This document shows positions 1 to 32,729 of a stretch of DNA of 32,729 nt, piece after piece; positions within the stretch are counted from its first letter, which is position 1, and every line of letters starts with the position of its first letter. This DNA comes from a virus: IMG/VR virus record IMGVR_UViG_3300042731_000579, positions 1 to 32,729 of that record. One strand, given 5' to 3'. The translations under genes and the position numbers were made by a program. The notes beneath the pieces are model-generated. The model was not told where the DNA came from and made no database searches. It saw only the letters and a list, made by a program, of their open reading frames with translations.

Positions 1-11
1 GGAGATCTCTG

Positions 12-167
12 ATGGACGCAGCAGTACATGCATGGAACTCAATGGGTTGGTTCGATGGTTTTCTTTTTACCGTCTGGATCGTCGCATTGTATGTTGGCAA
101 ACTGAAAATTGATCAACGGTTTGCCCGTCGTACCGTATACCGTGTTAAATTAGAAGAGGACAAATGA
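12..167 (+). CDS. Small single-pass membrane protein, function unknown
   Basis: This 51-residue frame starts at ATG 12, seven bases after a GGAG ribosome-binding site at 1-4. The frame is still open to the window edge, so a longer gene beginning upstream cannot be excluded. Residues about 14-29 (from WFDGF to YVGK) are hydrophobic and look like one membrane segment, followed by a basic tail rich in Arg and Lys. The stop TGA (165-167) overlaps the ATG of the next gene, as in a translationally coupled pair. I do not recognise a family. The call rests on the ribosome-binding site, the overlap and the membrane segment. Confidence 0.6.
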   Translation: MDAAVHAWNSMGWFDGFLFTVWIVALYVGKLKIDQRFARRTVYRVKLEEDK

Positions 168-388
168 CCAAGATCAATCTTGAAATCGAACTTGTAGATG
201 CACTCTCTGTACTGCAAGCTTTGGTGCGGGAACAAGAAGGATTCACTCAGGATCCTACTTGCACTCCTGATCGTATTGCTCGTATCCGTAAGGTAATTCT
301 TGAACTGGATAAAGCAATGGATGCAGCATCTGGTGATGGATGTCCACCAGGAACTGTCGCTGTGAATGGCGAGTGTGCTGAACTCTAA
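164..388 (+). CDS. Hypothetical protein, 74 aa
   Basis: The gene overlaps the stop codon of the preceding small membrane protein gene by an ATGA junction. The N-terminal 55 residues are predicted helical and charged (LEIELVDALSVLQALVREQEG...RIRKVILELDKAM). The C-terminus carries a two-cysteine motif, CPPGTVAVNGEC, seen in other phage small proteins as an unassigned tail. It has no signal peptide or membrane segment. A terminator hairpin follows 10 bases after its stop, so it is the last gene of its transcript. The function is unknown. Confidence 0.7.
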   Translation: MTKINLEIELVDALSVLQALVREQEGFTQDPTCTPDRIARIRKVILELDKAMDAASGDGCPPGTVAVNGECAEL

Positions 389-396
389 TCTAAATA
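389..396 (+). promoter_or_regulatory. Possible late promoter, variant TCTAAATA
   Basis: TCTAAATA differs at one position from the T4-like late element TATAAATA. It lies 27 bases (counted to the ATG) ahead of the 444-aa gene, the same spacing as the perfect TATAAATA ahead of the gene at 12761. It sits just after the stop of the previous gene and just before a terminator hairpin. It is weaker than the other late elements here because TAAATA can arise by chance at a TAA stop codon. Confidence 0.4.
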
Positions 397-398
397 CA

Positions 399-422
399 GG
401 GGAGTAGGACTCCCCTTTTTTT
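399..422 (+). terminator. Rho-independent terminator
   Basis: A perfect 7-bp stem, GGGGAGT / ACTCCCC (399-405 and 409-415), with a 3-base loop is followed directly by seven T (416-422). It would end the transcript of the two small genes upstream. The T-run touches the ATG of the next gene at 423, leaving no separate leader. Confidence 0.88.
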
Positions 423-1757
423 ATGGCTGAACCCTCAGAAGGATTTTTTGCTGGGTGTGCTTTATGCACTAACCAGGAACTGAATGCTGCCACTGCTAAC
501 GAGACATCGTTGCAGAACTTCTATGACATTATGTTCCAGAGATACAACTCTAGTCAAGTTGTTGGTGCTGGGGCAGTAAAGAATGACTTCTTGAAAGAAG
601 TTACTATTGGCAACTCTAAGAACCTAGCAACATTCTATTCAGATCTTGTCATTGGAATCTCTGCTGTGAAAGCAGTTAGGAATTTCATGGCAACAAGTTC
701 TACATATACACTACAACCTAACGCTGTTCCAAATGCAGTATATCTGACAGGAACACAGTGGCCTAAAGAGGTTCAGCAGTTTAAGTTTGCTGCTTTTGGT
801 ATGGCAGACTTTAATTCATCAGATTTAATCTTACAATACGGTGCCACATATGTTGGCGTATCTCTAAAGAAAAAACCAAAAGCAACAGCTCCGAGTCCTA
901 CTCTCATCAATAAAGCGTTCGATACTGTATTGAACGGTCCTACATTTGCAAATATTAAAAAACAACTTACCACTGCTAGACAGAACTTCTTTGGTCAAGT
1001 TATTAAGGATGCACTGACCACTGGACCTCTTGTAGGTATTGCTAAGTTAGAAGATGGGTCTGATCCTCGTACCGCTCCTGTAGATAAGTTATGGAGAACG
1101 AAGATCAAGATCATGAAAAACGGAAAGGAAACTGCCGTTGCACTAATTAATCTTAAGGATACTGGTATGGTATCTGATTCTGCTCTTTTAAATCCAGAGA
1201 TTCCTAGACAATCTGCAAGTTCCATGAGGAACTATGTTAATGGAAAGTTGGGTAAAGTTGGGAATGAACCCAATGCTTTGTACAAACAATTTTTAGCAAT
1301 CATTCAGCAGAATCAACAGATGTTTGCTGACACTCTTATCAATCTGATTCTTAAAAAGAGTTTGTTGGATGAGATGAGTGAATATACAACAACCAATTTT
1401 GAGTTTATCTTATGTACTGGTGTTGGAAATGTAACTATTTCTAAGACAACGGGTATGAATATTCAACCTGGACGCGGTGAATGTATTGGTATAGATAGTG
1501 TTGCACTGGCACTCGCTGCATTAAGAAAGGCACCAAAGACTATTGAGATTGATCAGCAGAAGACAGCAGCATCCACTGCTGCAAAGTTGTACTTCAAAGT
1601 CAAAGCTGGTACAATGGAATTACTAGACTTAGAATTGAGGTACAAGGGGTCATTTACTGCACAACCTCAGTTCCAAGCTTTCTTAGCATCGGACCTTAAA
1701 GGATTACTCACAGGATCAGGACAATTTAGTAATGCAAAAGCGATCATCAGGGGCTGA
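423..1757 (+). CDS. Conserved phage-type protein of unknown function, 444 aa
   Basis: This long frame has phage-like codon use and no signal peptide or membrane segment. Residues about 139-160 contain SSDLILQYGATYVGVSLKKK followed by APSPTLINKAF. The pattern of an Asp, then a beta strand ending in S-L-K, is reminiscent of the core of PD-(D/E)XK nuclease folds. That is a weak resemblance only, with Ser in place of the usual acidic residue. The start at 423 lies immediately after a terminator T-run, so there is no ordinary ribosome-binding site. The nearest purine-rich stretch is AGTAGGA inside the hairpin. The next in-frame Met is at codon 36 (528). The 3' end overlaps the next gene by 26 bases. 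In this late-promoter region it may be a virion or assembly protein. Confidence 0.75.
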   Translation: MAEPSEGFFAGCALCTNQELNAATANETSLQNFYDIMFQRYNSSQVVGAGAVKNDFLKEVTIGNSKNLATFYSDLVIGISAVKAVRNFMATSSTYTLQPNAVPNAVYLTGTQWPKEVQQFKFAAFGMADFNSSDLILQYGATYVGVSLKKKPKATAPSPTLINKAFDTVLNGPTFANIKKQLTTARQNFFGQVIKDALTTGPLVGIAKLEDGSDPRTAPVDKLWRTKIKIMKNGKETAVALINLKDTGMVSDSALLNPEIPRQSASSMRNYVNGKLGKVGNEPNALYKQFLAIIQQNQQMFADTLINLILKKSLLDEMSEYTTTNFEFILCTGVGNVTISKTTGMNIQPGRGECIGIDSVALALAALRKAPKTIEIDQQKTAASTAAKLYFKVKAGTMELLDLELRYKGSFTAQPQFQAFLASDLKGLLTGSGQFSNAKAIIRG

Positions 1758-2376
1758 TAGAAAAAAAGCAGACTTTGTTTTTGGAATTCCTCTCTTTAGA
1801 TATTGGAAAGATCCGACAGAATTGCGACAAATTGCTGAACAAAAGTACAAAACCTGGGAAGACTATCCCATCAATGATAGTCCTAGTGGTTGGGATTGCT
1901 CACTGAGGACGGAGTTTAATGTCGCGCATGAAAATTACTATGAACAATTTTATGACGATATTATGGTAGAACTTGCCGAAGATCTTGGACTAGATGGGCA
2001 TAGATGTTATATTGATGAGAGTTGGTTGAACTATTATACGGATCCAAATCACTCTCAGGAAGAACATGATCATCTTCCTGGATACTTTTCTGCCATACAT
2101 TATATAAAAATTAATCCAGAAGTTCATGGTTCGACTATCTTTACTAACCCACTAGCACAGATGTCTTCTTTCATGAATGATGGTAAAGATTATAAGGAAT
2201 ACTCAGGAATGAATTCAGAAACTTGGACTCCCGAAGTCATTTCTGGTGATATCATAGTCTTCCCATCATTCCTAAAGCATCGGGTGAACCATGCAAAGAC
2301 TTCAGAGAGTAGGATCACACTAGCATTTAATATAAATACCATCAAAGGGTCCAGTAGAAGGGTATTCGGTCGCTGA
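1732..2376 (+). CDS. Putative 2OG-Fe(II) dioxygenase (TIGR02466-like)
   Basis: The 214-residue protein has the layout of the small phage 2-oxoglutarate/Fe(II) dioxygenases. A metal-binding HDH occurs at residues 112-114, followed by a strand (GYFSAIHYI). The C-terminal half has GDIIVFPSFLKH with the second metal His near 183, then SRITLAFN with Arg194, the likely 2-oxoglutarate-binding Arg. Such enzymes hydroxylate proteins, nucleic acids or small molecules; the substrate here is unknown. The N-terminus FVFGIPLFRYW matches the family's usual start. It overlaps the preceding gene by 26 bases. Its 3' end contains a late promoter for the next gene. The codons AGA AAA AAA near 1759 form a run of seven A, which I judged harmless. 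Confidence 0.82.
   Translation: MQKRSSGADRKKADFVFGIPLFRYWKDPTELRQIAEQKYKTWEDYPINDSPSGWDCSLRTEFNVAHENYYEQFYDDIMVELAEDLGLDGHRCYIDESWLNYYTDPNHSQEEHDHLPGYFSAIHYIKINPEVHGSTIFTNPLAQMSSFMNDGKDYKEYSGMNSETWTPEVISGDIIVFPSFLKHRVNHAKTSESRITLAFNINTIKGSSRRVFGR
2331..2338 (+). promoter_or_regulatory. Late promoter, TATAAATA
   Basis: A perfect T4-like late element lies inside the last codons of the dioxygenase gene, 43 bases before the ATG of the nucleotidyltransferase gene at 2381. It fits a series of such elements ahead of the genes at 3610, 5008, 5255 and 12761. Confidence 0.6.
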
Positions 2377-2380
2377 TACT

Positions 2381-3592
2381 ATGAAATCTTTTTTTACATT
2401 CTTAGGGGAAGCGCAGTCTAACGCATCTAAGCAGGCGAAGAAGCTTGGTCTTAAGGGCGACGGACATGGTTCCTGGGTAGATGGTCAGGGTAGAATTGTT
2501 GGTAGAACTGTAGAAGGTGAGTTTGTTTTCTCCAGTGGTAGGAAACCTGCTGCCGAGACCGATCCACAAAAACCTGGTGCTGCTGCTAGACAAATTGCAC
2601 CAGAACAAGGTCCACCTCCTGTTCCTGGTGCTGGTGGTCAAGAGGGTGCTCCAGAAGAGGAAGAAGAAGCAGTAGAAAAGACACGCGGAACTATTACTAT
2701 TGGTTTTGGTAGGTTCAATCCTCCTACATCTGGACACGAGAAACTGTTAGATAGAATTAAAGATACTGCTTCTGGTGATGAGTATGTAATTTATCCATCA
2801 CATACTACTGATCCTCAGAAGAATCCTTTGGATCCTGAGGCAAAGGTTCTCTTCATGAAGAAGATGTTCCCCGATCATAGTTCTGCAATTGTCTATGATC
2901 CATCCATTCGTACTATTATTGATGCTCTGAAAAATGCAGACTCCCAAGGATACGCCTCTGTCAATGTCGTGGTTGGTGCTGACAGAAAGAAAGAATTTGA
3001 GAGTCTCGCGAACAAATACAACGGGCAACTCTATAATTTTGATGCGGTTAATGTCATCAGTGCAGGGGAACGAGACCCTGATGCTGAAGGGGTCGAGGGT
3101 ATGTCTGCTTCCAAACTCAGAGCTTTAGCAGCAGATGGTGACTTTGAAGCATTTAGAAAAGGACTGCCAAAGGCAGCGAAAGGTGTAGTCGCTCGTGAAC
3201 TGTTTAATACAGTTCAAAAGTCCATGGGTAAGGCTGCTACTAAGAAAGAAGGTTTGGAACTCTGGCAGATTGCACCTAAGTTTGATTGGAAGACTCTTAG
3301 AGAACGCTACATTGGTGGATATGTCTTTAACATTGGTCAACTTGTAGAAAATATGAATACAGGTTTGATTGGTAGAGTCATGCGTAAGGGCACCAACTAT
3401 GTTATTGCCGTTACTCAAGAAGGTATTATGTTTAAGTCCTTCTTGCAGGACCTGAATGAGTTTGTTAAAAAACCTGTTAGTGGTGTTGTAGCATCTAAAA
3501 GAGAGGTCGGGACAGATTCTTATAGGGAGTATGTTCAGCAACTTACACCTGAGGAGAAGGTCAAGTCATTTATAAATAATAACAAGAAATAG
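2381..3592 (+). CDS. Cytidylyltransferase-like nucleotidyltransferase with extra N- and C-terminal modules
   Basis: The 403-residue protein has three parts. Residues 1-50 (SFFTFLGEA...KKLGLKGDGHGSWVDGQGRIVGRT) form a small module that I believe recurs at the N-termini of cyanophage virion-related proteins. Residues 51-100 are a Pro/Gly/Glu-rich linker. Residues 103-270 are a nucleotidyltransferase domain with the substrate motif GRFNPPTSGHEKL (110-122; SGHE is the HxGH-like motif), VVGADRKKE (197-205) and MSASKLR (241-247) in the place of the usual ISSTxxR. It would transfer a nucleotidyl group to an unknown acceptor, as in NMN or phosphopantetheine adenylyltransferases. A C-terminal module (about 310-385: YIGGYVFNIGQLVENMNTGLIGRVMRKGTNYVIAV...FKSFLQDL) follows. 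A late promoter precedes it, so it is probably made late. The real acceptor is not predictable. Confidence 0.78.
   Translation: MKSFFTFLGEAQSNASKQAKKLGLKGDGHGSWVDGQGRIVGRTVEGEFVFSSGRKPAAETDPQKPGAAARQIAPEQGPPPVPGAGGQEGAPEEEEEAVEKTRGTITIGFGRFNPPTSGHEKLLDRIKDTASGDEYVIYPSHTTDPQKNPLDPEAKVLFMKKMFPDHSSAIVYDPSIRTIIDALKNADSQGYASVNVVVGADRKKEFESLANKYNGQLYNFDAVNVISAGERDPDAEGVEGMSASKLRALAADGDFEAFRKGLPKAAKGVVARELFNTVQKSMGKAATKKEGLELWQIAPKFDWKTLRERYIGGYVFNIGQLVENMNTGLIGRVMRKGTNYVIAVTQEGIMFKSFLQDLNEFVKKPVSGVVASKREVGTDSYREYVQQLTPEEKVKSFINNNKK
3571..3578 (+). promoter_or_regulatory. Late promoter, TATAAATA
   Basis: A perfect late element overlaps the 3' end of the nucleotidyltransferase gene and lies 32 bases before the ATG at 3610. 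It would drive the charged protein with the frameshift signal as a late gene. Confidence 0.68.
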
Positions 3593-3609
3593 TCAGCCGT
3601 TGTAGTTCG

Positions 3610-4587
3610 ATGTCAGATTTTATTGAAGCAAACTCGGATGAGATCATGCTGCGTAGCATGACCAATGTCTTCGTTGAGAAGAAGTTAGATCCTGTTGGAA
3701 AAGAGGACGCCGATATTGATAACGACGGCGATACTGATAAGAGCGATAAGTATCTGCACAATCGCCGTAAGGCAATTGGTGCTGCAATCGCTGCCGAGAA
3801 GGGCAAAAAGAAGGCAGTAAAGGAGGAGATGGAGGAGTATCTTCGTTCTAAGGTTGCTTCTATTAATGAAGGTGTAAAACTTCATAAGTCAGAGAAGGCA
3901 ACGACCTCTGATGAGAAGGCAGTAGAAATTGTTGAGAAGGAAGTTAAGAATAAGGTTACTGTTAACCCTGTCATGGGAGAGTCCGTCGCTTCCATGATCC
4001 AATCTATGTACGAGCGTAAGTACATGGGTGAAGGTCTGAAGCAGGCACGGAAGAATGTTGGTGCCTCTACTTGCTGGGATGGATACACGGCAAAGGGTAC
4101 TAAGAAAAAGAACGGTAAGGAAGTTCCTAACTGTGTAAAGGAAGAGGATGAGCAAATTAATGAAGCGACTCCTGGTGAAAAAACCTTTGATAAAGCAACC
4201 AGCCCTGAACTTCAGAAAAAAACTCATAAAATGGGTACAGCCGTTGGACAAGGAGTGAAGGATCATATTGGTGGTCTTGCTCAAGGTGCTTTTGGTAAAA
4301 AAACTAAGTCAAAAAATCCTGTAACTCAAGTTGGTAATGCAGTTACCAGAACTCTTAGTTCTCCCGCCAGAGCGGCTGCTGGTTATGCAACGGGACTTGT
4401 TAGAGGTCTTGCAAATTCTTACGAACCAGAAGGTAATCTGGTAGACGAAGAGTCTTGTGGTTCTGATAAGAAGATGAACATCAGAGGTTACAATTCTGAT
4501 GAGCAGAAGAAGCGTCTTGAGAAAAAGCGTGGCATGAAACTGGATGATCATCCCCAATATAAAAAGGATGATACCGAAAAAAAGTAG
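3610..4587 (+). CDS. Charged modular protein, 325 aa in the unshifted frame
   Basis: Several separable modules are visible. Residues 35-46 (DIDNDGDTDKSD) form an EF-hand or dockerin-like acidic loop that could bind calcium, followed by KYLHNRRKAI. Residues about 150-178 hold a two-Cys module (STCWDGYTAKGTKKKNGKEVPNC) that I recognise as recurrent in cyanophage proteins. Residues 267-280 (LANSYEPEGNLVDE) share SYEPEG with the modular protein at 12761. The rest is Lys/Glu-rich, probably helical or disordered. No enzyme motif is visible. A late promoter stands upstream, so a virion, scaffold or core role is plausible but inferred. The frame stops at TAG 4585-4587, directly after the slippery heptamer A AAA AAG and before a strong hairpin. 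The -1 frame is open for 130 more codons, so the full product is probably 455 aa. Confidence 0.82.
   Translation: MSDFIEANSDEIMLRSMTNVFVEKKLDPVGKEDADIDNDGDTDKSDKYLHNRRKAIGAAIAAEKGKKKAVKEEMEEYLRSKVASINEGVKLHKSEKATTSDEKAVEIVEKEVKNKVTVNPVMGESVASMIQSMYERKYMGEGLKQARKNVGASTCWDGYTAKGTKKKNGKEVPNCVKEEDEQINEATPGEKTFDKATSPELQKKTHKMGTAVGQGVKDHIGGLAQGAFGKKTKSKNPVTQVGNAVTRTLSSPARAAAGYATGLVRGLANSYEPEGNLVDEESCGSDKKMNIRGYNSDEQKKRLEKKRGMKLDDHPQYKKDDTEKK
4415..4433 (+). repeat. 19-base direct repeat, copy 1 (copy 2 at 13857-13875)
   Basis: The 19-base sequence attcttacgaaccagaagg occurs exactly here and at 13857-13875. Both copies are read in the same phase and encode SYEPEG in otherwise different proteins (the genes at 3610 and 12761). 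It marks a shared protein module, consistent with shuffling between two late-type genes. Confidence 0.7.
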
Positions 4588-4609
4588 AGTCCTCCTCACC
4601 AGAGGAGGG
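4578..4609 (+). promoter_or_regulatory. Programmed -1 ribosomal frameshift signal
   Basis: The zero-frame codons GAA AAA AAG TAG contain the classical bacterial slippery heptamer A AAA AAG (4578-4584), the one used by E. coli dnaX. Six bases later begins a 7-bp GC-rich stem, CCTCCTC (4591-4597) with GAGGAGG (4602-4608) around the loop ACCA, extendable by a T4590-G4609 wobble pair. The zero frame stops at once, while the -1 frame reads on in coding-quality sequence to 4976. The hairpin has no T-run after it, so it is not an intrinsic terminator. The competing explanation is a length error or true mutation in the run of seven A. Frameshifting itself has not been shown. Confidence 0.68.
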
Positions 4610-4976
4610 TAAAAATCTTTGGACTCGTCTTACTGAAGACAGAGCAGAAGATGCAAAAAAGTCTCTAGACAAAGTTAAGAAGCGTCAAAAGGTTCTTGAT
4701 AAGTATGAGAAAGAGACTGGTAGAAAACCAGACATCACTAAGTCTCCTGAGTATAAGCAACATAAGATGAGATTCCCTGGTGCCAAGCGCACTGGTAAGA
4801 AGAAGAAAGGTGAGAAGGAGACTGAACTGCAGCAGCATAACCGTAGGACTACTAGACATAATGAGAGACTTATGAAGCACGGTCCTACTAAAAAGGAGGC
4901 TGAGCGTCAGAAAGGTTACGATGCTTACGAGAAAAAGCACAAGTCAAAATACGGTAACAGATCTGTATGGGATTGA
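4584..4976 (+). CDS. C-terminal extension reached by -1 frameshift, 130 aa
   Basis: Read from GTA at 4584 after slippage, this frame encodes a soluble, very basic domain (VESSSPEEGKNLWTRLTEDR..., then KKSLDKVKKRQKVLDKYEKE, many KKEAER-type repeats, ending GNRSVWD). Its Lys/Glu/Arg-rich make-up matches the upstream protein. No start codon with a ribosome-binding site precedes it in frame; the first in-frame ATG is 4767, about 60 codons in. So it is not explained as a separate gene, except possibly as a short 69-aa product from 4767. It is best read as the second half of the protein beginning at 3610. The basic character would suit binding nucleic acid or an acidic partner, which is inference only. 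Confidence 0.7.
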   Translation, partial: VESSSPEEGKNLWTRLTEDRAEDAKKSLDKVKKRQKVLDKYEKETGRKPDITKSPEYKQHKMRFPGAKRTGKKKKGEKETELQQHNRRTTRHNERLMKHGPTKKEAERQKGYDAYEKKHKSKYGNRSVWD

Positions 4977-4981
4977 GCCTA

Positions 4982-4989
4982 TATAAATT
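4982..4989 (+). promoter_or_regulatory. Possible late promoter, variant TATAAATT
   Basis: TATAAATT differs from the late consensus only in the last base. It lies in the short gap between genes, 19 bases before the ATG at 5008. Confidence 0.5.
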
Positions 4990-5007
4990 AGGTTCAATAT
5001 TAAAATC

Positions 5008-5211
5008 ATGCTTGCATTTTTACTCCCCTTAGCATCTAAGGTAATTTCTGATGCAGTCTCAAAGATTCCAGAAAATGAAGAACTCGGTGAGAAACTCATT
5101 GAGATCTGTCTTGTTATTCTTACTAAAGCAGTTAAGTTGACCAAGACTGATATGGATGATCAGCTCCTGGAGGTCGTTACTAAAGCGATCAAAAACCGCG
5201 AGGATGCTTGA
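5008..5211 (+). CDS. Small hypothetical protein, 67 aa
   Basis: A short protein with an amphipathic or weakly hydrophobic N-terminus (MLAFLLPLASKVISDAV) and a second hydrophobic helix (KLIEICLVILTKAVKL). The rest is acidic. The helices are too short and broken to call membrane segments with certainty. A holin-like role is a guess that I do not adopt. A late promoter variant precedes it, and a perfect one follows immediately after its stop, so it is probably expressed with the virion genes. No family was recognised. Confidence 0.65.
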   Translation: MLAFLLPLASKVISDAVSKIPENEELGEKLIEICLVILTKAVKLTKTDMDDQLLEVVTKAIKNREDA

Positions 5212-5213
5212 CT

Positions 5214-5221
5214 TATAAATA
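5214..5221 (+). promoter_or_regulatory. Late promoter, TATAAATA
   Basis: A perfect late element begins two bases after the preceding stop codon, in the only gap ahead of the virion-type gene at 5255. There are 33 bases between its end and the ATG. Confidence 0.75.
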
Positions 5222-5254
5222 ATTCTAAGAAAATCGTACTTTGGGTGCAGAAAC

Positions 5255-5758
5255 ATGGCTCTTTGGGGCGATAACGATAACATCACAACATTTGGTACTG
5301 TTGCTGTCAACGGTACTACTATTACTGGTACTGGAACCACCTTCACATCCGATGTGTCGGTCGGTCAGGTAATCCGTATTGGCGTAAGGGGCGGTGTTGG
5401 CACATACTACGGTGACGCAGTTATCACTGGTATCACCAGCGATAGAATTCTCACCATCGATACCACTGATGGTCTGAGTGCTACTAGCATTGCTGCTACC
5501 TCCTACTATGTCTCCACTCTGCCTAAGTCTTCTGTCTTAGACAGCGTGTTCCAAGAGGGTAGATCTGACGCTGATTCTCTGGTATACGGCACTGCTGCTG
5601 CTGATCATGACGGCACTGCCTATGATCTTGATCATGCTGGTTGGGTAGGTGTTACGACTTACATCGACATGCACGGTGAACTTAGAGTTAAGAAGGAAGT
5701 TCTGGTTGCCATGTCTGGCATCAGCACAGGTAACATTCCTTATCCTACAGACGAATGA
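5255..5758 (+). CDS. Virion structural-type protein, 167 aa
   Basis: The sequence is rich in Gly, Thr, Ser and Val in alternating beta-strand pattern (TTFGTVAVNGTTITGTGTTFTSDVSVGQVIRIG), with almost no Lys in the first half. This is typical of phage capsid-decoration or tail-associated beta proteins. Many cyanophage structural proteins begin with a similar MALWGxNDNITT stretch and a GTGTTF motif, so I call it a virion protein; which particle part is unknown. It has its own perfect late promoter. The start is preceded by GGGTGCAGAAAC, a weak ribosome-binding site. It has no membrane segment. Confidence 0.8.
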   Translation: MALWGDNDNITTFGTVAVNGTTITGTGTTFTSDVSVGQVIRIGVRGGVGTYYGDAVITGITSDRILTIDTTDGLSATSIAATSYYVSTLPKSSVLDSVFQEGRSDADSLVYGTAAADHDGTAYDLDHAGWVGVTTYIDMHGELRVKKEVLVAMSGISTGNIPYPTDE

Positions 5759-5772
5759 TAATGTAATTTGAT

Positions 5773-6144
5773 ATGCGCTTTGATGAATTGAATGACGGTA
5801 ACTACCTTTTGTTCGCTATCAAGAATTATGAGAATCCTCAGGCAGTAACCGAAGAGGATTTTTATGATGACTTGAAGCGTATTAAGTATATAAAACGATT
5901 ACTAAAAAGATACAGGAACACGGGAGAGTTAAGAACACATCTTATTCTTAACCACTTCATTGTTTTGTTCAATGTATTCGACGATGCTGGGGTCCCTCTC
6001 CTATTCTTTAAATTGGAGAAGGACCTTTGGCCATGTACAAAAAGTTTTTTGAGTTATCTCGGAAGGATACCTGAATATCCACTCACCGAACTAAATAATA
6101 TTCAAGAAGATGACTACTGTTTAGAGCAGTTAAAGGCAATCTGA
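5773..6144 (+). CDS. Conserved phage hypothetical protein, 123 aa
   Basis: A soluble, mostly helical protein with a basic patch (KRIKYIKRLLKRYRNTGELRTHLILNHFIVLFNVF) and an acidic end. I recall similar proteins next to gp61/primase-type genes in cyanophages but know no function. Its stop overlaps the ATG of the next gene by one base (TGATG), indicating coupled translation. Confidence 0.75.
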   Translation: MRFDELNDGNYLLFAIKNYENPQAVTEEDFYDDLKRIKYIKRLLKRYRNTGELRTHLILNHFIVLFNVFDDAGVPLLFFKLEKDLWPCTKSFLSYLGRIPEYPLTELNNIQEDDYCLEQLKAI

Positions 6145-6332
6145 TGGATAGAAGATTAGACAAAGTAGTTACACTGATTCGAGAGATGATGGGTGCTGGT
6201 GCTGTCGGTGGTCCTACCAATAGGATCGGCGGCGGGAAGATTGCTGGTACAAAAGAAGCTGGTGATGATCCACCAGTTCGTAAGAAGAAGAAATATATCT
6301 ACCAAAGAAATACTCGCAAGAATTGGATGTAG
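6144..6332 (+). CDS. Small basic hypothetical protein, 62 aa
   Basis: A small protein with a short N-terminal helix (MDRRLDKVVTLIREMMG), a Gly-rich middle (GAGAVGGPTNRIGGGKIAG) and a strongly basic tail (VRKKKKYIYQRNTRKNW). It is translationally coupled to the gene before it and lies four bases ahead of the next start. No known motif is present. Its tight position in the run and the coding-type composition support it as a real gene. Confidence 0.68.
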   Translation: MDRRLDKVVTLIREMMGAGAVGGPTNRIGGGKIAGTKEAGDDPPVRKKKKYIYQRNTRKNWM

Positions 6333-6336
6333 GGGG

Positions 6337-6771
6337 ATGGCATTCGGATTAGGAAAACTTGCAGTATTAGAATCTAAACTTGACATCTACGAAGACTTGT
6401 CCAAAGAGATGTTGGATAAGTTAGAGAGAGCAGTAGGAACTATCTCTGATAATAGTAACAAGATTGCTATTATCTTGGAGCGTCATGAAAACAGATTAGA
6501 TGAGAGTGAAAGAACTGATGATCTCATCATCAAAATGCTCGAAGAGATGAAAGAAAAGCATGAGAAGGATACTGAAACTATTCATGATAGGATTAGTGCC
6601 CTCCAGAAGAAAGTAGATATTAATGCTAAGTTTGTGATTGGTGCTGGTGCTGTTCTCGCTACTCTTGTGGCAGTATTACAAGTGGTTCCACCCATCATTG
6701 AAGTCTTGACACCGCCAGCAACTGCGAGTATAGTAGGTGCAGAGACGCCCTTCGTGAATGGATCTAATTGA
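6337..6771 (+). CDS. Coiled-coil protein with a C-terminal membrane anchor, 144 aa
   Basis: I chose ATG 6337 because GGGGG lies directly before it and the preceding gene ends at 6332. The open frame extends further upstream only through that other gene. Residues about 10-90 are a charged helix with heptad-like spacing (KLDIYEDLSKEMLDKLERAVGTI...EEMKEKHEKDTETIHDRISALQKKVDIN). They are followed by a hydrophobic segment, about 97-122 (FVIGAGAVLATLVAVLQVVPPIIEVL). This layout, coiled coil then membrane segment, resembles phage envelope or spanin-type helpers, but no lipobox or signal is visible. It overlaps the primase gene by 14 bases. Confidence 0.72.
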   Translation: MAFGLGKLAVLESKLDIYEDLSKEMLDKLERAVGTISDNSNKIAIILERHENRLDESERTDDLIIKMLEEMKEKHEKDTETIHDRISALQKKVDINAKFVIGAGAVLATLVAVLQVVPPIIEVLTPPATASIVGAETPFVNGSN

Positions 6772-7726
6772 TTCCAAATATATTAGTTTAGTCTCTGCTC
6801 GCTTACAGAAATTTAAAAGGGTTAAGTCGGATCTGTATAACTTCCGCTGCCCTATTTGTGGTGACTCGCAGAAGAACAAGAACAAGGCACGGGGATATCT
6901 CTATGCCGTAAAGGCAAATACTAATTTTAAGTGCCACAACTGTGGTGCTTCGATGTCGTTCAACAATCTTTTGAAGAAGTTGGACTCATCTCTTCATGGA
7001 AGATATACCCTAGAGAAATATAAAACAGGTGTTACTGGCAAGAACTTTGTAGTAGAAGAACCTGAATTTGTTTTTGAGAAACCTAAGTTTGCACAGAAGA
7101 TTAATCTCCCCTCATGTAGTGAGGTAGAAGTTGCTAGAGTATATCTTGAGCAGCGTAAGATTGATCCTTCCAAATTTTATTTTGCAGAAAACTTTGATGA
7201 GTTTGTCAAGTCGTTTCCAGATGTAGACTACTCATACATGGGTAAAGAGTCTAGGATTATCATCCCACTCTTCTATGAGAAGTCTCTCGTCGGATTCCAA
7301 GCAAGGGCAATAGGTCCTAACAAGATAAAGTACATTACGGTAATGCTCAATGATAAAGCGCCCAAAATCTATGGACTTGATACGGTCAGAGGAGATGCTC
7401 CAGTCTATGTTACGGAGGGACCTTTCGACAGCACATTCGTTCCACATTCGATTGCTATGTGCGGAGCTGACGCTGATGTTGGTCGTTGGGGGATTAGCAA
7501 TCCTGTCTATATCTACGATAACGAACCGCGCAATAGAGAGATTGTCAACAGAATCGGTCGTACAATCGATAGAGGCGACTCCCTAGTCATTTGGCCATCA
7601 GACATTAAAGAAAAAGACATTAATGATATGGTCCTCGCTGGACATGATGTGGTTGGCGTGTTAAAATCGAATACATATTCAGGACTAGAAGCGAAGGTTA
7701 AGTTTACAGCATGGAAAAAAGTCTAG
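6758..7726 (+). CDS. 61: DNA primase, T4 gp61 type
   Basis: Primase makes the RNA primers for lagging-strand synthesis together with the gp41-type helicase. At 322 residues it is close to T4 gp61 (342). The zinc-binding domain has CPIC at 31-34 and CHNC at 59-62. The TOPRIM catalytic core is seen in VYVTEGPFDS (Glu220, Asp224) and IYDNEPRN (Asp254, Glu256). Between them lies the basic RNA-polymerase-type region (GFQARAIGPNKIKYI). It overlaps the genes on both sides by 14-16 bases, within a run leading to nrdA and nrdB. The call is based on motif order and length. Confidence 0.9.
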   Translation: MDLIDSKYISLVSARLQKFKRVKSDLYNFRCPICGDSQKNKNKARGYLYAVKANTNFKCHNCGASMSFNNLLKKLDSSLHGRYTLEKYKTGVTGKNFVVEEPEFVFEKPKFAQKINLPSCSEVEVARVYLEQRKIDPSKFYFAENFDEFVKSFPDVDYSYMGKESRIIIPLFYEKSLVGFQARAIGPNKIKYITVMLNDKAPKIYGLDTVRGDAPVYVTEGPFDSTFVPHSIAMCGADADVGRWGISNPVYIYDNEPRNREIVNRIGRTIDRGDSLVIWPSDIKEKDINDMVLAGHDVVGVLKSNTYSGLEAKVKFTAWKKV

Positions 7727-8253
7727 AAATCCACACTATCTCTAGGATAGATGTACTAAGAGGCACTTCCAATGTTGACTTAACTGGTCTCGCTGATCTG
7801 TTGCTAGAGCATCAAAACAATCGTTTAGATCCAGAACCTTCGCATACTCATTACGAAGATTCTGAGTGCCCAGATCATCCTATCGTAGATAGTATTGTTC
7901 ATGAACTAATGACTGCCTTTAAAGCAGCAACCAAGATGGACTTAATGTTGCACAGTAAGTGGGCACATATCCATCAAAAGAACATGAGCACTAACATGCA
8001 TGATCACTATCCATGCGATGTTAGTTCAGCGTTCTATGTTTCTGTTCCAGAGGGATCGGGTAATATTTGTTTCCATCCTTCGCATAATAAATATCATCCC
8101 ACGAGGGAAGTTTTTCAACCTCAGGAGGGGATGTTCTTAATGTTCCCTGGTACATTAGAACACTCTGTGACAAGGAATCATTCTGAAGAACCTAGGATTT
8201 CTCTAGCATTTAATTTCACAATAGTTAAGAACGAAGATGACAAACGGGACTAA
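7711..8253 (+). CDS. Putative 2OG-Fe(II) dioxygenase
   Basis: The 180-residue protein has the double-stranded beta-helix signature. Metal ligands are at His97-Asp98-His99 (NMHDHYP), followed by strand SSAFYVSVPEGSGNICF. QEGMFLMFPGTLEH supplies His151, and PRISLAFNF supplies Arg162 for 2-oxoglutarate. It is close in layout to the gene at 1732. The substrate is unknown. It lies between primase and nrdA, overlapping both, so it is co-transcribed with replication genes. That suggests, without showing, a role early or mid infection. Confidence 0.83.
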   Translation: MEKSLEIHTISRIDVLRGTSNVDLTGLADLLLEHQNNRLDPEPSHTHYEDSECPDHPIVDSIVHELMTAFKAATKMDLMLHSKWAHIHQKNMSTNMHDHYPCDVSSAFYVSVPEGSGNICFHPSHNKYHPTREVFQPQEGMFLMFPGTLEHSVTRNHSEEPRISLAFNFTIVKNEDDKRD

Positions 8254-10531
8254 AGTTCGTAAGCGGTCTGGACAAACTGAGAGTCTTGACCTGAACAAAA
8301 TGCATAAGATGGTGGACGAGGCATGTAAAGACCTTGCAGGTGTGTCTGCCTCTCAGATTGAAATCAATTCTGGCATCCAATTCTATGATGGAATTACCAC
8401 TGCAGAGATTCAGGAGATCCTGATTCGCTCTGCAAGCGACCTGGTTGACCTGGATAACCCCAACTACCAATTCGTTGCCGCTAGACTGCTCCTGTTCGCT
8501 CTCAGGAAGCAATTGTGGGGTCGTATGCATGAGCATCCTACTCTTGGGTATCATGCCCATCAGTGCGTCACTCAGGGTGTGTATGACAAATACTTTTTTG
8601 CTCACTACTCAGACGATGAGATTGAGAAACTGAATTCATATATCGATCATGATCGTGACTTTCTGTTTACATACGCTGGTTTACGGCAAGTTGTAGATAA
8701 ATACCTCGTGCAAGATCGCAGCACTGGAGATGTCTATGAGACACCCCAGTTTATGTACATGATGATTGCTGCAACGATCTTTGCCGAGTATCCAAAGCAG
8801 AATAGGCTCGATTATGTCAGGCGGTACTACGACGCAATCAGCAAGCACAGGATCAACATTCCCACACCTATCATGGCGGGAGTTAGAACTCCACTTCGAC
8901 AATTTGCAAGCTGTGTTCTTGTTGATGTTGATGACACCCTCGATAGCATCTTTAGCTCTGATATGGCTATCGGCTACTATGTTGCACAAAGGGCGGGAAT
9001 CGGTATCAACGCGGGCAGAATCCGTGGCATCAACAGTAAAATCAGAGGCGGAGAAGTTCAACACACAGGTGTTGTACCATTCCTTAAAAAGTTTGAATCG
9101 ACTGTCAGGTGTTGTACACAAAATGGAATACGAGGTGGCTCAGCGACTGTCCACTTCCCAATCTGGCACAAAGAAATAGAGGATATTATTGTCCTCAAGA
9201 ACAATAAAGGTACGGAGGACAACCGTGTACGCAAACTCGATTATTCCATTCAGGTCTCGAAGATCTTCTATGAGCGTTTCATCAAAAACGAAGACATCAC
9301 ACTCTTCAGCCCTCACGATGTACCAGGTCTTTATGATGCTTTTGGCACTCCTGAGTTTGATGAACTATATTGCAATTATGAATCAGATAGATCTGTTCCA
9401 AGAAAAACTATTGGCGCTCAAAAACTCTTTCTCGATCTTCTGAAGGAGAGAGCAGAGACAGGTCGGATGTATATCATGAACCTGGATCATTGCAACACTC
9501 ACTCTTCATTCAAAGATAAGGTTGAGATGAGCAATCTTTGTCAGGAGATTACACTGCCAACAAAACCGTTGAGTCATATTGACGATCCTGAAGGTGAGAT
9601 TGCCCTCTGTATTCTGTCTGCAATCAATGTAGGCAAGCTTCGTAACCTGGATGAGTTGGAGGAACTCTGTGACCTCTCTGTGCGTGGTCTGGACGCTCTC
9701 ATTGACTTCCAAGGATACCCAGTTAAGGCAGCAGAGATTGGCACCAAGAACCGTCGTTCTCTGGGCATTGGGTACATTGGTTTGGCACACTACCTTGCTA
9801 AGCACAAAGCAAAGTATAGTGACCAAGAGGCATGGCAATTGACTCATGACCTTACAGAAGCGTTCCAGTATTACCTGCTGAAGGCATCTAATACTCTTGC
9901 AGTAGAACAGGGTGCTTGTGGATACTTTGATCGTACTAAGTACGCTGATGGTATCCTGCCTATTGATACCTATAAGAAAGATGTAGATGGAATTGTCGCT
10001 AACGATCTGAAGTATGATTGGGAAACTCTTAGAAAGTCTATCACCACCCACGGTCTTAGGAACTCAACACTGTCTGCTCAGATGCCATCAGAGAGCAGTT
10101 CCGTTGTGTCAAACGCAACAAATGGAATCGAACCACCTAGAGGATATCTGTCCACTAAGAAGAGCAAAAAGGGACCGCTTAAACAGATTGTCCCTTCGTA
10201 TGGTACTCTTAAGAATAACTACACCCTTCTTTGGGATATGGAATCTAATGAGGGTTATATTAAGATCGTCGCCGTAATGCAAAAGTTCTTTGATCAGGCG
10301 ATCTCTGGTAACTGGAGTTACAATCCTGAGAACTATCCTGACAATGAGGTTCCAGTGTCGGTCATGGCAAATGACTTTTTGACTACATATAAGTACGGTT
10401 GGAAGACCTCATATTATCAGAACACTTACGACAATAAAACGGATGAAATAGAAGAACCTAAGGAAGACGCTGCAGCGGATCTATTAAAGAAATTATCAGA
10501 AGTAACGGAGTGCGATGCCTGTGCAATTTAA
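8237..10531 (+). CDS. nrdA: Ribonucleoside-diphosphate reductase, class Ia large subunit
   Basis: It reduces ribonucleoside diphosphates to deoxy forms with NrdB, supplying DNA precursors. At 764 residues it is family length. An ATP-cone-like N-terminus (TKVRKRSGQTESLDLNKMHK, 5-24) precedes the ten-stranded barrel. Key residues are visible: Cys226 (FASC) and Cys458 (LCILSAINVG) as the redox pair, Asn433/Cys435/Glu437 (SNLCQEI) at the active site with Cys435 as thiyl radical site, and the C-terminal thioredoxin-reactive Cys759/Cys762 (ECDACAI). All catalytic residues are present, so it should be active. It overlaps the dioxygenase gene before it and nrdB after it by 17 bases each. Confidence 0.97.
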   Translation: MTNGTKVRKRSGQTESLDLNKMHKMVDEACKDLAGVSASQIEINSGIQFYDGITTAEIQEILIRSASDLVDLDNPNYQFVAARLLLFALRKQLWGRMHEHPTLGYHAHQCVTQGVYDKYFFAHYSDDEIEKLNSYIDHDRDFLFTYAGLRQVVDKYLVQDRSTGDVYETPQFMYMMIAATIFAEYPKQNRLDYVRRYYDAISKHRINIPTPIMAGVRTPLRQFASCVLVDVDDTLDSIFSSDMAIGYYVAQRAGIGINAGRIRGINSKIRGGEVQHTGVVPFLKKFESTVRCCTQNGIRGGSATVHFPIWHKEIEDIIVLKNNKGTEDNRVRKLDYSIQVSKIFYERFIKNEDITLFSPHDVPGLYDAFGTPEFDELYCNYESDRSVPRKTIGAQKLFLDLLKERAETGRMYIMNLDHCNTHSSFKDKVEMSNLCQEITLPTKPLSHIDDPEGEIALCILSAINVGKLRNLDELEELCDLSVRGLDALIDFQGYPVKAAEIGTKNRRSLGIGYIGLAHYLAKHKAKYSDQEAWQLTHDLTEAFQYYLLKASNTLAVEQGACGYFDRTKYADGILPIDTYKKDVDGIVANDLKYDWETLRKSITTHGLRNSTLSAQMPSESSSVVSNATNGIEPPRGYLSTKKSKKGPLKQIVPSYGTLKNNYTLLWDMESNEGYIKIVAVMQKFFDQAISGNWSYNPENYPDNEVPVSVMANDFLTTYKYGWKTSYYQNTYDNKTDEIEEPKEDAAADLLKKLSEVTECDACAI

Positions 10532-11699
10532 ACTTACCGACGAAAAAAAGAAGACCTCTGTAGAGGCAATGACTGTCTTCAATACAGACGCTGTAGATAT
10601 TAAAAAACAACCTATGTTCTTCGGTGCCCCCTTGGGGGTACAGAGATATGACTCATATAAGTATCCAGTATTTGACAGACTGACCCAGAGTCAGTTAGGA
10701 TACTTCTGGAGACCCGAAGAGGTGTCTCTGCAGAAGGATCGTTCTGACTACCATACACTTCGTCCTGAGCAGAAACATATCTTCACTAGTAACCTGAAGT
10801 ATCAGGTTATGCTAGACTCTATCCAAGGTCGGGGACCAGGACTGTCTTTCACTCCTTACTGTTCCCTTCCTGAACTGGAAGCATGTATGAATGTGTGGCA
10901 GTTTATGGAGATGATCCATAGTCGCTCGTATACATATATCATTAAAAATGTTTACAGTGATCCCTCAGAAGTCTTTGATACTATTATTGAGGACCAAAGA
11001 ATTCTTGAGAGAGCAAGCGCCATTACTCAGGCATATGATGATTTCATCAATGCCGCACAAATGTATGGATCCAGCAACGATTGGATTCATGCACAAGAGG
11101 GCGCAGGGTATTTCAAAGAGAGCAGGTATGAACTCAAAAGAAAACTCTATCGTGCTGTCGCGAATGTCAACATCCTGGAAGGAATTAGATTCTATGTCTC
11201 CTTCGCGTGCTCGTTTGCTTTTGGCGAACTTAAGCTTATGGAAGGATCAGCAAAGATCATCAGCCTTATCGCCAGGGACGAGAATCAACATCTCGTAATC
11301 ACTCAGAATATTCTCAACAACTGGGCAGCAGGAGATGATCCTGACATGCTGAAGATTGCTAAGGAAGAGGAAGAGTGGTTGTATCAGACATTTGATCAGG
11401 CAGTTCAGCAAGAGAAGCAGTGGGCAGAGTATCTGTTCAAAGATGGATCTATGATCGGTCTGAATGAAAAACTACTGTGCCAGTATGTTGAGTGGATCGC
11501 TAATCGTCGTATGAAAGCGATTGGTCTTAAACCAGTTTATGATATCCCTGCAAAGAATAACCCACTACCTTGGACACAACACTGGATTTCTTCTAAGGGT
11601 CTGCAAGTTGCTCCCCAGGAGACTGAGGTTGAGTCCTACATTGTTGGTGGTATTAAGCAGGATGTAAAGAAAGACACTTTTGCAGGATTTGAATTATGA
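10515..11699 (+). CDS. nrdB: Ribonucleoside-diphosphate reductase, class Ia small subunit
   Basis: It holds the di-iron/tyrosyl radical used by NrdA. Iron ligands match the E. coli enzyme: Asp101 (LDSIQGR), Glu132 and His135 (MEMIHSRSY), Glu222 (LEGIRF), Glu256 and His259 (ARDENQH). The radical Tyr139 is present in HSRSYTYI. The start at 10515 has GGAG four bases upstream and overlaps nrdA by 17 bases. A second candidate, ATG 10569 (MTVFNTDAVDIKKQPMFFG), gives an N-terminus closer to E. coli NrdB, so the first 18 residues are uncertain. Those 18 codons contain a second A AAA AAG run that appears unimportant. The next gene follows with an ATGA overlap. Confidence 0.96.
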   Translation: MPVQFKLTDEKKKTSVEAMTVFNTDAVDIKKQPMFFGAPLGVQRYDSYKYPVFDRLTQSQLGYFWRPEEVSLQKDRSDYHTLRPEQKHIFTSNLKYQVMLDSIQGRGPGLSFTPYCSLPELEACMNVWQFMEMIHSRSYTYIIKNVYSDPSEVFDTIIEDQRILERASAITQAYDDFINAAQMYGSSNDWIHAQEGAGYFKESRYELKRKLYRAVANVNILEGIRFYVSFACSFAFGELKLMEGSAKIISLIARDENQHLVITQNILNNWAAGDDPDMLKIAKEEEEWLYQTFDQAVQQEKQWAEYLFKDGSMIGLNEKLLCQYVEWIANRRMKAIGLKPVYDIPAKNNPLPWTQHWISSKGLQVAPQETEVESYIVGGIKQDVKKDTFAGFEL

Positions 11700-11947
11700 T
11701 TTCTACTGAAGAGAAAACCACTTTCACTATCCCTGAGGGGGTAGAACTTATTGATGATGCATTTTATGTGACCGAGACTCGCTTCATGTGGAAGAGTGTT
11801 CTCAAAGATGGTAAAGATTTTCTTTTCGGTTTAGATAGAGAAACTGTACTAGAGATGTCTCGCTGGCATCTCAAATGTCTTCAGGAGGGAACTCTTGATG
11901 ACTACACTAGAGTCGTTAACGATGGCAAAGTAGGTGGCAAACTCTGA
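11696..11947 (+). CDS. Hypothetical protein, 83 aa
   Basis: A small soluble protein coupled to nrdB by an ATGA overlap. It has a beta-rich first half (TTFTIPEGVELIDDAFYVTETRFMWKSVL) and a helical second half (DRETVLEMSRWHLKCLQEGTLDD). It sits where some cyanophages carry a glutaredoxin after nrdB, but there is no CxxC motif and only one Cys, so it is not one. The function is unknown. Confidence 0.72.
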   Translation: MISTEEKTTFTIPEGVELIDDAFYVTETRFMWKSVLKDGKDFLFGLDRETVLEMSRWHLKCLQEGTLDDYTRVVNDGKVGGKL

Positions 11948-12089
11948 ATTACCTGAGTGGAAGAAGAGGGCACTTCAAGATCCTAGTCTTCCCCAGAGAC
12001 AATTAGATGTATTGATGCACGGTCCAAAGTCATTGACTGATGCTTGGTTCTTAGCTGCTATGAAATTTAAGTATGATAGACCTTATTGA
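11934..12089 (+). CDS. Small hypothetical protein, 51 aa, GTG start
   Basis: The gap between the neighbouring genes (11947-12073) is filled by this open frame, starting at GTG 11934 and ending at TGA 12087. It encodes ANSELPEWKKRALQDPSLPQ... and ends in ...WFLAAMKFKYDRPY, a plausible soluble peptide. It overlaps the genes on both sides by 14 and 17 bases, the same style seen throughout this window. Before the GTG only a weak AAGTAGG is seen. An internal ATG at 12021 would give a much shorter product. Support is the continuous frame, the fit in the gap and the composition. No family was recognised. Confidence 0.5.
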   Translation: MANSELPEWKKRALQDPSLPQRQLDVLMHGPKSLTDAWFLAAMKFKYDRPY

Positions 12090-12663
12090 CGAGGAAAAAG
12101 TTTTTAGACCTGGTAGCAACAGGAAAGAAAGCACAGCACAATTTCATAAGACCACTGTTCTTATTGTAGATAACTTCTACGAAAATCCAGAACTGGTTAG
12201 AGATCTTGCGTTAAAAATTCCTCCAACATATCATACTCATAGGGGTGCATACCCAGGATCTATGGTCAATGCATCCTACGATATGAGGCAACTTGCTCCA
12301 GTTTATTGGGACTATATCGAAAGATACTTTCCTCATAAACTCTCTAAGGATTATGTGGACTGGAACATAGACAATGCTACATTCATGGTCAATGTAATGC
12401 AGAGTCCTGGTAACGAAGAGTTATATCCACACATTGATAATCCTTCTGGTGATAATTTTGCCAGTACAATCTATCTCAACACTCCTGAAGAGTGTTCTGG
12501 GGGAACTGGTTTCTATGATTACGATGAATATTATACTGGAATGGTAGATATGAAGTTCAATAGAATGATTTTGTATCTACAGAATGTTCATCACACTGCT
12601 ATTATGAGGAAGGGATCATTTACTGGAGACCTATACAGACTTAATCAGCAGTTCTTCATCTAA
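12073..12663 (+). CDS. 2OG-Fe(II) dioxygenase-like protein (DUF6445-like)
   Basis: The 196-residue protein contains LYPHIDNPSGDNFASTIYLN, where His120 and Asp122 form the HxD metal motif. NRMILYLQNVHHT gives the second His (173 or 174), and LYRLNQQFF gives Arg189. The stretch from TVLIVDNFYENPELVRDLAL and the HID...YLN arrangement resemble the DUF6445 group of dioxygenase-fold proteins, often linked to halogenase or modification genes. Its close counterpart in this window is at 19198 (same IDDVY/VDNFY-x-x-P start and HIDN motif). The substrate is unknown. A strong terminator follows. Confidence 0.72.
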   Translation: MIDLIDEEKVFRPGSNRKESTAQFHKTTVLIVDNFYENPELVRDLALKIPPTYHTHRGAYPGSMVNASYDMRQLAPVYWDYIERYFPHKLSKDYVDWNIDNATFMVNVMQSPGNEELYPHIDNPSGDNFASTIYLNTPEECSGGTGFYDYDEYYTGMVDMKFNRMILYLQNVHHTAIMRKGSFTGDLYRLNQQFFI

Positions 12664-12683
12664 ATAAAGTATATCGTCGCCGC

Positions 12684-12722
12684 AGAGGGTCCTGGTCACA
12701 GTCAGGTAACCCTCTTTTTTCT
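12684..12722 (+). terminator. Rho-independent terminator
   Basis: AGAGGGT (12684-12690) pairs with ACCCTCT (12709-12715). The stem is extended inward by CCTG/CAGG (12691-12694, 12703-12706) with a two-base TA bulge. A run of six T (12715-12720) follows. It ends the transcript running through nrdA and nrdB to the dioxygenase-like gene at 12073. A late promoter starts just downstream. Confidence 0.92.
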
Positions 12723-12726
12723 TGCT

Positions 12727-12734
12727 TATAAATA
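12727..12734 (+). promoter_or_regulatory. Late promoter, TATAAATA
   Basis: A perfect late element lies five bases after the terminator's last T-rich bases and 27 bases before the ATG at 12761. The gap holds only the terminator and this promoter, a clean boundary between the replication-gene transcript and the late one. Confidence 0.8.
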
Positions 12735-12760
12735 CTTTTACTGGAATCTGACACAGAAAG

Positions 12761-14260
12761 ATGCTGCCTTCTGATATTTCTAAAATGGCACAGACCTTCA
12801 GCGACATTGCTGAGGGTAAGCAAAAGGACGATTCGTATCTAGAGACAGATATGAAGAAGCGTCGTAAGAATAATGAAAAGGCTGTCGAAGACATGAAGAA
12901 AGTGAAGGACGATACTGTCCCTCGCTGGATGAGAGAGAAATTGGAACTTGTAATTAGCGAGTCCTTCTACTTCAAGAGACTCATGGTCTTGGATGAGGAT
13001 CTGGCAGAAGCATATCTTGTAATCGCAGCAGAATGTGTTCTCAGAGGATATGAAAGTCCCAGACTTATCGATAACATCGCTGAGGCAATCGATAAAGATA
13101 TTGTAGGTCACGATTTCCGTTCTGGATTATTTGCAGTCAATCCTAGACTTCATGAGAGTCGTGACGCAGCAGAGAAGCGTCAGGCAAGAGCTATCATTAA
13201 TGAGGTAACACCTGCTCCTAAAACGAACAAGGAGACCGATCTTGCTTATAGATCTGGTAGAGCACTTACCAACATGGGTCGCGACCTTGTACAAGGTGTG
13301 GGTCAAAGTTTTTCAAATATGTTTCGGGGCAAGCGTGACACTCCTGAGAACAATCCTGCTGCTTATAGACAGCAGCGAAGACTCAATAACATTGGTAACT
13401 TCCTGAGAACAGGTCAAGTTCCTACCAATAACAGTTCTACAACTCGTGCATCTACTCCTGCTGCACAGCAACAGATTGATAAGAACTCCAAAGAACGCGC
13501 TACTAATAAAGATTACTTTGGTACTGGTGCAGGTAATCCAACAGCACCACCTGCTAAACCAGCACCACCTGCTGCAGCACCAGCAGCACCTGCAGCACCT
13601 GCAGCACCAGCAGCACCTGCAAGACCAGCGGCACCTGCTTCACCAGCACCTACTGCTGTATCGAGACCTGCAGCACCTAAAAAACCTAGCATCGATAGTT
13701 TAGTTAATAAAGAGTATGATCGATTAAGAAATCAACCTGGTGGAACGAAAGCAGGTGGTGCTGCAGAGAAGTTCGGTAAGGCTGTTTCCGCTGCAAAGTT
13801 TGGTAAGAACTTTGCAAAACCAAAGACTCCAAATCCTTTGATGTCTAAGACTTTCGATTCTTACGAACCAGAAGGCGAGACCATTGAAGAGAAGAAGAAA
13901 GGTCTCTGGGATAACATTCATGCTAAGCGTAAGCGTGGTGAGAAACCTGCCAAACCTGGTGATAAGGACTATCCCAAGACTCTCGATGTTGAGTCGGTAA
14001 GTTTCTATGACTGTGTTGTTGGATATCTCATCGAGAATGAGATGATCCAGACTGAGGATCAGGCACTGGTCATCATGGAAGAACTGACTGGCGAAGAGAT
14101 CGCTTTCATTGTCGAAGCATATACCACTAAGCATGGTAAGAAGGCAATGGATTGGAATCGTAGTGACGACAAACCCAAGACTGTCGCCAAGAATCCTAAG
14201 ATGCCAAAGAAAAAGGAGGGCAAGTGCGATTGCTGCGGCAATGATCCCTGCACCTGCTAA
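12761..14260 (+). CDS. Large modular Ala/Pro-linker protein, late gene, 499 aa
   Basis: The modular protein has no enzyme motif. Residues 1-60 are charged (ETDMKKRRKNNEKAVEDMKK). Residues 55-145 form a helical domain (REKLELVISESFYFKRLMVLDEDLAEAYLVIAAECVLRGYESPRLIDNIAEAI). Residues 260-308 are an Ala/Pro linker. Residues 366-410 (SYEPEGETIEEKKKGLWDNIHAKRKRGEKPAKPGDKDYPKTL) and 413-453 (SVSFYDCVVGYLIENEMIQTEDQALVIMEELTGEEIAFIVEA) are modules that I recall from several cyanophage structural-type proteins. The tail is Cys-rich (CDCCGNDPCTC). ATG 12785 (MAQTFSDIAEG) is an alternative start. The late promoter upstream implies late expression. A virion or head-assembly role is likely but inferred. 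Confidence 0.82.
   Translation: MLPSDISKMAQTFSDIAEGKQKDDSYLETDMKKRRKNNEKAVEDMKKVKDDTVPRWMREKLELVISESFYFKRLMVLDEDLAEAYLVIAAECVLRGYESPRLIDNIAEAIDKDIVGHDFRSGLFAVNPRLHESRDAAEKRQARAIINEVTPAPKTNKETDLAYRSGRALTNMGRDLVQGVGQSFSNMFRGKRDTPENNPAAYRQQRRLNNIGNFLRTGQVPTNNSSTTRASTPAAQQQIDKNSKERATNKDYFGTGAGNPTAPPAKPAPPAAAPAAPAAPAAPAAPARPAAPASPAPTAVSRPAAPKKPSIDSLVNKEYDRLRNQPGGTKAGGAAEKFGKAVSAAKFGKNFAKPKTPNPLMSKTFDSYEPEGETIEEKKKGLWDNIHAKRKRGEKPAKPGDKDYPKTLDVESVSFYDCVVGYLIENEMIQTEDQALVIMEELTGEEIAFIVEAYTTKHGKKAMDWNRSDDKPKTVAKNPKMPKKKEGKCDCCGNDPCTC
13538..13684 (+). repeat. Ala/Pro-coding tandem repeat
   Basis: Within the 499-aa gene, residues about 260-308 consist of PAAPAAPAAPA-type triplets encoded by alternating GCA, CCA and CCT codons, giving short tandem DNA repeats (GCACCAGCA / GCACCTGCA). 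The region is a flexible linker between the helical and C-terminal modules. The repeats could change length by slippage or recombination. Confidence 0.75.
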
Positions 14261-14282
14261 ATAATCGCAACCAGTATTCATT

Positions 14283-14717
14283 ATGGTTGATTATGAAAAC
14301 CCCTGGATTTTTAACGGACACCCTTTTCTATCTTCGCACATTGACGATAGTGTCGGTTTCGTCTATCGCATTACAAATCTCCTCAACGGTAGGCAGTACA
14401 TCGGCAGAAAATACTTTCACCAACTACGAAAACCTAGAGGTGGAGGTAGGCGCGTTAAAAGTGAGAGCGACTGGAAAAAATACTACGGAAGTTCTGATGA
14501 ACTTAATGCAGAACGCCGTGCAGCTGGAGGTAATACCTTCTTCAAAAGGGAAATTCTTTCAGTCCACAGAACTAAAGGACGAGTTAACTTTGAAGAGACC
14601 CGCCAGCTCTTCCTTCACAATGTTCTGACAGAATCCTTGACAGATGGCACCCCCGCGTACTATAATTCCAACATCCTCGGAAGGTACTACAGGAAAGATT
14701 ACTTTGATCATGATTAA
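14283..14717 (+). CDS. GIY-YIG-type endonuclease-like protein
   Basis: The 144-residue protein begins with a short lead and then GFVYRITNLLNGRQYIGRKYF (residues 25-45), a variant of the GIY...YIG motif in which the first triad is FVY. Arg42 stands nine residues after the L-N of the loop, as in the family. KKYYGSSDEL follows, and NTFFKREIL and a Glu-rich stretch (NFEETRQLFL) supply the usual later positions, including a candidate catalytic Glu. These nucleases cut DNA, often as homing enzymes like T4 Seg. No intron or second DNA-binding domain is visible, so it is free-standing. Its stop overlaps the next gene's start by 8 bases. The homing role is inference. Confidence 0.75.
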   Translation: MVDYENPWIFNGHPFLSSHIDDSVGFVYRITNLLNGRQYIGRKYFHQLRKPRGGGRRVKSESDWKKYYGSSDELNAERRAAGGNTFFKREILSVHRTKGRVNFEETRQLFLHNVLTESLTDGTPAYYNSNILGRYYRKDYFDHD

Positions 14718-15273
14718 ATCATTGTTAGGTTTGTCCCTTTTCACCTCTGCTGCACTGGTGGCACCACCAGCAGTACAGGAGACAAAGGTCACTCCTATTG
14801 AGGTCACACCTACTGCCTGGACCTGTCCCGACTGCAGTCCTGAAGAGAAGTATGTCCTCGCAAAAATCCAAGAGAAAACAAAAATCTCAGATCGTAATGC
14901 TCTGGCAACAATTCTTGGTAACATTAAACAAGAGAGCAACTTCCGTGCCAATGTATGCGAAGGAGGGGCTAGAGTTCCTTACAACGATTGCCATCGTGGT
15001 GGTTATGGGATTATTCAGTGGACCTCAGTAGGTCGTTACGATGGTCTTGGGAAGTTCTGTTCTAAATACGATTGTGACCCCAGCACTCTGGAAGGTCAGA
15101 CAGCATACATGCTGAACGAGCATACATTTAGACGCTACCTCCCTGAGTTTGAGGGTCGTGGTATGACAGTATCTCAATACATGGTCCCAGCATATTACTG
15201 GTTGGGGTGGGGCATCAAAGGTGCTCGTGAAATTTATGCATACGAATACACAAAGAAACTAGTCTGGGCATGA
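14710..15273 (+). CDS. Secreted phage-tail-lysozyme-type endolysin or cell-wall hydrolase
   Basis: I chose ATG 14710 because it gives a signal peptide (MIKSLLGLSLFTSAALVAPP), while the longer frame starts inside the preceding gene. The mature part matches the phage tail lysozyme fold (Phage_lysozyme2). ATILGNIKQESNFRANV contains Glu75 as candidate catalytic acid. GGYGIIQWTSVGRYDGLGKFC is the GxGxxQW...R motif. Cys39/Cys42 and Cys83/Cys94 could form disulfides after export. It would cut peptidoglycan in the periplasm or at infection. The length is 187 aa with a long N-terminal spacer. It overlaps the next gene by 4 bases (ATGA). Confidence 0.8.
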   Translation: MIKSLLGLSLFTSAALVAPPAVQETKVTPIEVTPTAWTCPDCSPEEKYVLAKIQEKTKISDRNALATILGNIKQESNFRANVCEGGARVPYNDCHRGGYGIIQWTSVGRYDGLGKFCSKYDCDPSTLEGQTAYMLNEHTFRRYLPEFEGRGMTVSQYMVPAYYWLGWGIKGAREIYAYEYTKKLVWA

Positions 15274-15683
15274 TTAAAAAGATTGCAGCGGCACTCAAGC
15301 AGGTCCTTATTCCTGACTCTGAATTTGAGGAAGAGAAAATTGAATGTGCAATTGATGAAGAAGTTGTGGACTGCAGCGAAATGGACAGTCCTCCTTATGT
15401 CGGTGTGCCTGCTCCTGCTTTCTTAGAAGAGGATCCATGGTTCGCTCCTCCTGTTCTCTCTGAGAAGCAAGAGATTCTCCGTGCAGAACTGGAAGCAGAG
15501 GGTCAACTTCTCGCAGAGAATGAATCTCCAAAAGAGGTTGAAAACATCCACGAGTTGATGTATAATATTGCTACCAGCGCAGGCAAGACCACCGTACAAC
15601 TCGATCCCATTGGCGGTTCTGAGAACTTCCATAGTGGTCCTGGTGGTTGGATGTCTGGCACTGGTTACGGTCAGTTCTCCTGA
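15270..15683 (+). CDS. Acidic hypothetical protein, 137 aa
   Basis: The gene starts with the ATGA overlap on the lysozyme gene. After a short basic N-terminal helix (MIKKIAAALKQVLIP) the protein is strongly acidic and Pro-rich (EEEKIECAIDEEVVDCSEMDSPPYVGVPAPAFLEED). It ends in a Gly-rich stretch (GGSENFHSGPGGWMSGTGYGQFS). No enzyme motif was seen. The gene's 3' end forms part of a terminator hairpin. Being coupled to the lysozyme gene, it may act with it, but there is no direct evidence. Confidence 0.7.
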   Translation: MIKKIAAALKQVLIPDSEFEEEKIECAIDEEVVDCSEMDSPPYVGVPAPAFLEEDPWFAPPVLSEKQEILRAELEAEGQLLAENESPKEVENIHELMYNIATSAGKTTVQLDPIGGSENFHSGPGGWMSGTGYGQFS

Positions 15684-15693
15684 CCCCTTTTTT
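15669..15693 (+). terminator. Terminator-like hairpin overlapping a stop codon and abutting a tRNA
   Basis: GGTCAG (15669-15674) pairs with CTGACC (15680-15685) around a 5-base loop, then CC and six T (15688-15693). It contains the stop codon of the preceding gene and ends exactly where tRNA-Arg begins. A 6-bp stem and a U-tract two bases away make it weaker than the other terminators. Confidence 0.6.
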
Positions 15694-15767
15694 GGTTCAG
15701 TAGCTCAGCTGGATAGAGCAACTGCCTTCTAAGCAGTCGGTCGTAGGTTCGAGTCCTACCTGAATCG
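15694..15767 (+). tRNA. tRNA-Arg(TCT)
   Basis: A 74-base cloverleaf. The acceptor arm GGTTCAG pairs with CTGAATC (one G-T). The D arm is GCTC/GAGC. The anticodon stem ACTGC/GCAGT holds the loop CTTCTAA with anticodon TCT. The T arm is GTAGG/CCTAC with TTCGAGT. The discriminator is G, and CCA is not encoded. It reads AGA codons, which are commoner in phage than in many marine cyanobacterial genomes. Confidence 0.97.
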
Positions 15768-15791
15768 CCTTTGGTCTATTATATTCTACCA

Positions 15792-16448
15792 ATGAAAATC
15801 TTTCTCGATACTGCTGATACCGAACTGATTCGTAAATACTACGCCACTGGTCTCGTCGATGGTGTTACTACCAACCCTACGCTCATCATGAAAGGTGGTA
15901 GAGATCCTGATGAAGTGTATCAGGAACTCATTGACATCGGTCTGAGCGACATCAGTATGGAGGTCATTGGTACTGTAGGAGAGATGTATGAAGAAGCCAT
16001 GCGTCTCTCTAATAAGTTTGGTGAGGCTGCCACTATCAAGGTGCCCTGCACTCGTGATGGTCTGATGGTCTGCAAGAAACTCTCTGATCAAGGAATCAGG
16101 GTTAATGTAACTCTGATCTTCTGTGCTGCACAGGGTGTTCTTGCTGCTAAAGCAGGTGCTACCTATGTCTCTCCCTTCGTTGGTCGTCTGGATGATCAGT
16201 CTGTTGCTGGTCTAGAGATCGTTCGTTCCATCTCTGAACTGTATCGCATCCATGGCATTAAGACTCAAGTTCTTTCTGCATCTATCCGTAGCGTCCAGCG
16301 GGCAGTTCGTTCCTGGTATAATGGTGCAGAGATTGTTACCATGCCACCTAAGATCTTTGACCAGATGTATGATCACATCTTGACTGACAAGGGTCTAGAA
16401 ATCTTTGATAAAGATTGGGCGGACTTCCAAGCATCTCAGGGTAACTGA
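15792..16448 (+). CDS. talC: Transaldolase, TalC type
   Basis: A small transaldolase of 218 residues, the short TalC/Fsa-like type. It is an auxiliary metabolic gene typical of cyanophages that diverts host carbon through the pentose phosphate pathway. Asp6 (FLDTAD), Asn28 (TTNPT), the Schiff-base Lys83 (TIKVPCT) and NVTLIFCAAQ are present, so it should be active. I chose ATG 15792, which gives the family start MKIFLDTAD; the longer frame adds seven residues. No promoter is evident in the 24 bases between it and tRNA-Arg. Its stop overlaps the next small gene's ATG by one base (TGATG). Confidence 0.97.
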   Translation: MKIFLDTADTELIRKYYATGLVDGVTTNPTLIMKGGRDPDEVYQELIDIGLSDISMEVIGTVGEMYEEAMRLSNKFGEAATIKVPCTRDGLMVCKKLSDQGIRVNVTLIFCAAQGVLAAKAGATYVSPFVGRLDDQSVAGLEIVRSISELYRIHGIKTQVLSASIRSVQRAVRSWYNGAEIVTMPPKIFDQMYDHILTDKGLEIFDKDWADFQASQGN

Positions 16449-16621
16449 TGAAAATCAATCTTTGGTATTGTAAGCGCATGGAACAATGGCGCTGGACACT
16501 CACAACTGAAGATGGTGTTGTCCCTGTTAGACAGGAGGCAGGTCAAAGATCTGACCTCCGTCAGGCAATGAACGATGTTGCAGTTACCGTAGAATACATG
16601 ATGAAAGAAACGCCAAACTAG
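16448..16621 (+). CDS. Small hypothetical protein, 57 aa, overlapping a tRNA gene
   Basis: The frame starts at ATG 16448, overlapping the talC stop by one base, and encodes MKINLWYCKRMEQWRW... through a short helical C-terminus (EYMMKETPN). It fills the space between talC and tRNA-Thr. Its TAG stop (16619-16621) lies inside the tRNA gene: the last ten bases are shared with the tRNA's acceptor arm and positions 8-10. Coding-type composition and coupling to talC support it. It has no known motif. Confidence 0.62.
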   Translation: MKINLWYCKRMEQWRWTLTTEDGVVPVRQEAGQRSDLRQAMNDVAVTVEYMMKETPN

Positions 16622-16685
16622 CTCAGCTGGATAGAGCAACTGTTTTGTAAACAGTAGGTCAACGGTTCAAGTCCGTTGTTTGGCT
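16612..16685 (+). tRNA. tRNA-Thr(TGT)
   Basis: A 74-base cloverleaf. The acceptor arm GCCAAAC pairs with GTTTGGC. The D arm is GCTC/GAGC. The anticodon stem ACTGT/ACAGT holds the loop TTTGTAA with anticodon TGT. The T arm is AACGG/CCGTT. The discriminator is T and there is no encoded CCA. It reads ACA. The 5' ten bases also carry the end of the upstream small gene. Confidence 0.97.
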
Positions 16686-16714
16686 TGCTACATATTATAG
16701 GTACATACGAAATT

Positions 16715-16906
16715 ATGGCACTGTCGAAAACGGTTGAAGACTCTCTGTTGGATGCTGAATCTAGTCTCAGAAATGCTCTGGCATACGCCGCTCGCAATGA
16801 AAAACCATTTGTGAACAAAGCAATTGCTACGATGATTCAAGAAATCGAAAACATTATCCATGCAGACCAATTCTTTGATACCATTCAGGAACTGACTGAC
16901 GACTGA
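16715..16906 (+). CDS. Small conserved cyanophage-type protein, 63 aa
   Basis: I chose ATG 16715 because the longer frame would start inside tRNA-Thr. The protein is helical and charged (MALSKTVEDSLLDAESSLRNALAYAARNEKPFVNKAIATMIQEIENII). I recall similar small proteins in other cyanophages, function unknown. Its stop overlaps the next gene's ATG by one base (TGATG). Confidence 0.78.
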   Translation: MALSKTVEDSLLDAESSLRNALAYAARNEKPFVNKAIATMIQEIENIIHADQFFDTIQELTDD

Positions 16907-17481
16907 TGATTGCTCATATTATCGATGACTTGTATGACTTTACATTTTTAGCAGAGTTGGAACATACTCTGCTGGAAATGCCAATACATACTACCAATGT
17001 CGCTAACCCTAGGTCATTTCCTAACGGTAGAACAGGCAGTCATAGGTTATTTGGTACTGATGTATTTGTCCGAGAGGGTTTAAACAGAGTTACCCAATTA
17101 ATTAAAGAGGCACCAATCTTTTTCGATGCCTTTAAGATTATTGAAAATGAGATTTTTAAGGATGACATTTTTCTCCAACGAATAGATGTCAACCTGCAGT
17201 ATTTTAGACAGGATGGCACTGGTCATTATGACGGTGATGACGATCATGCCTTCACGGTCATGCTTATGAACTGCTGTCAATGGAAACCCGAATGGGGTGG
17301 ACAATTCCAACTCCTAGATGATGATGACAATGTTATTGAGGAACATGAGTATGTGCCAGGTAGGGTTCTAATTTTCCCTGGTAAATGTAAACATAGGGGA
17401 CTTGCACCCACAGATCCCTATGTGTATAGATTTACTACGGTTTTTAGAATTGAAGTTGAGAACATTGACGATTTCTTTTGA
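16906..17481 (+). CDS. 2OG-Fe(II) dioxygenase, prolyl-4-hydroxylase-like
   Basis: The clearest dioxygenase in the window, 191 residues. His107-Tyr-Asp109 (GHYDGDDDHAFTVMLMNCCQW) forms the HxD motif, with GGQFQLLD as the next strand. GRVLIFPGKCKHRGLAP gives His163, and YVYRFTTVFR gives Arg175. The layout matches prolyl hydroxylase-type enzymes; the substrate is unknown. It is the first of four dioxygenase-type genes within 3 kb. A sigma-70 promoter for the next gene lies in its 3' end. Confidence 0.88.
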   Translation: MIAHIIDDLYDFTFLAELEHTLLEMPIHTTNVANPRSFPNGRTGSHRLFGTDVFVREGLNRVTQLIKEAPIFFDAFKIIENEIFKDDIFLQRIDVNLQYFRQDGTGHYDGDDDHAFTVMLMNCCQWKPEWGGQFQLLDDDDNVIEEHEYVPGRVLIFPGKCKHRGLAPTDPYVYRFTTVFRIEVENIDDFF

Positions 17482-17493
17482 TGAGGTTATAAT
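17465..17493 (+). promoter_or_regulatory. Sigma-70-type promoter, TTGACG-17-TATAAT
   Basis: TTGACG (17465-17470) and TATAAT (17488-17493) are separated by exactly 17 bases, overlapping the end of the dioxygenase gene. It should be read by the host polymerase early in infection. The start point would fall near 17500, after the first ATG (17497) of the following gene. That favours the second ATG (17515). Confidence 0.72.
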
Positions 17494-17496
17494 TGC

Positions 17497-17751
17497 ATGA
17501 GCGAATCTTCTACTATGGACTACGGTCAATACGAACCCACATACCCATCCTACGATTCCCAAAGGCGTGACCGTCTAGCTGAGGTAGTCCATGATTATCT
17601 TGAGGATAATGATGTGCCTGCCCGTCGTTTTTATGAGCATCTAGTTGCAGAGATAACTGAGATGGCAGATTACCATGAGGGACAACTGAATAAAGCAAAA
17701 GAGATGCTGGATCTTATAAACGGCACTCGTTTTAAGGACTTAGAATTTTAA
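17497..17751 (+). CDS. Conserved cyanophage-type protein, 84 aa (or 78 aa)
   Basis: A Tyr-rich N-terminus (MDYGQYEPTYPSYDS) is followed by an acidic helical region (DRLAEVVHDYLEDNDVPARRFYEHLVAEITEMADYHEGQLNKAKEMLDLI). Start choice matters: ATG 17497 overlaps the predicted start point of the promoter at 17465-17493, while ATG 17515 lies about 15 bases into that transcript and begins MDYGQYEP. Read-through transcripts could use the first. The function is unknown. It overlaps the next gene's ATG by one base at its TAA. Confidence 0.75.
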   Translation: MSESSTMDYGQYEPTYPSYDSQRRDRLAEVVHDYLEDNDVPARRFYEHLVAEITEMADYHEGQLNKAKEMLDLINGTRFKDLEF

Positions 17752-17930
17752 TGGACAACGAAAACCAAAACGATAAGTTTAATAGGGGACTTGATATTTT
17801 TATCGAGTCTGTTATTGAACCTGATCCAAATCTTCGAGCACATGCTCATGAGCAGAAGTGCTACAATGAACTGATGTATATCAGATCATATGTGCTTGAT
17901 TACCTAAAGACTCTCCGTAGACATGACTAA
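17751..17930 (+). CDS. Small hypothetical protein, 59 aa
   Basis: A frame from ATG 17751 (sharing the A of the preceding TAA) to TAA 17930. It encodes MDNENQNDKFNRGLDIFIE and ends KTLRRHD, a charged helical peptide with HAHEQK in the middle. It overlaps the next gene's ATG (17923) by 8 bases. Position, overlap style and composition support a real gene. No family was recognised. Confidence 0.68.
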   Translation: MDNENQNDKFNRGLDIFIESVIEPDPNLRAHAHEQKCYNELMYIRSYVLDYLKTLRRHD

Positions 17931-18522
17931 ACCCACAATCCAGCAAATCGATAACTTCTTCGACAAAGACGATGAAGAGTTTGTCACATGGTATTGTGAG
18001 GAACATGCCCGCTATCGTTATGGTGAATTTGATGACCAGAGAGATGACGATCCTGCTGATCCCACAGGAGTAGTTCACGATGTCTTCAGTATAGAAGAGG
18101 ATGATGAAGACGATGATCTGTGTCCTAATGACACAAGAATGGTAGAAATTTTTACACGAAAGATTGAGGAATATTATCCTGGGTTCTTTGATAAGTATGT
18201 AATTTATAGGATGTATATTAATTGCTTTGCTCCAAGAGAGTATGCATATTTTCATACAGACTGTAGCGAAACCTCTGATCAGATCACCTACATTTACTAT
18301 CCAAACCCATCTTTGTGGGAATATGATATAACTGAGGGTGGATGGACTGAGTTTCACTTTGAGGAAGAGCAAAAGATTATGGGAGTAATTCCTACTCCCA
18401 ATAGTATGTCAATGTTTACCAGTACTTTATCCCATCGTGCTACTCCGTTTAAGAGTCATCATAGATTCAGTGTTGCTATTAAGACTGTAGATAAGAGGGA
18501 GGTTCCAGATCTCTGTGGTTGA
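17923..18522 (+). CDS. Putative 2OG-Fe(II) dioxygenase
   Basis: The 199-residue protein carries a very acidic insert at 35-70 (EFDDQRDDDPAD...EEDDEDDDLCPND). His111-Thr-Asp113 (YFHTDCSE) is the HxD motif. MSMFTSTLSHRATPF gives His171, and HRFSVAIKT gives Arg181. YIYYPNPSLWEYDITEGGWTEF sits between, as in prolyl-hydroxylase-type enzymes. The substrate is unknown. It overlaps the genes before and after by 8 bases each. Confidence 0.82.
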   Translation: MTKPTIQQIDNFFDKDDEEFVTWYCEEHARYRYGEFDDQRDDDPADPTGVVHDVFSIEEDDEDDDLCPNDTRMVEIFTRKIEEYYPGFFDKYVIYRMYINCFAPREYAYFHTDCSETSDQITYIYYPNPSLWEYDITEGGWTEFHFEEEQKIMGVIPTPNSMSMFTSTLSHRATPFKSHHRFSVAIKTVDKREVPDLCG

Positions 18523-19129
18523 TCCTGTTCAGTATGCATATGATAAAGATGGATATGCAATCATCGATAACTTTTTCTTCGATGATGTATGTGATGAGTT
18601 ACACAGCCTTGCTGTAAATCATGAAGACATTGATGATGTGTATGCTGATGATGGGTATCACTCAATAAACTTTGACAAAGATAATTTGCCATTTCCCATT
18701 TTATCTGATATAATTACTGCTATACACAATGAGTTCAGCATCCTAAAGAACCTGAAGTTTGAAAGGGGTTGGGCATTTGTGTATAATAATACTGCTAAAG
18801 GTGTGACACCTCATGCAGATCCTGCAAGTATCAATGTAAACTTGTGGGTTACCCCATATGAATGTGTAAAAGATCGTACTAAAAACGGTCTTATAATCTA
18901 CGATAAAAAATCCCCTGAGGACTGGACCTGGGACGAGTATAATAGTGATGTTGAGCGCGTCACTAACTACTTGAAAGAATCCAATGCCAAACCCAGGCAC
19001 ATTCCCTACCAGTATAATAGACTCTTAATTTTTGATTCTAAATACTTTCATCGAACTTGTGGGGTTTCGATGTGGGGAGGCAAACGCCACCGTAGAGTTA
19101 ACTACACATTCATGTTCACGGGAGATTAG
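18515..19129 (+). CDS. Putative 2OG-Fe(II) dioxygenase, GTG start, ending inside tRNA-Val
   Basis: The 204-residue protein (VDPVQYAYDKDGYAIIDNFFFDDV...) has His100-Ala-Asp102 (VTPHADPASINVNLWVTP) as HxD motif. NRLLIFDSKYFHRT gives His179, and HRRVNYTFMF gives Arg194. The long-chain layout resembles phytanoyl-CoA-dioxygenase-type or halogenase-type sequences, but the Asp of HxD is retained, so hydroxylation rather than halogenation is expected. GTG 18515 is the best start; no ATG is near. The TAG stop (19127-19129) is formed by bases 8-10 of tRNA-Val. Confidence 0.78.
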   Translation: MVDPVQYAYDKDGYAIIDNFFFDDVCDELHSLAVNHEDIDDVYADDGYHSINFDKDNLPFPILSDIITAIHNEFSILKNLKFERGWAFVYNNTAKGVTPHADPASINVNLWVTPYECVKDRTKNGLIIYDKKSPEDWTWDEYNSDVERVTNYLKESNAKPRHIPYQYNRLLIFDSKYFHRTCGVSMWGGKRHRRVNYTFMFTGD

Positions 19130-19191
19130 CTCAGCGGTAGAGCACTTCGTTTACACCGAATAGGTCATTGGTTCGATCCCGATATCTCCCA
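19120..19191 (+). tRNA. tRNA-Val(TAC)
   Basis: A 72-base cloverleaf. The acceptor arm GGGAGAT pairs with ATCTCCC. The D arm is GCTC/GAGC with a short loop. The anticodon stem CTTCG/CGAAT (last pair imperfect) holds the loop TTTACAC with anticodon TAC. The T arm is ATTGG/CCGAT (one G-T pair). The discriminator is A. It reads GTA. Its first ten bases also encode the end of the upstream dioxygenase gene. Confidence 0.96.
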
Positions 19192-19197
19192 TGCATT

Positions 19198-19851
19198 ATG
19201 TTTTATAAACACGCAGACTTTGCTTTCAACTCTCAGTGGAAAGTTACTGTACAACCTTATAGAGATTCCTATATTCTCTACATCGATGATGTGTATCAGC
19301 ACCCAGACAGGGTGTATTCATATCTAAAAGATACTCCTATCAAAGCACATAAGTGGCAGAAAGGTTCTAGTAATGGTGTGGATTATTATGATGGTCAGAT
19401 GCATTGTGATAACCGATGGGATCCATGCAGAACTAAACTCTATAAAAAGATCCTAGACTTCTATAAGATTGAAGAGGACGAAGACTGCAGGGTTGAGACA
19501 ATCTCTGTTATTAATCAGTTCAGAATGGTTAGCGACCACCCAGGACCAGATAAGTTTTGGAGTCCGCACATTGATAACAGGCTAAATGTATTGTTGTACT
19601 TAAACCCACAACCAGATACAGATCCTGGTACTAGTATTTACTGGCCATATCAGAAGGGTGAGCATATCCTTGATAAGGATACTGAGCATGTTACGCCATG
19701 GAAAGATTCTAGTTACTTTAGACATGAACTGTGCATCTTCGGTAAGTATAATTCAATCGTATGTTTTCCTGGACTTTGGCCTCATGGACAAACGATTATA
19801 GATAATAGGTATAAAGACACTACTAGATTAACGGAAGTAACATTTTTCTAA
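19198..19851 (+). CDS. 2OG-Fe(II) dioxygenase-like protein, paralogue of the gene at 12073
   Basis: I chose ATG 19198, giving MFYKHADFAFNS, because the longer frame runs back into tRNA-Val. At 217 residues, SPHIDNRLNVLLYLN holds His124-Ile-Asp126. NSIVCFPGLWPHGQTI gives His196, and TTRLTEVTFF gives Arg210. Near the start, YILYIDDVYQHPDRVYSYL parallels TVLIVDNFYENPELVRDLA of the gene at 12073, so the two are paralogues of the DUF6445-like type. The substrate is unknown. Its TAA stop shares one base with the next gene's ATG. Confidence 0.75.
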   Translation: MFYKHADFAFNSQWKVTVQPYRDSYILYIDDVYQHPDRVYSYLKDTPIKAHKWQKGSSNGVDYYDGQMHCDNRWDPCRTKLYKKILDFYKIEEDEDCRVETISVINQFRMVSDHPGPDKFWSPHIDNRLNVLLYLNPQPDTDPGTSIYWPYQKGEHILDKDTEHVTPWKDSSYFRHELCIFGKYNSIVCFPGLWPHGQTIIDNRYKDTTRLTEVTFF

Positions 19852-20054
19852 TGTGGAGAATTTGGGCAAAGGCACTAGGCGAAAAGTATGGAAAAACAGA
19901 CCGAGAGGCTGATACTATTGCTTGCATACGCACCCTTATTTTTATTTCTTACTTGGTCACTAACTGCTTTATCATATCTGGGGTAGTGCGACACTGGAAT
20001 AGTGTGGAGGTACAAAATGTTGGTACGATGCAAAAAATGCAACAAAGAAATTAG
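19851..20054 (+). CDS. Small membrane protein, 67 aa
   Basis: MWRIWAKALGEKYGKTDREADTIA is followed by a hydrophobic segment at about 27-45 (RTLIFISYLVTNCFIISGVVRH), one membrane pass. I recall near-identical N-termini in other cyanophages, supporting a real conserved gene of unknown function. The 3' end overlaps the next gene by 38 bases, longer than usual here. Confidence 0.78.
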   Translation: MWRIWAKALGEKYGKTDREADTIACIRTLIFISYLVTNCFIISGVVRHWNSVEVQNVGTMQKMQQRN

Positions 20055-20262
20055 CAGCACATCTAAGATCCAATGCTGTGGATGTCCTAATCAGATGGTA
20101 GTTCGCGACGAGACAGTCTCAGCAGTGGATCTATCTCAAGTTGTGTTGCTAGACTCTAAAAAAAATCTAAAGAAAACTGGTTTGTTGTCGAATGATGACT
20201 TAAAATACCAGGAGAACCGCAGGAAACGCAAGGTTCGTAAACTTAACTTCGAGACCCGATGA
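20017..20262 (+). CDS. Small zinc-ribbon-type protein, 81 aa
   Basis: I chose ATG 20017 because GGAGG (20006-20010) is six bases upstream; the longer frame has no such site. A small hairpin (ACACT/AGTGT, 19991-20005) lies just before that ribosome-binding site. The protein starts MLVRCKKCNKEISSTSKIQCCGCPN, four Cys in two CxxC-type pairs that should bind zinc. A basic tail follows (KYQENRRKRKVRKLNFETR). Such ribbons often bind nucleic acid, but the role is unknown. Confidence 0.78.
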   Translation: MLVRCKKCNKEISSTSKIQCCGCPNQMVVRDETVSAVDLSQVVLLDSKKNLKKTGLLSNDDLKYQENRRKRKVRKLNFETR

Positions 20263-20447
20263 TCGATCTTAACAATCTCACCCATGAAGAGAAAGAACTT
20301 CTTGCAGAAGACTGCGAAGACTTCTTGCTGCATAGGAACATCCCTCTTCGGTCTCATTCTTACGATACAATCATTCAACATGCCTTTCGCGAAGGGTATC
20401 AGTTGGTTAAGTTCGATCGCAATGTAAATAAACCAAAGTCAGCATGA
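20259..20447 (+). CDS. Small hypothetical protein, 62 aa
   Basis: Coupled to the zinc-ribbon gene by ATGA. The protein is helical (MIDLNNLTHEEKELLAEDCEDFLLHRNIPLRSHSYDTIIQHAFREGYQLVKFD). It has no motif. It is followed by a sigma-70 promoter for the next gene. Confidence 0.7.
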   Translation: MIDLNNLTHEEKELLAEDCEDFLLHRNIPLRSHSYDTIIQHAFREGYQLVKFDRNVNKPKSA

Positions 20448-20464
20448 GTACTGGCACAGGGTAA

Positions 20465-20493
20465 TTGACCTGTGATGCAATCTGACTTATAAT
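20465..20493 (+). promoter_or_regulatory. Sigma-70-type early promoter, TTGACC-17-TATAAT
   Basis: TTGACC (20465-20470) and a perfect TATAAT (20488-20493) with a 17-base spacer lie in the gap before the gene at 20517; transcription should start near 20500. An inverted repeat, CACAGG (20455-20460) and CCTGTG (20469-20474), overlaps the -35 box and could be an operator. Confidence 0.85.
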
Positions 20494-20516
20494 ACAGAGG
20501 TAAACCAAACAATCCA

Positions 20517-20726
20517 ATGTCACTCTCAGTAAAGTTCAAAAAAGATCTCAGCACTCTCCGTGCTGCTGTCGATGGCGAAATTTTCCTGGATGTAAAGAAT
20601 CCGAAACTCTACAAAAAGGTAGTTCGCTTCTATCAGAACGAAGGTGTAGATCTCTCGGGAGAACCATATGAGGACTACGAGGTTCTGATGCAATACATTT
20701 ACAATGATCTTGGTGAGGTTGCGTGA
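20517..20726 (+). CDS. Small conserved cyanophage-type protein, 69 aa
   Basis: The first gene after a strong sigma-70 promoter with a 17-base leader, so probably expressed early. The protein is mixed basic/acidic (MSLSVKFKKDLSTLRAAVDGEIFLDVKNPKLYKKVVRFYQNEGVDL). It has no enzyme motif. Its stop overlaps the next gene's ATG (TGATG). Confidence 0.75.
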   Translation: MSLSVKFKKDLSTLRAAVDGEIFLDVKNPKLYKKVVRFYQNEGVDLSGEPYEDYEVLMQYIYNDLGEVA

Positions 20727-20974
20727 TGAAAACCACCATTCTTCTGGAGCGTTTTCCATATCGTTATATCCAGTGTGGCAAACTAGAAATCAATGGTATG
20801 CCAGACTGCCGTATTCAAAAGGTAGACTCCTATACTGGACGCTACCGTGACATGTATCTTTGTGATAATGAAATGCAGTTGATGACTGCTATGGAAGATC
20901 ACGATTATACTTGCTGGTTGGACCCTGATGGTGTTCCTGCCTATCGTAAAGACTCGGTATCGTCTCAAAACTAG
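20726..20974 (+). CDS. Small hypothetical protein, 82 aa
   Basis: ATG 20726 overlaps the preceding TGA by one base; a GTG one codon earlier is possible. It contains FPYRYIQCGKLEINGMPDCRIQKVDSYTGRYRDMYLCDNEMQLMTAMEDHDYTCWLDPDG, a compact mixed fold with four Cys but no clear zinc site. It was probably transcribed from the early promoter at 20465. The function is unknown. Confidence 0.68.
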   Translation: MKTTILLERFPYRYIQCGKLEINGMPDCRIQKVDSYTGRYRDMYLCDNEMQLMTAMEDHDYTCWLDPDGVPAYRKDSVSSQN

Positions 20975-20978
20975 CCCT

Positions 20979-21050
20979 GGTCGGGATGGTCCTTCGACCT
21001 CCGCTGGTTTCTTGCTTCCAGTAAAAGAGCAAGTGGCGAGCCTGCAAACC
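20979..21050 (+). ncRNA. Structured leader RNA with pseudoknot, possible wcaG RNA
   Basis: The 90-base gap before the gene at 21065 is rich in pairing. Hairpin 1 is GGTCG/CGACC (20979-20983, 20995-20999) with an inner GGA/TCC pair. CCGC/GTGG (21001-21004, 21033-21036) encloses TTGCT/AGCAA (21012-21016, 21028-21032). GGTTT (21006-21010), in the internal loop, can pair with AAACC (21046-21050) downstream, making a pseudoknot. The wcaG RNA motif is a conserved cyanophage leader RNA found upstream of exopolysaccharide and light-response genes. Position just ahead of a small gene, gmd and fcl (wcaG) makes that identity attractive, but it is from memory and not tested. Confidence 0.5.
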
Positions 21051-21064
21051 TACATACATTCATC

Positions 21065-21382
21065 ATGAAAAAGTTTGAAGTTTATCAGACTGCTGTTGAC
21101 TCCGTAAAAGATGCTCTCATCGAAGCACTAAATAACGACGAGGAAACGAATACTCTGTCTGAGATCTGGCAGCACTATCTTGGTCTTCGTGCCATTGCCG
21201 ATAAAGCAGCAACAGATGTTTCCGAAAGTATTTTTGGTGATACAATTATCTCGTCATCCAACCAAGACTATTGGCATGAAGACGGTATCAGTCTGACTGG
21301 CAACCCAGTTGTGGCAGCTGACACTGTTCCAATGGATGGTATAATGGGTGGTATGGGTAAGGATGTAATTACCTTCTCCTAA
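21065..21382 (+). CDS. Conserved cyanophage-type protein, 105 aa
   Basis: A helical N-terminal half ([48 protein letters not shown]) is followed by a Gly/Met-rich tail ([15 protein letters not shown]). No motif is visible. It lies directly behind the structured RNA and 11 bases before gmd, so if that RNA is a regulator this is its first target. The function is unknown. Confidence 0.7.
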
Positions 21383-21393
21383 TTATATTTTTA

Positions 21394-22386
21394 ATGAAAG
21401 CATTAATTACAGGTATTACTGGGCAGGACGGTTCGTACCTTGCTGAACTTCTCCTTGAAAAAGGATATGAAGTTCATGGCATTGTACGCCGTTCTTCTCT
21501 TATTAATACCCATCGTATCGATCACATCTATGATCGTATTAATCTCCACTATGGAGACATGACTGATGCTGGTAACCTCATCAGTCTTATTCAGAAGATT
21601 CAACCTGACGAGGTGTACAACCTCGCTGCTATGAGTCATGTAAAGGTATCCTTTGAGATGCCTGAATATGTTGGAGAGGTCGATGCTCTAGGGACACTGC
21701 GTCTCCTAGAGGCTATTCGTTTGTTGGACCATCCTTGTAAGTTCTATCAGGCATCTACGAGTGAACTGTATGGACTGGTACAAGAAGTTCCACAGCGAGA
21801 GACCACACCCTTCTATCCACGCTCACCCTATGGTGTAGCAAAACTGTACTCCTATTGGATTGTGAGGAACTATCGTGAAGCGTATGGTATCCATGCTAGT
21901 AACGGTATTCTTTTCAATCACGAGTCCCCACGGAGAGGTGAAACCTTCGTTACCCGTAAGATCACGAGAGGACTCTCACAAATCTCGTGTGGACTCCAAG
22001 ATGTCCTAGAACTGGGCAACCTGGATGCTCAGCGTGACTGGGGACATGCTAAGGATTATGTCCGTGGTATGTGGATGATTGCTCAGCATGAAACTCCTGA
22101 TGATTTCGTTCTTGCTACTGGTGAGATGCGTAGTGTCAGGGAGTTTGTTGATGAGGCATCTAGATACTTTGGACTCAAGATCGAGTGGCAAGGAGAGGGT
22201 CTAGACGAGATCGGTGTCGATAAGTATAGCGGCAAAACGGTTGTCAAAGTTAACCCTAAATATTACCGCCCAACAGAGGTGGAACAACTTTTGGGCGATG
22301 CTACTAAGGCAAAAGAAGTCTTAGGATGGGAACCTGAAATTGATTTCCAATCTCTTGTAGAAGACATGTGTATTTACGGACAATGA
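21394..22386 (+). CDS. gmd: GDP-mannose 4,6-dehydratase
   Basis: It converts GDP-mannose to GDP-4-keto-6-deoxymannose, the branch-point for GDP-fucose and other GDP-deoxyhexoses. The family's NADP-binding motif [11 protein letters not shown] is at 6-16. The catalytic group T122/E124 (STSE) and Y146xxxK150 (SPYGVAK) are present, as is [15 protein letters not shown]. At 330 residues it is close to family length. The next gene starts with an ATGA overlap, so translation is coupled. The enzyme should be active. Confidence 0.96.
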
Positions 22387-23630
22387 ATAAATTTTATAAG
22401 ATCGAGAAGTGCAGAGTCTGTGGTAATGAGCACCTTGTAACTGTCCTAGACCTTGGTGAGCAATACCTCTCTGGCATCTTCCCCAAAGAAGTTGACCCTG
22501 AAATGTACAAGGGTCCTCTGACTCTCGTTAAGTGTGATGAGAGTAAAGGTGGTTGTGGTCATGTTCAATTGGAGCATACCTTTGACCTACCTACCATGTA
22601 TGGTGAGGAATATGGATATCGTTCTGGTCTGAATGGTAGCATGATCCGTCACCTGCGTGGTAAAGCAGAGAAGATCATGGATGATGTAAAGTTATCTTCT
22701 GGTGATATCGTTGTTGATATCGCTGGTAACGATGGCACCTTCCTTGGATTCTTCCCTCATGATCTGCAACTCATGAGTATCGATCCTACTTCTAAAAAGT
22801 TCAAGGACTATATTCCTGATCATGTAAATCATATTGCTGACTTCTTCTCTGCCGATGTGTATAAGGATCGGTTTGGTACACAGAAGGCAAAGGTTGTGAC
22901 ATCATTCTCGATGTTCTATGACCTGGAAGATCCTTGCGAGTTTGCTCGCCAGGTGCATGATATCCTTGCTGTCGATGGTATCTGGGTTCTGGAACAGAGC
23001 TACATGCCTGACATGCTGAAGCAAAACTCATTCGATACTGTGTGTCATGAGCACCTCTCATACTATGGTATGAGGCAGCTCAAGTACATCATGGATAAAG
23101 CAGGATTCAAGATCGTTGACTTTGAATTTAACGATGTTAATGGTGGTAGTATCTCTGTTGTAGTTACTCCTTCTGCTAATGCTGATCGTAAAGAGTGTAC
23201 GACTAAACTGACTGGTATCATCGCCATGGAACTGGACATGGGTCTCAATACCGTAGAGCCATGGGTAGAATTTGGTAAGCGTATCATCCAGTGTCGTGAG
23301 CAGTTCTGGAAGATCATTAACTTCTATAAGAATAACAAGGGTCGTGTCTGTGCTCTCGGTGCAAGCACTAAGGGTAATGTAACTCTTCAGACCTGGATGC
23401 TTAGTGATCGTGACATTGAAGTTATTGGTGATGTAAATCCCGACAAGGATGGTTCATTCACTCCTGGTACATGGATTCCCATCGCAGATGAAGATGATGT
23501 GTTGGATAAGGAGTTTGATGTGCATGTCATTCTTCCTTGGCACTTTAGAAATTTCTTTGTCAACAATCCTAAGTTCAAAGGAAAGCGTCTACTGTTCCCT
23601 CTGCCGCAACCTGAAGTCGTAGTCCCGTGA
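22383..23630 (+). CDS. TylC3-like sugar C-methyltransferase (zinc-binding, SAM-dependent)
   Basis: I chose ATG 22383 (ATGA overlap with gmd). The 415-residue protein shows the three-part layout of NDP-hexose C-methyltransferases. An N-terminal zinc domain has CRVC (10-13) and [11 protein letters not shown] (Cys51, Cys58). A SAM domain has [15 protein letters not shown] (110-124). A C-terminal Rossmann-like domain (about 325-400) has [21 protein letters not shown] is the usual active-site stretch (His-Glu-His). These enzymes methylate a ring carbon next to the keto group of a nucleotide sugar, making branched sugars. Placed between gmd and fcl, its substrate is probably the GDP-4-keto-6-deoxy sugar made by Gmd. 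Substrate and position are inferred. Confidence 0.86.
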
Positions 23631-23641
23631 AACTGAGAACA

Positions 23642-24580
23642 ATGCATAAAGATTCAAGAATTTTTGTTGCTGGTCACCGTGGTCTAGTTGGGTCTGCCAT
23701 TGTTCGCCGTCTAAAAGAAGAGGGTTACGCCCACATCATCACTAGGACTCGTAACGAACTTGATCTGATGGATCAGGTTGCTGTCGAGAAGTTCTTCAAA
23801 TATCAAGGGATTGATTATGTGTTCGATGCTGCTGCTCGTGTCGGTGGCATCCACGCTAACGATACTTACTCGGCAGAGTTCATCTATCAGAACACACAGA
23901 TCCAGACCAACCTTATTCACTTTGCTTGGAAGCATGGTGTTAAGAAGTTCCTCTTCCTAGGTAGTGTCTGTATCTATCCTAAGTTTGCAGAGACTCCTGT
24001 ACAGGAAGAGTCCCTGATGACTGGTGAACTAGAACCTACTAACGATGCATATGCTCTGGCTAAAATTCATGGCATCTACATGCTCAAGTCCTACTACAAG
24101 CAGTACGGATTTAAAGGTGTTAGTCTTATGCCTGCTAACCTATATGGTCCTAATGATAACTTCCACCCTCTGAATGGGCATGTCATCCCTGCGATGATGC
24201 AGAAGTTTAATAACTGGCAGCAGGGTGATGATCCTGTCACCTGCTGGGGCACAGGCACCCCTCGCCGTGAGTTCTTGCATGTAGATGATCTTGCTGATGC
24301 ATGTCTCTTCGCTATGGAGAACTACAGTGCAGCAGAACTGTTGAATGTTGGATCAGGTGAGGATGTATCCATCAAAGAACTTGCTGAGATGATGGCAAGT
24401 ATCACTGGATATCCTGGTGAGATTAATTGGGATACATCTAAACCAGATGGTACACCCAAGCGTCCTCTGGACTATACAAAACTCCTGGACAAAGGTTGGA
24501 AGCCGAACTATAAATTACTAGATGGTCTTCGTAAGACCTACGACTGGTATATTGCAAACACTGACCTACAGACAAGATGA
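23642..24580 (+). CDS. fcl: GDP-L-fucose synthase (GDP-4-keto-6-deoxymannose epimerase/reductase)
   Basis: It epimerises and reduces the Gmd product to GDP-L-fucose. From ATG 23642 the 312-residue protein starts MHKDSRIFVAGHRGLVGSA. GTG 23627, overlapping the preceding stop, would add five residues. All residues known for E. coli Fcl (WcaG) align: Ser108 and Cys110 (GSVCIYP), Tyr137 and Lys141 (YALAK), His180 (NGHVIPAMM). So it should be active. It is coupled to the next gene by an ATGA overlap. If the C-methyltransferase acts first, it might instead process a methylated intermediate. Confidence 0.93.
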   Translation: MHKDSRIFVAGHRGLVGSAIVRRLKEEGYAHIITRTRNELDLMDQVAVEKFFKYQGIDYVFDAAARVGGIHANDTYSAEFIYQNTQIQTNLIHFAWKHGVKKFLFLGSVCIYPKFAETPVQEESLMTGELEPTNDAYALAKIHGIYMLKSYYKQYGFKGVSLMPANLYGPNDNFHPLNGHVIPAMMQKFNNWQQGDDPVTCWGTGTPRREFLHVDDLADACLFAMENYSAAELLNVGSGEDVSIKELAEMMASITGYPGEINWDTSKPDGTPKRPLDYTKLLDKGWKPNYKLLDGLRKTYDWYIANTDLQTR

Positions 24581-25386
24581 TTGGTATTAATTGTGTTGGA
24601 AAAAAGTATGAGCGTTTAGCAAATCAGATGTTCCAATACGCTGCAGTCAAAGGTATTGCAGCAAACAGAGGGTTTCAGTATTGTGTTCCACCCTCTAACT
24701 TTAAATCTAATGCCGACCAGTGGAGTGAGCATCAATTGTTCACTCCTTTTGTGTTGGAAACATTCAACCCTCTACAGATTCAATCCATTGATGTGGGGAG
24801 ACCTACAGTGGCAGAGGGAACATTTCATTTTAACGAACAACTTTTCAATGAGTGTCCTGACTGGGTAACCCTGCAAGGATTCTTTCAGTCTGAGAAGTAT
24901 TTTATGAATGTCCGACATCAGTTATTGGAGGACTTTAAGTTTAAACCAGAGATTAGAGAGGTATGTGATGGAGCAATGGCAGGTATGCACAAACCTATCG
25001 CTCTACATGTTCGTCGTACAGACTACGCACAATATAACCACCATCCTATTGTCAGTCTAGACTACTACGAAGAAGCACTTTCATACTTCGATACGGCGAG
25101 AGATGTAATTATTTTTTCTGATGATCCTGAGTGGTGTCATAAGCAAAAGTTATTCTCTGGGGATAGATTCATGATCTCAGAGTCTGGAGATCAATATATA
25201 GATCTGTGTTTAATGACACAGTGCTTAGACTTTATCATTGCAAACAGTTCATTTAGTTGGTGGGGAGCATGGCTTTCAACAACGCCAGAAAAGGCAGTGG
25301 TAGCACCGAAGAAATGGTTCGGACCTCCAATGGATCAGACTCACGATACCAGAGATCTCTATTGCGAAGGTTGGATGAAACTATGA
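24577..25386 (+). CDS. GT11-family alpha-1,2-fucosyltransferase-like protein
   Basis: The 269-residue protein has the two GT11 hallmarks. HVRRTDY (144-150) is the HxRRxD GDP-fucose-binding motif. SSFSWWGAWLST (224-235) is the C-terminal motif. The N-terminus MIGINCVGKKYERLANQMFQYAA is the usual GLGNQMFQYA-type start. GT11 enzymes transfer fucose in alpha-1,2 linkage, and the sugar donor could be made by gmd and fcl just upstream. The acceptor is unknown. The gene is coupled to fcl and to the GT6 gene by ATGA overlaps. If the donor is methylated, the transferred sugar may not be plain fucose. Confidence 0.88.
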   Translation: MIGINCVGKKYERLANQMFQYAAVKGIAANRGFQYCVPPSNFKSNADQWSEHQLFTPFVLETFNPLQIQSIDVGRPTVAEGTFHFNEQLFNECPDWVTLQGFFQSEKYFMNVRHQLLEDFKFKPEIREVCDGAMAGMHKPIALHVRRTDYAQYNHHPIVSLDYYEEALSYFDTARDVIIFSDDPEWCHKQKLFSGDRFMISESGDQYIDLCLMTQCLDFIIANSSFSWWGAWLSTTPEKAVVAPKKWFGPPMDQTHDTRDLYCEGWMKL

Positions 25387-26078
25387 GAAGTGTTGCTGTT
25401 ATCTTTATTGGCACTAACCGTTATCTAGATTTCTTACTCTCTTATTATGAGCAATGTGAGAAACTCTTGATGCCAGACTGTAAGAAACAATACTTTGTTT
25501 TTACTGATGGTGACCTAGAAGGAGCGCCAGAAAATATCTCAATGTATAATATTGAGCATAAACCATGGCCATCGATTACATTGGAGAGATTCCATACGAT
25601 CCTTGAGGCAGAAGAGGAATTGAAATCATATGACTGGTTACTCTTCTTAGATGCTGACATGAGGGTCAATAAGAAGATCTTCTCCAATGAAATTTTAGAT
25701 CCAGAGAAAGATTTTGTAGCAGTACATCATCCATGTCACTATGATGATTACTCTGGAACCTTTGAGACTAATCCAGAATCAAAGGCATGTGTATCTGAGA
25801 AACAAAAAGCATACTACCAGGGGTGCCTGTGGGGCGGTAAAGTCTCAGAGGTTATTCCCATGATGAAAGAATTAAAAGAAAGGGTTGACACTGACTACAG
25901 TAATGATATAATTGCCTTGTGGCATGATGAAAGTCATCTTAATAAATTCTTTTCAGAAAACCCTGACAGAGTAAACGCTCTGTCTCCCGACTACGCATAC
26001 CCTGAGTGTTTCCCTCAGTATCCATATGATCGGAAGATCATTCATCTAGCTAAAAATAATTCTGAATATCAAACATGA
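25383..26078 (+). CDS. GT6-family (ABO-type) glycosyltransferase
   Basis: I chose ATG 25383 (overlap with the preceding stop). The 231-residue protein has the GT6 order. LFLDADM (88-93) holds the DxD metal motif Asp90/Asp92. YYQGCLWGG (144-152) is the acceptor-site loop, and WHDESHLNKFF (180-190) is the family signature. GT6 enzymes add Gal or GalNAc in alpha-1,3 linkage, as in the human A and B transferases. The metal motif is intact, whereas I recall that many bacterial members have NxN. A cyanophage GT6 (P-SSM2) has been reported. Neighbour genes make and transfer fucose, the acceptor in the blood-group pathway. Donor and acceptor here are unknown. Confidence 0.9.
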   Translation: MRSVAVIFIGTNRYLDFLLSYYEQCEKLLMPDCKKQYFVFTDGDLEGAPENISMYNIEHKPWPSITLERFHTILEAEEELKSYDWLLFLDADMRVNKKIFSNEILDPEKDFVAVHHPCHYDDYSGTFETNPESKACVSEKQKAYYQGCLWGGKVSEVIPMMKELKERVDTDYSNDIIALWHDESHLNKFFSENPDRVNALSPDYAYPECFPQYPYDRKIIHLAKNNSEYQT

Positions 26079-26776
26079 CGGATCCAAACGCCTGGCAATT
26101 GCCCACATATTATACTGCTGATAAACAACCAGAACTCAGGTACAAGTTTAAGAATAGTAAGTCTATTTCTAGAAACAATTTTTCCCAATGCTATCAGGAC
26201 ATGTTTGTTCTGTGTATGACTGATGGAAAAATGAAAGGTAGTTATGTTGAGATTGGTGCTGGTCATCCAGTAATCTCTAACAATACTGCTTTGCTAGAGT
26301 CTCTCTATCAGTGGGATGGTATTGGTCTTGAGATTAAAGAACACGAGGCAAACCTCTACAATGATCAGAGGATGAATCCCATTGCCTTTGGAGATGCCCT
26401 TGAGGCAGACTTTAACGCACTCTTTGAAGAAGTTAAACTTGGTCCAGAGTTCGACTATCTTCAAGTCGATTGTGAACCTGCTCAGGTAACCTTCGATGCA
26501 CTTAAGCGTATCGACTTGGATAAGTATAAGTTCGCTACCATCACCTTTGAGCATGACTCTTACAATGATGGTCCTGAAGTTCGGGATGCTTCTCGTGAGT
26601 ATCTTGAGTCATATGGTTATGTTCTTATCGCTGACAATATTTCCGTTGACGATCAGCATCCTTTTGAAGATTGGTGGGCTCATCCTGATCTGGTGTCTGC
26701 TGACATTATTGATGCTATGAAGTGTGTCAATGGTGAGACTAAGAAGGCAGAGGATTATATGCTCGGGAGGGTCTGA
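26075..26776 (+). CDS. FkbM-type SAM-dependent methyltransferase-like protein
   Basis: At 233 residues, YVEIGAGHPVISNNTALLE (57-75) is the SAM-binding motif I, followed by WDGIGLEIKEHEANLY. FDYLQVDCEP (about 125-134) and TITFEHDSY complete the Rossmann pattern seen in FkbM-family enzymes. These often O-methylate sugars or lipids. The order in the sugar cluster suggests it methylates a glycan, which is inference. It is coupled to the GT6 gene by an ATGA overlap and to the next gene by TGATG. Confidence 0.75.
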   Translation: MTDPNAWQLPTYYTADKQPELRYKFKNSKSISRNNFSQCYQDMFVLCMTDGKMKGSYVEIGAGHPVISNNTALLESLYQWDGIGLEIKEHEANLYNDQRMNPIAFGDALEADFNALFEEVKLGPEFDYLQVDCEPAQVTFDALKRIDLDKYKFATITFEHDSYNDGPEVRDASREYLESYGYVLIADNISVDDQHPFEDWWAHPDLVSADIIDAMKCVNGETKKAEDYMLGRV

Positions 26777-27690
26777 TGAAGGTCGTCCTTTGGGGGTATC
26801 CGTTACACACGGATACCTATTCGTATATCTACGAAGCATTTAAGAAAGCATTTGAGCATCTAGGGCACGAAGTCTTCTGGTTTACCGATGAGGATCATCC
26901 AGAGGACTTTGATTATGAAGACTGCCTCTTCTTCTGTGAAGGATACAGAGATAAAAAAATCCCCCTAAGGAAGAGTAGTACATATGTATGCCATGTATGT
27001 GTAAACCCAGGTAAGTATCTGGGCAATGTCAAGAAACTAATTGACATGAGATACCATGTAGATTATATGGAGGATACCAATTATACATACAAGGTAGACT
27101 ATGATAACTGTGATGAACTAGAGTCTGGTGTACTCTACGACAAGAACTCTTCTGATTATGAAATAATTTACATGGCATGGGCGGCAAACTTACTGCCACA
27201 TGAATTTGATTTTCAATGGGCAACCAAGAAAAGAGAACCTGTATATTATATGATCGGGAGTGTATCTCCTGATGGTCCATTTGCTAACGGACCAATCATT
27301 TCAGAATGGATGGGATACTGTAAAGAGGCAGGCATTACCTGTTACCATAGTAACCCCTGGACTGACCCACTACCCGATGAAGTCTATCGTGACTACATGC
27401 AGCGGTCAGTCATGCAACCAGATCTTAGAAATGAAACCCATAAGAACTGGGGAGTAAAGAGTTGTAGGATATTTAAGGCAATTAGTTATGGTATGCTTGG
27501 TATGACCAACGCACCTAAACTTGCAAACTTCATTGACGACAGTATCGTATGCCATGAAAGCATTCGTGACCTATTCGTAGAGGGATTGTCGAAGTATAAT
27601 AATATAGAACTCATCCAACACCAGATGGAGATCGTTCAGAAGAAACACACTTTCATCAATCGTGCAAAAGGTATCTTAAAACTGCTGTAA
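26776..27690 (+). CDS. Probable glycosyltransferase, GT-B-like, family unassigned
   Basis: The 304-residue protein opens like a GT-B N-terminal domain (MKVVLWGYPLHTDTYSYIYEAFKKAFEHLGHEVFWFTDED). It continues with KSCRIFKAISYGMLGMTNAP and DSIVCHESIRDLFVEGLSKYN in the C-terminal half, where such enzymes have an E/S-rich donor site. No classical E-x7-E motif is seen, so the family is uncertain. It lies in the sugar cluster, coupled to the FkbM-like gene. The call of glycosyltransferase is by context and N-terminal fold. Confidence 0.5.
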   Translation: MKVVLWGYPLHTDTYSYIYEAFKKAFEHLGHEVFWFTDEDHPEDFDYEDCLFFCEGYRDKKIPLRKSSTYVCHVCVNPGKYLGNVKKLIDMRYHVDYMEDTNYTYKVDYDNCDELESGVLYDKNSSDYEIIYMAWAANLLPHEFDFQWATKKREPVYYMIGSVSPDGPFANGPIISEWMGYCKEAGITCYHSNPWTDPLPDEVYRDYMQRSVMQPDLRNETHKNWGVKSCRIFKAISYGMLGMTNAPKLANFIDDSIVCHESIRDLFVEGLSKYNNIELIQHQMEIVQKKHTFINRAKGILKLL

Positions 27691-27692
27691 TT

Positions 27693-28313
27693 ATGTACAA
27701 CCCCCTCAATTTTAAAATCAATCCTAGATTCAAACACTTTGAATTTTCTAGGGATCATCTTCCTACTGTTGTAAAGGATAGTCTTGCTGAAGATGCACCT
27801 CTCAAGGTCCTTGAGGTAGGTGTAGAGTATGGCGGATACCTGGACATCTACTACCCACAACTTAATGAGTCTGTTGAAGAGTTCTACCTGGTAGATCTCT
27901 GGCAAACTGAGGGTAATGATGACCACTTTACTAAGTTTGAGGATCGTGTTGAGCAAGGATACGCCAGGGTCAAAGAACTGTATGGTGACAATCCTAAAGT
28001 AAAGATGTGCAAGGGTGCATCTGTAGATCGTGCTAAGGACTTTGAGGATGAGTTCTTTGATTACATCTATATTGATGCAGATCATACCAAAGAGGCAGTC
28101 CTGGAAGACCTGAAAGCATGGTATCCTAAGGTCAAGAAGGGTGGCATCATCGCTGGTCATGATACATATTGCGATCCCGACAATATCTCATACGATTTCT
28201 TTGATGTAGAGGGTGCTCTCGAAGAGTTCTTCACAGAGGAACAGCAAGAGAACATTCATCTCACCAACGAATACGCATACAAAACCTGGGTCTATATCAA
28301 ACCTGAAGAATGA
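27693..28313 (+). CDS. SAM-dependent methyltransferase (Methyltransf_24-like)
   Basis: The 206-residue protein has LKVLEVGVEYGGYLDIYY (37-54) as motif I. FYLVDLW (64-70) is the SAM ribose acidic residue region. FFDYIYIDADHTKEAVLEDLKAWYPKVKKGGIIAGHD (121-157) is the class I signature with the IDADH motif. Enzymes of this type methylate sugars or small molecules. It probably decorates a glycan or sugar donor here (inferred). It is coupled to the next gene by an ATGA overlap. Confidence 0.83.
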   Translation: MYNPLNFKINPRFKHFEFSRDHLPTVVKDSLAEDAPLKVLEVGVEYGGYLDIYYPQLNESVEEFYLVDLWQTEGNDDHFTKFEDRVEQGYARVKELYGDNPKVKMCKGASVDRAKDFEDEFFDYIYIDADHTKEAVLEDLKAWYPKVKKGGIIAGHDTYCDPDNISYDFFDVEGALEEFFTEEQQENIHLTNEYAYKTWVYIKPEE

Positions 28314-29146
28314 CTTTATCTTTTGGATTCATCGTCGGCGGCGACGACATTTATTATAAGAACCTCATGAGGGCATGTGAGTCTCTGGAAAGAGTCACTC
28401 AAAACCATGAGGTTCTCATCATTGACATGGACGATCGTCTCTCCATTGATGATCCTAAGGTAAAGATTGTCAGTGGTAAGGGCGAGAAACTTGAGAACGA
28501 TGATGATCGTAACTGGTTTCAACCACACATCTGGAAGGAGCGGTACAATCTCTATAAGCATGTAGAGACTGACCATTGCATCTACATGGATACCGACACA
28601 GTGGTAATCCATGACAGAGTTGATGAACTTATCAGAGAGGCAGAGGATTCGTTCCTATGCACTCAGCACTGGTGGGTGCCTACCCTGGAAGACTTCTTTC
28701 GTAAGGTGATGGTAGATAAAACAGGTTTGTCTGAATACCTGCCCAGCGATCTATCATCGTATCAGTATGCTGCATCTGGTGCCTTCATGTTCCAGAAGGA
28801 CAAGCATGATAAACTCTTTGAGCGTTATGATGAGATCTTCCGTGATGTCTTCAGTGACGGTGGTGTACACAATGGTGTCACCGATGAACTGATTCTCTGC
28901 TTAGCACTGAATGAGTTTGGTAACTATAAGTTTACCAACGGTTCGTTCAATCATTGTGCTGCAGCAGATCAGCAAGATCTAAAGTATGATAATGGTATGT
29001 GGTATGGTAAGAATCCTCAGGACGAGGAGTATAAGAAAGTCTTCCTGTTCCACAGTGCCTGTCAGAATGTAGAGTCTCTTGCTGCACATAGTCCTGGATT
29101 CATCGAAGAGATCAAGAGAGATATGTATTGGGAGGATTACAAATGA
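28310..29146 (+). CDS. Glycosyltransferase, GT-A fold, DxD
   Basis: At 278 residues, an N-terminal sugar-nucleotide-binding region (LSFGFIVGGDDIYYKNLMRACESL) leads to HVETDHCIYMDTDTVVIHDRV with Asp94-Thr-Asp96 as metal motif. SGAFMFQKDKHD and VTDELILCLALNEFG fit the acceptor half of such enzymes, and the C-terminal VFLFHSACQN may hold the last metal His. Donor and acceptor are unknown. It is coupled by ATGA overlaps to the genes on both sides. Confidence 0.78.
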   Translation: MTLSFGFIVGGDDIYYKNLMRACESLERVTQNHEVLIIDMDDRLSIDDPKVKIVSGKGEKLENDDDRNWFQPHIWKERYNLYKHVETDHCIYMDTDTVVIHDRVDELIREAEDSFLCTQHWWVPTLEDFFRKVMVDKTGLSEYLPSDLSSYQYAASGAFMFQKDKHDKLFERYDEIFRDVFSDGGVHNGVTDELILCLALNEFGNYKFTNGSFNHCAAADQQDLKYDNGMWYGKNPQDEEYKKVFLFHSACQNVESLAAHSPGFIEEIKRDMYWEDYK

Positions 29147-29664
29147 TTCATGAGGATTTTCTTCCTAAGTATTACTTAAAGGAGCTCCAAGATTATTTCT
29201 TATCCGATCACTGTGAGTGGTTCTATCAAGATAAACTCAGTGGAGTTGAATCTAAATCAGATGTAGGATCCTTTGGTTTCAGTTCTACCCTATTCAGTGA
29301 TGGTGCATATGTTCCAAATTTTCCTGGGACTTTGTGTAGATCACTCGTTGCTCATGTGCAAGAGGCAGTAGAAACTTTTACTGGGAATTATCAGAGTGTC
29401 ATAAGAGCGAGAGCTGATATGACAATGTATAATCCAGATAAACATCAGCATGAGTTTCATACTGATTTTGATTTCCCACATGTCACTGCCATCTTCTATG
29501 TTAATACTAGTGATGGACATACAGTACTTTCTAATGGAATGAAAGTAGAACCCTTAGAGAATAGATTGTTAGTCTTTAATGGATTGACACCACATACAGG
29601 TCACTCTCCATCAAAACATAACAACAGAGTACTTATCAACATGAATTTTGTACAGACGCCATGA
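29143..29664 (+). CDS. Putative 2OG-Fe(II) dioxygenase
   Basis: I chose ATG 29143 (overlap with the previous stop, 173 residues). His106-Thr-Asp108 (EFHTDFDFPHVTAIFYVN) is the HxD motif. NRLLVFNGLTPHTGHSP gives His151 or His154, and NNRVLINMNF gives Arg162. It lies in the middle of glycosyltransferase genes, so its substrate may be a sugar or lipid chain, which is inference. It is coupled to the next gene (ATGA). Confidence 0.8.
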   Translation: MIHEDFLPKYYLKELQDYFLSDHCEWFYQDKLSGVESKSDVGSFGFSSTLFSDGAYVPNFPGTLCRSLVAHVQEAVETFTGNYQSVIRARADMTMYNPDKHQHEFHTDFDFPHVTAIFYVNTSDGHTVLSNGMKVEPLENRLLVFNGLTPHTGHSPSKHNNRVLINMNFVQTP

Positions 29665-30629
29665 AGATTGCATTAATTGGTCCTGGTATTATGAGCATCC
29701 CACCTGATGGATGGGGTGCAGTAGAGATGTTGATCTGGGATTACACTAACATTCTCAGAGCACTGGGTCATAGGGTGGAGATTATCAATACCCCAGATAG
29801 AGAACTGATTAAGTTTGAAGTTGAGCGTGGTAGGTACGATGTTGTTCATTTGCATTACGATGTCTTTCATGATATTATCACAGATCTTGTACCTCTCTGT
29901 AAGGCACTAGTAGTCTCTAGTCACTATCCATTCTTGAATGTTCCTGCCATGTGGGGTAGGGATCAGTATGGTTCTGTATTCAAACGGTACTCCGAGAACA
30001 AAGACTTTACTATCTTTGCATCTAGTCAGAAAGACATTAACACCTTTGTTGAACTAGGTAATGCTCTGGAGGAGAACACCTGGTTGAGTAAATTAGGTGT
30101 CCGTCCTGGACCATATCAGTTCAATGAGTATCCTACTTTTGATTCTACTCTCTGCTTCTCGCAAATCTGTGACCGTAAGCGTCAGTATCTGATGCAAAAC
30201 TGGGGAGATGAATGTGCTATCGACATCTACGGTAGAAGAGAACAAGGTAGGTTTAATAATTCTAGGAACTATAAGGGAGAACTTCCCAGAGAGATTCTTA
30301 ATCAGCACATCACAAACTATTCAAACTTCATTCTGCTCAGCGATGTAGAGAACACCACACCACTAGTTGTAAAGGAAGCTTTGATTTGTGGTCTAGGTGT
30401 GGTAGTATCAGAGGCGGTTACTCCAGAACTTGATACATCTAAGTCTTTCATTGATGTCATCCCTGAGTCTGAAATAAATAACCAAGACTACATTAAAGAT
30501 GTGGTCATCAGAAATAAAAGGCATTCTAGGCAGATCAGAAAAGAGATCAGAGAATACGGAATCGACGAATTCGGTCTTGAAAATATCCTTGCCTACGAAT
30601 ACATTCCGAAGTTACAATCTTTACTATGA
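29661..30629 (+). CDS. GT4-like glycosyltransferase, first of a tandem pair
   Basis: The 322-residue protein has the GT-B layout. MKIALIGPGIMSIPPDGWGAVEMLIWDYTNILRALGHRVEIIN (1-43) is the acceptor domain. ILLSDVENTTPLVVKEALICGLGVVVSEAVTPELD is the donor domain, with E-x-x-x...E spacing typical of GT4. The domain is shorter than usual (no long linker), with QICDRKRQYLMQNWGDECAIDIYGRREQGRFNN between. It is the paralogue of the next gene. Donor and acceptor are unknown. Confidence 0.8.
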   Translation: MKIALIGPGIMSIPPDGWGAVEMLIWDYTNILRALGHRVEIINTPDRELIKFEVERGRYDVVHLHYDVFHDIITDLVPLCKALVVSSHYPFLNVPAMWGRDQYGSVFKRYSENKDFTIFASSQKDINTFVELGNALEENTWLSKLGVRPGPYQFNEYPTFDSTLCFSQICDRKRQYLMQNWGDECAIDIYGRREQGRFNNSRNYKGELPREILNQHITNYSNFILLSDVENTTPLVVKEALICGLGVVVSEAVTPELDTSKSFIDVIPESEINNQDYIKDVVIRNKRHSRQIRKEIREYGIDEFGLENILAYEYIPKLQSLL

Positions 30630-31579
30630 GATTATCAATCATTGGTCCCGCTACTCCCATCCCACCAGTAGGTTGGGGTGCAGTGGAGAGTCTGATCTGG
30701 GACTACAAAGTTACTCTTGAGAAACTAGGACATAAAGTTGACATCATCAACATCTCAGACCCTAGAGAAATTATCAAAAGGGTGAATAGTTTTCGCCCAG
30801 ACTTTGTACATATTCACTATGATGATTGGGTAGTCCTTTATCCATACATTCAGTATCCTTGTGCATGTACGACTCACTTCGCGTACATCGAAAGACCTGA
30901 TAAGATGAATGGATATGGTCAGATCTTTGGGCAGTTCCAGAAGACTCAACCTAATGTCTTCTGTTTGTCTGAAGGTATTAAGAGAGCGTATAATATCTTA
31001 GGGGATATTCCTGCAGAGAAACTATTCATTGTACCTAACGGTGTCAACCTAGAGTTGTTCCGTACTACTGATGAACCAGAGTTCCCTGATCGTAGTATCT
31101 ACCTTGCTAAGATCGATTACCGTAAGCGTCAGCATAAGTTCCAGTCTATTGACAGTCTGTTCTTTGCTGGTAACATAGCAGATAAGAAGTTCAATCCCAA
31201 TAAGAACTATCTTGGTGAGTGGAAGAAGGATTATCTCCACGACTATCTCACTGACTATGGTAACCTTGTGCTTCTATCCGATGGTGAGGCACACTCTCTG
31301 GTCATCATGGAAGCATTTGCTTCTGGTCTCGGTGTTGTTGTCAGTGAATTTGCTACAGCAAATCTAGATCTTGATCGTGAGTTTATCACTGTCATTCCTG
31401 AGTCGAAGATCGATGATGTGGAATATGTAGAGTATGCTATAATTAAAAACAGGGAGTACTCCGTTGCCCATCGCGATGAGATCCTTGAGTATGCTAAGGA
31501 GTTTGACTGGAAATCAGTCTTACAAAACCATTACCTACCTAATGTACAAGAAGTGATTGCAAAGCATGGACAAAAATAA
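30626..31579 (+). CDS. GT4-like glycosyltransferase, second of a tandem pair
   Basis: The 317-residue protein is similar over its length to the gene just before. Both share IPPxGWGAVExLIWDY near the start, a central KRQ stretch, and LSDxE...GLGVVVSE with SxxDVIPES or FITVIPESKI near the end. It adds LFIVPNGVNLELF, a typical GT4 motif less clear in its neighbour. The two genes probably arose by duplication and may add successive sugars. It overlaps the GT25 gene by 14 bases. Confidence 0.82.
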   Translation: MRLSIIGPATPIPPVGWGAVESLIWDYKVTLEKLGHKVDIINISDPREIIKRVNSFRPDFVHIHYDDWVVLYPYIQYPCACTTHFAYIERPDKMNGYGQIFGQFQKTQPNVFCLSEGIKRAYNILGDIPAEKLFIVPNGVNLELFRTTDEPEFPDRSIYLAKIDYRKRQHKFQSIDSLFFAGNIADKKFNPNKNYLGEWKKDYLHDYLTDYGNLVLLSDGEAHSLVIMEAFASGLGVVVSEFATANLDLDREFITVIPESKIDDVEYVEYAIIKNREYSVAHRDEILEYAKEFDWKSVLQNHYLPNVQEVIAKHGQK

Positions 31580-32354
31580 ATCAGTACACAAACTCAAAGG
31601 TATTCCCCATATCTACTGGTTGAATCTTGATGGTAAAGAAGATCGCCGCCAGTATATGGAAGAACAGTTTGCTTACTGGGAAGTAGAGCATACTAGAATC
31701 TCTGCTTACGATGGTCGTGAAGACGACCTGAGTGATATTCTTGTCGGTAAGTATCCAGACAACATGTCCTCTGGTGAGATTGGATGTGTTACTTCTCACC
31801 TGAAGGCAATGAAGCACTGGTTAGAAACCAGTGATGAGGAGTGGGCAATTATGATGGAGGATGATTGCGATCTATCTGTTGTAAAGCATTGGCCATTCTC
31901 CTGGAAAGAGTTTAGTTCTAGGTTCCCACATGCATGGGACTGTATCCAACTAGCAATCATTAACCCTGCTACTATTAGTGTGCAACTGCACCGTAGATAT
32001 GTTAATGATTTCTCTACTGCCTGCTATGTTATCAATAGAAGGTATGCACAAAAACTGCTAGACTTCCACACTAAGGGCGACAAGTATAAGTTAGACCAGA
32101 AAGTTCTACCTCGTGCTGTTGCTGATGATCTTATCTACAACAGTGGTCTTACTTTTGCTATCCCAATCTTCCTGTACAAACTTGATCTGGGATCTGACAT
32201 TCATGATATCCATGTTGATGTATATCATCGTAGTAGTCATGATGGTCTCTGGAATTTCTGGCAGAATCAGATCAATACCATCGAAGATTACAATCAGTTG
32301 ATCACACTTAATCCATACATTGGTACACTCCCTGAAGGATTTGCTGGTAAATGA
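31566..32354 (+). CDS. GT25-family glycosyltransferase
   Basis: I chose ATG 31566; the longer frame would begin at TTG inside the preceding gene. The 262-residue protein shows the GT25 signature. IPHIYWLNLDGKEDRRQYMEEQF (13-35) is the N-terminal binding region. SGEIGCVTSHLKAMKHWL (69-86) and WAIMMEDDCDLS (93-104) hold the EDD metal site. GT25 enzymes add galactose or similar sugars to lipooligosaccharide, or modify collagen. Here it would modify a phage or host glycan. It is coupled to the next, truncated gene (ATGA). Confidence 0.88.
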   Translation: MDKNKSVHKLKGIPHIYWLNLDGKEDRRQYMEEQFAYWEVEHTRISAYDGREDDLSDILVGKYPDNMSSGEIGCVTSHLKAMKHWLETSDEEWAIMMEDDCDLSVVKHWPFSWKEFSSRFPHAWDCIQLAIINPATISVQLHRRYVNDFSTACYVINRRYAQKLLDFHTKGDKYKLDQKVLPRAVADDLIYNSGLTFAIPIFLYKLDLGSDIHDIHVDVYHRSSHDGLWNFWQNQINTIEDYNQLITLNPYIGTLPEGFAGK

Positions 32355-32729
32355 AGAAGTACATCTTTGGAATCCCTATCTTTGAAACAAAGGTAGACCT
32401 TAATAGACTTAAGATTCCTAGAGCAGAAGTCCAACCTACCTGGGACTCTGGTGTAAGAACAACACTCTCTACACAACTAGAGATTCATCCTACCTCTCTA
32501 CAATATCTCTGTGATATCATCACGGACAATCTTGAACCAGCAAATCTAATGGGTGCAAACCCTAGTCTTGGTCACATTTGGAGAAACCTCTATGGTGAGC
32601 ATGACTATCAGGATCCACATACTCATCCTGGATCTCAATGGAGTTTCATAATCTATGAGACGATGGCATCAAAGACAGCGTTCTTTAATCCATCGATGAA
32701 TTTAATTCAGACTCAAATGGGATTCAATG
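32351..32729 (+). CDS. 2OG-Fe(II) dioxygenase, 3' end cut by the window edge
   Basis: 126 residues are seen. MKKYIFGIPIFETKVDLN resembles the start of the gene at 1732 (FVFGIPLFRYW). YQDPHTHPGSQWSFIIYE (86-103) gives His90-Thr-His92 as metal ligands. The rest of the beta-helix, with the second His and the Arg, lies beyond the edge. It is coupled to the GT25 gene by ATGA. Confidence 0.75.
   Translation, partial: MKKYIFGIPIFETKVDLNRLKIPRAEVQPTWDSGVRTTLSTQLEIHPTSLQYLCDIITDNLEPANLMGANPSLGHIWRNLYGEHDYQDPHTHPGSQWSFIIYETMASKTAFFNPSMNLIQTQMGFN

Follow-up and report, generated by a model that had tools for sequence, protein, structure and literature searches.

A candidate dnaX-type -1 frameshift signal where modules of a patchwork cyanophage protein meet

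Results

A 325-codon frame closes on a slippery heptamer

When a reading frame ends directly on a slippery heptamer, and the -1 frame beyond it is open with no start of its own nearby, are the two parts made as one protein? This question is raised by a gene of a single IMG/VR virus contig (record IMGVR_UViG_3300042731_000579, positions 1 to 32,729). The whole 32,729-nucleotide stretch was analysed and is called the window below. Judged from its gene content and order, the contig belongs to a T4-like cyanophage of the family Kyanoviridae: a cytidylyltransferase gene, the gene under study, a gp187-like gene and NrdA/NrdB (ribonucleotide reductase) follow one another as in these phages. The features of the locus are as follows.

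2381..3592, + strand: upstream neighbour, cytidylyltransferase/NMNAT-like, T4-GC 190 family
3610..4587, + strand: zero-frame ORF of 325 aa; an N-terminal module common to L020-L023, then shuffled linear modules
4564..4568, + strand: SD-like AAGGA, candidate 5' stimulator, 9 nt 5' of the heptamer
4569..4571, + strand: TGA of the -1 frame, which opens at 4572
4578..4584, + strand: slippery heptamer A AAA AAG, zero frame; kept in L008, L009 and L021
4584..4976, + strand: -1 frame extension of 130 aa; residues from about 4635 form the conserved gp186-family C-terminal domain
4585..4587, + strand: zero-frame stop TAG, immediately 3' of the heptamer
4590..4609, + strand: hairpin, candidate 3' stimulator; 7 bp and an outer U-G pair (4590/4609), loop ACCA, about -13 kcal/mol
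5008..5211, + strand: downstream neighbour, gp187-like, 67 aa, marking where the variable gene ends

The original prediction was of a programmed -1 frameshift at this place, and the elements that it named are present. The zero frame ends in GAA AAA AAG TAG at 4576-4587, closing the 325-aa ORF 3610-4587. The dnaX-type heptamer A AAA AAG lies in the zero frame at 4578-4584, and the GC-rich hairpin of 7 bp, said to begin six bases on, corresponds to CCTCCTC/ACCA/GAGGAGG at 4591-4608, after a 6-nt spacer (4585-4590). The -1 frame, described as open and without a nearby start, runs to a stop at 4974-4976 and has the ATG at 4767 as its first ATG, GTG or TTG. Conceptual translation returns the expected sizes, 325 aa on termination and 455 aa on shifting. 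In the predicted fused product, the joint spans DDTEKKVESSSPEEGK. Because the -1 frame has a TGA at 4569-4571, the shift is confined to 16 nt, 4572-4587, heptamer included.

The SD-like AAGGA had not been mentioned previously, and its function as a stimulator is inferred. The E. coli dnaX site (tau/gamma) carries a stem-loop a few nucleotides 3' of its heptamer and, about 10 nt upstream, an SD-like element. The window shares A_AAA_AAG and the stem-loop with this system, its 6-nt spacer falling within the 5-8 nt expected of the dnaX type; AAGGA lies at a comparable upstream distance, in a K/E-rich sequence where 5-mers of this kind are common. In E. coli, A_AAA_AAG is far more shift-prone than related heptamers (PMC5009743).

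The elements are more than chance would give. The main ORFs of the window, 9916 codons in all, hold only 3 zero-frame A AAA AAG. Downstream of the heptamer, the first 30 nt fold with -13.1 kcal/mol, a value reached by only 0.24% of the window's 30-mers, and this fold is the strongest after any of the 39 ORF stops tested. The z-score of the fold is -4.5 for a 121-nt region, but only -1.3 for the bare 41-nt piece. About 270 fetched loci were then scanned for a -1 overlap with a zero-frame slippery heptamer and no ATG for 15 codons. These loci had been chosen around the window gene, many of them overlap, and each carries several other genes. The scan returned the window gene only, besides two matches that were set aside: L101 owed its retrieval to the heptamer pattern, and in L268 the overlap is trivial, the next ORF having its own GTG start.

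We conclude, with a probability of about 0.85, that the window holds a cassette for programmed -1 ribosomal frameshifting of the dnaX type, placed where modules of a patchwork cyanophage protein join. We draw this reading from the elements themselves, from meeting them again in a diverged relative, from continuous-ORF counterparts, and from selection on the C-terminal part and recurring joints in sister lineages. Slippage in the cell and use of both forms in a set ratio are inferred, as is the efficiency; there are no reporter, read or peptide data.

The gene is a patchwork with recurring -1 joints

Behind its N-terminal module, the ORF 3610-4587 contains the linear modules DPVGKEDADIDNDGD.., GLKQARKNVGAS..PNCVKEE and LEKKRGMKLDDHPQYKK. 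We compared 78 loci fetched with the cytidylyltransferase as anchor, looking at the gene between this anchor and gp187. Many of the 78 have one ORF there. The following -1 splits were also seen.

A AAA AAG TAG plus hairpin: window, L185
A9 CTT/CTC TAA: L194, L199, L202, L251, L220
A10 CTC/CTT TAA: L198, L200
A12 TAA: L192, L208
A10 TCCGTAA: L193 (weaker, with an ATG 45 nt beyond the stop)

Every start-less split seen is -1; none is +1. Putative slippery -1 joints are a recurring feature of module boundaries in this shuffling gene, the window being one case. Module KKTLTIEE.DKLYL stands 3' of the A9/A10 joints. The same module is in frame in L191/L276 and L201/L283, with A9 unchanged; in-frame and out-of-frame cases are set apart by the phase of the module upstream rather than by the length of the run. 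For L194, L199, L202 and L251, all of them split, omega is 0.13-0.42 for the start-less downstream part (dS 0.2-0.7) and 0.14-0.19 for the upstream part. Since the start-less part remains under purifying selection, translation through the A9 joint is favoured, and such translation would best explain the selection.

A split at A11 in L190 was left out because the next ORF starts from its own ATG. In that locus (3259-3278), A11 stands just 5' of the zero-frame TGA, with the ATG at the edge of the run, possibly an alternative outcome of such a joint.

The sister joints bring in another mechanism, in which RNA polymerase adds an A and some mRNAs encode the 455 aa in one frame. They have A9, A10 or A12 with no hairpin, and runs of such length are known to make bacterial RNA polymerase slip (PMC5009743). 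Long runs are also concentrated in this gene. Among 635 kb of loci, which include several near-duplicates, there are 20 A/T runs of at least 9, and at least 15 (18 by position) lie inside homologues of the window gene. Runs of at least 9 A or T occur in L192-L202, L208 and L220; the window has A7 only. It is here that transcriptional slippage fits poorly: A7 followed by G is under the usual threshold, and the stem-loop and SD spacing are typical of ribosomal sites and unneeded at a plain run. We regard it as unlikely for the window.

The cassette is conserved in a diverged relative

Near-identical contigs (99.97-99.99% identity to the window) come from samples 3300035135 and 3300035145, one from each; both repeat the run of seven A's and differ from the window at 1-2 SNPs outside it. 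A more informative relative is contig 3300021960_000157 (loci L021, L185 and L104). Its flanks are about 78% identical to the window, and dS is about 1.4 for the N-terminal part. L021/L185 keeps GAAAAAAAGTAG; otherwise there is no BLAST alignment of L021 with window 4148-4971. The L021 joint reads GAGGAAGAAACTGAAAAAAAGTAGAAACCTCCTCTATTGAAGAGGGGGTT and agrees with the window in the heptamer, the stop, the 5' arm of the stem and the place of the SD-like element. L185 has GAGGA there, as far from the stop as AAGGA is in the window; such 5-mers are common in this K/E-rich sequence. The frames overlap in L021 by 10 nt only, starting at the heptamer. The modules on either side of the joint are unlike those of the window. 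Because L021 keeps the cassette amid different modules, the joint has persisted while its surroundings were shuffled.

The L185 hairpin, CCTCCTC...GAGGG, has a predicted energy of -14.9 kcal/mol. Compared with the window, L021 has all four loop bases and both bases preceding the stem changed. One pair is broken in the window register, and a 10-bp stem forms in a shifted register. No clean compensatory base change is found in the hairpin between the two lineages carrying it. The version with A AAA AAG and hairpin is known from these two diverged lineages only, the window clade and L021.

According to the original prediction, a heptamer and hairpin conserved among homologues with fused or split forms would support the frameshift, and relatives differing by one A and encoding a single frame without a slippery site would refute it. 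The first expectation is borne out: both elements are conserved in L021/L185, and L022/L210, L023/L197 and L195 have a single continuous ORF (329-453 aa), in which an N-terminal part of the same type is joined to a C-terminal part of a related type. No relative of strictly the refuting kind was found; those with a continuous ORF do not qualify, because they differ by whole modules and not by one A.

These comparisons also bear on the possibility that a recent A8 to A7 deletion, or an assembly error, split a continuous ORF and left the C-terminal part dying or unexpressed. Adding one A would indeed fuse both frames, and the -1 codons KKVESSSPEEG resemble the in-frame continuation ..KKEEVEE of relatives. 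However, A7 agrees in three assemblies from different samples, which makes an assembly error unlikely, and L021 shares the site and the hairpin, so the site predates that divergence. Sister lineages are, moreover, repeatedly split, in -1 only and with the downstream part under selection. We consider a broken or misassembled gene very improbable.

The -1 frame encodes the C-terminal domain of gp186

The -1 part had been described as a basic domain. It is K/R-rich and matches phrog_1784, the syn9 gp186 family, over the C-terminal domain (E 5.5e-22). The domain is thus already known, as a conserved hypothetical one. DNA identity with S-BM1 across the region is 78.5%. The isolates S-BM1, syn9 and S-RIM2 have distinct gp185 and gp186 genes, both with a start of their own, and the gp186 domain sits in the corresponding genomic place in the window and in these isolates. 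The syn9 gp185/gp186 clusters share with the window gene the location between cytidylyltransferase and gp187, the phrog_1784 domain and modules; unlike in the window, the isolate parts are separately started and have no slippery site. The N-terminal region of gp186 and its start are absent from the window.

For the window C-terminal part, omega is 0.10-0.18 against relatives, indicating purifying selection; the compared lineages carry this part as a separate gene. Selection after the split cannot be read, because the modules of the nearest split relative differ in this part. A structure model of the part is all helical and of low confidence (pLDDT 72, pTM 0.30). A Pfam match to AcrIC5 was rejected (18.4 bits, under the cutoff). 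No Ig-like domain is indicated in the -1 part, either by a Pfam match or by the low-confidence model. The window gene has no PHROG match to tail chaperones; its neighbours are the cytidylyltransferase and gp187, and no tape measure gene adjoins it.

Could the window nonetheless hold two ordinary genes, the second started by reinitiation or internal initiation? The separate gp185 and gp186 of isolates are a precedent, and GAGGAGG closely 3' of the stop could bind a ribosome. After GAGGAGG, however, the frame reads GGT AAA AAT CTT, with no usual start, and initiation at 4767, the first start, would remove about one third of the conserved domain from its N-terminal side. The missing gp186 N-terminus also speaks against separate genes. 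The chance that this explanation is right seems to us slight.

Phase variation, with replication slippage altering the A run and toggling the long form in the population, is conceivable for the mutable A9-A12 runs of sister lineages, A9 being in frame in L191 and L201 yet out of frame in L194, but these cases are set by the upstream module and not by run length, start-less splits are always -1 and never +1, and the window's A7 is short and agrees in three assemblies, so that we give it next to no credence.

The searches beyond the relatives returned no isolate carrying the cassette: its DNA is absent from 50,697 phage records, and all carriers are metagenome contigs. In about 20 regions of isolate and single-virus relatives, the gene has own starts or one frame, and no start-less slippery split. 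Apart from L021 and the window-like contigs, wider scans for A AAA AAG cassettes gave only unrelated matches, and Rfam holds no family that includes the cassette. Among the scan matches, L299 has a 128-aa ORF ending in GAA AAA AAG TAA with a 99-codon -1 extension, and matches tail assembly chaperones (phrog_344). The pattern can therefore find genuine sites, since it recovered a classical phage frameshift gene. Another locus, L298 (5119-5795), has a 125-aa ORF ending in GAA AAA AAG TAA and a 93-codon -1 extension without PHROG match; it is possibly an undescribed tail-chaperone-like frameshift pair.

Discussion

In the proposed ribosomal mechanism, a ribosome would meet A AAA AAG with the hairpin 6 nt ahead slowing translation, and the SD-like AAGGA behind it would probably slow it too. 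Without a slip, translation would stop at TAG and give a 325-aa short form lacking the C-terminal domain. A slip back by one base would give the 455-aa form with the gp186 C-terminal domain. As to origin, recombination likely moves modules in and out of frame, and A-rich lysine joints would be selected where the phase mismatches. The longer A9-A12 joints perhaps work by transcriptional slippage, or by ribosomal slippage lacking stimulators.

The arrangement has several known counterparts. In a rarer, Chlorobium-type dnaX arrangement, the stop directly follows the site and the shift gives the longer product (PMC5009743), as proposed for the window. Unlike dnaX, the window gene is phage-encoded and unrelated, and its signal stands at the joint of shuffling modules. 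In Thermus thermophilus, dnaX uses transcriptional slippage at a run of nine (PMC5009743). The A9 or longer runs of sister lineages resemble that site, slippage in the phages not being shown; the window differs by A7G and a hairpin. Lambda G/GT is similar in that a phage ORF gains a C-terminal domain by a -1 shift close to its end, but the window gene has no sequence relation to it and does not lie beside a tape measure gene. T4 lacks a conserved tail-gene frameshift (PMC5009743). The csoS2 gene of bacteria with carboxysomes encodes a large assembly protein that is made in a short and a long form through a -1 frameshift, the short form being the product of the shift (PMC5009743). By analogy, the window gene may also give two forms, with the shift making the long one instead.

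The closest parallel may be the mobile Ig-like domains of phages, which are in frame in some phages and attached by a -1 or +1 frameshift in others, probably because recombination lands in either phase (PMC5009743). In both cases a recombining domain is attached in frame or by frameshift, and the window gene looks like a denser case. It differs in having no Ig domain but many short basic modules, -1 shifts only, A-rich lysine codons and several joints. No recoding site in T4-like cyanophages was found described in the open-access literature searched, and the recurrent -1 joints of this gene seem to be undescribed until now.

One may go further and suppose that slippery A-rich lysine joints serve this uncultured T4-like cyanophage lineage as connectors that tolerate any frame. 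Modules of a virion protein could then recombine in any phase, -1 slippage, ribosomal at A AAA AAG with its hairpin and of either kind at A9-A12, would keep the C-terminal part expressed and both forms would be made, the joints being an evolved aid to shuffling rather than accidents. We offer this only tentatively, and incline somewhat against it. In any case, the locus provides natural replicates of one frame, a dnaX-like split and a plain A9-A12 split. These allow a direct test of how domain shuffling, frameshifting and transcriptional slippage replace each other in evolution, a substitution previously proposed for phage Ig-like domains and dnaX. Gene callers probably halve these proteins in marine virus data, so long forms would be absent from virion-proteomics databases.

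The product of the window gene is probably virion-associated; its location and function are inferred, without peptide data. S-SCSM1 ORF92, at the corresponding genomic place, shares a module with the window gene and is annotated as a virion protein; virion proteins of this phage were identified by mass spectrometry (PMC9602691). The family of the upstream neighbour is also present in virions of S-SM1 (PMC3037559) and S-SCSM1 (PMC9602691). Short and long forms would be natural for an assembly protein, which remains a guess.

Short linear modules recur in varying order across a large number of cyanophage proteins and resemble a combinatorial toolkit, its function unknown. They are found in the window at 3610-4587 and 12761-14260, in L005, L013, L047, L054 and L061, and in many other places. 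Three recurring ones are DPVGKEDADIDNDGDxDKSDKYLHxRRKAIG, with an EF-hand-like DxDxDG, GxxKQARKNVGASTCWDGYxAKGTKxKxGKxVPNCVKEE and ERKARLEKKRGMKxDDHPQYKKEE. A 100-nt stretch of L021 (4306-4405) has 89% DNA identity with window 13894-13993, which belongs to a different modular gene (499-aa ORF). This similarity is evidence that modules have been exchanged between the two loci.

The window also carries three tRNA genes, Arg-TCT (15694-15769), Thr-TGT (16612-16685) and Val-TAC (19120-19191); tRNA-Lys is not among them. A wcaG cis-regulatory RNA (RF01761, 61 bits) is located at 20948-21047, with a nucleotide-sugar epimerase ORF a few hundred bases downstream.
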